Source: Bacteroidales bacterium
GTDB lineage: Bacteria; Bacteroidota; Bacteroidia; Bacteroidales; UBA932
Assembly (NCBI GenBank): GCA_017617655.1
Contig: JAFZVU010000055.1
Location: 1-41,416 of the forward strand
Direction: 5' to 3'
DNA length: 41,416 nt
The position numbers and the translations under genes were made by a program. The notes below the pieces were generated by a model. That model was given only the letters and a program-made list of their open reading frames with translations, was not told the DNA's origin and ran no database searches. Shown in pieces: positions 1-41,416 of this stretch (position 1 is its first letter; each line of letters begins with the position of its first letter).

Positions 1-7
1 CAGTGAC

Positions 8-154
8 ATGATTAATGAAGATTCGGGACAGTTTATTGTATTATTGATTGTCTGCGGAATTATCCTTGCAGTCGGTATCGCCTTTTTCATAGTCTATTCC
101 GTCGGGAAGAAGACTTATGCCAAAGAACTGGCAGAACTGGAGGATAATCAGTAA
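8..154 (+). CDS. Small single-pass membrane peptide (or 3' end of a larger gene)
   Basis: An open frame ends at TAA 152-154 and has an ATG at 8, giving 48 residues. The frame is open to the window edge, so this may be the tail of a longer gene. Residues 9-30 form one strongly hydrophobic helix (FIVLLIVCGIILAVG...). A charged tail follows (GKKTYAKELAELEDNQ) and could be coiled. The peptide is in the same reading frame as the sigma factor that starts 27 bases downstream, separated from it by one stop codon. I do not recognise a family. The position just before a sigma/anti-sigma pair hints at co-expression, but that is inference. Confidence 0.4.
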   Translation: MINEDSGQFIVLLIVCGIILAVGIAFFIVYSVGKKTYAKELAELEDNQ

Positions 155-181
155 CCGGCTATTCTTGAGGATTTCATAGGT

Positions 182-676
182 TTGACCCGAGAAGAGTTCA
201 TATCACTTGTTTCGGTCGAGCAGGAGCCGTTGCGGCGGTTCTTGCTCGCACTGTGCGGAGACAAGGCTGAGGCTGACGACATTGTTCAGGATGCGATGGT
301 CAACGCCTATGTGGCTTCGGGTTCTTTCCGCGGCAAGAGTAGTTTCGGCACATGGCTGTTCCGCATAGCTTATAACTGCTACATCGACCGGCTGCGATCG
401 CGAAAGCTGCTGACGGCGTCGCTGGACAGTCCGCAGGCGCAATCGATTGCCGGACAGGAGGCCAGCGACAGCTCTTTCCGATACGAGGAGTTATGGCGCG
501 CCATCCTCCAGCTCCCTGAAAAAGAAAGGGCCGCCCTGCTTCTTTTCTATATGGAAGACCGTCCTGTCAAAGAGATTGCTGCTATCCTGGACATCCCTGC
601 CGGCAGCGTGAGGGCATATCTCACACGCGGGAGATATCATATCAAATCATATTACGAAACATGGAAGACGAGATAA
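182..676 (+). CDS. ECF-type RNA polymerase sigma factor
   Basis: A 164-residue protein directing RNA polymerase to a special promoter set. Residues ~10-76 match sigma region 2 (EADDIVQDAMVNAY, then FRGKSSFGTWLFRIAYN, the typical ECF 2.3-2.4 pattern). Residues ~100-160 match region 4, with a helix-turn-helix (VKEIAAILDIPAGSVRAYLTRGR). There is no region 3 or C-terminal extension, as usual for ECF factors. No ATG precedes region 2; the best start is TTG at 182, with GAGGAT 10 bases upstream acting as a possible ribosome site. It overlaps the next gene by 16 bases, so the two are probably translated together. Family assignment is firm; the regulon is unknown. Confidence 0.9.
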   Translation: MTREEFISLVSVEQEPLRRFLLALCGDKAEADDIVQDAMVNAYVASGSFRGKSSFGTWLFRIAYNCYIDRLRSRKLLTASLDSPQAQSIAGQEASDSSFRYEELWRAILQLPEKERAALLLFYMEDRPVKEIAAILDIPAGSVRAYLTRGRYHIKSYYETWKTR

Positions 677-1071
677 GACAATTAATGCATGAGGCGGCTC
701 CGCAGCCGTCAGATCCGGCGCTGTTCCGGCTGGAATTGAATAGCAAGCTGGCTGCCGTTGAGCAGATTAAAGCATATCGTGACCGCGAGTACCGCCGCAG
801 CCGCCATACACTACGCATCGTCTTTGCTGCAGGAATCCTGGTCGGTGCCGCCCTTGCCATCCTTATAATCCTGCATCCGTTCGATATGCCGGATATCGCG
901 GGCATCTTTTCTGCGATAAATCCAGAAGCAACTGATGACAACTATTTGACCTATGTCCTGATACTGCTTGGCATACTGGCCACAGCCGGCGCCATCGTCC
1001 TTCCTCTTACAATATCTCGTCGCATGTCACCGTTTTCTTCATGGAAGAATCATTTTGTTTCCGAGGTATGA
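661..1071 (+). CDS. Probable membrane anti-sigma / sigma-associated protein
   Basis: A 136-residue protein with a charged cytoplasmic-looking N-terminus (residues 1-50, EIRQLMHEAAPQPSDPALF...) and two hydrophobic helices at about 51-71 and 95-116, ending in a short basic tail. Its ATG lies inside the sigma gene (16-base overlap), the usual arrangement for an ECF factor and the membrane protein that holds it inactive. No zinc-binding HxxxCxxC anti-sigma motif is visible, so the anti-sigma role rests on gene order and topology only. A hairpin overlaps its stop codon. Confidence 0.6.
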   Translation: MEDEIRQLMHEAAPQPSDPALFRLELNSKLAAVEQIKAYRDREYRRSRHTLRIVFAAGILVGAALAILIILHPFDMPDIAGIFSAINPEATDDNYLTYVLILLGILATAGAIVLPLTISRRMSPFSSWKNHFVSEV

Positions 1072-1096
1072 GAGTGCAGGGGCGATCTCACATACC
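1065..1096. repeat. Inverted repeat over the anti-sigma stop codon
   Basis: GGTATGAGA (1065-1073) pairs with TCTCACATACC (1086-1096), one bulge. A second complement, TCTCATACC, sits at 1161-1169 and could compete for the same arm. No T-run follows, so this is not a typical intrinsic terminator. Confidence 0.45.
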
Positions 1097-1231
1097 AAGG
1101 AACGTTATTATATGGAAACTGCGAGAATTTGCTCCGCAATATTGGAGTTATAGCATATAGTCTCATACCATGAAACAACTTGCTGATGCGGGGGAAAGCG
1201 CTCGCCAGTAGCAAAGATATTTGCTTCTACT

Positions 1232-1317
1232 GATGGTAGTGGTACAATATTGAACCGACTGCCATCAAATTAGGCCGATATTGAGGGTAGTGGTCCATAA
1301 ATCAGCCGACTACCATC
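1232..1317. repeat. Doublet of 35-nt palindromes (GGTAGTGG...CCGACTACC family)
   Basis: Two 35-base copies at 1232-1266 and 1283-1317, start-to-start 51 bases, identical at about 28 of 35 positions by eye. Each is GRKGGTAGTGG - variable loop - CCGACTRCCATC. The first arm of copy 1 (GATGGTAGT) also pairs perfectly with the last arm of copy 2 (ACTACCATC, 1309-1317), so the doublet can fold as two small hairpins or one large nested one. Confidence 0.75.
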
Positions 1318-1398
1318 ACTTTCGCTTTCCGAAGGCTTTGCTTTCCTTAGCAGCTGTTAATCCACCGCACAGATTTGATTTTGCCATTTCATGCAAAA

Positions 1399-1527
1399 GT
1401 GTGCGCCGCTCACCCCCTCTGGAGAGCCCTTCAGGACCTATCGGCAGCGCACACCCCTCGTTTTAAAGGCCAGTGTGCGCCGGCAACATGCGTTATACGC
1501 TCTGTGAGGCTGGTCTGCGGCGCACAC
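1399..1527. repeat. Doublet of 55-56-nt palindromes (GTGTGCGCC...GGCGCACAC family)
   Basis: Copy 1 is 1399-1454 (arms GTGTGCGC / GCGCACAC). Copy 2 is 1473-1527 (arms GTGTGCGCCG / CGGCGCACAC, a perfect 10-bp stem). Start-to-start spacing is 74 bases. The ~35-base interiors are not alike, while the terminal arms are conserved. Confidence 0.75.
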
Positions 1528-1581
1528 TTCTGTAAAATGGAAAGAGCAACCCCTTTCTGGCCGTGGTAGGAAAATCTCAGT

Positions 1582-1646
1582 GGGTTATTCTCGGACAGCA
1601 GCAAGAGCCATCTAAAGAGCTCCTGCTGCTGGACGGGAAATAACCC
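1582..1646 (-). repeat. 65-nt structured hairpin, copy A of the TTATC...GATAA family
   Basis: Outer arms GGGTTATT (1582-1589) and AATAACCC (1639-1646). Inner stem CAGCAGCA (1596-1603) with TGCTGCTG (1624-1631). Apex GAGCCATCTAAAGAGCTC (1605-1622). Read on the minus strand it aligns along its length with copy D at 7350-7414. Confidence 0.8.
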
Positions 1647-1705
1647 CATCTCCACGACCGGTTTATCTGCTGCTAATCCTCAGAGCTGCGAGCCACACAA
1701 ATGCA

Positions 1706-1772
1706 GAACTTATCCTCGCCAGGCAAAAGGGAGCCATTAGGCAGAGCTCCCTGCCTGGCGGGAGATAAGTTC
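1706..1772 (-). repeat. 67-nt structured hairpin, copy B of the TTATC...GATAA family
   Basis: Outer arms GAACTTATC (1706-1714) / GATAAGTTC (1764-1772), a perfect 9-bp match. Inner stem CGCCAGGCA (1717-1725) / TGCCTGGCG (1752-1760), also perfect. A GGGAGC/GCTCCC pair lies next to the apex. It has the same orientation as copy A, from which it is separated by 59 bases. The stem sequence differs from A, C and D while pairing is kept. Confidence 0.8.
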
Positions 1773-1811
1773 GGTGCTTTTGCTGTAGCCATAGTATCCA
1801 CTCGCCACCTA

Positions 1812-1934
1812 GTGTACAAGGTCTGCTAAAATGTTGCATGCCTTGTACACTTCAAAAACGTAAAGGATTGTAAGTCAGGGATTTGTAAAATATAGGTGCA
1901 CAAGGCCTGCGACAAATTTGCAGACCTTGTACGC
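1812..1934. repeat. Doublet of 39-nt palindromes (GTGTACAAGG...CCTTGTACAC family)
   Basis: Copy 1 spans 1812-1850 (arms GTGTACAAGG / CCTTGTACAC, perfect 10 bp). Copy 2 spans 1896-1934 (GTGCACAAGG / CCTTGTACGC, with inner CTGC/GCAG). Both are exactly 39 bases and start 84 bases apart. They lie just past the 3' end of the leftward flavodoxin gene. Confidence 0.8.
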
Positions 1935-1958
1935 ATGCTGACGGCAATGGCAGATAGG

Positions 1959-3296
1959 CTACGCAGATTCGATGACTTTCTTGTAGGGGGCGATCATGCC
2001 GTCGGTCATCTTGGAGCCGAGCTTGCGCTTGAGCTTGGGATTGTTCATCATGCCGCCCACGAGGTACATCGACAGAGAGGTCTTCCATTGCTTCTGCGGG
2101 AAATCGTACTGGCCGTGGCTCTTGAAGAACTTGTGGTCGGCGCGCATCAAGCCGCGCATCATGTAGATCAGGTCGCGGAAGATCTTCATGCCGCCCACTC
2201 CCAGGAAGTTCTGGGGCGGAGTGTAATGCTTCTCCATCGCGTAGGCCACCGTGGCGGCGAGGGCGTCGATCTCCTTGTCGACATCATGCTCGTCGGTAGC
2301 CACTCCTGCCAGAAAATTGCCACCGACCTGGGCGCGAGCCTCCAGCAGCATACGGAGGTTCTCTTCGACAGCATAGTCGCCCTCTACCAGATAGCCGAAG
2401 GGTGTGCCCATAGTGACGGTGCGGTGACCGTTGCAGAACTGGCGGTCGTCGTAAATCTTGAAGCGCGAGCCCATCGAGTGGTCCTTGATGCGGAAGGCGT
2501 AGAGGATGGCGTCGTGCTTGTGAATTGTGTTCCGAAGGAAATCGTCGAAACCGTCCTTGTAGACGCATTTGCCGGTGGCGGCGCAGCTGAAGCAGCTAAG
2601 GCAGCCTCCCATGAACGGGAAATCCTGTATATTGATGACGTCGCAGCCATAGGGGAAGACGGCGACGAAACGGTCTATCATGGCCTTCAGCCCACTGTCC
2701 TCCGGCAGGAGGTCGGTGACTATCACAGCTTTCTTGCTCTCGTCGTGCTGCACTGGCTCCGGAACGCTAGCAGAGTGCCTGATGCCCTCGCCAGCTGCTG
2801 TCTGCGGTCTTTTGAATTCGCCGCGGGAAAGCTTCCACAGAGTGAATTCCAGCCAGTCGACGGCCTGCTTCTGTCCTTTCTCCGACAGTATATCATCCAT
2901 ATCTGCCGACAGACCTTCGAGGAACGGAATGCCCATGTCGGCGCAATTGTCTTCAATGAAGCGGTGGGCCGTTATGTCATAGAAATGCTTCGAAGTAGTT
3001 AGCTGGGTGGCGGCTTTCCCCGAGAAATCCAGGCCGGCAGCTTTCAGCAGTTCGATGAAGCGGTGCAGCTGGCTGGGCACAAGGAAAGTATAGACCGGGT
3101 AGCAGAATATAATCAGGTCAGCCTTCCGGACGGCCTCCAGCGCACCGGAGAAATCTTTCTCAAATGCCTTTATCTTCTGTCCGGCGTCCAGATAGCTGAA
3201 GCTGTGGCCGGCAAACTTCTTCTCAAGGAACAGCGCAGTATGCAGCGTAATCGAGTTCTTGCCCTTGGGGCTTCCGTTAATTACAAGGATGTTCAT
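1959..3296 (-). CDS. Tandem flavodoxin-fold oxidoreductase with an Fe-S cysteine motif
   Basis: A 445-residue cytoplasmic flavoprotein made of two flavodoxin-like halves. The N-terminal half (about 1-165) opens with the FMN phosphate-binding loop of NADPH-dependent FMN reductases (MNILVINGSPKGKNS) and has YPVYTFLVPSQLHRF. The second half begins near residue 190 (KKAVIVTDLLPEDSG) and carries GGCLSCFSCAATGKC, a C-x2-C-x2-C-x5-C spacing like iron-sulfur flavoproteins of the Isf type. An alpha-helical tail of ~100 residues ends the protein. Most relatives have a single such domain, so this is a fused form. It is divergent from the porin gene, and a -7 box on its strand lies at 3317-3324. The electron acceptor is unknown. 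Confidence 0.75.
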   Translation of the reverse strand: MNILVINGSPKGKNSITLHTALFLEKKFAGHSFSYLDAGQKIKAFEKDFSGALEAVRKADLIIFCYPVYTFLVPSQLHRFIELLKAAGLDFSGKAATQLTTSKHFYDITAHRFIEDNCADMGIPFLEGLSADMDDILSEKGQKQAVDWLEFTLWKLSRGEFKRPQTAAGEGIRHSASVPEPVQHDESKKAVIVTDLLPEDSGLKAMIDRFVAVFPYGCDVINIQDFPFMGGCLSCFSCAATGKCVYKDGFDDFLRNTIHKHDAILYAFRIKDHSMGSRFKIYDDRQFCNGHRTVTMGTPFGYLVEGDYAVEENLRMLLEARAQVGGNFLAGVATDEHDVDKEIDALAATVAYAMEKHYTPPQNFLGVGGMKIFRDLIYMMRGLMRADHKFFKSHGQYDFPQKQWKTSLSMYLVGGMMNNPKLKRKLGSKMTDGMIAPYKKVIESA

Positions 3297-3316
3297 TGCA
3301 CGTTTGATATGTTACT

Positions 3317-3324
3317 CAAAGATA
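3317..3324 (-). promoter_or_regulatory. Bacteroidota -7 box for the flavodoxin gene
   Basis: Reads TATCTTTG on the minus strand, a full TAnnTTTG match, 20 bases before the ATG at 3296. A matching -33 TTTG at the usual spacing is not clear. Confidence 0.6.
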
Positions 3325-3350
3325 CAAATTACATTCAAACGGATAATTGG

Positions 3351-3358
3351 TATCTTTG
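3351..3358 (+). promoter_or_regulatory. Bacteroidota -7 box for the porin-transporter operon
   Basis: TATCTTTG, a full match to TAnnTTTG, 22 bases before the porin ATG at 3381. It supports starting the porin there and not at an upstream in-frame codon. It is back-to-back with an identical box on the other strand at 3317-3324. Confidence 0.65.
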
Positions 3359-3380
3359 TAGAGAAACCAAAACTAAAACT

Positions 3381-4436
3381 ATGAGAACAGTTTTCTTCAG
3401 AATCAGCCGGACGATCGTGCTGGCGGCCATTCTGGCTGGGGCGTGGAGCGTATCCTATGCCCAGTCGAAGATTCCTGGGTATCTTTCTGTCGGCGGATGG
3501 ATCGACGGACAGTATTCTTACGAGAGACAAGAAAATAATAATAAAGGTGTCGAGGCGTCCAGCACCTTCCATACAAGGCGTGCCCGTCTGGATGTGAAGG
3601 GCGGCATTACGGACAATATTGAGTTCCGTCTGCAGGCCGACGTGTCCGGCACGCCCAAGATGATCGATGCGTTTGTGAAATGCAAGATTAACAAGCAGAT
3701 CAATTTCGAGCTCGGACAGTTCAAGACTCCGTTCACCCTTGAGAACCAGTACTCTCCGCTGAATCAGGAAGGCATTGACAATGCCATAGTGATCAACAAG
3801 CTGGCCGGCTTCAGCGACGTGCTCGGAGGCAAGCGCGGGGCAGGCCGTGACATGGGAATAATGCTCTATGGAACAGCGTTCGATGACAACGGCGCCAGCT
3901 TCCCCTTACTCAGCTATTACTTGGGTGTATTCAACGGCAACGGTATCAACACCAAGGATGACAACCAGTCAAAAGACCTGATCGGCAGGATAGACATCCA
4001 TCCGTTTGTAAAGGAGCTGACGCTGTCGGCATCCGGAGTGCGCGGGACGTACGACAACGGAGTAGACAAGCATGCCCGCAACAACCGCTATTCTTTCGGC
4101 GGCGAATATAAGGACGATGCGCTGACCCTGCGTTCCGAATTTGTCCACGCCGATATCCAGTACGCATCTGCCTCGACCGAGTATGTAGGATTCTATGTAG
4201 TAGCCGGTTACTGGTTCCCGATAGGTGAATCAGCAAAGATGCGCCCCGTGGTCAGGTTTGATCACTACAATGAGATTGGTGTAATCCAGAAGATGAAGCA
4301 GACCAACTATATGGCCGGTCTGGATATCTGGCCCGAGAGCCACCTGCGCTTCCAGCTGAACTACACTCTGCTCAACCGCGAGCGATATGACAAGCCCGGG
4401 CATCTGTTCCAGGCGATGTTTTCTGTCAAATTCTAA
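3381..4436 (+). CDS. Outer-membrane porin, phosphate-selective O/P type
   Basis: A 351-residue outer-membrane beta-barrel. The ATG at 3381 is followed by a signal peptide (residues ~1-30, ending SVSYAQ). The mature protein begins with the Porin O/P pattern: GGWIDGQYSYE, then FHTRRARLDVKGGITDNIEFRLQADV and INFELGQFKTPFTLENQYSP. Alternating amphipathic strands run to a terminal aromatic (MFSVKF), typical of barrel proteins. The frame is open upstream of 3381, but a promoter box at 3351-3358 and the signal peptide fix the start. The transporter gene starts 13 bases after the stop, so the two form an operon. The substrate is probably an anion, which is inference from the family. Confidence 0.85.
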   Translation: MRTVFFRISRTIVLAAILAGAWSVSYAQSKIPGYLSVGGWIDGQYSYERQENNNKGVEASSTFHTRRARLDVKGGITDNIEFRLQADVSGTPKMIDAFVKCKINKQINFELGQFKTPFTLENQYSPLNQEGIDNAIVINKLAGFSDVLGGKRGAGRDMGIMLYGTAFDDNGASFPLLSYYLGVFNGNGINTKDDNQSKDLIGRIDIHPFVKELTLSASGVRGTYDNGVDKHARNNRYSFGGEYKDDALTLRSEFVHADIQYASASTEYVGFYVVAGYWFPIGESAKMRPVVRFDHYNEIGVIQKMKQTNYMAGLDIWPESHLRFQLNYTLLNRERYDKPGHLFQAMFSVKF

Positions 4437-4449
4437 AACCTGAACATAT

Positions 4450-5745
4450 ATGACTAAAACAAGAAAAGCATTAGTGAACGACGAGTGGATAGTAGTCGTT
4501 CTGGGATTTATCGTGCTGGCACTGTGCGTGATATTCCCCAGCGCAATGAACAGCCTCAAGATCCCCGGAATCCTGGCGAGCCAGAGTGCAAGCGCGCTCG
4601 GCGACTGGCAGGGATGGCTGGGCGCAGTCTATATCTTCCTATTTGTGCTGGCGCTGCTCTACCTGTCATCAGCCCTGACCGGAAAACCTTTCAAGGGCAT
4701 ATTCCTCTCATTCCTGGTAATATGCCTGTTGACGGTAATCTCGCTGGCGCTGGCGACAATCCCTTTCTGCAAGAAATACGGCCTTGAAGCAGTGCTGTTC
4801 GCAGTCATACTTGGCTTGATAATCAGCAACTTCTTCAAGATCCCTGAGTGGCTCAAACCGGCCATCCAGAGCGAGTTCTACATCAAGATAGGTATCGTCT
4901 GCCTCGGTGCGACAGTGCTCTATCAGGAAGTGCTGAAGTCCGGCGCATACGGCCTGGCACAGGCCCTTATCGTGGTGCTCTGCGTATGGTACTTCGGCTT
5001 CTGGGTTTCCCGCAAGGTCTTCAAGGTAGATGACGAGATGTCGACCATGCTTGCAAGCTCGGTAAGTATCTGCGGCGTTTCTGCCGCCATCGCCACCTGC
5101 GGAACCATCAAGGGCGACCAGAAGAAACTCTCATACGTCATTTCCCTCGTCATGGTAGTGGCCATCCCCATGCTCTACATCATGCCGCTGCTCTGCAACT
5201 GGCTGCTGCCGCTGTTCTTCCCCGGCAACGAGCTGGCTCAGGCCCAGGTGGCAGGAGCCTGGATCGGCGGAACCATCGACACAACAGCCGCAGTGGCCGC
5301 CTCCGGCGGAATCCTTGGAGACGAGGCCGGCCAGACAGCCGTAATCGTGAAAGCTTCTCAGAACGTGCTGATTGGCGTGGCAGCATTCCTCATCTCGCTG
5401 TTCTGGTCCCTCCGCGGCACCAAGGGTGTCGAGAAGACTTCAGGCAAAGTGATCTGGGAGCGCTTCCCCAAATTTGTTGTCGGAATGGTAGTGGCATCCA
5501 TCGTGTTCAGCCTCTTCTTCGCCGGCAGCAGCCCCGAAGGCATCGCCTACAAAGGCCTGGCAAAGAACTTCCAGAACATCTTCTTCTCGATAGCATTCGT
5601 CTGCATCGGTCTGGAGACCAACTTCAAGCAGATCTTCGCCAAGGAGAACAACCAGTCCCTCAAGGCCTTCCTCACCGCCCAGGGCTTCAACATCCTGTTC
5701 ACCCTGCTCGTAGCATCCCTGCTCTTCGGAGTCATCAAGAACTAG
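4450..5745 (+). CDS. YeiH/UPF0324 family transporter (putative sulfate exporter family)
   Basis: A 431-residue polytopic inner-membrane protein with about 11 hydrophobic helices. Family hallmarks are ILGLIISNFFKIPEW, KIGIVCLGATVLYQEV, SSVSICGVSAAIATCGTI and GAWIGGTIDTTAAVAASG, with the final FKQIFAKENNQ-FLTAQGFNILFT segment. It carries an extra N-terminal hydrophobic region relative to the short form of the family. It lies 13 bases downstream of an O/P-type porin, which suggests that an anion crosses both membranes through this pair. The name 'sulfate exporter' is an annotation habit; the real substrate is not shown by the sequence. A hairpin terminator follows at 5769-5794. Confidence 0.85.
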   Translation: MTKTRKALVNDEWIVVVLGFIVLALCVIFPSAMNSLKIPGILASQSASALGDWQGWLGAVYIFLFVLALLYLSSALTGKPFKGIFLSFLVICLLTVISLALATIPFCKKYGLEAVLFAVILGLIISNFFKIPEWLKPAIQSEFYIKIGIVCLGATVLYQEVLKSGAYGLAQALIVVLCVWYFGFWVSRKVFKVDDEMSTMLASSVSICGVSAAIATCGTIKGDQKKLSYVISLVMVVAIPMLYIMPLLCNWLLPLFFPGNELAQAQVAGAWIGGTIDTTAAVAASGGILGDEAGQTAVIVKASQNVLIGVAAFLISLFWSLRGTKGVEKTSGKVIWERFPKFVVGMVVASIVFSLFFAGSSPEGIAYKGLAKNFQNIFFSIAFVCIGLETNFKQIFAKENNQSLKAFLTAQGFNILFTLLVASLLFGVIKN

Positions 5746-5768
5746 CAGCAATACGAATTTAAATAGAA

Positions 5769-5794
5769 AACGGGAGGCCATATGACCTCCCGTT
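5769..5794. terminator. Bidirectional hairpin terminator
   Basis: AACGGGAGG (5769-5777) pairs with CCTCCCGTT (5786-5794). The A-rich run before it supplies a U-tract for the leftward gene. It sits between convergent genes and overlaps the stop codon of the DUF2442 gene. Confidence 0.75.
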
Positions 5795-6212
5795 ATGCTG
5801 CTATATATTCCTGTCCAAGTTCCCTGATCTTGGACAATATCTCCTGTTCTTTCTCTTTAGACGGTTTTTTGACGCCGTTGATATAGTTCCTCAGCAGAGT
5901 TGCATTATACCCGAATTTCTGTGCGAAACCGGCTATGTTAATCTCGGGATGCGAAAGGAAGAAGACCTGCAGCGCCGTCGGCTCTGCATCGTCATAGAAG
6001 AAGCTCTCAATGCTTACGTCTTCATCTAGCTTCGGCCAATGAAAACCGATGGGACTCGTCTCATAATCGTTCCTTTGCTCATCGGTTGCAGTTCTGAGAT
6101 GCTTGTACCATAATAGGGATTGGCGATAAGTCTTGCCGTCATCGCTCAGGCCGTAAAGCCAGTCACCGTCAAACCATATTTTACTGATCGTTTTCATCTC
6201 CGAATATTTCAT
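5793..6212 (-). CDS. DUF2442 protein with C-terminal helix-turn-helix (candidate antitoxin)
   Basis: A 139-residue protein. Residues ~6-78 match DUF2442 (ISKIWFDGDWLYGLSDDGKTYRQSL, ending IGFHWPKLDEDVSIESFF). Residues ~85-135 form a DNA-binding fold of the Xre type (INIAGFAQKFGYNATLLRNYINGVKKPS), a common DUF2442-HTH layout. The first ATG (6212) lies 32 bases inside the upstream DUF4160 gene; an alternative ATG is at 6197. The overlap means coupled translation. DUF4160-DUF2442 neighbours are commonly predicted to be a toxin-antitoxin pair; the HTH would make this the autoregulating partner. Toxicity is not shown here. Confidence 0.8.
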   Translation of the reverse strand: MKYSEMKTISKIWFDGDWLYGLSDDGKTYRQSLLWYKHLRTATDEQRNDYETSPIGFHWPKLDEDVSIESFFYDDAEPTALQVFFLSHPEINIAGFAQKFGYNATLLRNYINGVKKPSKEKEQEILSKIRELGQEYIAA

Positions 6213-6432
6213 ACCAGCGGTTAACTATTATGTCTGCGTTCTCGTGGATTGTCTGTTCTATCCTGCGGAGATCGTTTGCTTTTATATTCTGCTCTTCTTC
6301 CAAGACGAAACCGTCTTCTTTCCATACAAACTTGGCGAAGCCGTTGTGCCCCCTGACATGAACGTGTACTGGCTCATGCTCTCTCGAAAAGAAGAAGAAT
6401 ACAAATCCGAATTGCCTGAATAACTCTGCCAT
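6181..6432 (-). CDS. DUF4160 protein (candidate toxin partner)
   Basis: An 83-residue protein starting at ATG 6432 (MAELFRQFGFVFFFF). The DUF4160 signature HEPVHVHVRG is followed by AKFVW and a helical end (RRIEQTIHENADIIVNRWYEIFG). An in-frame upstream start at 6480 is unlikely because the promoter box at 6450-6457 lies inside that extension. It overlaps the DUF2442-HTH gene by 32 bases. The promoter spacer contains an 18-base palindrome. DUF4160 proteins are small and conserved next to DUF2442 partners, but their biochemistry is not established. Confidence 0.8.
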   Translation of the reverse strand: MAELFRQFGFVFFFFSREHEPVHVHVRGHNGFAKFVWKEDGFVLEEEQNIKANDLRRIEQTIHENADIIVNRWYEIFGDENDQ

Positions 6433-6449
6433 AACTGTATCAGTTTCTA

Positions 6450-6481
6450 CAAAAATAGGTATTATTTTTAATACCAACAAA
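6450..6481 (-). promoter_or_regulatory. Complete promoter with palindromic operator for the DUF4160-DUF2442 pair
   Basis: On the minus strand, TTTG (6478-6481) is the -33 element and TATTTTTG (6450-6457) the -7 element, 20 bases apart, both full consensus. The spacer holds a perfect palindrome at 6458-6475, GGTATTA-TTTT-TAATACC, with 7-bp arms. A repressor bound there would block RNA polymerase. The HTH protein encoded in the operon is the obvious candidate. Confidence 0.7.
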
Positions 6482-6486
6482 TACTA

Positions 6487-7047
6487 TTATACAAACAACG
6501 CCCGGTACGCCTCGGCTTTTTTCTCGAGCGGGAGAGGGTAGGCGCGGGAGGTGGAGGGCATCCGCCAGAAGGAGAGGGTGCGGGTGCCGATCTGAAGGGG
6601 AGTACAGCCACCCATAGGCGGCTGGGCACAGCCGAAGGTCTCCACAATGACATCAGTGGCCTTCTGGCCGGTAGTAACAAGAGCGTTGCACAGCGGAATC
6701 CTCTCCAACAGCGCCGGAATATCGGTGGGCGTGACAACCTCCAGGAACTTGTCAGAAGCATTGTCCTGCAGCCGCCGCACCTCGCAGGCAGTATCATACA
6801 GCGCCAGCCTTTGCTCCCTGCAGAACGCCTTCACCTTCTCAACATCGAAACGCCTTTCCCCCACCACCGCAAACCACTCCCTGTCGCCATAGAACAGCAG
6901 CCCCATCGCCCGCCAGAAATCATTAGTCCAGTTCGGATAGTAGAACTCCATCGACCACCGCTTCTCCTGCGGCGGAAAACTCCCCAGAAAAAGGATCCGC
7001 GCAACCTCAGGCAGGAAAGGAGAAAAAGGGTGGAGTTCGGTGGGCAT
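6487..7047 (-). CDS. Uracil/hypoxanthine-DNA glycosylase superfamily protein
   Basis: A 186-residue protein related to the UDG fold. The N-terminus shows HPFSPFLPEVARILFLGSFPP, the family's first motif, then FYYPNWTNDFWRAMG, which matches the YY-PxNxFW segment of hypoxanthine-type (family 6-like) glycosylases. FWRMPSTSRAYP near the C-terminus is the second catalytic-loop motif (S-x-x-x-A type). The ATG at 7047 is preferred over a 20-residue in-frame extension because a -7 box (7067-7074) lies inside that extension. Its role would be removal of deaminated bases. It has its own promoter and is not linked to a repair operon. Confidence 0.75.
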   Translation of the reverse strand: MPTELHPFSPFLPEVARILFLGSFPPQEKRWSMEFYYPNWTNDFWRAMGLLFYGDREWFAVVGERRFDVEKVKAFCREQRLALYDTACEVRRLQDNASDKFLEVVTPTDIPALLERIPLCNALVTTGQKATDVIVETFGCAQPPMGGCTPLQIGTRTLSFWRMPSTSRAYPLPLEKKAEAYRALFV

Positions 7048-7066
7048 GGGGTCATTATTTGTTGCA

Positions 7067-7074
7067 CAAATATA
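7067..7074 (-). promoter_or_regulatory. Bacteroidota -7 box for the glycosylase gene
   Basis: TATATTTG on the minus strand, full TAnnTTTG match, 20 bases before ATG 7047. Confidence 0.6.
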
Positions 7075-7081
7075 ATACGGT

Positions 7082-7194
7082 TTCCTCAATATGAATCTGG
7101 TGCGCATTTCTTCATATTGTCGCAGAAATCGCGAGTTTTCACCGGAAAAGTGGCGACGAAATGAATCTCAGGCTTCCACATCCATATTGAGGAA
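7082..7194. repeat. 113-nt segment bounded by 12-bp inverted repeats
   Basis: TTCCTCAATATG (7082-7093) is perfectly complementary to CATATTGAGGAA (7183-7194). Nested inside are CAATATGAA/TTCATATTG (7087-7095 / 7111-7119), TTTTC-ACC-GGAAAA, and a direct repeat ATGAATCT (7091, 7161). It lies directly upstream of the glycosylase promoter. It could be a tiny MITE-like insert or a structured regulatory region. Confidence 0.55.
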
Positions 7195-7228
7195 CAGAAA
7201 TGAGTCGGAAGCGGCGTGAAAAGGAACG

Positions 7229-7294
7229 AAGGTTATCTCCAGCCAGCAAAGCGAACTCTCGGGAGGGCTCGCTTTGTCCGGTTAGGATAACCTT
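7229..7294 (+). repeat. 66-nt structured hairpin, copy C of the TTATC...GATAA family
   Basis: Outer arms AAGGTTATC (7229-7237) / GATAACCTT (7286-7294), perfect. Inner stem CAAAGCGA (7247-7254) / TCGCTTTG (7269-7276), perfect. The apex keeps ACTCTCGGGAGGGC. The orientation is opposite to copies A and B. Confidence 0.8.
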
Positions 7295-7349
7295 CTTTAG
7301 TGATTTGAGGCAGGGGCGATGGGAGGGTGATCGCGATGGTTTGGATATT

Positions 7350-7414
7350 GGGTTATCTCCAGTCCGCCAGCAGGAGCTCTTTGGATGGCTCCTGCTGCCG
7401 CCCTAGGATAACCC
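7350..7414 (+). repeat. 65-nt structured hairpin, copy D of the TTATC...GATAA family
   Basis: Outer arms GGGTTATC (7350-7357) / GATAACCC (7407-7414), perfect. Inner stem CAGCAGGAGC (7368-7377) / GCTCCTGCTG (7388-7397), perfect 10 bp. Apex TCTTTGGATG. Same orientation as copy C, 55 bases downstream of it. Confidence 0.8.
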
Positions 7415-7459
7415 CGCCGGACCGCCTCACACCTGCAAATCCTCTTATGGGGTTTGCCT

Positions 7460-7572
7460 TGGTCAGCACATTTTGGGCAATTCTTCCGGACTAAGGCAGC
7501 GAAAGCGCCAGTATCGCCGAATATCGCGCCATGGTCAGCACATTTCGGGCGATTCTTCCGGACAAAGGCAGC
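7460..7572. repeat. 41-nt direct repeat pair
   Basis: Copies at 7460-7500 and 7532-7572 differ at three positions by eye. Both contain GGTCAGCACATTT and ATTCTTCCGGAC. Copy 1 is itself palindromic when flanks are included (GCCTTGGTC 7456-7464 with GACTAAGGC); copy 2 keeps this only partly. Start-to-start spacing is 72 bases. Confidence 0.75.
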
Positions 7573-7654
7573 AACATAGATCCTTCGCCTCGCTCAGGAT
7601 GACATGATGCTCGCCGCAGCAGGAAAGAAGGGTCTGAGTGGGGCTGGCCAATCA

Positions 7655-7677
7655 TTACTGGGACTCTGTCCCAAACC
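7655..7677. repeat. Short hairpin repeat, shared with 41394-41416
   Basis: TTACTGGGACTCTGTCCCAAACC. The hairpin is GGGA-CTCTG-TCCC. The copy at 41394-41416 differs at three positions, two of which keep the pairing. Confidence 0.6.
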
Positions 7678-7713
7678 CTGCCGCTTCGGCCTGCTATCAG
7701 CACAGGCTGCCCA

Positions 7714-7799
7714 CACGGCCTACGCTAGCGCCTGTAGGCGCTAGAAGCGAACTTGGATTGGAGTGAGTGTAGCGCCTCCAGGCGCTATTGAAGGCCGTG
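7714..7799. repeat. Two short perfect palindromes inside an 8-bp clamp
   Basis: CACGGCCT (7714-7721) pairs with AGGCCGTG (7792-7799). Inside lie CTAGCGCCT-GT-AGGCGCTAG (7725-7744) and TAGCGCCT-CC-AGGCGCTA (7770-7787), both perfect and nearly the same sequence. The layout allows a three-way junction. It has no tRNA features such as a T-loop or anticodon arm. Confidence 0.65.
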
Positions 7800-7888
7800 C
7801 GGGTGGCTTGTGCGGATGACGGGCCTAACACTCACGGAACCCCCGGAGACCCTTCTTTCCTGCGGAAGGGCGAGCTCGCCGAAGGATC

Positions 7889-8863
7889 CTACTCCGCAAC
7901 GTAGCCTGCCATCAAGCCCTCCAGCCCGGCGGTGAGATCGCGGTAGGTGGTTTCGAAGTCGCCGGTGTACCACGGGTCGGCGACGTCGCGGTCGAGGCCG
8001 GCGTAGGACATCATCATGCGGACCTTGTGCTGCGGATCGTCGGGGATGATCCATCTCAGCATCCGGATGTTCGAGCGGTCCATGCAGATTATGACATCGA
8101 AGCGGTCATAGTCGGCCCGGGTGACCTCGCGGGCCTGCTTGCCGGGATCGAACCAGATGCCGTGGCGGTTGAGGCAGCGCTTTGCCGGAGGATAGATCGG
8201 ATTGCCAATCTCTTCAGACGAGACTGCGGCAGATTCGATATAAAAACGATCCTGCAGGCCGCGGGCCTTCATCATATCTTTCAGCATGAACTCAGCCATC
8301 GGACTGCGACAGATGTTTCCATGACATAGGAAAAGTATCCTGGTGACAAGTTCGAGCCGCAAAACCCTGATTGGACGGTCCTTGCCCTGATACTGGGTCT
8401 CGTCGATGCAGGTCTCGCCGGTGGGAATGAAGCCGCACTTCTCCATAACGCGGCCGGAAGCCGGATTGTCGATGAAATGGCCGCTGACCAGCGAACGGAT
8501 GTCAGTAGTGGCGCGGATATGGTCCAGCATCAGCCGCAGAGCTTCAGTGCAGATGCCGCGGTTCCAGTAGGGGCGGGCAATCCAGTAGCCCGTCAGAGGT
8601 TCACCTTCGCGCGCCGGCAGCTCGCATTCGCAGGCAGGGCCGTAGCCTATGGCGCCGATGACTTCACCGGTTGACTTGAGCACGATGGCCCAGTTGCAGT
8701 CGTTGTTGAATACGGTACGGATAATCTCCAGACTCTCCTCGACACTCTGGTGCGGCGGCCAGCCGGCCCTCGGACCAACCAGACGGTCAGAAGCCCACTT
8801 ATAGAGAGTTGCGGCGTCGCTCTCCCTCCATGGCCGCAGCAGTATCCTGTCAGATTCCATCAT
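7889..8863 (-). CDS. GNAT acetyltransferase fused to low-molecular-weight protein tyrosine phosphatase
   Basis: A 324-residue two-domain cytoplasmic protein. Residues 1-~172 are a RimJ/RimL-type GNAT domain (ILLRPWRESDAATLY, GEVIGAIGYG, YWIARPYWNRGICTEALRLML, NPASGRVMEKCGF). Residues ~174-324 are a complete LMW phosphatase. It has the CX5RS loop CHGNICRS (Cys180, Arg186) and the general-acid motif DPWYTGDFETTY (Asp296). The linker has no ATG or GTG; one TTG lies just before the phosphatase. ATG 8863 is preferred to a TTG at 8869. It is the last gene of a leftward operon, 2 bases after the M28 peptidase stop. Both domains look active; the substrates are unknown. Confidence 0.85.
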   Translation of the reverse strand: MMESDRILLRPWRESDAATLYKWASDRLVGPRAGWPPHQSVEESLEIIRTVFNNDCNWAIVLKSTGEVIGAIGYGPACECELPAREGEPLTGYWIARPYWNRGICTEALRLMLDHIRATTDIRSLVSGHFIDNPASGRVMEKCGFIPTGETCIDETQYQGKDRPIRVLRLELVTRILFLCHGNICRSPMAEFMLKDMMKARGLQDRFYIESAAVSSEEIGNPIYPPAKRCLNRHGIWFDPGKQAREVTRADYDRFDVIICMDRSNIRMLRWIIPDDPQHKVRMMMSYAGLDRDVADPWYTGDFETTYRDLTAGLEGLMAGYVAE

Positions 8864-8865
8864 TG

Positions 8866-10128
8866 TCAATATTGAGAAATGAAGTCGGTGATAAGGCGGA
8901 AGACAGGCTCGTAGCTGTCGAAGACAGCATGCTTGTAGTCGTCATAGATGGTGTGGTAATACTGAAAGGCGTCTCCTTCTTCATTTTCCAGGAAGATGCA
9001 GGGAACGTGACGTGTGGCGAAAGGGTAGTGGTCGCTGTTGGCAGCCAGCTCGCCGCGGTTCAGAGACTTGAAATAGCCCTTGCTGGCGTTGATCTGCTCC
9101 AGGAGAGCAAAGCCGCGCATGCCTTCGTCGCTGCACTCGCAGTACTGCACCGGATTATTGTCGCCGATCATGTCGATGTTGAACAGATACCTGATCTGCT
9201 CCAGCGGCACGACGGGGTGCTGCGCGAAGAACTCCGAACCGCGCAGGTTTGCATCCTCGCCAGAGAATGCGATGAAATACATATCGTATGCAGGACGATT
9301 CTTGGCATAGTATGCCGCCAGCGTCACTATTGTGGCAGTGCCGGACGCATTGTCGTTGGCCCCGGCATAAAATACCTTTCTGCCCAGATTGCCCAGATGG
9401 TCGTAGTGCGCAGTGAAAACGTAGCAGCTGTCGTGACTCGCGCCTTCGACCTTAGCTATGACATTGAAAAGACCGTAATTGTCCAGAAACTTGTTGTCGA
9501 TGTTTGCACGCACTCTTTTTACCCCCTCTATAGCCTCTGGTGTCACCCATATAATGGGCTTGTCCACTACATGGTCGCCATAAGCCTTGTAGAATTTGAT
9601 AGGAGAGGTCCATGTGTAGATGAGTCCGGCATTGGGACATTCGCCGGCCTTCTGAAGTTTCGAGAAAACATCGCGGTGCTTGTAAGTGAACCAGAACTCG
9701 CATACCACCATGCAGTCCGCATATTCGGGCCTGGCAAGGTCTGCATAGATACGGTCGGGGTTGAAGTCCAGGGTGTCGATGAAGTACAGCGGGAATTCGC
9801 CGCGGACGCCGGGCGAGTACTCGCGCATGGAGAAATCCACACCCGGAATGAGCTTTTTCCCGTCAGCCCACAGTCCCATCTTTCCGGAGAAAGTATTGAT
9901 ATCAATTGCGAAATGCTGGAGGGTCACTTTATCAACCCCGGCCTTTGTAAACTCCGTCCGCAGATACTCTCCGGCCTTGTTGGCACCGTCTCTGGCGTAG
10001 CCGCGGCCCTGATATTTAGCGGAACTGAGCTCCTTGACCACCTGTTTGTATAGGGGCATGTCCTGAGCCCCCAGCTGCATGGGGCCGATGGCCAGCAGCA
10101 GGATTATAGCGAGATGTCGTATGTGCAT
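8866..10128 (-). CDS. Secreted M28-family zinc aminopeptidase
   Basis: A 420-residue exported protein with a signal peptide (residues 1-21, ending LGAQ). The M28 di-zinc ligands are all visible: TAHYDHLG (His and Asp), GANDNASGTA (bridging Asp), FSGEDANLRGSE (catalytic and ligand Glu), NIDMIGD (Asp) and FQYYHTIYDD (His). The ~180 residues between signal and catalytic domain include a PA-like or lid segment. It should trim peptides in the periplasm or outside. It lies 6 bases after the DUF3237 gene and almost touches the fusion gene downstream. Confidence 0.88.
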   Translation of the reverse strand: MHIRHLAIILLLAIGPMQLGAQDMPLYKQVVKELSSAKYQGRGYARDGANKAGEYLRTEFTKAGVDKVTLQHFAIDINTFSGKMGLWADGKKLIPGVDFSMREYSPGVRGEFPLYFIDTLDFNPDRIYADLARPEYADCMVVCEFWFTYKHRDVFSKLQKAGECPNAGLIYTWTSPIKFYKAYGDHVVDKPIIWVTPEAIEGVKRVRANIDNKFLDNYGLFNVIAKVEGASHDSCYVFTAHYDHLGNLGRKVFYAGANDNASGTATIVTLAAYYAKNRPAYDMYFIAFSGEDANLRGSEFFAQHPVVPLEQIRYLFNIDMIGDNNPVQYCECSDEGMRGFALLEQINASKGYFKSLNRGELAANSDHYPFATRHVPCIFLENEEGDAFQYYHTIYDDYKHAVFDSYEPVFRLITDFISQY

Positions 10129-10134
10129 GATTGG

Positions 10135-10650
10135 TTAGAGGACTTTCCAGACGCGGAGGCAGATGCAGTCGGTGGCGGGGCCGGGCATGCATACGAAGAT
10201 TGCGTCGTTGAGCCAGTTGTATTTGCTGTCCTGCGGAGCCTCGAACTTCGGCGCGGTGCGGAAATAGAAGCTGGGAGCGCCATTCGCGTCACGCCCCATG
10301 GTGATCAGACCGCAGTTGCGGATATGGATGTACACGCCGTCGTCGGTCTTGATGGAGTAGATGGCCTCCACCTCGGTGCGGCCGTGCTCCTGGTCAATCA
10401 GCTGGTAGTCGGCGCCGCCGCCGATTATCTCGCCGTTCATGTCGGGGCCGGAGAAGGTGCCGCCGACGATGGGGATGACGTTGCGGATGCCGTGGGCAGT
10501 CTTGCCAACATTGTAGCCCGGGTCGCAGTTGACGCGGAGTTCACATACGAATTCAAGGCCGGGGCCCTCGGGATACGGAGGGTCGATGGCCTGCGCGCTG
10601 AAACTGAGAGACAGCAGCGCAATGGCGATTAGCATTGACAGCTTGTTCAT
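10135..10650 (-). CDS. Exported DUF3237 protein
   Basis: A 171-residue protein from ATG 10650, with a signal peptide ending SAQA (a TTG three codons upstream is an alternative). The rest fits DUF3237: GPGLEFVCELRV, VGGTFSGPDMNGEIIGGGADYQLI, YSIKTDDGVYIHIRNCGLI, SFYFRTAPKFEAP and YNWLNDAIFV. The family forms a small beta-barrel of uncertain function; most members are cytoplasmic, so the signal peptide is notable. It sits in the middle of the five-gene operon. Confidence 0.8.
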   Translation of the reverse strand: MNKLSMLIAIALLSLSFSAQAIDPPYPEGPGLEFVCELRVNCDPGYNVGKTAHGIRNVIPIVGGTFSGPDMNGEIIGGGADYQLIDQEHGRTEVEAIYSIKTDDGVYIHIRNCGLITMGRDANGAPSFYFRTAPKFEAPQDSKYNWLNDAIFVCMPGPATDCICLRVWKVL

Positions 10651-10666
10651 TGAAAACAATTGTTAT

Positions 10667-11554
10667 TTATTCGTTATGGTCGTGAAGCCATTCCAGAGCG
10701 GCCTCGAGAGGGGTTTCGGTGGTTACGTCGGGAACGATGGGGTCATCGCAGAACGACTCGCCGGTGCGGGCGATGTCGTCGCCGATGGTGAGGACGAGCA
10801 TAGCACCGTCAGGCAGGGAGAAAGACTGGTTGGAAGAAGCATAACCTGCAGTGGGTGAGCCGAAAGACTTGGCGTAGTCCAGACCGCGGAAGCATAGCAG
10901 AGTAGCCTCGCCGGAACTGCCTGTGCCCTCATCGGTAAGGAGTGCGACAGGGCAGGAGATATATGGCTGGCGGTCGACGCCGGCAGTGAGAGTGACGTAG
11001 TCCAGATTGATTGTCATAGTGCGGCGACGGGTGTGGAACCGCAGTATGTTGTCGTCAGGAAGGAAACGGTGGACGGCAGCGATCATAGGATACATGTTGC
11101 CGCCCCGGTTGCCCCGCAGGTCTACGACAACCCCTTGCGGAGTTCCTTGGATGGCGTCCAGCACAGTGTGGGCGTATTTCTCTCCTTCAGAGGAGTTCCC
11201 GGAGAAGGGGGGGAGCTTGATAAGGAGGATGCCGCCGTCGAGCTGTTCGACAGAAGGCATCTCCCATTCGGCTTTATCGTCTTCCTGCACCCTTCCTGCA
11301 GTCATGACGAAAGTATGTTTGCCGCCCGCTACCTTTCCGGCAGTCCAGACAACCTGCTGGGCCTCCTCCAGAGTCGCGGGCCTGGCTGCAAGCGCTTCTT
11401 TCTTCGCTGCATCCCACTCTGGACCCTGGGCATAGATGCCGAAGAGGCTCATAAGGCGGACAGCCTTGCGGACATACTGCGTGTTCGCATCACCACATGC
11501 CGCCACAAAGGCGGACAACAGGATTATGCTGATTAGTCTTTTCAAAGCAGACAA
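10667..11554 (-). CDS. S41-family peptidase lipoprotein lacking a PDZ domain
   Basis: A ~295-residue lipoprotein (lipobox LSAFVAAC). It has a C-terminal-processing-peptidase core: GGKHTFVM (the H-S/T region), GILLIKLPPFSG, GVVVDLRGNRGGNM, VALLTDEGTGSSGEATL (nucleophile Ser in GSSGE) and KSFGSPTAGYASSN. No PDZ domain lies between the N-terminal helices and the core, as in nisin-resistance-type S41 enzymes. The start is TTG (11554 or 11545); no ATG is available before the signal peptide. It begins 1 base after the flavodoxin stop, so translation is coupled. The substrate is unknown. Confidence 0.8.
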   Translation of the reverse strand: MSALKRLISIILLSAFVAACGDANTQYVRKAVRLMSLFGIYAQGPEWDAAKKEALAARPATLEEAQQVVWTAGKVAGGKHTFVMTAGRVQEDDKAEWEMPSVEQLDGGILLIKLPPFSGNSSEGEKYAHTVLDAIQGTPQGVVVDLRGNRGGNMYPMIAAVHRFLPDDNILRFHTRRRTMTINLDYVTLTAGVDRQPYISCPVALLTDEGTGSSGEATLLCFRGLDYAKSFGSPTAGYASSNQSFSLPDGAMLVLTIGDDIARTGESFCDDPIVPDVTTETPLEAALEWLHDHNE

Positions 11555-11555
11555 A

Positions 11556-12365
11556 TTATCTTACAACTTGTGTGAATTCAGGATCCTGGCCGTCCATGTC
11601 GAGGACGTAGATCTTCATGGCGCCGGGCATTGCGGGACCGGGACCGGCGGGAGCTTCAGCTTCGAAGATGTATTCAGTGCCGCCGTTGATGGCTCTTGAG
11701 CAAACGTTCTTGGCCTTGGCCTGGATCATGGGATAAGTGCCGACTGCTGCGTCGAAGATGGCAGCTTCCTCTTCGGTTGCGGGACGTACTGCAGAAAAAT
11801 CACCGGGCTTTTCGAACTCGCCCTCGAGGAAACCGTTCTCCTTGAGGAAGCGGTCGACCTCGGCAGGCATGGCGTTGATGCGGGCGGCCCTTACACCATA
11901 ACCGTCAAGCACTATAGCCGCGGGCTGGGCAGCCTTGACTTCCTTGATACCGTCGAGCAGACCGCCGCTGCCGAAGGTGCAGAACGGAACTATGGTCTTG
12001 CCGCTGAAATCTACGGTCTTCAGGAAACTGATAGCCGGTAGGGCGCAGGTGCCGAACCAGATGGGATAACCAAAGAATATTACGTCGTAGTCATCGAGGT
12101 TGGCCTTGATGGGGTTGACCTCCGGAAGATTGCCGGACTCCCTTTCTTCCATGCAGCGCTGGATGGTCTCCTGATAGCTGCCGTTGTAAGGGTTGACGAC
12201 GGTGATCTCTTCAATGTCGGCTCCGAGCTTGTCGGCGATCTGCAGGGCTACGGCTGCAGTCGTGCCGGTCTGGGAATAATATAGTACGAGAGCCTTCGAA
12301 TCTGTTTTCTGAGAGCAAGAAACTGCCATAAGCATAACGGCTAATGATAGGATGAATTGTTTCAT
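11556..12365 (-). CDS. Flavodoxin-fold lipoprotein
   Basis: A 269-residue protein with a lipoprotein signal (MLMAVSCSQK, Cys17). It then has a flavodoxin domain with the FMN phosphate loop YYSQTGTTAAVA, FFGYPIWFGTCALPAISFL and PFCTFGSGGL, as in secreted flavodoxins of Bacteroidota. Residues ~190-269 form an extra C-terminal region with a Pro-Gly-rich stretch (APAGPGPAMPGAM). It is the first gene of the leftward operon and has a -7 box at 12394-12401. Its location at the periplasmic face suggests electron transfer outside the cytoplasm. Confidence 0.8.
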   Translation of the reverse strand: MKQFILSLAVMLMAVSCSQKTDSKALVLYYSQTGTTAAVALQIADKLGADIEEITVVNPYNGSYQETIQRCMEERESGNLPEVNPIKANLDDYDVIFFGYPIWFGTCALPAISFLKTVDFSGKTIVPFCTFGSGGLLDGIKEVKAAQPAAIVLDGYGVRAARINAMPAEVDRFLKENGFLEGEFEKPGDFSAVRPATEEEAAIFDAAVGTYPMIQAKAKNVCSRAINGGTEYIFEAEAPAGPGPAMPGAMKIYVLDMDGQDPEFTQVVR

Positions 12366-12393
12366 AATTCGGTCTTGTGTTGTAATCGAAACT

Positions 12394-12401
12394 CAAATTT
12401 A
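12394..12401 (-). promoter_or_regulatory. -7 box of the five-gene leftward operon
   Basis: TAAATTTG on the minus strand, full TAnnTTTG match, 28 bases before ATG 12365. No other good box was seen in the operon. Confidence 0.6.
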
Positions 12402-12434
12402 ACAAAACGGCGGGAATTATTAAATAAAAAACTG

Positions 12435-12442
12435 TAACTTTG
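12435..12442 (+). promoter_or_regulatory. -7 box of the WG-repeat lipoprotein gene
   Basis: TAACTTTG, full TAnnTTTG match, 37 bases before ATG 12480, divergent from the box at 12394-12401. Confidence 0.6.
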
Positions 12443-12479
12443 AAAGCCAATAGACCGCAAATAATCACAAATTTCCAAT

Positions 12480-13514
12480 ATGAAACGTTTTGCATCATTT
12501 TTCATGATGGTTTCCGCCCTGGCGGTAATAGCATCATGCGCCGGTGAGCCGAAGCTCACTCCTTCGCAGGTAGGGTCCAAGTGGGGCTATGTCAACCCCA
12601 AGGGCGAGCTCGTGATCGAGCCGGCATTCGAGGCCGCAGAAAACTTCAGCGGCGACCTGGCAAAGGTCGTGCTGAACGGCAAGGTGGGTTATATCGGCAC
12701 CGACGGCCTGTTCAGGGTTACTGCCGACTATCTTGACGGAACTACTTTCTTCGAGGACAAGGCATACGTCATCGCCCCGGGTGAGACTCCTCTCTGCATC
12801 GACAAGACCGGCAGGGTCCTCTTCACTCTCCCCGAAGATGTTGCTGTAGCCCATGTCTTCATCGGCGACATCTCCAAGGTCGAGACTTATTCTTCCGGCG
12901 TGAGGTATGTAGACAAATCCGGCAATACTGTCGCCACTCCTGCAGTCTATCAGCCCGACAACACCCCCGGCTATACATACAGCGTCAAGTCAGATGCCTA
13001 CTATGCACCCGAGTTCAAGACCACCATGCATTCTACATACGGCGACACCTACGACATGCTCTTCACTTCAGCGACCAATCTCGGCGCCGTAAGGAGCAGG
13101 TTCCCGAGCACCCAGGTGTCTGCCAACAACAGGCTGACTTATACTCCTTCAGTATCTCCGGCCCTCAACGGCGTCACTCTTAACAACATCGTCTTCACCT
13201 TCGACGGCCCCGTCATGGGTTCTGCAGGCGGCGGAAGGAACCAGGGTTATTTCGGCAAATACAAATCTGCCCCGACATCGTCCTATGTGACTTCACGTTC
13301 ACTCATGAACGCAGAGTACCATTTCACCCTCGCTGACGCCAGCAAAGGCCCGTCATTCGTGCGCACCCTCGCCAAAGAGGTGTCAGACAAGACCGCCAGC
13401 CCTGTTTCAGGCCTCGGACAGACTTACACCATCCCCATGAACGCCAGCCATCCCGGCTACAACATCTCATGGACGGGTGATGAAGCAGTAGTGAAAGTCA
13501 CTTACGCCGAATAG
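12480..13514 (+). CDS. WG-repeat-containing lipoprotein
   Basis: A 344-residue lipoprotein (lipobox AVIASCAG). Residues ~30-75 carry two WG-type repeats (KWGYVNPKGELVIEPAFEAAENFSG and VGYIGTDGLFRV), with weaker copies up to ~150 (VRYVDKSGNTV). From ~165 to the end is a beta-rich region without a family I recognise (TPSVSPALNGVTLNNIVFTF...). WG repeats occur in surface proteins of Bacteroidota and are thought to bind ligands. It is monocistronic with its own promoter and a strong terminator. Confidence 0.75.
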   Translation: MKRFASFFMMVSALAVIASCAGEPKLTPSQVGSKWGYVNPKGELVIEPAFEAAENFSGDLAKVVLNGKVGYIGTDGLFRVTADYLDGTTFFEDKAYVIAPGETPLCIDKTGRVLFTLPEDVAVAHVFIGDISKVETYSSGVRYVDKSGNTVATPAVYQPDNTPGYTYSVKSDAYYAPEFKTTMHSTYGDTYDMLFTSATNLGAVRSRFPSTQVSANNRLTYTPSVSPALNGVTLNNIVFTFDGPVMGSAGGGRNQGYFGKYKSAPTSSYVTSRSLMNAEYHFTLADASKGPSFVRTLAKEVSDKTASPVSGLGQTYTIPMNASHPGYNISWTGDEAVVKVTYAE

Positions 13515-13532
13515 ACAGCGCAAGATGCCATA

Positions 13533-13567
13533 AAAAAACAGCCCCCGGATTCCGGAGGCTGTTTTTT
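13533..13567. terminator. Bidirectional intrinsic terminator
   Basis: AAAAAACAGCC-CCGG-ATT-CCGG-GGCTGTTTTTT: a strong GC stem flanked by A and T runs on both sides, between convergent genes ending at 13514 and 13584. Confidence 0.9.
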
Positions 13568-13583
13568 ATTGTGTCAGCAACTA

Positions 13584-14060
13584 CTAGAAGTGGTAGTAAA
13601 CACCCATCTGGAAGTTCTGGTTTGTGTCGATGTTGATGCCGAAAGCACCGTTGTAATAACCGATGCGGGCGATGTGACCTACAAATGAGAAGTGGTCACC
13701 TGCCATGATGGCGATACCGGGAGCGAGACCTACACCGAACTGGGTTGTGGTTGCGCCACCTGTTGTCCATGCATTGAGCTGGAATTCACCGTCGATGAAG
13801 AGGCTTACAGGGCCGAGCTGTTTGAAGCCGTAACGATAGTAAGGTGCGAAGACGAACCTGTTGGCAGCAGTAGCGTTGCTCCAGCCGACCTGGGCGCCGA
13901 TAGCAGTTGTTTTGCTGAGGTTGTAGCCGATTTCAGGAAGGATGGTAACTACGGCGTTGTTGCCGGCAGCCTGGAAGCTGAGAGCACCTCCGATATAGGC
14001 CTGAGCGTTAGCGCTGAGAGCCATAAGAGACAGTGCGAGAACTACAAAAAGTTTTTTCAT
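13584..14060 (-). CDS. Small outer-membrane beta-barrel protein
   Basis: A 158-residue protein with a signal peptide (MKKLFVVLALSLMALSANAQA). Eight or so amphipathic strands follow (FAPYYRYGFKQLGPVSLFIDGEF, FGVGLAPGIAIMAG), ending in NFQMGVYYHF with the terminal Phe needed for barrel insertion. It resembles the OmpW/OmpX-size 'outer membrane beta-barrel' proteins common in Bacteroidales. It has its own complete promoter and a ~60-base leader. Confidence 0.8.
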   Translation of the reverse strand: MKKLFVVLALSLMALSANAQAYIGGALSFQAAGNNAVVTILPEIGYNLSKTTAIGAQVGWSNATAANRFVFAPYYRYGFKQLGPVSLFIDGEFQLNAWTTGGATTTQFGVGLAPGIAIMAGDHFSFVGHIARIGYYNGAFGINIDTNQNFQMGVYYHF

Positions 14061-14123
14061 AAGTTATAAAGTTTGGTTTGTGAATAGTCAGTCAAATGCA
14101 GCAGATTTCTGATGCATACTCTA

Positions 14124-14154
14124 CAAAGATAAACAATTAATTGTAAAAACCAAA
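14124..14154 (-). promoter_or_regulatory. Full -33/-7 promoter of the small barrel gene
   Basis: On the minus strand, TTTG (14151-14154), 19-base spacer, TATCTTTG (14124-14131). Both elements match the Bacteroidota consensus. The leader before ATG 14060 is about 60 bases. Confidence 0.75.
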
Positions 14155-14170
14155 GAGTGGCAGCAAAGCC

Positions 14171-15109
14171 TTATATGCGTCTGCGAAGGTGGAGTCCGGC
14201 GGCAATAGTGGCCGGGTTGAAATGGAAGAGGCTGTACATCTCGCCGCCCATGGAGAATCCGCAGCGGTCGCACACGCCGTGGGTGAAGCCCATGCATTTG
14301 GGACTGCGGCTTCCGTCGGAGAAGATGAAGTTCGTCACCCAGCACCAGCGGTCTGTGCACACTGTGCGGCCGTCCTTCATGCGCATGGCCTTGAGGCCCG
14401 GCACGGTGTTCATTATGGGGTAGCCCTTGCGCTTGCGCTCGATCAGCATGTCGATTATCTCGTTGCGGCGTGCCGGGTCGAGGAAGAGGCCTTCAGTCTC
14501 CTTGAACGGGGTGTGGAAGTTGACGGAGATGTTGTCGATGTAAGGATTGTCCTTGACGTAGTCCAGAGCCACCTCGACATTGCTTTCGTTGAGGTTGTTG
14601 ACCACCATGTTTACACAGACGGGAGGGAGGACCCTGCCTTCGGGGGCGTTGCGTTTGAAATCCGCGATGTTCTTCTCCAGTCTTGCGAAGGCGCCCTTGC
14701 CGCGGATCTCGTCGTGGAAGGCACCGATGCCGTCCATCGACACCCACACCTGGTCGGCGTGGCTGCCGTTAAAAGGCAGCTGGGCGTTGGTGGTGATGGT
14801 CGCGCTCCAGAAGCCGATTGCGTGAGCCAGGTCTATTACGTCGTCGATGGTCTTGTCTCCGTCCTTCCAGAGATACAATTCCCCGCCCTCGAAGTCTACG
14901 TAGCGGCTGCCGGCCTTGTAGCAGTACTCCAGCTCGCCGCGGATCTGCTCGAAGGTCTTTATGCGAGGATTGGTCAGCTCATACACCGAGCAGTGCTTGC
15001 AGCGCAGGTTACAGCGGTCCAGGATGAAGATTACGGACTGCAGGGGAGCCTTGCGGCCGCACAGCGCACGGAGGTACCACCAGCCGAGATATGGAATCTG
15101 ACTTAGCAT
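14171..15109 (-). CDS. Radical SAM protein with C-terminal cysteine cluster
   Basis: A 312-residue enzyme. CNLRCKHC (Cys33, Cys37, Cys40) is the CxxxCxxC site for the SAM-binding 4Fe-4S cluster; FEGGELYLW is the glycine motif. The C-terminus has further cysteines (VCTDRWC, SPKC, GVCDRCG), which could hold an auxiliary cluster as in HpnH-like or SPASM-type enzymes. Its start overlaps the UbiA gene's stop by 7 bases, so both are made together. This suggests action on a prenylated or isoprenoid product, which is inference. Confidence 0.8.
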   Translation of the reverse strand: MLSQIPYLGWWYLRALCGRKAPLQSVIFILDRCNLRCKHCSVYELTNPRIKTFEQIRGELEYCYKAGSRYVDFEGGELYLWKDGDKTIDDVIDLAHAIGFWSATITTNAQLPFNGSHADQVWVSMDGIGAFHDEIRGKGAFARLEKNIADFKRNAPEGRVLPPVCVNMVVNNLNESNVEVALDYVKDNPYIDNISVNFHTPFKETEGLFLDPARRNEIIDMLIERKRKGYPIMNTVPGLKAMRMKDGRTVCTDRWCWVTNFIFSDGSRSPKCMGFTHGVCDRCGFSMGGEMYSLFHFNPATIAAGLHLRRRI

Positions 15110-16137
15110 ATACTGATGATGTAGAGAACAATCTTGACGGCCATCATGATAAGGCAGAAGCCGGTGTTGACATTGCGCATGGCGAACCAGCGCATGAGAT
15201 AGTAGCGGTTGCCGGGCTCAACCTTGTCCCAGTTGTCCATCGGGCCCAGCCATTTGTGGGGATGGTCGGTGGGAACTTCGACGCCCTTGGCGAACATCAC
15301 CATAGACCACATCACCCAGATAGCCTGCGGCAGCATCAGCAGCACGAGGCAGTAGGCGGGATGGATGTAGCGCAGCGCAGCGCAGAGGACCACTAGGATG
15401 AAAGGCACGAAGAGGAAGATGGCGTATGCTGTCAGGCCTGCGGCGTCTGTCTTTAGCAGCACCGCGAGGGTCTTCTTGTGGGACACGTCGTCGACATGGC
15501 GCTCCACGAAGGAATGCGTATAGAGGATGTTGGTGACGAACAATCCGATGGCGATGCCGAGCGCCAGGATATGCCATGCAAAACCGGTCTCGGGGGTATA
15601 GAGGGCGCCGCAGGCCGATTCATACACTCCGCAGACCAGACAGGGGCCGAAGCAGATGCCTATGGCCAGCTCGCCGAGGCCGTGGAATCCGAGCTTCAGC
15701 GGCGGAGCGGAGTAGAAGTAGCACAGGATGGCAGCAATGCCGGCTATTATGAGAAGTTTCCAGTCGAAGTCGCGGGCGATGAAGATTACCAGGCCGCCGA
15801 GAATCGCGAGGCCGAAGAATACCGCGATTGCCACTTTCAGCTGCTTCACGGTGGTGGAACCGTCCTTCAGGTATGGGTATTTGTCAGTGAAGGCCTTTTC
15901 GCCCTGCTCCCTCAGGCCGAGACGGTACTCCAGAAGTTCGTCCTGATAGTCGAAATAGTCGTCCAGAAGATTGCCTCCAAGGTGCACCAGGCACACGCAA
16001 AGCGCTGCCAGCAGGCCAAGGAAGATATTGAAACCGCTGACGCCCAGCGCCATCACCACTGCGAGAATGCTCGGCATGAGGTTCTGCGGGGCTGCAAACG
16101 AGCGGCTGTTGTAAAGCCATTTCTTTATGATGTTCAT
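15103..16137 (-). CDS. UbiA-family prenyltransferase
   Basis: A 344-residue polytopic membrane enzyme with about 8-9 helices. The two Asp-rich prenyl-diphosphate sites are present: NLLDDYFDYQDE near residue 55, and FVERHVDDVSHKKTLAVLL in the second half (NILYTHSFVERHVDD). The family attaches a polyprenyl chain to an aromatic acceptor, for example in menaquinone synthesis. I cannot assign it as MenA: no men gene is nearby, and it is tied by a 7-base overlap to a radical SAM gene. The esterase gene lies 5 bases upstream. Confidence 0.8.
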   Translation of the reverse strand: MNIIKKWLYNSRSFAAPQNLMPSILAVVMALGVSGFNIFLGLLAALCVCLVHLGGNLLDDYFDYQDELLEYRLGLREQGEKAFTDKYPYLKDGSTTVKQLKVAIAVFFGLAILGGLVIFIARDFDWKLLIIAGIAAILCYFYSAPPLKLGFHGLGELAIGICFGPCLVCGVYESACGALYTPETGFAWHILALGIAIGLFVTNILYTHSFVERHVDDVSHKKTLAVLLKTDAAGLTAYAIFLFVPFILVVLCAALRYIHPAYCLVLLMLPQAIWVMWSMVMFAKGVEVPTDHPHKWLGPMDNWDKVEPGNRYYLMRWFAMRNVNTGFCLIMMAVKIVLYIISIC

Positions 16138-16142
16138 ACAGA

Positions 16143-17078
16143 CTAATTCTTATGTGCTTTGAAAAACTCGAAAACGTCAGGCAGCGCCATGGGGACCATA
16201 TCGGCGTGGTTGCCGTCATATTCCTTGTATGACACGTCGAAACCGCGCTCTTTCATCCAGTCGTACAGTTCGCGGCTGGAATCGGTGGTGGCGCAGCCGA
16301 AAGAGCCTTCGGTGATGAATATGGGCTTGTCCTTGATGTTGTCCCAGGGATAGCCTTCTTCTGTCACGAACGGTCCTGAAATAGGAGCGAGAGCTTTCCA
16401 GTAGTCCGGATATTTGCCTCCGATATACCAGGTGCCTCCGCTGCCCATCGAGTGCCCCATCAGGAACATATTCTTTCTGTCAACAGGGAAGTTGGCGAGG
16501 ACAAGTTCTATTACGTTGATCACATCTTTCTCACTGATGCGTTGTACTGCAATCCTTTCCTCAGTGGGTTTTTCCGAGAGAATGGCTGCATTCTCCTCGT
16601 CACGCCCGAAGCTTCCCGGCAGCTTGAGGTTTGTGCCGTAGGCTCCGTGGCCGCCGAGCGGAGAAACCAGCAACATCCCGTACTCGTCAGCCAGCTTCAC
16701 CATCTGGAAGTCTTCCTGGTCGAGGTAAGAGCTTTCTGTGTTAAATGCTCCGTGGAGGAACATCACCATCGGCAGCTTGCTCTTGCCGTCCCAGTTGGAG
16801 GGAAGGCATACTCTGAAAGGAAAGGCTTCTGCAGGTTCTTCAAAGAAATATGAGTAATGCCTGTCGTTCTTTTTCGAATCGGGAAGAGGTCCGATTGTAG
16901 TGGTCCGGGCCAGTTCGCGGGAGGCTTGCATCTGAGCTACTGCCTCGATGTCAGTGCCCATGGCAAGGGGCGACCTGTCATATTGTTGTGCGGGTTTGCA
17001 GCTTATAAGGGCAAGTACGAGCACGCAGGCTGCGATGAGAGCATATAACAATGCCTTGAGAGTCGAGTTCTTTTTCAT
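16143..17078 (-). CDS. Alpha/beta-hydrolase lipoprotein, esterase type
   Basis: A 311-residue lipoprotein (LVLALISCKP, Cys27). The core has an oxyanion-loop HGAF, the nucleophile elbow GHSMGSGG and a late GNHADMV histidine. This is like CE1-type or polyhydroxybutyrate-depolymerase-like esterases. It is first in a leftward operon with UbiA and radical SAM. A full -7 box lies only 5 bases before its ATG, so the transcript may be nearly leaderless. The substrate may be an acyl or feruloyl ester on a plant polymer, given the adjacent xylan genes, but that is not shown. Confidence 0.75.
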   Translation of the reverse strand: MKKNSTLKALLYALIAACVLVLALISCKPAQQYDRSPLAMGTDIEAVAQMQASRELARTTTIGPLPDSKKNDRHYSYFFEEPAEAFPFRVCLPSNWDGKSKLPMVMFLHGAFNTESSYLDQEDFQMVKLADEYGMLLVSPLGGHGAYGTNLKLPGSFGRDEENAAILSEKPTEERIAVQRISEKDVINVIELVLANFPVDRKNMFLMGHSMGSGGTWYIGGKYPDYWKALAPISGPFVTEEGYPWDNIKDKPIFITEGSFGCATTDSSRELYDWMKERGFDVSYKEYDGNHADMVPMALPDVFEFFKAHKN

Positions 17079-17082
17079 GTGG

Positions 17083-17090
17083 CAAATTTA
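17083..17090 (-). promoter_or_regulatory. -7 box very close to the esterase start codon
   Basis: TAAATTTG on the minus strand, full match, ending 5 bases before ATG 17078. Transcription would begin at or within a few bases of the start codon. Confidence 0.45.
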
Positions 17091-17103
17091 CATTAATAAT
17101 GCT

Positions 17104-17111
17104 TACCTTTA
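17104..17111 (+). promoter_or_regulatory. Possible -7 box of the GH3 gene
   Basis: TACCTTTA, one mismatch to TAnnTTTG, 41 bases before ATG 17152. The identical octamer precedes the DUF1460 gene (22370-22377). Confidence 0.4.
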
Positions 17112-17151
17112 TAACCGTTTTGACTGCAAATACAACTAGTACTACAATAAT

Positions 17152-20100
17152 ATGAAACTAATCCGTAAATGTATCTTGTCCTCAGTGGCGCTTTTTGCAG
17201 CCTTCTTTGCGCTGGCTCAGGACAACCAGCTTCCCATCTATCTTAATACGGCGTACTCCTTCGAGGAACGCGCCGCCGACCTGGTGTCCCGCTTCACCCT
17301 AGAGGAGAAGCAGGCTCTGCTCGGCAACAACATGGCTGCAGTGCCCCGCCTCGGCATCAAAGGTTACAATGTCTGGAGCGAGGCTCTCCACGGAGTGCTT
17401 TCAGGCGCCAACCCGTCTGTAGGCATTCAGGGCCCGTCATCATTTCCCAACAGTGTGGCTATCGGTTCAGCCTGGGACCCGGCTCTCGCAGAGAGGATGG
17501 CCTCAGCCATCGCTGACGAGGCCCGCGCCATCTATGCCACCGGCACAAAGGGTCTGACCTTCTGGAGTCCTGTCGTAGAGCCCGTCCGTGACCCCCGCTG
17601 GGGCCGTACAGGCGAGTCTTACGGTGAGGATCCTTTCCTTGCCGCAGAGATTGCCCGCGGTTTCGTACGCGGCCTTATGGGCAGCGACCCTAAATATCTC
17701 AAGGCAGTGCCTACCGCAAAGCACTACTTCGCAAACAACAGTGAGTTCGACCGCCATGTCAGCAGCTCCAACATGGACAGCCGCGACATGCGCGAGTTCT
17801 ACCTATATCCGTACAAGCGCCTGATTGAGGATGAGAATCTCCCTTCAATCATGTCTTCATACAACGCCGTGAACCATATCCCGACCACTGCCGGCAATTT
17901 CTATATCGACACTATTGCCCGCAGGACTTACGGTATGAAGGGATATGTTACAGGTGACTGCTCTGCCGTGCAGGATGTATGGGACGGTCATTATTACGTC
18001 GACACTCCGGAAGAGGCAGCAGCTGCCGCCCTCTCGGCCGGTGTTGACTCTGACTGCGGAAGCGTCTATCAGCGCTACGCCATCAGCGCCTACGACCAGG
18101 GCATCCTCTCAATGGCCGAGATAGACCGCGCGCTGATCAACATGTTCACCGTACGTATGCGTACCGGCGAGTTCGATCCAGAGCAGATGGTTCCTTATAC
18201 CAAGTTCGAGCCCTCACGCGTGAACTCTCCCGCCAACCAGGCTCTTGCAGCTGAGCTGGCAGTCCGCACCCCCGTGCTGCTGAAGAACGAGAAGCAGGCT
18301 CTGCCTCTCGATCCCGCATCGCTGCGCAGCATAGCCCTTATCGGCCCTCAGGCCGACGATGTGGAGCTCGGTCCGTATTCAGGACGTCCCGAGCAGACTT
18401 CCATGATCTCTCCTTACGCAGGTATCACCAAATGGCTCAAGGCCAAAGGTTATGACGTAGACGTACAGGTCGCTACCGGCGGTGACATCAAGAGCAAGAG
18501 CAACCTGCTCTACATCGCATATTTCGAGATCGAGAAGACTGACGGTTCGGTAACCCGCTACGACGCTACCAAATACACCGCTTCTGCCGAAGGCATCACC
18601 GTCGGCTCAGGTATGGGTACCGAGGAGCAAGTGCGCAGCATCGACGACGGCACCTGGACTGCATACGACAATGTGGACATCACCAGCATCGAGAATATCA
18701 CCGTCGGTCTGAATATCCCCACCGAGGGTGGTATAGTGGAAATCCGCGTCGGCGGTCCTGACGGCAACCTGATCGGCCGCATCGAGGCTACAAGGGCTTC
18801 AGGTGCCCGCGTAGGTGGCGTATACGGCGCCAGCATGCCTATGAAGACCAACGCCCTCAAGCTTGGCTACAACGGTCCTCAGACAGTATATCTGGTGTAC
18901 AAAGCTTCCCAGGACGCTCCGATAGACGAGGCTACCATCGAGTTGGCCCGCAAGGCTGACGTGGCTGTAGTGTTTGTAGGTACTGACGAGAATACCGCCA
19001 CTGAAGAGGCCGACCGTCTGACCCTCACTCTCCCCGGTAACCAGATTCCGCTCATCAAAGCTGTGGCCGCCGTCAATCCCCGCACCATCGTGGTGATGCA
19101 GACCCTCGGCTGCGTTGAGGTAGAGGAGTTCTGCCATCTGGCAAATATCCCCGCCATCCTCTGGACCGGCTACAACGGTATGGCCCAGGGCGAGGCTATC
19201 CCGCGCATTCTCTTCGGCGAAGTTTCTCCGGGCGGCAAGCTCAACGCTACCTGGTTCAAGACTGTCAAGGACCTTCCCGCAATTACCGACTACAACCTGC
19301 GCCGCAGCTCTGGTTCTGTAGGCCGCACCCTCTGGTATTTCAACCGCGAGGTGTCTTATCCGTTCGGTTATGGTCTGAGCTACACTACTTTCAAGTACAG
19401 CAATTTCCGCATCAGCAAGAGTGCAATTACTCCTAACGACGTTGTTACACTCAGCGTAGATGTCACCAATACAGGCAAATACAGCGCCGACGAGGTAGTA
19501 CAGATCTATGTGGCCACTCCTGACAGCCCGGCTGCCCTCGAGCGTCCCGCCAAGCGTCTGAAAGGCTTCAAGCGCGTAACTATCCCGCGCGGCCAGACCC
19601 GCACCGTTAACATCGACATCAAGTGCTCAGACCTCTGGTTCTGGGATATGGATGCCGACCGCATGACTTATGACCAGGGCCGCTACGTATTCGAGTTCGG
19701 CTCTTCTTCTGCTGATATCCGCGGCAGCGTTACTGCCACTATGTCCGGCAAACTCGACCGCAAGGTCAAGACTGTATGGGCTAGCGTCGACGCCAATGTG
19801 CTCCGTATCGGCCAGACAGCGAAGGCCAGCTTCACCGCCTGCATGAATGACGACAGCTTCGAGCCTTCTGCCCGCGGCAGCTGGAGGAGCAACAACCCTG
19901 CAGTGGCGTCAGTTTCTGCCGACGGCACCGTCACTGCCAAGTCTATGGGTGTTGCCACTATAATCTGCACCGTTACTGCAGGTGGAGTAACCAAGGAGGA
20001 TTCTTTCGCAGTGAAGGTTATGCCCGAGATGAGCCTCTCAAGCCTGAAGGTGGGCGGCAAGGCTGTCAAGCTGGGTGATGCTTCTCAGGTTAGCTACGTG

Positions 20101-20955
20101 CGTAAGGCAGGCAAAGCTCCGGTTGTTGAGGCCGTGGCAGTAGATCCTGCTATCTCTGTCAATGTAAAACAGGCTGCAGCCGTTCCCGGCACTGCAGTAG
20201 TTGCTCTTGTTGATGAGGTGACAGGCGACAGCCGCGAGATTACTGTGAATTTCGGTACAAAGGGCGTTTCTGACACATTCCAGAAAGCTGCTCTGGGCAG
20301 CCAGTGGAGCTGGGTTCGCGAGGATCCTGCACTCTGGTCTCTGACAGAGCGTCCGGGCTCTATCGTACTTACCGGCGGCAAGGGCGATATCACTCTGGCT
20401 AACAACAACGCTCCCAACATCCTGCTGCAGGAGGCCAATGCCGACTGGACTGTGGACACCAAGCTTACCTGCCTGTCTACTCCGGCCGCTCCGGCACAGA
20501 ATGCAGGTCTTGTGGCTTATCAGGACGACGACAATTTCGTGAAGTTCATTTACGGCGCTGCTATGGGTATGCGCCGTCCCAATCCTGCAGCTGCTGCTCC
20601 CGCCGCTGGCCAGCTCCAGCTTGTAGTGGAGGAGAACGGTGCCCAGAAGGCTGCCGTCCGCGTGCCGATGCAAGATGTTGTGATAGTAGACAATACGATC
20701 TGGCTGCGCCTAGTCCGCAAGGGTGACACTTATACTGCTTACTATTCTGTCGACGGCCGCAAATATGTCGAGGCTGGTTCGGCACAGATTGTGCTTAAGG
20801 ACGTAAACGCCGGCCTTATCTGCTGCGACGGTGTGATGGCGACGATGGGACGCGGCTTCGGCGGTCCTATGGGAATGCAGATGCAGACTCCGGCTGCAGC
20901 TCCCTTGAAGGCTGCATTTGACGACTTCAAGATAATAAGCAGCGGACTGAAGTAA
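17152..20955 (+). CDS. Multidomain GH3 beta-xylosidase/beta-glucosidase
   Basis: A 1267-residue exported enzyme (signal ending ALAQ). Residues ~35-350 are the GH3 N-terminal barrel: EALHGV, KHYFANNSEFDRH (Lys190, His191) and the nucleophile in GYVTGDCSAV (Asp269). The GH3 C domain (~375-700) is interrupted at about 450-585 by a beta-rich insert resembling a CBM6-like module (FEIEKTDGSVTRYDA...). A fibronectin-III-like domain (~750-845), a BIG2-like domain (~870-960: SNNPAVASVSADGTVTAKS) and a concanavalin-like C-terminal domain (~1040-1267) follow. The last resembles the beta-xylosidase GH43 C2 type. Typical GH3 enzymes are 700-850 residues. The next gene starts in the stop codon (TAATG). Confidence 0.88.
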   Translation: MKLIRKCILSSVALFAAFFALAQDNQLPIYLNTAYSFEERAADLVSRFTLEEKQALLGNNMAAVPRLGIKGYNVWSEALHGVLSGANPSVGIQGPSSFPNSVAIGSAWDPALAERMASAIADEARAIYATGTKGLTFWSPVVEPVRDPRWGRTGESYGEDPFLAAEIARGFVRGLMGSDPKYLKAVPTAKHYFANNSEFDRHVSSSNMDSRDMREFYLYPYKRLIEDENLPSIMSSYNAVNHIPTTAGNFYIDTIARRTYGMKGYVTGDCSAVQDVWDGHYYVDTPEEAAAAALSAGVDSDCGSVYQRYAISAYDQGILSMAEIDRALINMFTVRMRTGEFDPEQMVPYTKFEPSRVNSPANQALAAELAVRTPVLLKNEKQALPLDPASLRSIALIGPQADDVELGPYSGRPEQTSMISPYAGITKWLKAKGYDVDVQVATGGDIKSKSNLLYIAYFEIEKTDGSVTRYDATKYTASAEGITVGSGMGTEEQVRSIDDGTWTAYDNVDITSIENITVGLNIPTEGGIVEIRVGGPDGNLIGRIEATRASGARVGGVYGASMPMKTNALKLGYNGPQTVYLVYKASQDAPIDEATIELARKADVAVVFVGTDENTATEEADRLTLTLPGNQIPLIKAVAAVNPRTIVVMQTLGCVEVEEFCHLANIPAILWTGYNGMAQGEAIPRILFGEVSPGGKLNATWFKTVKDLPAITDYNLRRSSGSVGRTLWYFNREVSYPFGYGLSYTTFKYSNFRISKSAITPNDVVTLSVDVTNTGKYSADEVVQIYVATPDSPAALERPAKRLKGFKRVTIPRGQTRTVNIDIKCSDLWFWDMDADRMTYDQGRYVFEFGSSSADIRGSVTATMSGKLDRKVKTVWASVDANVLRIGQTAKASFTACMNDDSFEPSARGSWRSNNPAVASVSADGTVTAKSMGVATIICTVTAGGVTKEDSFAVKVMPEMSLSSLKVGGKAVKLGDASQVSYVRKAGKAPVVEAVAVDPAISVNVKQAAAVPGTAVVALVDEVTGDSREITVNFGTKGVSDTFQKAALGSQWSWVREDPALWSLTERPGSIVLTGGKGDITLANNNAPNILLQEANADWTVDTKLTCLSTPAAPAQNAGLVAYQDDDNFVKFIYGAAMGMRRPNPAAAAPAAGQLQLVVEENGAQKAAVRVPMQDVVIVDNTIWLRLVRKGDTYTAYYSVDGRKYVEAGSAQIVLKDVNAGLICCDGVMATMGRGFGGPMGMQMQTPAAAPLKAAFDDFKIISSGLK

Positions 20956-21761
20956 TGAATTTTCTGCGAACCATATTGACGAGCTTCCTGCTCCTGTGCG
21001 GCATTAACGCTGCCAGCGGGCAGGAAGTCCGTTTATATGCTGCGGTGGCGGATTCTGCCGGATTCGTGGCCGTGGGGAATGTGTTCGCACACCTTGATGC
21101 AGAAGGGAACGTCGTCGACACCCTTCAGCTTGAAGTTCCGATAGTGTCTCTCGCCGGGCTAGAAGGCTGGTTTTACGGCATCGACACTGTCGGCAAAGAA
21201 ATACTAATGATCCATGAGACGGGTGTGATAGTTGCCCGCATAGAACCTCCTCTGAAAGGGCAGCTGCGTGCCGTCGCTTCTGACGACAAGACTATCTGGG
21301 CTGTCACGGATGCCGGCGAGATAATCTTCTCGGATAACGGCTTCATGTGGAGTCTTTTCGATTTCAACAAGCAGTACGCCGGTTTCTATCCGGATATGGA
21401 TTTCCGCGCTGTTGCGGCAGGAGGGGGGAGCGTGATGGTGGCCGGTCTGACGCCTGACGGCCATCCCGCTGCTTTTACTTCTACCGGAGGCGGGACGGTG
21501 TGGAGCGAGCGTATTCTCAATTATACAAGACAGAACAGGCCCTTCTATCTGAATGAAGAGCCTGTCGGCCTGGCTTTCGATGCTGTCCAGGATTCTTTCT
21601 ATATGCTGTGCAAGGATGGCACCGTGTTCCGCATGCCTTCATGCTCGCACTGCAACAGCATCGAGCGGTACCCTGTCGACATCATTTATGCCCGGGTACC
21701 GCTCGGATTCAACGTGCTGTTTCTCGGCAGCGACGGTTTCAGATTACTTGAGAAGCCTTAG
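20955..21761 (+). CDS. Exported propeller-like protein of unknown function
   Basis: A 268-residue protein with a signal peptide (ending NAASGQ). It has repeated segments of the kind LRAVASDDKTIWAVTDAGEIIFSDNGF and DMDFRAVAAGGGSVMVAGL, like the blades of BNR/photosystem-assembly-type beta-propellers. Two cysteines (SCSHC) near the end could form a disulfide or metal site. It starts in the GH3 stop codon (TAATG), so it is translationally coupled to that enzyme. I do not recognise a family. Confidence 0.65.
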   Translation: MNFLRTILTSFLLLCGINAASGQEVRLYAAVADSAGFVAVGNVFAHLDAEGNVVDTLQLEVPIVSLAGLEGWFYGIDTVGKEILMIHETGVIVARIEPPLKGQLRAVASDDKTIWAVTDAGEIIFSDNGFMWSLFDFNKQYAGFYPDMDFRAVAAGGGSVMVAGLTPDGHPAAFTSTGGGTVWSERILNYTRQNRPFYLNEEPVGLAFDAVQDSFYMLCKDGTVFRMPSCSHCNSIERYPVDIIYARVPLGFNVLFLGSDGFRLLEKP

Positions 21762-22255
21762 AACATGCTGGGCATTTGAGCAGGTGTTTCTGCTGCAGGT
21801 GCACTCAGTCTCTTATAGACGTTCTTGTCGCGCCATGTCCAGGTGCCGTCTTCGTCAACTTCACTCTCCTCAGCTGTAATTGTGAGGGTATTGCCTGACA
21901 CCTTGAAAGTCACTTCTTCGTCATCAACAACCATCTTGTTGCCATTGACGGTCACTATAAAATTGGCCAGCTGTTTCCAGTCGCCTTGCTTAGGACTCCA
22001 TTCGTATGATACAAAACGGTATTCATTGCCATCGACGTGGCTGATTTCCAGCTTCATGTCGTCGTCGGTATTAGGGTCGGCAGGGTCGAGGGTGATGCTT
22101 GCTCCGTCAACGCGCACACCATCGAGATATTCTTCCCATTCGAAAAGGACAAGGCCCCATTCGCCTGCGAGGCCGGATCCACCGCCAAAGCCGGAGCATG
22201 ATGCCATGAGGAATAGTGTGGCCAGAAGAGAGAGGGATAGAAGGAGTCGTTTCAT
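21758..22255 (-). CDS. Lipocalin-like lipoprotein
   Basis: A 165-residue lipoprotein (lipobox FLMASCSG). The mature part begins GLAGEWGLVLFEWEEY and shows alternating strands ending TWTWRDKNVYKRL, as in the 'lipocalin-like' domain proteins common in Bacteroidales. Its 3' end overlaps the convergent propeller gene by 4 bases, with no terminator between them. It has its own promoter at 22309-22339. Confidence 0.7.
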   Translation of the reverse strand: MKRLLLSLSLLATLFLMASCSGFGGGSGLAGEWGLVLFEWEEYLDGVRVDGASITLDPADPNTDDDMKLEISHVDGNEYRFVSYEWSPKQGDWKQLANFIVTVNGNKMVVDDEEVTFKVSGNTLTITAEESEVDEDGTWTWRDKNVYKRLSAPAAETPAQMPSMF

Positions 22256-22308
22256 AGTTTATTGTTTAATTGGTTATTGTCTTGGACGGCCCCGGAGGGA
22301 TACTTCTA

Positions 22309-22339
22309 CAAATCTACTAATAAGCAGTGAGATATACAA
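22309..22339 (-). promoter_or_regulatory. Promoter of the lipocalin-like lipoprotein
   Basis: On the minus strand, GTTG with TTG at 22337-22339, 20-base spacer, TAGATTTG at 22309-22316 (full TAnnTTTG). The leader is about 50 bases. Confidence 0.6.
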
Positions 22340-22369
22340 CTTGATTGGCATAGATATGGTATTAATTCG

Positions 22370-22377
22370 TACCTTTA
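22370..22377 (+). promoter_or_regulatory. Possible -7 box of the DUF1460 gene
   Basis: TACCTTTA, one mismatch to TAnnTTTG, 17 bases before ATG 22394; a TTG lies at 22351-22353. Confidence 0.4.
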
Positions 22378-22393
22378 GAGGTCAGTTTATAAT

Positions 22394-23257
22394 ATGAGCA
22401 TGCTCAAGTCGGTTGTTATGTGTGCCCTTCTTGCGGGCATTTCATTCTGCTCTCAGGCGGTGGAGAGGGGGGATGTGCGCTGTTCCCAGAGGGATGTGGA
22501 CAAGTTCGATGAGGTGATGGCGCTGACTTCCGGCGACCGCGAGGCTCCGATGAGCGAGCTGGTCGTAAAGATTGCGAAGCATTTCCTCGGTACGCCCTAC
22601 GTGGCGGGTACGCTCGAGGTGGAGCCTGAGCAGCTGACCGTCAATATGGCTGAGACTGACTGCATACTCTTCGTGGAGATGTGCGTGGCGCTGGCGCTTA
22701 CGGCTAAAGATGCTGAGCCTTCATTCGACAAATATCTTGACAATCTGGCCGGTCTGCGCTATCGCGACGGTATCGTCGACGGTTATACGTCTCGGCTTCA
22801 CTATACTTCGGAATGGATTGCGCAAGGGGAGAAGCGCGACATTTTCAAGGAGGTCACTCGTGAGTGCGGAGGCCGTCCCATCGCCCAGAAGTTCCATTTC
22901 ATGTCGACTCATCCGGCTTCATACAAGCAGCTCAAGGACAGCCCTGACGATGTGGCGAAGATGCGCCGCATCGAGCAGGCTCTCGAGGCGAAGGATTACT
23001 GCTACATTCCCAAGGCAGACCTGCCCCGCTGCATCAAGGATATCCGCAGCGGCGATATAATCGCCTTCTGCAGCACCGTCGCCGGCCTGGACATTGCTCA
23101 CATCGGCATCGCCCTGCGCGACGGCGACACCCTCACCTTCATCCACGCCTCCACCACCGCCAAGAAAGTCATCATCAATCCCCAACCCCTCGTCACCTAC
23201 ATCAACGGCGTCAAAAGCCAAAGCGGCCTGCGAGTAATCAGACTCACAGACCGCTAA
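22394..23257 (+). CDS. DUF1460 protein, amidase/NlpC-like fold
   Basis: A 287-residue exported protein (signal ending CSQAV). It matches the DUF1460 family of papain-like cell-wall enzymes: AKHFLGTPYVAGTLE, then ETDCILFVE with the probable catalytic Cys, and GLDIAHIGIALRDGD with the probable catalytic His. The expected role is hydrolysis of an amide or peptide bond in peptidoglycan fragments. It is monocistronic, between a divergent lipoprotein gene and a convergent CE15 esterase gene. Confidence 0.8.
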   Translation: MSMLKSVVMCALLAGISFCSQAVERGDVRCSQRDVDKFDEVMALTSGDREAPMSELVVKIAKHFLGTPYVAGTLEVEPEQLTVNMAETDCILFVEMCVALALTAKDAEPSFDKYLDNLAGLRYRDGIVDGYTSRLHYTSEWIAQGEKRDIFKEVTRECGGRPIAQKFHFMSTHPASYKQLKDSPDDVAKMRRIEQALEAKDYCYIPKADLPRCIKDIRSGDIIAFCSTVAGLDIAHIGIALRDGDTLTFIHASTTAKKVIINPQPLVTYINGVKSQSGLRVIRLTDR

Positions 23258-23283
23258 GATTTATTTCTGAATATTAAGATGGT

Positions 23284-24819
23284 TTACCTGCCGGGACCTA
23301 CTGGCTCATATTTGTAGCCCATCTTCTCGGTAGCCCACTGGATGAAGTACTTCATATTCGGGCCGTCGGTGTGGCCGCCAACGTGCTGGCGCCATGCAAG
23401 CTCACCGTCAAGCAGGTCTGTGAGAGGTTCAGGCATCGGAGTATTGCGGTAGTCATTGCCGACTCCGAGATCCTTTGCGCCGAGAAGCTTGAAGACTTCA
23501 CCGGCAGCAACGGTAGCCTGCCAGCTGCCGTACTGGTCGAGCCACAGAGCGTCGCCCTGCTCAGGAATACCGTAGCTGATGAACACCAGACGCGGAGCGC
23601 ACATTGCGATGAGCTCGTGAGAATCCACGGGCAGCATGCCGGCGTTCCATGCGCCAGTCTTAGACTCGATTGCACTGTATTTGATATAATTGCCGGCCAT
23701 CCAGTGATACTCGCCGGAATTGGTAAGATTCTCCAGACCCTCGCCGAATACACGACGGTGCAGGGCAGCTCCGCCCTTTCCAGATGAACCGATCAGACCC
23801 ATGTAGAAGCGGTCCTCGAACGCCAGCGTTACAAGAGCAGCCTTGCCATAGCGGGAAACACCCTCGATGCCGACATGCTTGGCATCCACGTCAGGGTCAG
23901 TCTCCAGATAATCCAGACCGCGGGCGGCACCCCATGCCCATGCACGGAGAGAACCCCAGTCGTCCGGTTTGCGCGGCTGGCCGTGGTTAGTCAGGCCGAT
24001 GATGCCGCGGGTAAGGCCAGCGCCGTTGTCAGCCTGGATGCTGCTTGGATCGATCATGGCATAGCCCCAGCCTGCTGCAAGAAGCTGCTGGTTTGACGGC
24101 GGATCCTGGCCGGGAGTCTGCTGAGTGGTACGGCCGAAGTTTGCGAAAGGATTGGCAGGCTCGAAAGGCTGCCATGCAGGATATTTCTTCATCAGCTCAG
24201 CCGTCTCGGGATCGTTCTCCAGCATACGGCGCAGAGCCTTGTTGATAACAGCCATGTCAGCTCCGCCGGGCTTTACGGGATTAGGCAGATTGGCGCCGCC
24301 GAACATCATCAGTACCGGCACCGGACCCTTGGCGTTGGCAGGAGTCACGACAACCATCTTGATATCGACATTGATAGAAGGGCAGGCTGAATTGTCGACA
24401 TGGCCGCGGAGCTGTTTAGCCTTGGCGCGGATCATGCCCACAGTCTCGATCTCTTCTGCCTCTACAATCCATGTTACAGAGGGGACATTGTCCGGAACGC
24501 GGCCGTAAACCTCGCTCTCGAAACCCTCTTTTATCTCGGGCCTGCGGACATCCCACCACTGCTTTGCGGTAGTCACCTTCTTGCCTGCATTGGTCTTCAG
24601 AATCTCGGGCAGGACAGGGAAGGGGTTGGCCTTGCTCTCGTCGTAGTTGGCAGCCCGGGGACTGCTCTGGTCAGCGTCGTAAGCGGGACGGATAGATTTG
24701 ATACCCAGCTGGTCAAGCATATTCTGGTGGTCCTGTTGAGTCGTGAAAGTAACCGGCTCCTGTGCGAATGAAGCTGCGCAGAACAAACAGCCGGCTAGCA
24801 AAAGGAATATCTTTTTCAT
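23284..24819 (-). CDS. CE15-type glucuronoyl esterase
   Basis: A 511-residue exported enzyme (signal ending SFAQ). Residues ~60-505 fit the bacterial CE15 fold: WWDVRRPEIKEGFESEVYGRVP, EGVSRYGKAAL (nucleophile Ser in the G-x-S-R-x-G-K motif) and HVGGHTDGPN (catalytic His). The position that is Glu in fungal enzymes (ESG) reads SSG here, so the acid may sit elsewhere. These esterases cut the ester between glucuronoxylan and lignin alcohols. It lies in the same region as GH3 and GH43, facing the GH43 gene. No clean promoter was seen. Confidence 0.82.
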   Translation of the reverse strand: MKKIFLLLAGCLFCAASFAQEPVTFTTQQDHQNMLDQLGIKSIRPAYDADQSSPRAANYDESKANPFPVLPEILKTNAGKKVTTAKQWWDVRRPEIKEGFESEVYGRVPDNVPSVTWIVEAEEIETVGMIRAKAKQLRGHVDNSACPSINVDIKMVVVTPANAKGPVPVLMMFGGANLPNPVKPGGADMAVINKALRRMLENDPETAELMKKYPAWQPFEPANPFANFGRTTQQTPGQDPPSNQQLLAAGWGYAMIDPSSIQADNGAGLTRGIIGLTNHGQPRKPDDWGSLRAWAWGAARGLDYLETDPDVDAKHVGIEGVSRYGKAALVTLAFEDRFYMGLIGSSGKGGAALHRRVFGEGLENLTNSGEYHWMAGNYIKYSAIESKTGAWNAGMLPVDSHELIAMCAPRLVFISYGIPEQGDALWLDQYGSWQATVAAGEVFKLLGAKDLGVGNDYRNTPMPEPLTDLLDGELAWRQHVGGHTDGPNMKYFIQWATEKMGYKYEPVGPGR

Positions 24820-24862
24820 GTCAAATGATTTAAAAACTCCTACTAAGTTAGGCTATTATTGT

Positions 24863-24870
24863 TAAATTTG
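24863..24870 (+). promoter_or_regulatory. -7 box of the GH43-lnt operon
   Basis: TAAATTTG, full TAnnTTTG match, 24 bases before ATG 24894. Confidence 0.6.
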
Positions 24871-24893
24871 TCACTGTCCTAATCAAAAACATT

Positions 24894-27014
24894 ATGAAAA
24901 TCCAGTCTCCTTTCATGCTATGCGCCGCATTGGCAGCGTCGTTAGCCATCCTTGTGTCCTGCCAGCAGGCAGGCTCCCAGGAACCTTTCAGTTATCAGAA
25001 CGCAGTGCATTATACCAACACGCACCCCGGCAACCCTTACCTTCCTCTCTGGGAGCACACCCCTGACGGAGAACCCAGAGTATTCGAGGATCCCGACAAT
25101 CCTGGTAAATACCGCGCATACATAATCACATCACATGACGTCTTCGCAAGAGGATACTGCGGACCCGATATCAGGATCTGGTCGGCGCCCGTCGAGGACC
25201 TCACCGCATGGCGTGATGAAGGAGCTGCATTCACATACGAAATTGGCGGTCAGTGGGACACCATGTACGCCCCCGACGTTGCCGAGATTGTCGGCAAGGA
25301 CGGCAAGAAGACATACTACCTCTATCCGAACGACCAGACAGGCGGACGTAACGGCCTCGTTGCAGTCAGTGACCGCCCTGCAGGCCCCTACAAAGCTATC
25401 AACACCCTGCCGGACGACCCGTCTAAGCTCCAGCCCGGCAGCCTTATCGGCTTCGACCCCGGAGTTTTCGTAGAATATGTGACCGACAAGAACGACCCTG
25501 ATTACGAGACCGGCTTCAGGGCATACGCCTTCTACGGCTTCCAGGGCTCTTCAGCCATCCAGCTCGACCAGAACACCATGTACACTCTGCGTCCCGACAC
25601 CGAGGTCAGCTATCCGTTCATCCCTGCACGCGCGGCCTTCATGCCGCGTCCTCCGCGTCCCGGCCAGCAGGCAAGGCCTACGCCTCCTCCGATGGAGTAC
25701 AAACACCTCTTCCCCGGCGAGGATCCGAAGGTGTTTGCATTCTTCGAGGCCTCTTCAATCCGCCAGGTCGGCAACAAATATGTCGTCGTATACAGCGGCT
25801 ATTCAGGTGAAGAATACGGCCTGCCCATGAGCAACTCTACTCTCCGTTATGCATACGCCGACCACCCGCTCGGACCGTACAAGAGCGGCGGCGTGATAGT
25901 AGATGCAAGGTCTATCTGCCTCAATGAGGACGGCTCGGCTCTCCAGACCCGCTACAGCGGCCACAACACCCACGGCAGCTTGCTGGAGATCAACGGCCTG
26001 TGGTACATCTTCTATCACAGGGCACCCCGCGGCAACATGAACTCGCGCCAGGCAATGGTAGAGCCCGTCAAGGTTGAATGGGACGAGGCTTCAGTTGCCG
26101 ACGGCGGCAAGGTGACCATCACCGGTTTCGATCCCTACGCTCCCGACCAGAAATGGACTGTCAAGGCTCTCAACGGCATGGAATACACCGGAGCAGAAGT
26201 TACCTCTCAGGGCTTCCACTTCTACGGCCTCGACCCTTACGCATACTATTCTGCAGGATATGCCTGCTACCTCAGCAATGAGGCTTCACAGCAGGACTGC
26301 TATGACATCTGGGACAACAACATGCCTATTGCAGGCGTCAATTCAGGCGATGTAATCGGCTATAAATACTTCGGCTTCGGAGGTCTCGGCAAAGACCAGT
26401 TCGGTCTGAAGGCATTCGACGGAACAGTCAAGGGCAACAACACCGCTTTCAATCTCTGGCTGACCCCTAAGACTGAACAAAGCTTCAAGATCCAGATATG
26501 GATGGACTCACCCTGGGCTCTTACAGGCGGCAAGGTTATCGGCACCATCGATGTTCCGGCCGGTGCAAAACAGAAAGTCACCCGCTTCACAGCCGATGTA
26601 TCAGCTTCAGTTGACGGCATCGGTGGCAGACATGCCATCTTCCTGATTGCAGAAGGTGCCGGTGAAAACCTCTGTGATATAGTCGGCCTCGGCTTCAGCT
26701 CAGACAAGAAGCGTATCGAAATGCCTGTGGCTCCGGTGATCTCTATCTTCGCCGACAATACTCCGCTCGAGGTTCCGTTTCTCGCTACCCGCTCTAACCG
26801 TGACAACGGCATCATAGACATGAACATCTACGAAGTTGAATGCCCCGTGGCTGCTGATGCCACCAAGGCTCCGAAGATCAAGGCTGTCTCAAGCGACAAG
26901 AAAGTGAAGATCAAAGTGGCGCAGGCTGCAGGCGTCGACCAGGATGCTGTAGTTACCTGCAATTACAACGGGACGATTAAATACTACGTAGTAAAATTCG
27001 CTAAAGCTGAATAA
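24894..27014 (+). CDS. GH43-family glycosidase lipoprotein
   Basis: A 706-residue lipoprotein (ILVSCQQ). Residues ~40-410 form a five-bladed GH43-like propeller: PRVFEDPDNPGKYRAYI (likely base Asp), WDTMYAPDVAEI (pKa-modulating Asp), FEASSIRQVGNKYVVVYSG (acid Glu) and YSGHNTHGSLLEINGLWYIFYHR. A Pro-rich insert lies at ~260-280 (PRPPRPGQQARPTPPP). The C-terminal ~290 residues hold a beta-sandwich region of unclear type. Likely activities are arabinofuranosidase or xylosidase on hemicellulose side chains. The apolipoprotein N-acyltransferase gene follows after 6 bases. Confidence 0.82.
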   Translation: MKIQSPFMLCAALAASLAILVSCQQAGSQEPFSYQNAVHYTNTHPGNPYLPLWEHTPDGEPRVFEDPDNPGKYRAYIITSHDVFARGYCGPDIRIWSAPVEDLTAWRDEGAAFTYEIGGQWDTMYAPDVAEIVGKDGKKTYYLYPNDQTGGRNGLVAVSDRPAGPYKAINTLPDDPSKLQPGSLIGFDPGVFVEYVTDKNDPDYETGFRAYAFYGFQGSSAIQLDQNTMYTLRPDTEVSYPFIPARAAFMPRPPRPGQQARPTPPPMEYKHLFPGEDPKVFAFFEASSIRQVGNKYVVVYSGYSGEEYGLPMSNSTLRYAYADHPLGPYKSGGVIVDARSICLNEDGSALQTRYSGHNTHGSLLEINGLWYIFYHRAPRGNMNSRQAMVEPVKVEWDEASVADGGKVTITGFDPYAPDQKWTVKALNGMEYTGAEVTSQGFHFYGLDPYAYYSAGYACYLSNEASQQDCYDIWDNNMPIAGVNSGDVIGYKYFGFGGLGKDQFGLKAFDGTVKGNNTAFNLWLTPKTEQSFKIQIWMDSPWALTGGKVIGTIDVPAGAKQKVTRFTADVSASVDGIGGRHAIFLIAEGAGENLCDIVGLGFSSDKKRIEMPVAPVISIFADNTPLEVPFLATRSNRDNGIIDMNIYEVECPVAADATKAPKIKAVSSDKKVKIKVAQAAGVDQDAVVTCNYNGTIKYYVVKFAKAE

Positions 27015-27020
27015 TTCATA

Positions 27021-28607
27021 ATGAAGTCAGTCAGACTCAGGATCTGGGGCTTGATAGCAGCCTTCACGCTGCTGGCGTCGGTGCCGTTCCTGGTGCCTCA
27101 CTCAGCAATAGTTGGCGTCGTGGCTTTCGTGCCGCTGTTCGCTCTGGCAGATCTGCTGGAAGAGCACAAGGTCAAGCACCAGAACTGGCTGACTTATTTT
27201 CCTTTCCTTTTCTTCAATCTTGCCACGACCTTCTGGATCTGCTGGATTTCTATAGCTGGGGCGATAGCTGCGATTGCGCTGAACGCCCTGCAGATGTTCT
27301 TCATCTTCTGGCTGTTCCGCAAGTTCAAGAAGCGTTTCAGCGGCGCGCTGCCGTACATCTTTTTCATTGCTGCATGGATTGCGTGGGAGAGGGTATACCA
27401 GGATGTTGAGATATCGTGGCCGTGGCTGATCCTCGGCGAGTCCTTCGCTACCAGTCCGCATCTGGTGCAGTGGTATGAATATACCGGATTCCTCGGCGGT
27501 TCGCTTTGGGTGCTGGTAACAAGCACCGTGGTTTATCATTTCCTCCGCGGATGTTTCAAATGGGTCTATACGCGCCGCATACGCGGGGCGCTGGCCTTCG
27601 CAACGGCTTTGCTGCTTATCGTGCCTGTGGTGATTTCTTCTGTCATTTATGATAAAGTAGAGGAGAAAGGGGAGCCGGTGGAGGTGGTGGCCATCCAGCC
27701 TAATATAGACGCATATTACGAGAAGCACGGAGGCCTGGACCAGGACATCCAGGACAGCATCATGGTGGCTCTTGCGGAGCCTCTGATGACCGAGCGGACG
27801 CGATATGTTGTCACACCGGAGACCTTCACCTTCGATTTCGACCTCGACAGGCCGGCTACCAACGGCACGTATATGCACGTCCTTGAGTTTCTGAAGCGCC
27901 ACCCGGGAGCAGATTTTCTGTTAGGCTCGGTGACATACCGCTTCTATGCTGCCAAATCGCAGGGCACTTCTGCAGTCAAGTCGATCGGCAATATCTGGTA
28001 TGACAGTTTCAATACTGCCATGATGATCGACACTACAGGCATTATTAATCTCTATCACAAGAGCAAGCTGGTGCCCGGCACGGAGATCATCCCTTACCAG
28101 AGATTCATTCCTTTCCTGGGCAAGATAATGTCGGCGTTCGGCGGCTCGGCGGGAAGCTACGGCCGTCAGGACAAGTTGTCGATCCTGCATGGCAGGGACG
28201 GTCTGGGCGTTGGTGCGATGATTTGCTATGAATCGGTCTACGGCGACTATTACCGCCAGACGGCGAAGCTGGGTGCCGGATTCGTGGCGGTCATTACCAA
28301 TGATGGCTGGTGGGGCGATACGCCCGGCTATAAGCAGCATTTCCGCTATGCGCAGTTGAGGGCCATAGAAACGCGCCGTGATGTTGTGCATGTGGCGAAT
28401 ACCGGCATCACCGGCTTCATCGACCAGCGGGGCGATGTGACGCAGCATACGGGTTGGTGGGAGCCTGTGGCCATCAAGGGTGATGTCCACATCAACAAGG
28501 ATTTGACTTTCTACTCTGTCAATGGCGATATAATAGGCCGCATCTGCTGCTTCCTCTTCCTGCTTCTTCTCGCCGCCTGGATCGTACGGTTAATCGTTAA
28601 AAAGTGA
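27021..28607 (+). CDS. lnt: Apolipoprotein N-acyltransferase
   Basis: A 528-residue membrane enzyme that adds the third acyl chain to lipoproteins. Six N-terminal helices are followed by a nitrilase-type domain (residues ~225-480). The catalytic triad is visible as Glu267 (VVTPETFTF), Lys347 (YHKSKLVPGTE) and Cys402 (MICYESVYGD), with TNDGWWGDTPGYKQH and a final membrane helix. It is 6 bases after the GH43 lipoprotein gene and shares its promoter. Its 3' end overlaps the convergent esterase gene by 18 bases. Confidence 0.9.
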   Translation: MKSVRLRIWGLIAAFTLLASVPFLVPHSAIVGVVAFVPLFALADLLEEHKVKHQNWLTYFPFLFFNLATTFWICWISIAGAIAAIALNALQMFFIFWLFRKFKKRFSGALPYIFFIAAWIAWERVYQDVEISWPWLILGESFATSPHLVQWYEYTGFLGGSLWVLVTSTVVYHFLRGCFKWVYTRRIRGALAFATALLLIVPVVISSVIYDKVEEKGEPVEVVAIQPNIDAYYEKHGGLDQDIQDSIMVALAEPLMTERTRYVVTPETFTFDFDLDRPATNGTYMHVLEFLKRHPGADFLLGSVTYRFYAAKSQGTSAVKSIGNIWYDSFNTAMMIDTTGIINLYHKSKLVPGTEIIPYQRFIPFLGKIMSAFGGSAGSYGRQDKLSILHGRDGLGVGAMICYESVYGDYYRQTAKLGAGFVAVITNDGWWGDTPGYKQHFRYAQLRAIETRRDVVHVANTGITGFIDQRGDVTQHTGWWEPVAIKGDVHINKDLTFYSVNGDIIGRICCFLFLLLLAAWIVRLIVKK

Positions 28608-29405
28608 CAGGTATTTTTCGGCGTAGCGCTGGCCGAGGAGCATCTGGCCGTCGCGGCTGAAATGCAGGCTGTCCGCATTGCCGGCGCAGCCTTCGGCGCT
28701 TACCCATGCGCTGTTAGGGATATGCTCTTCGATAGTCCTGATCATCGGATTGAAAAGCCTTGAGCCTGAGAAGAAATATCCGACCTCACCGGCGATGAAA
28801 GGCACCTCTTCGCCAACACCGAGGTCAGCGCGCAGATCGGCCACGAATTGCTCCAGCCTGTCCAAATAACTGTTCACAAGAACAGGATTGGAATCGCTGC
28901 ATCCCTGATGCCACAGGATAGCCTTTAGCTGGCCATGCTCCATCGCAATCTTAGCCCTTCTTACAGCCTCGTCATAGAACGACGGCATAGGCTTCCCGTC
29001 GAGCTCAGGATCGTCGGTGCCGCGGATGCTGAAAGTGCCTGTCGGAGCGCCCTTGAGCCACTCGTTGAGAGCCGAGCCGCCACGCGCGTTGACAACCATC
29101 AGCATATCCTTTCCCGAATTGCCGGCTATGGTCTTTGCGAAATTGTAAGCCGGATTGATCTTCTGCATGCCGACCCTCTTGCGGATTGTGGAGTAGAGAT
29201 TGAGCGGAGCCTTTGCCGGGACTATCTGGTCGTTGTCGTCGAGAATGAAAGCGTGGGGGATGACGGTGGTGTCTTCCGGCAGCATGTCGCCGCGGCCTGC
29301 CATATTGGACTGGCCTATGAAAAGATACACGTTATACTGTTGCTCGCGGCTGCAGGCAGCTATGACAAGCAGCGAAGCGAGGATGATAAGAATATGTTTT
29401 GACAT
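28590..29405 (-). CDS. Acetylesterase of the SASA/DUF303 (CE6-like) family
   Basis: A 271-residue lipoprotein (lipobox VIAACSRE) from ATG 29405; a longer in-frame start would destroy the signal peptide. The SGNH-type motifs are FIGQSNMAGRG (nucleophile Ser), ARGGSALNEW (Gly), WHQGCSDS (oxyanion Gln) and the terminal DSLHFSRDG (Asp, His). Family members remove acetyl groups from xylan (CE6) or sialic acid; the xylan neighbours favour the first. It starts 1 base after the TonB-like gene stop and is the last gene of the leftward operon. Confidence 0.8.
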   Translation of the reverse strand: MSKHILIILASLLVIAACSREQQYNVYLFIGQSNMAGRGDMLPEDTTVIPHAFILDDNDQIVPAKAPLNLYSTIRKRVGMQKINPAYNFAKTIAGNSGKDMLMVVNARGGSALNEWLKGAPTGTFSIRGTDDPELDGKPMPSFYDEAVRRAKIAMEHGQLKAILWHQGCSDSNPVLVNSYLDRLEQFVADLRADLGVGEEVPFIAGEVGYFFSGSRLFNPMIRTIEEHIPNSAWVSAEGCAGNADSLHFSRDGQMLLGQRYAEKYLSLFND

Positions 29406-29406
29406 C

Positions 29407-30174
29407 CTAATGTAGTTTGAACACGTAAGTGATTGTGCCCTCCTGCTGCTCCGGAGCGTTGCGGGACACATTGAACTTGGCCTTCTTGGCAGCAGCTACG
29501 GCATTGTCCCACAGGGTCTTGTCGGTCACGGTGGTGCCGGTCTCCCCGGCGATGGCGTTGATCACAGTGCCTTCGCGGTTGACGTAGATCCTTACTACCA
29601 CGGTGCCGGATTTCTGGATATTGTCCTTGACAGGCAGAGGAAGACTTCCCATGACGCTTCGGCCCTGTAGCTTGGCAGTAGGCTCGCCCTCAGGATTGCC
29701 CACGCGCGTGTTGCCCTGAGCATTGCCAGGTGTCAGCGCATCGGTAATCTTGTCAGCCACCTGGGCGGTTGTAAGGGTATCTTTGTTGCTGTTGTCGGCA
29801 GTGGGGAAGAGAGCCCTTGTGTCTATTTCGTGGTCCCTTTCGGGCTCTGCTATTTCCACGTCGCCCTCAGTGCCTGTGGTGGCCTCTGCAGCCTCGTTGG
29901 GCCGGTTGCCTTCCAGCGGAGCCTCGGAGTTCTGTACAAGGCGTATGTCCTGGGTCGGGTCTGCATCTTCGCTGCGAGGCTGAACGTCGGCTCCGACCTC
30001 GATAATCTGTTCTTCCAGCGTCATGTCCGTATCAAACTCGATCAGGGTGGCGATCTCCTCCGGTGGCGGATCGAGATACGTCAGGCCGTTCAGGGCACAG
30101 GTAATAGCAACAATCCCGTTGAAAACGAGAGAGGTCACTATTCCTATCGGTCTTGATCTGGCTTGAAGATTCAT
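29407..30174 (-). CDS. TonB-like energy-transducer protein
   Basis: A 255-residue protein with one N-terminal membrane helix (IGIVTSLVFNGIVAITCAL) and a long acidic, Pro/Thr-rich spacer (residues ~60-170). The C-terminal TonB fold covers ~170-255 (GTVVVRIYVNREGTVINAIAG, ending AKFNVSRNAPEQQEGTITYVFKL). It lies directly downstream of exbB and exbD and should connect their proton-driven motor to outer-membrane receptors. The C-terminal fold resembles the AgmX/TonB-C types of Bacteroidota. Confidence 0.8.
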   Translation of the reverse strand: MNLQARSRPIGIVTSLVFNGIVAITCALNGLTYLDPPPEEIATLIEFDTDMTLEEQIIEVGADVQPRSEDADPTQDIRLVQNSEAPLEGNRPNEAAEATTGTEGDVEIAEPERDHEIDTRALFPTADNSNKDTLTTAQVADKITDALTPGNAQGNTRVGNPEGEPTAKLQGRSVMGSLPLPVKDNIQKSGTVVVRIYVNREGTVINAIAGETGTTVTDKTLWDNAVAAAKKAKFNVSRNAPEQQEGTITYVFKLH

Positions 30175-30196
30175 CGCTGGAAACTGTTGCTGAGGC

Positions 30197-30610
30197 CTAC
30201 TCCGGTGAAGTGGCCATTATGACTTTGTAGTTGTGTCTCTTTGCTATGTTCATGAGCGCCACTACCTCCTTGACGGGGACGGTCTCGTCGGCATAGATCG
30301 AGAACGTAGGCTCGTCCTGGTCTTCGAGCAGCGGTACTATCATGCTTTCTACCTGGTCGAAAGGCACTGCCTGAGGGTCGCCGTTGATGTGGAAGGTAAC
30401 GGTGTTCAGTTCAGGGTAGTGCTTTATCGAAACGCTAACGGTGGCTTTGGCTGACACCTGCCCGGTGCTCTTCGGAAGCAGGAGCTTGAGAGCGTTGGGG
30501 TTGATCAGCGTCGATGTCACAAGGAAGAAAATGAGCAGCAGGAACACGATGTCGGTCATCGACGACATCGAGAAAGAGCTGTCTACCTTGGTTTTGCGTT
30601 TGATTGCCAT
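30197..30610 (-). CDS. exbD: ExbD/TolR-family biopolymer transport protein
   Basis: A 137-residue protein with one N-terminal membrane helix containing the conserved aspartate (MTDIVFLLLIFFLVTS, Asp20) that carries protons, then a periplasmic domain (KVIMATSPE end). It is 6 bases downstream of exbB and 22 bases upstream of the TonB-like gene, a complete motor set. Confidence 0.9.
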   Translation of the reverse strand: MAIKRKTKVDSSFSMSSMTDIVFLLLIFFLVTSTLINPNALKLLLPKSTGQVSAKATVSVSIKHYPELNTVTFHINGDPQAVPFDQVESMIVPLLEDQDEPTFSIYADETVPVKEVVALMNIAKRHNYKVIMATSPE

Positions 30611-30616
30611 GGCTGT

Positions 30617-31321
30617 CTATTCTTCAATTTCCAGGGTGGGGGCAGCAGTCTCGGCGGGAGATTCTCCCCTCTGACTGAGGGCATCCATGAATTCGATGGT
30701 GGTGTTCTCCATCTTGAAAACGACGTCAGACACGCGTGAGGTGAGGAAGTTGTATCCGAAGTATGCGAGGATACCTACGAACAGACCTCCTACGGTGGTG
30801 ATCATAGCGGTATAGATACCTCCCGAGAGCAGAGTGATGTCGATGTTGTTGCCTGCAGTGGACATGTTGAAGAACGCCTGGACCATACCCATTACGGTGC
30901 CGAGGAAACCGATCATCGGAGCGCCGCCGGCTATGGTGGCCAGCAGGGGCAGACCTTTCTCGAGCTTGGCAACTTCGAGGTTACCGACGTTCTCTACGGC
31001 TGTCTGGATGTCACCCAGCGGTTTGCCGATCCTCTCGATGCCTTTCTCCACCATGCGAGCGATGGGGGAGTCGGTCTTCTTGCAGAGGGCGAGAGCTGAT
31101 TTCTTCTTGCCTTCGAGGATGTAGTCGGTGATGTCCTTTGTGAAGTTCTTGTCGATCTTGCCGGCATAGTTGATGGCGAACAGGCGCTCGGCGAAGATGT
31201 AGATGGCAATGATTGAAAGCGCGGCGAGCACGATCATCAGCCAGCCTCCTTTTGTGGCCAGCGAGAGGAGGGAGTACTGATACTCTTGGGATGTAGTTTG
31301 GAGTAAGGTAGTCAGAAACAT
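30617..31321 (-). CDS. exbB: ExbB/TolQ/MotA-family proton channel protein
   Basis: A 234-residue membrane protein with three main helices: residues ~25-45 (GGWLMIVLAALSIIAIYIFAE), and two in the family's core (LPLLATIAGGAPMIGFLGTVMGMVQAFF and GGIYTAMITTVGGLFVGILAYFGYNFL). TMG-type glycine packing and the conserved Thr/Gly pattern match ExbB. It is 17 bases after truA. Confidence 0.9.
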   Translation of the reverse strand: MFLTTLLQTTSQEYQYSLLSLATKGGWLMIVLAALSIIAIYIFAERLFAINYAGKIDKNFTKDITDYILEGKKKSALALCKKTDSPIARMVEKGIERIGKPLGDIQTAVENVGNLEVAKLEKGLPLLATIAGGAPMIGFLGTVMGMVQAFFNMSTAGNNIDITLLSGGIYTAMITTVGGLFVGILAYFGYNFLTSRVSDVVFKMENTTIEFMDALSQRGESPAETAAPTLEIEE

Positions 31322-31338
31322 ATTGTGTTATTATTTGA

Positions 31339-32091
31339 TTATTTCAGTGGTATCAAAGGGTAGGGGTATGTTATGTCTGTCAGCGTCAGTCCGACTGCCG
31401 GGGCGCTCTGTCCTGCGGCACAGCGGTCGCGGCCGGCCAGCACATCTGCCACCCACTCTGGCTGCTGACGATGCCTGCCCACCTCCAAAAGTGTGCCAAC
31501 AGCAGCCCTCACCATGTTTCGCAGGAAGCGGTTGGCAGTTATATTGAAGACATAATGGCAGGGTGAGGTGCACTGCCATGCCGCGCGGGTGACATGACAG
31601 ATTGAGGTGGCATTGCCGCCGCCGGTCTTTTCCAGCGCCGAGAAGTCCTGCTCGCCGATGAGATAAGCAGCCGCCTGGTTCATGGCATCCATGTCCAGAG
31701 GGAACTTGCAGAAGGCTGAGAAGCGTGCGAAAGGGTCTTTTACGGTGTGGATGCGGTAGCTGTAGCTGCGGCTGACGGCGTCGAAGCGGGCGTGGGCGTC
31801 GTCTGCGACTTTGTATAGGCAATATATGACTATGTCAGCCGGCAAGATGGCATTTAATTTGTATAAAAGGCGCGTTGGCTCTTTGATTTCAATGTCAGTG
31901 TCAAAATGGGCGACGTAACAGCTTGCGCTGACTCCCGTATCGGTGCGTCCGGCGCCGGTTACTGAGATCTTTTCCCCGAGCACAGTAGAGAACGCATCTT
32001 CCAGCACTTGCTGCACGCTTGATGCATTGTCCTGCCGCTGCCAGCCGGAGTATCCGGCCCCGTCATATCCGAGGGAAACGAAAAGCCTCAT
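31339..32091 (-). CDS. truA: tRNA pseudouridine synthase A
   Basis: A 250-residue enzyme making pseudouridine at tRNA positions 38-40. GYDGAGYSGWQRQ near the start and GRTDTGVSA with the catalytic Asp51 are clear. RFLRNMVRAAVGTLLEVG is the C-terminal signature. It is the first gene of the leftward operon with exbB, exbD, the TonB-like gene and the acetylesterase. Confidence 0.93.
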   Translation of the reverse strand: MRLFVSLGYDGAGYSGWQRQDNASSVQQVLEDAFSTVLGEKISVTGAGRTDTGVSASCYVAHFDTDIEIKEPTRLLYKLNAILPADIVIYCLYKVADDAHARFDAVSRSYSYRIHTVKDPFARFSAFCKFPLDMDAMNQAAAYLIGEQDFSALEKTGGGNATSICHVTRAAWQCTSPCHYVFNITANRFLRNMVRAAVGTLLEVGRHRQQPEWVADVLAGRDRCAAGQSAPAVGLTLTDITYPYPLIPLK

Positions 32092-32118
32092 CTGGAACTT
32101 ACATTGAAAGAAAAGTAG

Positions 32119-32126
32119 TAAATTTG
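32119..32126 (+). promoter_or_regulatory. -7 box of the Bat operon
   Basis: TAAATTTG, full TAnnTTTG match, 43 bases before the moxR ATG at 32169. No other good box was seen up to 40354, so the operon may be one long transcript. Confidence 0.6.
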
Positions 32127-32168
32127 ATGCCTTGACAAATCACACAAAAATACAAACATTTTTACAAT

Positions 32169-33161
32169 ATGGACAGTGTAAATATCAAAGAACTTAACGA
32201 CCGTATCCAGCAGGAGAGCGCCTTTGTGGATGTAATCCGGATGGAGATGGGCAAAGTGATAGTAGGCCAGAAGAACCTGGTCGAGAATCTGCTCATCGGA
32301 CTGCTGGCAGACGGCCACATCCTTCTCGAAGGAGTTCCCGGTCTGGCGAAGACTTTGGCCATCAATACCTTGTCACAGATTATCGATGCCCGCTTCAGCC
32401 GTATCCAGTTCACCCCCGACCTGCTCCCCGCCGACGTCATCGGTACTCTGATCTACAGTCAGAAAACAGAGCAGTTCCAGATAAAGAAAGGTCCCGTGTT
32501 CGCGAACTTCGTTCTCGCGGATGAGATCAACCGTAGTCCCGCGAAGGTTCAGAGCGCGCTTCTCGAGGCTATGCAGGAGCGTCAGGTGACCATAGGCGAA
32601 GAGACTTTCCGCCTCCCTGAACCCTTCCTCGTAATGGCTACCCAGAACCCCATCGAGCAGGAAGGTACATATCCTCTGCCCGAGGCCCAGGTCGACCGTT
32701 TCATGCTCAAGGTGGTCGTAGGCTATCCCGGCAAGGACGAGGAGAAGCAGATCATACGTATGAACAACAGCGGCACTTTCCCGCGTCCTTCGACTGTCCT
32801 CAAACCTGAGGACATCATGCGTGCAAGGCAGGTTGTCCGCGACGTATATATGGACGAAAAGATCGAGAAATACATTGTCGACATAGTATTCGCCACCCGT
32901 GTTCCCGGCGACTACGGCCTCAAGAAGCTCGAGAGCATGATTTCGTTCGGCGGCTCGCCGAGGGCCAGCATCAGCCTGGCGCTCGCTTCAAAGGCATACG
33001 CCTTCATCCACCGCCGCGGATATGTCATCCCCGAGGATGTCAGGGCAGTATGCTACGATGTGCTCCGCCACCGTATCGGCCTGACCTACGAGGCTGAGGC
33101 TGAAAATATCACCTCAGAACAGATTATCACAGATATCCTTAACGCAGTAGAAGTTCCGTAA
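32169..33161 (+). CDS. MoxR-family AAA+ ATPase
   Basis: A 330-residue cytoplasmic ATPase. Walker A is GVPGLAKT, Walker B LADEINRSPAKVQ, then sensor ATQNPIEQEGTYPLPEAQVDRF. MoxR proteins act as chaperones with VWA-domain partners, which are encoded next here. It is the first gene of the Bat operon; its TAA overlaps the next ATG (TAATG). Confidence 0.92.
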   Translation: MDSVNIKELNDRIQQESAFVDVIRMEMGKVIVGQKNLVENLLIGLLADGHILLEGVPGLAKTLAINTLSQIIDARFSRIQFTPDLLPADVIGTLIYSQKTEQFQIKKGPVFANFVLADEINRSPAKVQSALLEAMQERQVTIGEETFRLPEPFLVMATQNPIEQEGTYPLPEAQVDRFMLKVVVGYPGKDEEKQIIRMNNSGTFPRPSTVLKPEDIMRARQVVRDVYMDEKIEKYIVDIVFATRVPGDYGLKKLESMISFGGSPRASISLALASKAYAFIHRRGYVIPEDVRAVCYDVLRHRIGLTYEAEAENITSEQIITDILNAVEVP

Positions 33162-34045
33162 TGGACAGCACCGAATTACTCAAGAAGGTCCGGAAGATAG
33201 AGATCAAGACGAAATCCCTGTCCCACCAGATATTTGCGGGCGAGTACCACAGCGCCTTCAAGGGACGCGGTATGGCCTTCAGCGAGGTTCGCGAGTATCA
33301 GTACGGCGACGACGTGCGCAATATGGACTGGAATGTGACAGCCCGCTACAACGCGCCGTACGTCAAGATATTCGAAGAAGAGCGTGAACTGACGGTGGTG
33401 CTGCTCATAGATGTGAGCGGCTCCCGTTTCTTCGGTTCCACAAACCAGCTCAAGAGGGATCTGATGGCCGAGGTGGCCGCAGTGCTGTCGTTCTCCGCCT
33501 CCATCAACAACGATAAGGTAGGAGCGCTGTTCTTCAGCAGCAAGGTTGAGAAGTTCATCCCTCCCAAGAAAGGCCGCAGCCATCTGCTCCATATAATCCG
33601 CGAGCTGGTGGAGTTCGAGCCGGAGGAGAAAGGGACCGACATAGCCGCCGCGCTGCAGTTCCTCACCAACGCCATGAAGAAGAAATGCACTGCGTTCCTT
33701 CTGTCCGACATGATAGATGTCGACGGCAACTGCAATCCCCGCTACGAGGATGCCCTGAAGGTGGCTGCCGACAGGCATGACATCTCCGTCATCAATATTT
33801 ATGACAAGCGAGAGCGCGAGATCCCGTCAGTCGGGCTGATCAACGTGCTGGACGCCGAGACCGGCCGCCACATGTGGGTGGACACCTCTTCCAAGGCCAT
33901 GCGCAGCTCCTACGCCAAATGGAATGCCGACGTGCAGGACAAGACCCGCCAGCTGCTGCTGCGCTACCGTGTGGATTCAGTAGATATAGCTACCGACCAG
34001 GATTATGTGAAAGGATTGATATCGTTATTCAAACACAGAGCGTAA
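33161..34045 (+). CDS. DUF58 / VWA-like protein of the Bat operon
   Basis: A 294-residue protein with the DUF58 motif (GRGMAFSEVREYQYGDDVRNMDWNV) and a MIDAS-like metal site (LIDVSGSRFFG, D-x-S-x-S) at about residue 88, in a VWA-type domain. It is predicted to be cytoplasmic or membrane-associated and a partner of the MoxR ATPase. It is coupled to moxR by TAATG, and the next gene follows 1 base after its stop. Confidence 0.88.
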   Translation: MDSTELLKKVRKIEIKTKSLSHQIFAGEYHSAFKGRGMAFSEVREYQYGDDVRNMDWNVTARYNAPYVKIFEEERELTVVLLIDVSGSRFFGSTNQLKRDLMAEVAAVLSFSASINNDKVGALFFSSKVEKFIPPKKGRSHLLHIIRELVEFEPEEKGTDIAAALQFLTNAMKKKCTAFLLSDMIDVDGNCNPRYEDALKVAADRHDISVINIYDKREREIPSVGLINVLDAETGRHMWVDTSSKAMRSSYAKWNADVQDKTRQLLLRYRVDSVDIATDQDYVKGLISLFKHRA

Positions 34046-34046
34046 G

Positions 34047-34994
34047 ATGAAGAAAGGATTGCTGTTTATTGCGATATTGCTCATAAGCACCGTGGCGTCG
34101 GCGCAGATAGACACTACGCATGTCAGCCGCCTGTCCAGGGATTCCATCCTGATAGGCGACCAGATAGACCTTATAATCGACCTGCAGATGCAGGAAGGCG
34201 ACGCACTGATGATCGCCACCCCGAAAGGTGAACTCACCCCCGGCGTGGAAACCATCAAAGGCATGAGCTTCGACACCCTTTCGCTGAAGAAAGGGAAGAT
34301 GGACATACAGGCCCGTATGACGCTCACCAGCTTTGACAGCGGCAGCTACGCGCTGCCTCCGCTGCTGGCGCTCATCCAGAACTCCCGCGGTGAAATCGAC
34401 TCTCTGCTGATCAGAGGGCCGGAGCTGTACGTCAATACAGTTCCCATCGACACCGCTACCTATGTCATCAAGGACATCAAGGGGCAGATCCGCTACCCGG
34501 TAACTTTCAAGGAACTGCTGCCGTGGCTGCTGCTGGCCCTGCTGCTCGCCGCCCTCATATATCTGCTCGTCAGGTTCATCAAGGCCCGCCGCAACAACAC
34601 CACGCTGTTCGGCAAGCCTGTCCAGAAGGATCCGGCACACATTGTGGCTCTGCGCAATCTCGAGAAGATACGCCGCCAGAAACTCTGGCAGAACAACAAG
34701 CAGAAGCAGTTCTATACTGCAGTAACAGACACATTGAGATACTATATCTCTGAAAGGTTCGGCATCGTGACCATGGAGCGTCCTTCCGGCGAAATGCTGG
34801 AAGACCTCAAGAAGCAGGATGTCAGTGCGGCAGAATTTGAAAGCATGTCGAAGCTGTTCTCCCGCGCCGACCTCGTGAAGTTCGCCAAGTACGAACCCAG
34901 CGCCGAAGAGAATGAAGAGACGATTCCTGCCGCTGTGCAGTTCGTCAATTCTACATACGTGTCTCAATTAGAAGATGAGGGAGGGGACGAGTGA
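34047..34994 (+). CDS. Bat-operon membrane protein with periplasmic N-terminus
   Basis: A 315-residue protein with a signal sequence (ending ASAQ). A periplasmic beta-rich domain covers ~20-145 and one transmembrane helix ~152-173 (LLPWLLLALLLAALIYLLV). A cytoplasmic helical domain follows (FGIVTMERPSGEMLEDL, ADLVKFAKYEPS), similar to the tail of BatD/DUF4381 proteins. In Bat operons a gene of this type sits between the DUF58 gene and batA. The overlap with batA is TGATG. Confidence 0.75.
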   Translation: MKKGLLFIAILLISTVASAQIDTTHVSRLSRDSILIGDQIDLIIDLQMQEGDALMIATPKGELTPGVETIKGMSFDTLSLKKGKMDIQARMTLTSFDSGSYALPPLLALIQNSRGEIDSLLIRGPELYVNTVPIDTATYVIKDIKGQIRYPVTFKELLPWLLLALLLAALIYLLVRFIKARRNNTTLFGKPVQKDPAHIVALRNLEKIRRQKLWQNNKQKQFYTAVTDTLRYYISERFGIVTMERPSGEMLEDLKKQDVSAAEFESMSKLFSRADLVKFAKYEPSAEENEETIPAAVQFVNSTYVSQLEDEGGDE

Positions 34995-35980
34995 TGTTTT
35001 TTGAATATCCGCATCTGCTCTGGCTGGAATTCCTGCGTCTGCCGCTGATCGCGCTCTACGTGTATCGCGAGCTGAAGGGCAGGGCCCCGTCCATGACAGT
35101 GTCGAACTTCGACGGCTGGCAGATAAAGGGGCAGAGCCCCAAGCGTTTCCTGAGGCACGTGCCGTTCATCCTGCGGACCATCGCCCTGGCGCTTATAATC
35201 CTTGCCATCGCAAGGCCCCGCTCATCCGAGTCGTTTGAGCAGACTGACACCGAAGGCATCGACATAGTGCTCGACATGGACGTTTCGACCTCCATGCTCG
35301 CCCGCGACTTCAAGCCCGACAGGATAGGCGCAGCCAAGGATATAGCCATGGAGTTCATTGCTTCCCGTCCTGCCGACCGTATAGGTATCGTGGTCTTTGC
35401 CGGAGAGAGCTACACCCAGTGCCCAGTCACATCTGACCGTGCCGCCCTTATCAACCTTATGAAGGATATCGAGACCGGCCTCATCGACGACGGAACCGCC
35501 ATCGGCAACGGCCTTGCCACCGCAGTGGCCCGCCTCAAGGATTCCGACGCCAAGAGCAAAGTGGTCATCCTGCTCACCGACGGTGTGAACAACACCGGCG
35601 AGATCACTCCCGCCATGGCTGCCGAGATTGCCAAGACCTACGGCATCAGGGTGTACACCATAGGCGTGGGTGCTATGGGCAAGGCTCCGTATCCTATGAT
35701 GACTCCCATGGGCGTAAGGCTTGTGGATGTTGATGTAGAGATTGACGAGCCGCTGCTCCGCAACATTGCCGAGCAGACAGGCGGCAAGTATTTCCGCGCT
35801 ACCGACAACACCAAGCTGCTCGAGATTTACAATGAGATTAACCAGATGGAAAAGAGCCGCGTGACTGTGGACAGCTTCCCGGTTTACACCGAGCTGTTCA
35901 TGAAGTTCGCTATATGGGCCCTGGTAGCCCTGCTGCTGGAGGTTCTTTTCAAATTCTTCATAATCAGGAGGCTGCCGTAA
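34994..35980 (+). CDS. batA: BatA, VWA-domain aerotolerance protein
   Basis: A 328-residue membrane protein. ATG 34994 shares bases with the previous stop (TGATG); a GTG one codon upstream is less likely. Helices near ~10-25 and ~55-72 precede a VWA domain with the MIDAS motif DMDVSTSM, VVFAGESYTQCP and LLTDGVNNTGE, and a final helix anchors the protein. It is the ordinary first bat gene; the family is linked to oxygen tolerance and envelope stability in Bacteroides. Confidence 0.9.
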   Translation: MFFEYPHLLWLEFLRLPLIALYVYRELKGRAPSMTVSNFDGWQIKGQSPKRFLRHVPFILRTIALALIILAIARPRSSESFEQTDTEGIDIVLDMDVSTSMLARDFKPDRIGAAKDIAMEFIASRPADRIGIVVFAGESYTQCPVTSDRAALINLMKDIETGLIDDGTAIGNGLATAVARLKDSDAKSKVVILLTDGVNNTGEITPAMAAEIAKTYGIRVYTIGVGAMGKAPYPMMTPMGVRLVDVDVEIDEPLLRNIAEQTGGKYFRATDNTKLLEIYNEINQMEKSRVTVDSFPVYTELFMKFAIWALVALLLEVLFKFFIIRRLP

Positions 35981-36984
35981 TGATATATGTAGCTCAAAGC
36001 CAATATCTGTTGTTGCTGCTGCTGATCCCGCTGTTCTTCGTGGCTTACAAAGCCTACCTGAACTTCAAGCGCAGACGCATCGCCCGTTTCGGCGACCCCG
36101 AGGTCGTGGACAAGCTGATGCCCGCCGTTTCGAACGGCCGTGGCTGGCTCAAGGTTACCTTCTTCTCGTTAGCCTTCCTGTTCTTCGTGATCGGCCTGGC
36201 CCGCGTCCAGATGGGCGCAAGGCTCAAAGAGAGGCAGAGCAAGGGAGTGGAGATAATGATAGCCCTCGACGTGTCCAATTCGATGCTTGCCGAGGATTAT
36301 TCTCCGAACCGTCTGGAAAGGGCCAAGCTGGCCATCTCCAGGATTGTCGACAAGATGCAGGGCGACCGCATCGGCCTGGTCATCTTCGCCGGTGAAAGCT
36401 TCATCCAGCTGCCTATAACCACCGACTACGTGTCGGCCAAGGTCTTCCTCAACAGCATCACTACCGAGTCTGTCCCTATCCAGGGCACCGATCTCGCGGA
36501 TGCTATAATGATGGCCGCGCAGAGCTTCAGTTCGCAGAGCGGCAACAGCCGTGCTATAATTATAATCTCTGACGGCGAGGACCACGAAGGTGATGCCGTG
36601 GAGGCCGCCAAGGCCGTCGCCGAGGAGGGCATCAAGATATATACAATCGGCGTGGGCTCGACTGCCGGCCAGCCGATTACGGTTAACGGCAGCCTGCTGC
36701 GCGACAAGGAGGGCAACATAGTCGTTACCAGACTCAACGAGCAGATTCTTAGAGATATCGCTTCTGTCGGAAACGGCGAATACGTGAAAGCCGGCAACAG
36801 TGAGTTCGGCCTGAATCCCATCCTGGAAGACATCAAGCGGATTGACAAGCAGGAGTTCAGCAGCGTTGTGTTCGAGGATTTCAACGAGCAGTACATGTAC
36901 TTCTTCGCTATCGCGCTGTTCTTCTTCATCATCGAGATGCTGATTGGCGACCGCAAGACCTCTAAAAACATTTTCAAATCATGA
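35980..36984 (+). CDS. batB: BatB, VWA-domain aerotolerance protein
   Basis: A 334-residue paralogue of BatA, starting in its stop codon (TAATG). It has two N-terminal helices and a VWA domain with MIDAS ALDVSNSM, VIFAGESFIQLP and IIISDGEDHEGD, and a C-terminal helix (YFFAIALFFFIIEML). It overlaps batC by ATGA. Confidence 0.9.
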   Translation: MIYVAQSQYLLLLLLIPLFFVAYKAYLNFKRRRIARFGDPEVVDKLMPAVSNGRGWLKVTFFSLAFLFFVIGLARVQMGARLKERQSKGVEIMIALDVSNSMLAEDYSPNRLERAKLAISRIVDKMQGDRIGLVIFAGESFIQLPITTDYVSAKVFLNSITTESVPIQGTDLADAIMMAAQSFSSQSGNSRAIIIISDGEDHEGDAVEAAKAVAEEGIKIYTIGVGSTAGQPITVNGSLLRDKEGNIVVTRLNEQILRDIASVGNGEYVKAGNSEFGLNPILEDIKRIDKQEFSSVVFEDFNEQYMYFFAIALFFFIIEMLIGDRKTSKNIFKS

Positions 36985-37760
36985 AACGTAGTCTGACCAT
37001 ATTGATATTGTTGCTGACAGCGGCTGTTTCCGCCTATGGACAGACAGACCGCAAGGAGGTTCGTCACGGCAACCGCGAGTTCAGGAAGGAGAACTTCCAG
37101 AATGCCGAGATAGACTATAAGAAGGCTCTGCTGAAGGATTCCCTCTCGAACGCCGCCAATTTCAACCTAGGCAACACATACTACCGGATGGAGAACTATC
37201 AGGAAGCTGACCGGTACTATGCGGCTGTCAGCGATTCGCTGGACCGTGCGGGCCACGGGGCCGAGAGCTATTTCAACCAGGGCGATTCGTTCCTGAAGCA
37301 GCGCAACTGGCAGGCGGCAGTGGAGGCTTTCAAGAACTCTCTGCGCCGCAATCCTGACGATATGGATGCCAAGAGCAACCTGGCATACGCCCAGAAGATG
37401 CTGGAGAACCAGCAGGGTGGCGGTGGCGGCCAGAACGACCAGAACCAGGATCAGAACCAGCAGAATCAGGACCAGCAGAACAACGATCAGAATCAGGACC
37501 AGCAGGACCAGAACCAAGATCAGCAGAACAACGATCAGAATCAGGACCAGCAGGACCAGAACCAGGACCAGCAGAACAACGATCAGAATCAGGATCAGCA
37601 GGATCAGCAGAATCAGAGCGGCGAACAGCCGAAGATAAGCCCGCAGGCTGCCCAGCAGATGCTGCAGGCTATACAAGATCAGGAAAAACAGACCCAGGAC
37701 AAGGTAAACAAGGAAAAGGCTGCAAAGCTGAAGAGCAAACAAAAAGAAAAAAACTGGTAG
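36981..37760 (+). CDS. batC: BatC, TPR protein with long Asn/Asp/Gln-rich repeat tail
   Basis: A 259-residue exported protein (signal ending AYGQ). TPR repeats cover ~25-140 (NAANFNLGNTYYRMENYQEADRYY and AESYFNQGDSFLKQRNWQAAVEAFKNSL). Residues ~150-220 are a low-complexity tail built from three copies of a 16-residue unit (NNDQNQDQQDQNQDQQ), encoded by 48-base DNA repeats at 37479-37616. A basic, lysine-rich end follows. TPR plus a charged tail is usual in BatC; the N/Q/D-only repeat may vary in length between strains. Confidence 0.85.
   Translation: MKRSLTILILLLTAAVSAYGQTDRKEVRHGNREFRKENFQNAEIDYKKALLKDSLSNAANFNLGNTYYRMENYQEADRYYAAVSDSLDRAGHGAESYFNQGDSFLKQRNWQAAVEAFKNSLRRNPDDMDAKSNLAYAQKMLENQQGGGGGQNDQNQDQNQQNQDQQNNDQNQDQQDQNQDQQNNDQNQDQQDQNQDQQNNDQNQDQQDQQNQSGEQPKISPQAAQQMLQAIQDQEKQTQDKVNKEKAAKLKSKQKEKNW
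37479..37616 (+). repeat. 48-bp tandem repeat in batC
   Basis: Units at 37479-37526, 37527-37574 and a partial 37575-37616. Each encodes NNDQNQDQQ... and starts aacaacgatcag. Differences are few and mostly synonymous, which suggests recent expansion. Confidence 0.85.
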
Positions 37761-37764
37761 AGAA

Positions 37765-40338
37765 ATGAGAAGACATATTGTTGAATTGCTTTGCGTGTTG
37801 TTCTGCGGCAGCCTTGCTGCGCAGAACCTTACTTTGGATGCGCCGGGCGTAGTGTCGATGAACGAGACATTCAGGATCGTCTTTACGGCCGACGGCAACA
37901 TGAGCGACTTCCAGTGGCCCGGAACCAGCGATTTCGACGTCGTCTGGGGTCCCCAGAAGGGTTCCATGAGCAGCACCAACATAATCAACGGCAAGCGCGA
38001 GTCAAGCCATACCGAGACATATACCTACCTTCTGCAGCCAAAGGCAGAGGGTAAGTTCACCATCCCGGCAGCGACCGCCAAGGTCGACAAGAAGGAGTGC
38101 TCCACTTCGCCGTTCACCATCGAAGTAGTCAAGGCTCAGCAGCAGTCTTCGTCTTCTTCATCTTCGTCCCAGCAAGGTTCTTCCGGCGCCGTTCAGTCCG
38201 GTACCGTGTCGAATGACGATATCTTCCTGAGGCTGTCCCTGAGCAAGACCAATGTTGTCAAGGGCGAGCCGATTACCGCAACGCTGAAGTTATATTACCG
38301 TTCTGACATCTCCGGCCTGGAGGACATCACTTTCCCTTCATTCAACGGTTTCTGGAACAAGGAGACTTTCACTGCCCAGACCATCGAGTCTAACCGCGAA
38401 AATGTGGACGGCACTATCTACAACGTGGCTCTGCTGAAGCGCTATATGCTGATTCCGCAGCAGGAGGGGAGACTGACCATCGACCCGGCCGAGATGGTTT
38501 GTCTGGTCCGTGTCAGGACTTCTTCCGGTTTCGGCCGTTCGATCTTCGACGATTTCTTCGACAACTACCAGACTATCCGCAAGAGGGTGTCTTCGGGCTC
38601 CATGGCTGTCAATGTTTCGCCGCTGCCAGGCGGTGCTCCTTCGTCTTTCGAAGGCGGTGTGGGCCAGTTCAAGATCAGCGCTTCGCTCAGCAGCGATTCG
38701 CTAAAGACCAATGATGCCGGCTCTCTGAAGGTGACTATTTCCGGCAATGGCAACATCTCTATGCTGGGCGCTCCCAAGGTGTCTTTCCCTTCAGATTTCG
38801 AGGTCTATGACGTCAAGAGCACAGAGAACATCGCCAATGACGGTGCTTCGGGCTCCAAGACTTTCGAGTATCCCTACATTCCCCGCAGCTACGGCCAGTA
38901 CGAGATAGGTCCGATCAATTATTCTTACTATGATGTTTCATTGGGCCGTTATGTGACCATCACCGCTCCTGTGATGAGCGTGCGTGTGGCTGCCAGCGCT
39001 GAGGACGCCGCAGCCGGAACCATAGTTCCCGGTGTGGCAAGGCAGGGCGTGCGCAGCATAGGGGAGGACATCCGCTATATCGCCACGGGCAGGGACAATC
39101 TCCGCAAGCAGGGCCGTTTCTTTGTCAGCTCGCCTGCATTCTATATCCTGCTGGCTCTGCTGGCTGCCCTGTTCTTCATAATCGACAAGGTTACTGCGGT
39201 TCAGAGGGCCCGTCGTGCCGATGTGGCCGGCAGCAAGAACCGCAAGGCCAACAAGGTCGCCAAGGCAAGGCTGCGTCTGGCCGGCGACTATCTGTCAAAG
39301 GGCCTCGACACTGCGTTTTACGAGGAGCTTCACAAGGCTGTCACGGGCTATGTCTGCGACAAGCTGATGATGTCTCCTGCCGATTATAACAAGGAGAATG
39401 CCCGCCAGAGGCTGGTTGAGGACGGTGTGGCCGAGGATCTCGCAGACAGCTTCGTTGAGATTCTTGACGGCTGCGAGATGGCCCGTTACGCTCCGGAAAG
39501 CAATCCTGACGCCATGGAAAATATTTACAAGAATGCCATGTCTGTTATTTCACGTATCGAAAGTTCAATCCGTTCTGGCCGCAAGGGTGCCGCTGCCAAG
39601 GCTGCTACATCGCTGCTGCTTCTGCTGTCGCTGGGCCTGACGGCTGCCGCCCAGGACTGGACAATTGCCAACGAGCTTTATTCCCAGGGCGACTATACCA
39701 CGGCTCTCGATAATTATCTGGCTATCGAGCAGTCTGACATGGTAAGCGCGGACCTCTACTACAACATAGGCAACTGTTATTACAAACTTGCGGATATCCC
39801 GCATGCCGTGCTGTATTATGAGAGGGCTTTGAAACTCAATCCTCATCATGCCGACGCCCGCAACAATCTTGAGATTGCGCAGGCTTCCGTGCAGGACCGA
39901 ATCGACAGCGTGCCGCGCTTCATCCTGGCCGAGTGGATGGACAATCTGAAGTACTCCATGTCGTCTGACGGCTGGGCCTGGCTGACTGTCGCGCTCTTCG
40001 CTCTGGTGGTCCTTCTGATGACCGGATTCCGCCAGTTAGGGTCTGTTTCTGCAAGAAAGGCTTCATTTGTGTTGGCATGTGTTCTTTTTGTATTAACTTT
40101 ATGTACGTTTAGCCTTTCTCTGAGCCAGAGGGCTGATGCGCTTAGTGACAAGGGGGCGGTTGTGATGTCGCCTGTATCTTCGGTGAAAAGCAGTCCCGGC
40201 ACGTCCGGAACGTCGCTTTTCATAATCCACGAGGGTACGGTGCTGGAGGTTAAGGATGTGGTTGGCGACTGGTATCGTGTCACTATCGCGGATGGCCGTG
40301 AGGGCTGGATACCGGCTGCAGACATTGAAATAATCTGA
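37765..40338 (+). CDS. BatD-BatE fusion protein
   Basis: An 857-residue protein combining two normally separate bat products. Residues 1-~600 are BatD: a signal peptide, DUF-type oxygen-tolerance beta domains, a Ser-rich stretch (~131-140), one helix (~452-476) and a cytoplasmic helical part. Residues ~612-632 (ATSLLLLLSLGLTAAAQ) look like the signal peptide of BatE, now internal. After it come TPR repeats (WTIANELYSQGDYTTALDNYL; YYNIGNCYYKLADIPHAVLYYERAL), two helices (~738-757, ~766-786) and an SH3-like domain (~802-857: GDWYRVTIADGREGWIP). No stop separates the parts. In-frame ATGs at 39519-39540 could start BatE alone. Confidence 0.85.
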   Translation: MRRHIVELLCVLFCGSLAAQNLTLDAPGVVSMNETFRIVFTADGNMSDFQWPGTSDFDVVWGPQKGSMSSTNIINGKRESSHTETYTYLLQPKAEGKFTIPAATAKVDKKECSTSPFTIEVVKAQQQSSSSSSSSQQGSSGAVQSGTVSNDDIFLRLSLSKTNVVKGEPITATLKLYYRSDISGLEDITFPSFNGFWNKETFTAQTIESNRENVDGTIYNVALLKRYMLIPQQEGRLTIDPAEMVCLVRVRTSSGFGRSIFDDFFDNYQTIRKRVSSGSMAVNVSPLPGGAPSSFEGGVGQFKISASLSSDSLKTNDAGSLKVTISGNGNISMLGAPKVSFPSDFEVYDVKSTENIANDGASGSKTFEYPYIPRSYGQYEIGPINYSYYDVSLGRYVTITAPVMSVRVAASAEDAAAGTIVPGVARQGVRSIGEDIRYIATGRDNLRKQGRFFVSSPAFYILLALLAALFFIIDKVTAVQRARRADVAGSKNRKANKVAKARLRLAGDYLSKGLDTAFYEELHKAVTGYVCDKLMMSPADYNKENARQRLVEDGVAEDLADSFVEILDGCEMARYAPESNPDAMENIYKNAMSVISRIESSIRSGRKGAAAKAATSLLLLLSLGLTAAAQDWTIANELYSQGDYTTALDNYLAIEQSDMVSADLYYNIGNCYYKLADIPHAVLYYERALKLNPHHADARNNLEIAQASVQDRIDSVPRFILAEWMDNLKYSMSSDGWAWLTVALFALVVLLMTGFRQLGSVSARKASFVLACVLFVLTLCTFSLSLSQRADALSDKGAVVMSPVSSVKSSPGTSGTSLFIIHEGTVLEVKDVVGDWYRVTIADGREGWIPAADIEII

Positions 40339-40353
40339 TAAACTATCATAGCT

Positions 40354-41160
40354 ATGAAAAAACTATTATGGATAGCCCTGACGGTCGTTCTGGCGATGCT
40401 CATCTACGCGTGCAGCAGCGTGGCTCTCACCGGACGCAGGCAGGTTCTGCTGTATTCTGAAAGTGACATAATGGCGTTGAGTCAGGAGTCTTACAATGAG
40501 TTCGCCCAGACAGCCAAAGCTTCTAAAAATACTGTCATGACCCAGAAGGTGAGGGTTGTCTGCAGCAAGCTGCTCAATGCGATGAACAATTATTTCATTG
40601 CCAATGAGCTGGACAATCCCATGCAGGGGCTGAACTGGCATATCGATCTTGTTCAGTCTGAGGAGATCAATGCGTTCTGTCTGCCCAGCGGCAATATCGT
40701 GGTATATGAGGGCCTTGCCAATTTCGTGGACAATGATGACCAGCTGGCTGCCGTGGTGGGTCACGAGATCGCTCATGCTATCGCTAACCACAGCAATGAA
40801 AGGATGAGCCGCGCTATGCTGACTGAGAATCTGCACAAGACTATCCTGGCGGCTGCCCAGGCTTCTGGCAAGGTGACTGATTCGCAGCTGGCTGTGTTCA
40901 ATACTGCTCTCGGTCTCGGCGGTCAGTATGGTGTGATCCTGCCGTTCTCCCGCAAGCAGGAGCTGGAGGCTGACCACATCGGTCTGATTATGATGGCTGT
41001 CGCCGGCTACAATGTGGAGGAGGCTCCTAAGCTCTGGGTCAAGATGTCTCAGAACGGACAGCAGGTGCCGGAGTTCATGAGCACCCACCCGAGCGATGTC
41101 AACCGTATCAAGAACCTCGAAAAATACATGGAAGAAGCCAAAGCCTACGCAGCGAAGTAG
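40354..41160 (+). CDS. M48-family metallopeptidase lipoprotein
   Basis: A 268-residue lipoprotein (lipobox IYACSS). The zinc site HEIAH (His137, Glu138, His141) and the third-ligand region ELEADHIGL are intact, and STHPSDVNRIKNL matches the family's C-terminal motif. This size fits the LoiP/BepA-like periplasmic quality-control peptidases. It follows the BatDE gene by 15 bases and may be the last gene of the Bat operon, which would add proteolytic control of envelope proteins. Confidence 0.88.
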   Translation: MKKLLWIALTVVLAMLIYACSSVALTGRRQVLLYSESDIMALSQESYNEFAQTAKASKNTVMTQKVRVVCSKLLNAMNNYFIANELDNPMQGLNWHIDLVQSEEINAFCLPSGNIVVYEGLANFVDNDDQLAAVVGHEIAHAIANHSNERMSRAMLTENLHKTILAAAQASGKVTDSQLAVFNTALGLGGQYGVILPFSRKQELEADHIGLIMMAVAGYNVEEAPKLWVKMSQNGQQVPEFMSTHPSDVNRIKNLEKYMEEAKAYAAK

Positions 41161-41180
41161 CTTCTTATATCAGTTATACA

Positions 41181-41269
41181 AACTGCCCTCCTTACGGCTC
41201 TCGGGCAAATTGCTCGGCGAATAGACTACGATATTCGCTACGCAATTTCCCTCCGCCAGGAGGGCAGTT
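41181..41269. repeat. Long near-continuous palindrome (89 nt)
   Basis: Arms AACTGCCCTCCT (41181-41192) / AGGAGGGCAGTT (41258-41269), then GGGCAAATTG/CAATTTCCC and GCGAATA (41217-41223) / TATTCGC (41232-41238). The apex is about 8 bases. It lies between the M48 gene and a terminator. Confidence 0.75.
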
Positions 41270-41275
41270 GGATAT

Positions 41276-41302
41276 AAAAGCCGGCTGATACAGTCGGCTT
41301 TT
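41276..41302 (+). terminator. Intrinsic terminator after the Bat operon
   Basis: AAAAGCCGGCTG (41276-41287) pairs with CAGTCGGCTTTT (41291-41302), a T-run follows, 115 bases after the M48 stop. Confidence 0.8.
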
Positions 41303-41312
41303 CTTGTGCTGG

Positions 41313-41374
41313 GGAGCGAGCGGATGCGACGGAAAGCAAAGCCTTTGAGGAGTTCCGTTCGCTTCGCTCACTCC
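41313..41374. repeat. 62-nt imperfect palindrome
   Basis: GGAGCGAGCGGATG...GACGGAA (41313-41334) pairs imperfectly with TTCCGTTCGCTTCGCTCACTCC-like sequence (41353-41374), 16 of 22 positions by eye. It resembles repeats seen in many intergenic regions of Bacteroidales, from memory and not verified. Confidence 0.55.
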
Positions 41375-41393
41375 AACCCTCCCACCGTATACT

Positions 41394-41416
41394 TTACTGG
41401 GGCTCCGCCCCAAACC
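41394..41416. repeat. Short hairpin repeat, second copy of 7655-7677
   Basis: TTACTGGGGCTCCGCCCCAAACC; the stem is GGGG-CTCCG-CCCC. It runs to the window edge and may continue. Confidence 0.6.

Follow-up and report, generated by a model that had tools for sequence, protein, structure and literature searches.

An island of hairpins between converging genes

The window, that is, the whole stretch of 41,416 nucleotides analysed here, is contig C10 of a rumen Bacteroidales MAG (genome G000; 2.2 Mb in 88 contigs, 83.9% complete). A sigma-70-like gene (182-676) and a small gene of unassigned family (661-1071) lie on the forward strand and converge on an FMN-reductase-like gene on the reverse strand (1959-3296). 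The closest named records of the protein of the latter are from Bacteroidales MAGs of water buffalo forestomach (98, 96 and 95% identity). The gap between the converging genes is occupied by an island at 1063-1938, which holds four hairpin pairs (B, C, D/E and F) and a half-decayed fifth pair (A).

A sequence-only reading of this gap had described four palindromes, each present twice with preserved arms, and had judged such an arrangement unexpected by chance. The judgement on chance was borne out. When positions 1055-1960 were folded as single-stranded DNA, the energy was -184.2 kcal/mol; 20 dinucleotide shuffles averaged -126.8 (sd 5.9; z = -9.7), and none of them folded as well. Further, a strict ungapped hairpin finder detected two hairpins in the island, whereas 300 shuffles gave 0.04 on average and one at most. 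All four pairs exist, but the description of their partners as preserved copies held only in part, as indicated below for C and D/E, and pair A was added as a fifth.

Each hairpin was scored by the number of 200 shuffles that folded as well. In family A, the first hairpin (1063-1098) was matched by no shuffle, and the decayed partner region (1110-1172) was no better than shuffled sequence (88/200), although the alignment of the family to a sister-genome locus (G001:C171) extends to 1172. The hairpins of family B (1231-1267 and 1282-1318; 1/200 and 2/200) are each 37 nt long and start 51 bases apart. They are arranged directly (score 48.0 direct vs 25.0 inverted; identity 0.78 and 0.69, respectively), and GTAG was found within the stem. 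The family C doublet (1388-1532) consists of hairpins of 56 nt (1399-1454; 6/200) and 55 nt (1473-1527; 0/200), the second 74 bases on from the first. Its orientation scores were 19.0 direct vs 22.5 inverted; the partners are 57% identical either way and resemble each other mainly in their terminal arms. In the family F doublet (1809-1938), the hairpins lie at 1811-1851 (0/200) and 1896-1934 (5/200), with the second core 84 bases on and orientation scores of 47.0 direct vs 50.0 inverted. Among other doublets of the genome, that of the C62 family is direct (64.0 vs 41.5) and those of C44 and C88a are weakly direct. GT[AG]G was found at the hairpin foot in none of 16 F copies and none of 16 C copies.

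The remaining pair consists of the bulged hairpins D (1582-1648) and E (1706-1772), neither matched by any of 200 shuffles, with the motif of E 125 bases from that of D. At 70% identity, D and E represent separate subfamilies of a single bulged-hairpin class and not one palindrome present twice; they have a common bulged base motif and different apices. At the other end of the window, a strong 42-nt hairpin was observed at 41207-41248 (0/200), and 31 bases resembling its core are also present in locus L101 and in loci on contig C70 of G001.

Copies of the families and the doublet rule

When the whole island was used as a query against G000, at least 62 matches were obtained; by place, with the window counted, these included C at a minimum of 18 places and hairpin D at a minimum of 7. 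These counts are lower bounds because 40 of the 65 candidates were scored. When F was the query, all 29 candidates were scored; 24 places covered 115 or more of the 130 bases, and one further place is a fragment of 28 bases where a contig starts. Whole doublets were found at 24 of these 25 places. An earlier F pattern had returned, in stretches of G000, 12 doublets and four clusters with one recognisable hairpin, and those four clusters also align as doublets. For C, 17 of the 18 known places were examined and the copies aligned; 16 were complete and the other was cut by a contig end. Family B has one other place in the genome (C76:15372), which is a single hairpin, and family A has one other match, which is partial. 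A third candidate place of B (C84:16976) was removed, as it matches window positions 1324-1356, outside B. Thus, the rule that copies come in pairs held for F and C and failed for the B copy and for several members of class D/E that have no partner.

Beyond G000, family F was present in 7 of 21 congeneric genomes and families A and B in 3 of 21 each (E up to 0.01). The whole island as a query matched in 5 of 18 congeners and in none of 12 genomes from other families of the order. In G001, contigs end within C elements (position 1 of L196; the end of L013); C repeats break MAG assemblies, and the copy counts in G001 are therefore too low. A further repeat of about 85 nt adjoins an F copy at locus L097 (4488-4579) and has matches at several places in G001, G004 and G014.

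The context of 32 C and F copies was 13 converging gaps, 12 co-directional gaps and one diverging gap; of the other six copies, four lay at the ends of stretches and two inside a predicted ORF of 130 codons or more. All gaps longer than 100 bases in the same stretches, those with C and F included, comprised 19 converging, 32 co-directional and 14 diverging gaps. The context of the copies agrees with extragenic landing. The scarcity of copies in diverging gaps would also be expected if the hairpins were RNA structures at gene ends (terminators, mRNA ends or attenuators) maintained by selection on the transcript, and the stable folds would suit such structures.

Fixed spacing, free linkers and the stems

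The starts of the two F hairpins were 84 bases apart in all 35 detections by a pattern that allowed 60-110; some of these loci overlap and most places were scored twice because both strands were read. The C hairpin starts were 73 bases apart in 15 of 16 copies and 74 in the window copy. The alignment of 16 F copies spans 130 columns with no gap, and that of 16 C copies spans 145 columns with one gap column, which stems from an additional base in the window copy. Because copies had been trimmed to a fixed length before alignment, the pattern served as a second measure of spacing. The distances differ by family: 72-73 in A and the C62 family and 51-52 in B and its relatives. Parsimony counted 347 changes in F, of which 186 fell within the 46 linker columns, with no change in length, and 255 changes in C. 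A spacer that keeps its length and varies in sequence is not new in kind, since REP dimers elsewhere are described likewise in the part of PMC3733652 consulted.

Such exact distances in F and C would suit a host dimer, either a regulator or a nucleoid protein, for which the doublets would be paired sites spread by recombination or conversion and not by transposases. The island, however, combines families that are unrelated in sequence, and this and the results below make binding by a host dimer a highly improbable explanation.

With regard to RNA structures, a linker that conserves length and not sequence is unfavourable. Further, changes on both sides of a base pair were few, at 1 of 26 pairs in F and 3 of 28 in C. 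Rfam returned three matches, to microRNA and lncRNA models, at 33.5, 24.6 and 14.2 bits, all far under the gathering scores of 100, 90 and 50, respectively. The stem of D/E agrees better with an RNA: in a set in which G000 copies were mixed with those of relatives, 12 of 19 pairs were changed on both sides, and one-sided changes and G-U steps were few, unlike in F and C. These double changes would also fit arms held complementary as DNA, by selection or by copying of one arm from the other.

RAYT-like genes and the doublets beside them

The sequence-only reading had noted no transposase in the window and had proposed a search of the genome for a gene of a REP-associated tyrosine transposase (RAYT). 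A PF01797 scan of the G000 genome picked out four open frames (304-328 codons) with weak matches, two of which were just over 23 bits; when the four proteins were scanned, all fell below the cut-off of 23 bits (20.5-21.9). A profile built from the four proteins found nine matches in G000, all on contigs other than that of the window; of 21 congeneric genomes, 19 had one match or more. The best NCBIfam match of all four was REP-associated tyrosine transposase NF047646, at 19.4-38.8 bits against a cut-off of 80. Residues H67 and H69 (H-x-H), Y127, N131 and W146 are invariant among them, and the proline that follows the asparagine in the Y---NP motif is present in one of the four. Among solved structures, the profile gave nothing below E 0.087, with an IS200-like transposase at 0.43. 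We term these genes RAYT-like, after the model that the four proteins resemble best at scores below its cut-off.

The flanks of 26 RAYT loci, three of them cut by a contig end, were compared with each other; this approach was adopted because local folding around the genes was too noisy. A repeat common to both flanks was found at 15 of the 26 loci, including 5 of the 9 in G000; at the other 11 loci, no such repeat was found. The RAYT at C37:20168 is flanked by family F on both sides, family C lies 176 bp from that at C12:19721, and family A lies on both sides of that at G001:C171. For family B, no adjoining RAYT was found; the RAYT at C88:9171 lies between doublets that have a spacing of 51-52 and a core resembling B. 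Further, an F-like doublet, its spacing also 84, accompanies a RAYT of G005 whose identity to the F RAYT is 66%. Thus A, C and F are each linked to a specific RAYT, as REPIN families are.

When 48 RAYTs were arranged in a tree, the words repeated in their flanks tracked clades: L011 and L148 share the F word, L159 and L162 share the A word, and L012 and L123 have related words. At least 20 of the 48, that at C12 included, had no repeated flank word at the threshold used. A shared flank repeat was detected in 17 of the 71 pairs of RAYTs that are 60% identical or more, although this figure may be inflated by the common genomic position of close pairs, in 2 of 138 pairs at 40-60% and in 5 of 919 pairs below that or without a match. 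In another species, the equivalent gene end at locus L014 (3' of 6098) carries different palindromes, some of which resemble a word beside other RAYTs of the genus.

The flanking doublets bear on two of the alternatives raised above. Neither an RNA structure nor a site for a dimeric protein, both of which the sequence-only reading had offered, explains why the same doublets flank RAYT genes, and the tie between families and RAYT clades is a further difficulty for a host dimer. A repeat on both sides at 5 of 9 RAYT loci in G000, which at C37:20168 and C62:7878 consists of whole doublets in direct order, is instead compatible with the doublets being solo ends left by larger RAYT-carrying transposons after loss of the gene, and not units that move themselves. 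However, copies without a RAYT far outnumber RAYT loci (24 F places compared with one F RAYT found in G000), and the copies measured retain their full length. We consider an origin as solo ends very improbable.

Class D/E and a second island in the window

A second group of hairpins was found in the window. An E-like bulged hairpin of class D/E lies at 7228-7295 on the reverse strand, as identified by pattern and a pairing check, and a D hairpin lies at 7350-7414 on the same strand, 121 bases from its E-like partner, where D matches. Beside them is a doublet at 7455-7572, with two matches to L153, one of 80% over 118 bases and one of 72% over 116 bases, which resembles the doublets on both sides of the RAYT at C87:41928.

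Pairing in class D/E is loose. Distances of 125, 121, 123 and 122 were observed, but also 102 and 286, and several hairpins lack a partner at about 120 bases. Among the RAYT loci examined, no cognate of the class was found. Of the five distant RAYT pairs that share a flank repeat, four share a D/E-class hairpin, which thus crosses RAYT clades, and the fifth (L128 and L143) shares another sequence. D had appeared by distance to be the likely cognate of the RAYTs at C37:60483 and C78:19047; this was dropped because C78 has its own repeated word and because of the four distant pairs above. Likewise, E was dropped as the cognate of the RAYT at C88:30800, since that gene has its own flanking repeat. 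Class D/E occupies the same places as the other families, and we leave it outside the REPIN-like filing given below.

Filled and empty sites in sister genomes

At locus L106 (contig C40), G004 and G014 have the border 3519|11386 without a C element, and G004 has the border 3706|11850 without C. G001 carries a C element at both borders and has the gene order of G004 and G014. In G000 (3519-11850), C elements are present at both borders as inverted copies, and the segment of about 7.9 kb between them is inverted relative to G001, G004 and G014. Most simply, C would have been inserted at both borders, and the inverted copies would then have recombined in the lineage of G000. The inversion may possibly be an assembly error at the repeats, though the copies differ. 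The two G000 copies carry mixed sequence states, and crossover or conversion between them is likely.

Locus L097 (contig C12) has a C copy at 3526-3669 that G001 and G004 lack and an F copy at 4353-4476 that G014 lacks. At a further C site, G004 has a related C-like doublet together with a RAYT, the protein of which is 68% identical to that of C12. Of six sites that were aligned, one, that of the C copy at L097 10610, is represented by diverged sequence only; at another, G014 retains a remnant and the doublet in G004 is a different one. The flanks at the six sites are diverged, and no clean insertion junction with a readable target was found among them. As judged from these genome comparisons, families C and F appear to be mobile, being present at sites that are empty at the orthologous positions of sister genomes.

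Signs of recombination between C copies are in line with the spread proposed for sites of a host dimer, but the insertions where relatives have empty sites are not. Presence that differs at the same site among sister genomes likewise does not suit RNA structures under transcript selection. This explanation is weaker for the few compensatory changes in the C and F stems, for the lack of any Rfam family at its gathering score, and also because the families at orthologous places differ; we regard it as quite improbable.

A probable pile-up of REPIN-like elements

We conclude that the island is very probably a pile-up of REPIN-like non-autonomous elements served by several coexisting RAYT-like lineages that are encoded elsewhere. 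The suggestion of REP/BIME-like elements spread by a transposase-like enzyme therefore fits best among those made from the sequence, and dispersed paired copies and RAYT-like genes were both found. Each element would be a pair of hairpins at a nearly fixed distance. For A, C and F, and by resemblance for B, a dedicated RAYT-like HUH/tyrosine protein would recognise the single-stranded hairpins, presumably with the pair as the unit. By analogy with the systems described in PMC8266576, PMC3116915 and PMC8049555, as far as the excerpts used here extend, it would cut the pair out and join it elsewhere as single-stranded DNA. The elements would be copied into intergenic gaps, of which this converging gap would have received several, and the RAYTs would be active today.

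We file A, C and F as REPIN-like because they are paired and linked to RAYTs, although C and F are without a GT[AG]G foot; the term means that they work like REPINs, and the claim does not extend to REPIN status in the strict sense. B is provisionally placed with them by resemblance. We further suggest, tentatively and with the balance somewhat against it, that the long Bacteroidales RAYT-like proteins (about 300-330 residues) recognise a unit of two hairpins in part by the distance between them. Spacing would be specific to the clade and the linker free, as if a dimer measured it, and the D/E hairpins beside these units would be tied to no clade, with arms kept complementary as DNA.

If the pile-up interpretation is true, a single rumen genus contains numerous RAYTs paired with hairpin families at varied stages of divergence, several per genome, and sister species supply filled and empty sites. 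Co-change of RAYTs and hairpins, the pair and its spacing as the recognised unit, and inversions driven by the repeats would then be testable.

Comparison with known systems

Among the open-access literature matches listed, no description of these hairpin families was found. The REPINs of Pseudomonas fluorescens SBW25, according to the portions of PMC3116915 and PMC8049555 used here, are likewise extragenic palindrome pairs with a variable spacer and preferred distances; their families are tied to specific RAYTs and form higher-order clusters beside them. REPIN hairpins are inverted to each other, whereas an inverted order is not clear in B, C and F. The present hairpins are also longer (37-67 nt), several unrelated families share one gap, and the spacing in the measured copies shows no change in length.

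The REPtron/TnpAREP systems, as presented in sections of PMC6006769 and PMC8266576, resemble those described here in having proteins with HUH and tyrosine motifs, genes flanked by their own hairpin family, and several types per genome, each with its own family. C and F differ in having no GT[AG]G foot, the mark of a canonical REP. In the classification of PMC6006769, TnpAREP subclass 2.6 of Bacteroidetes likewise has atypical hairpins, and its proteins have a median of 179 residues, compared with about 300-330 residues for the present proteins, which we do not place in that classification. For the long subclasses 2.1 and 2.3, the sections consulted report no REPs; long RAYT-like proteins with dedicated hairpin doublets would be an addition to that picture.

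The GTAG/CGTC REPs, REP dimers and TIRtrons, as covered in the extract of PMC3733652 used here, include homodimers and heterodimers that lie mostly downstream of genes. C and F differ from these in being without the GTAG foot tag, and F in its exact spacing in the detections, whereas class D/E resembles a REP heterodimer.
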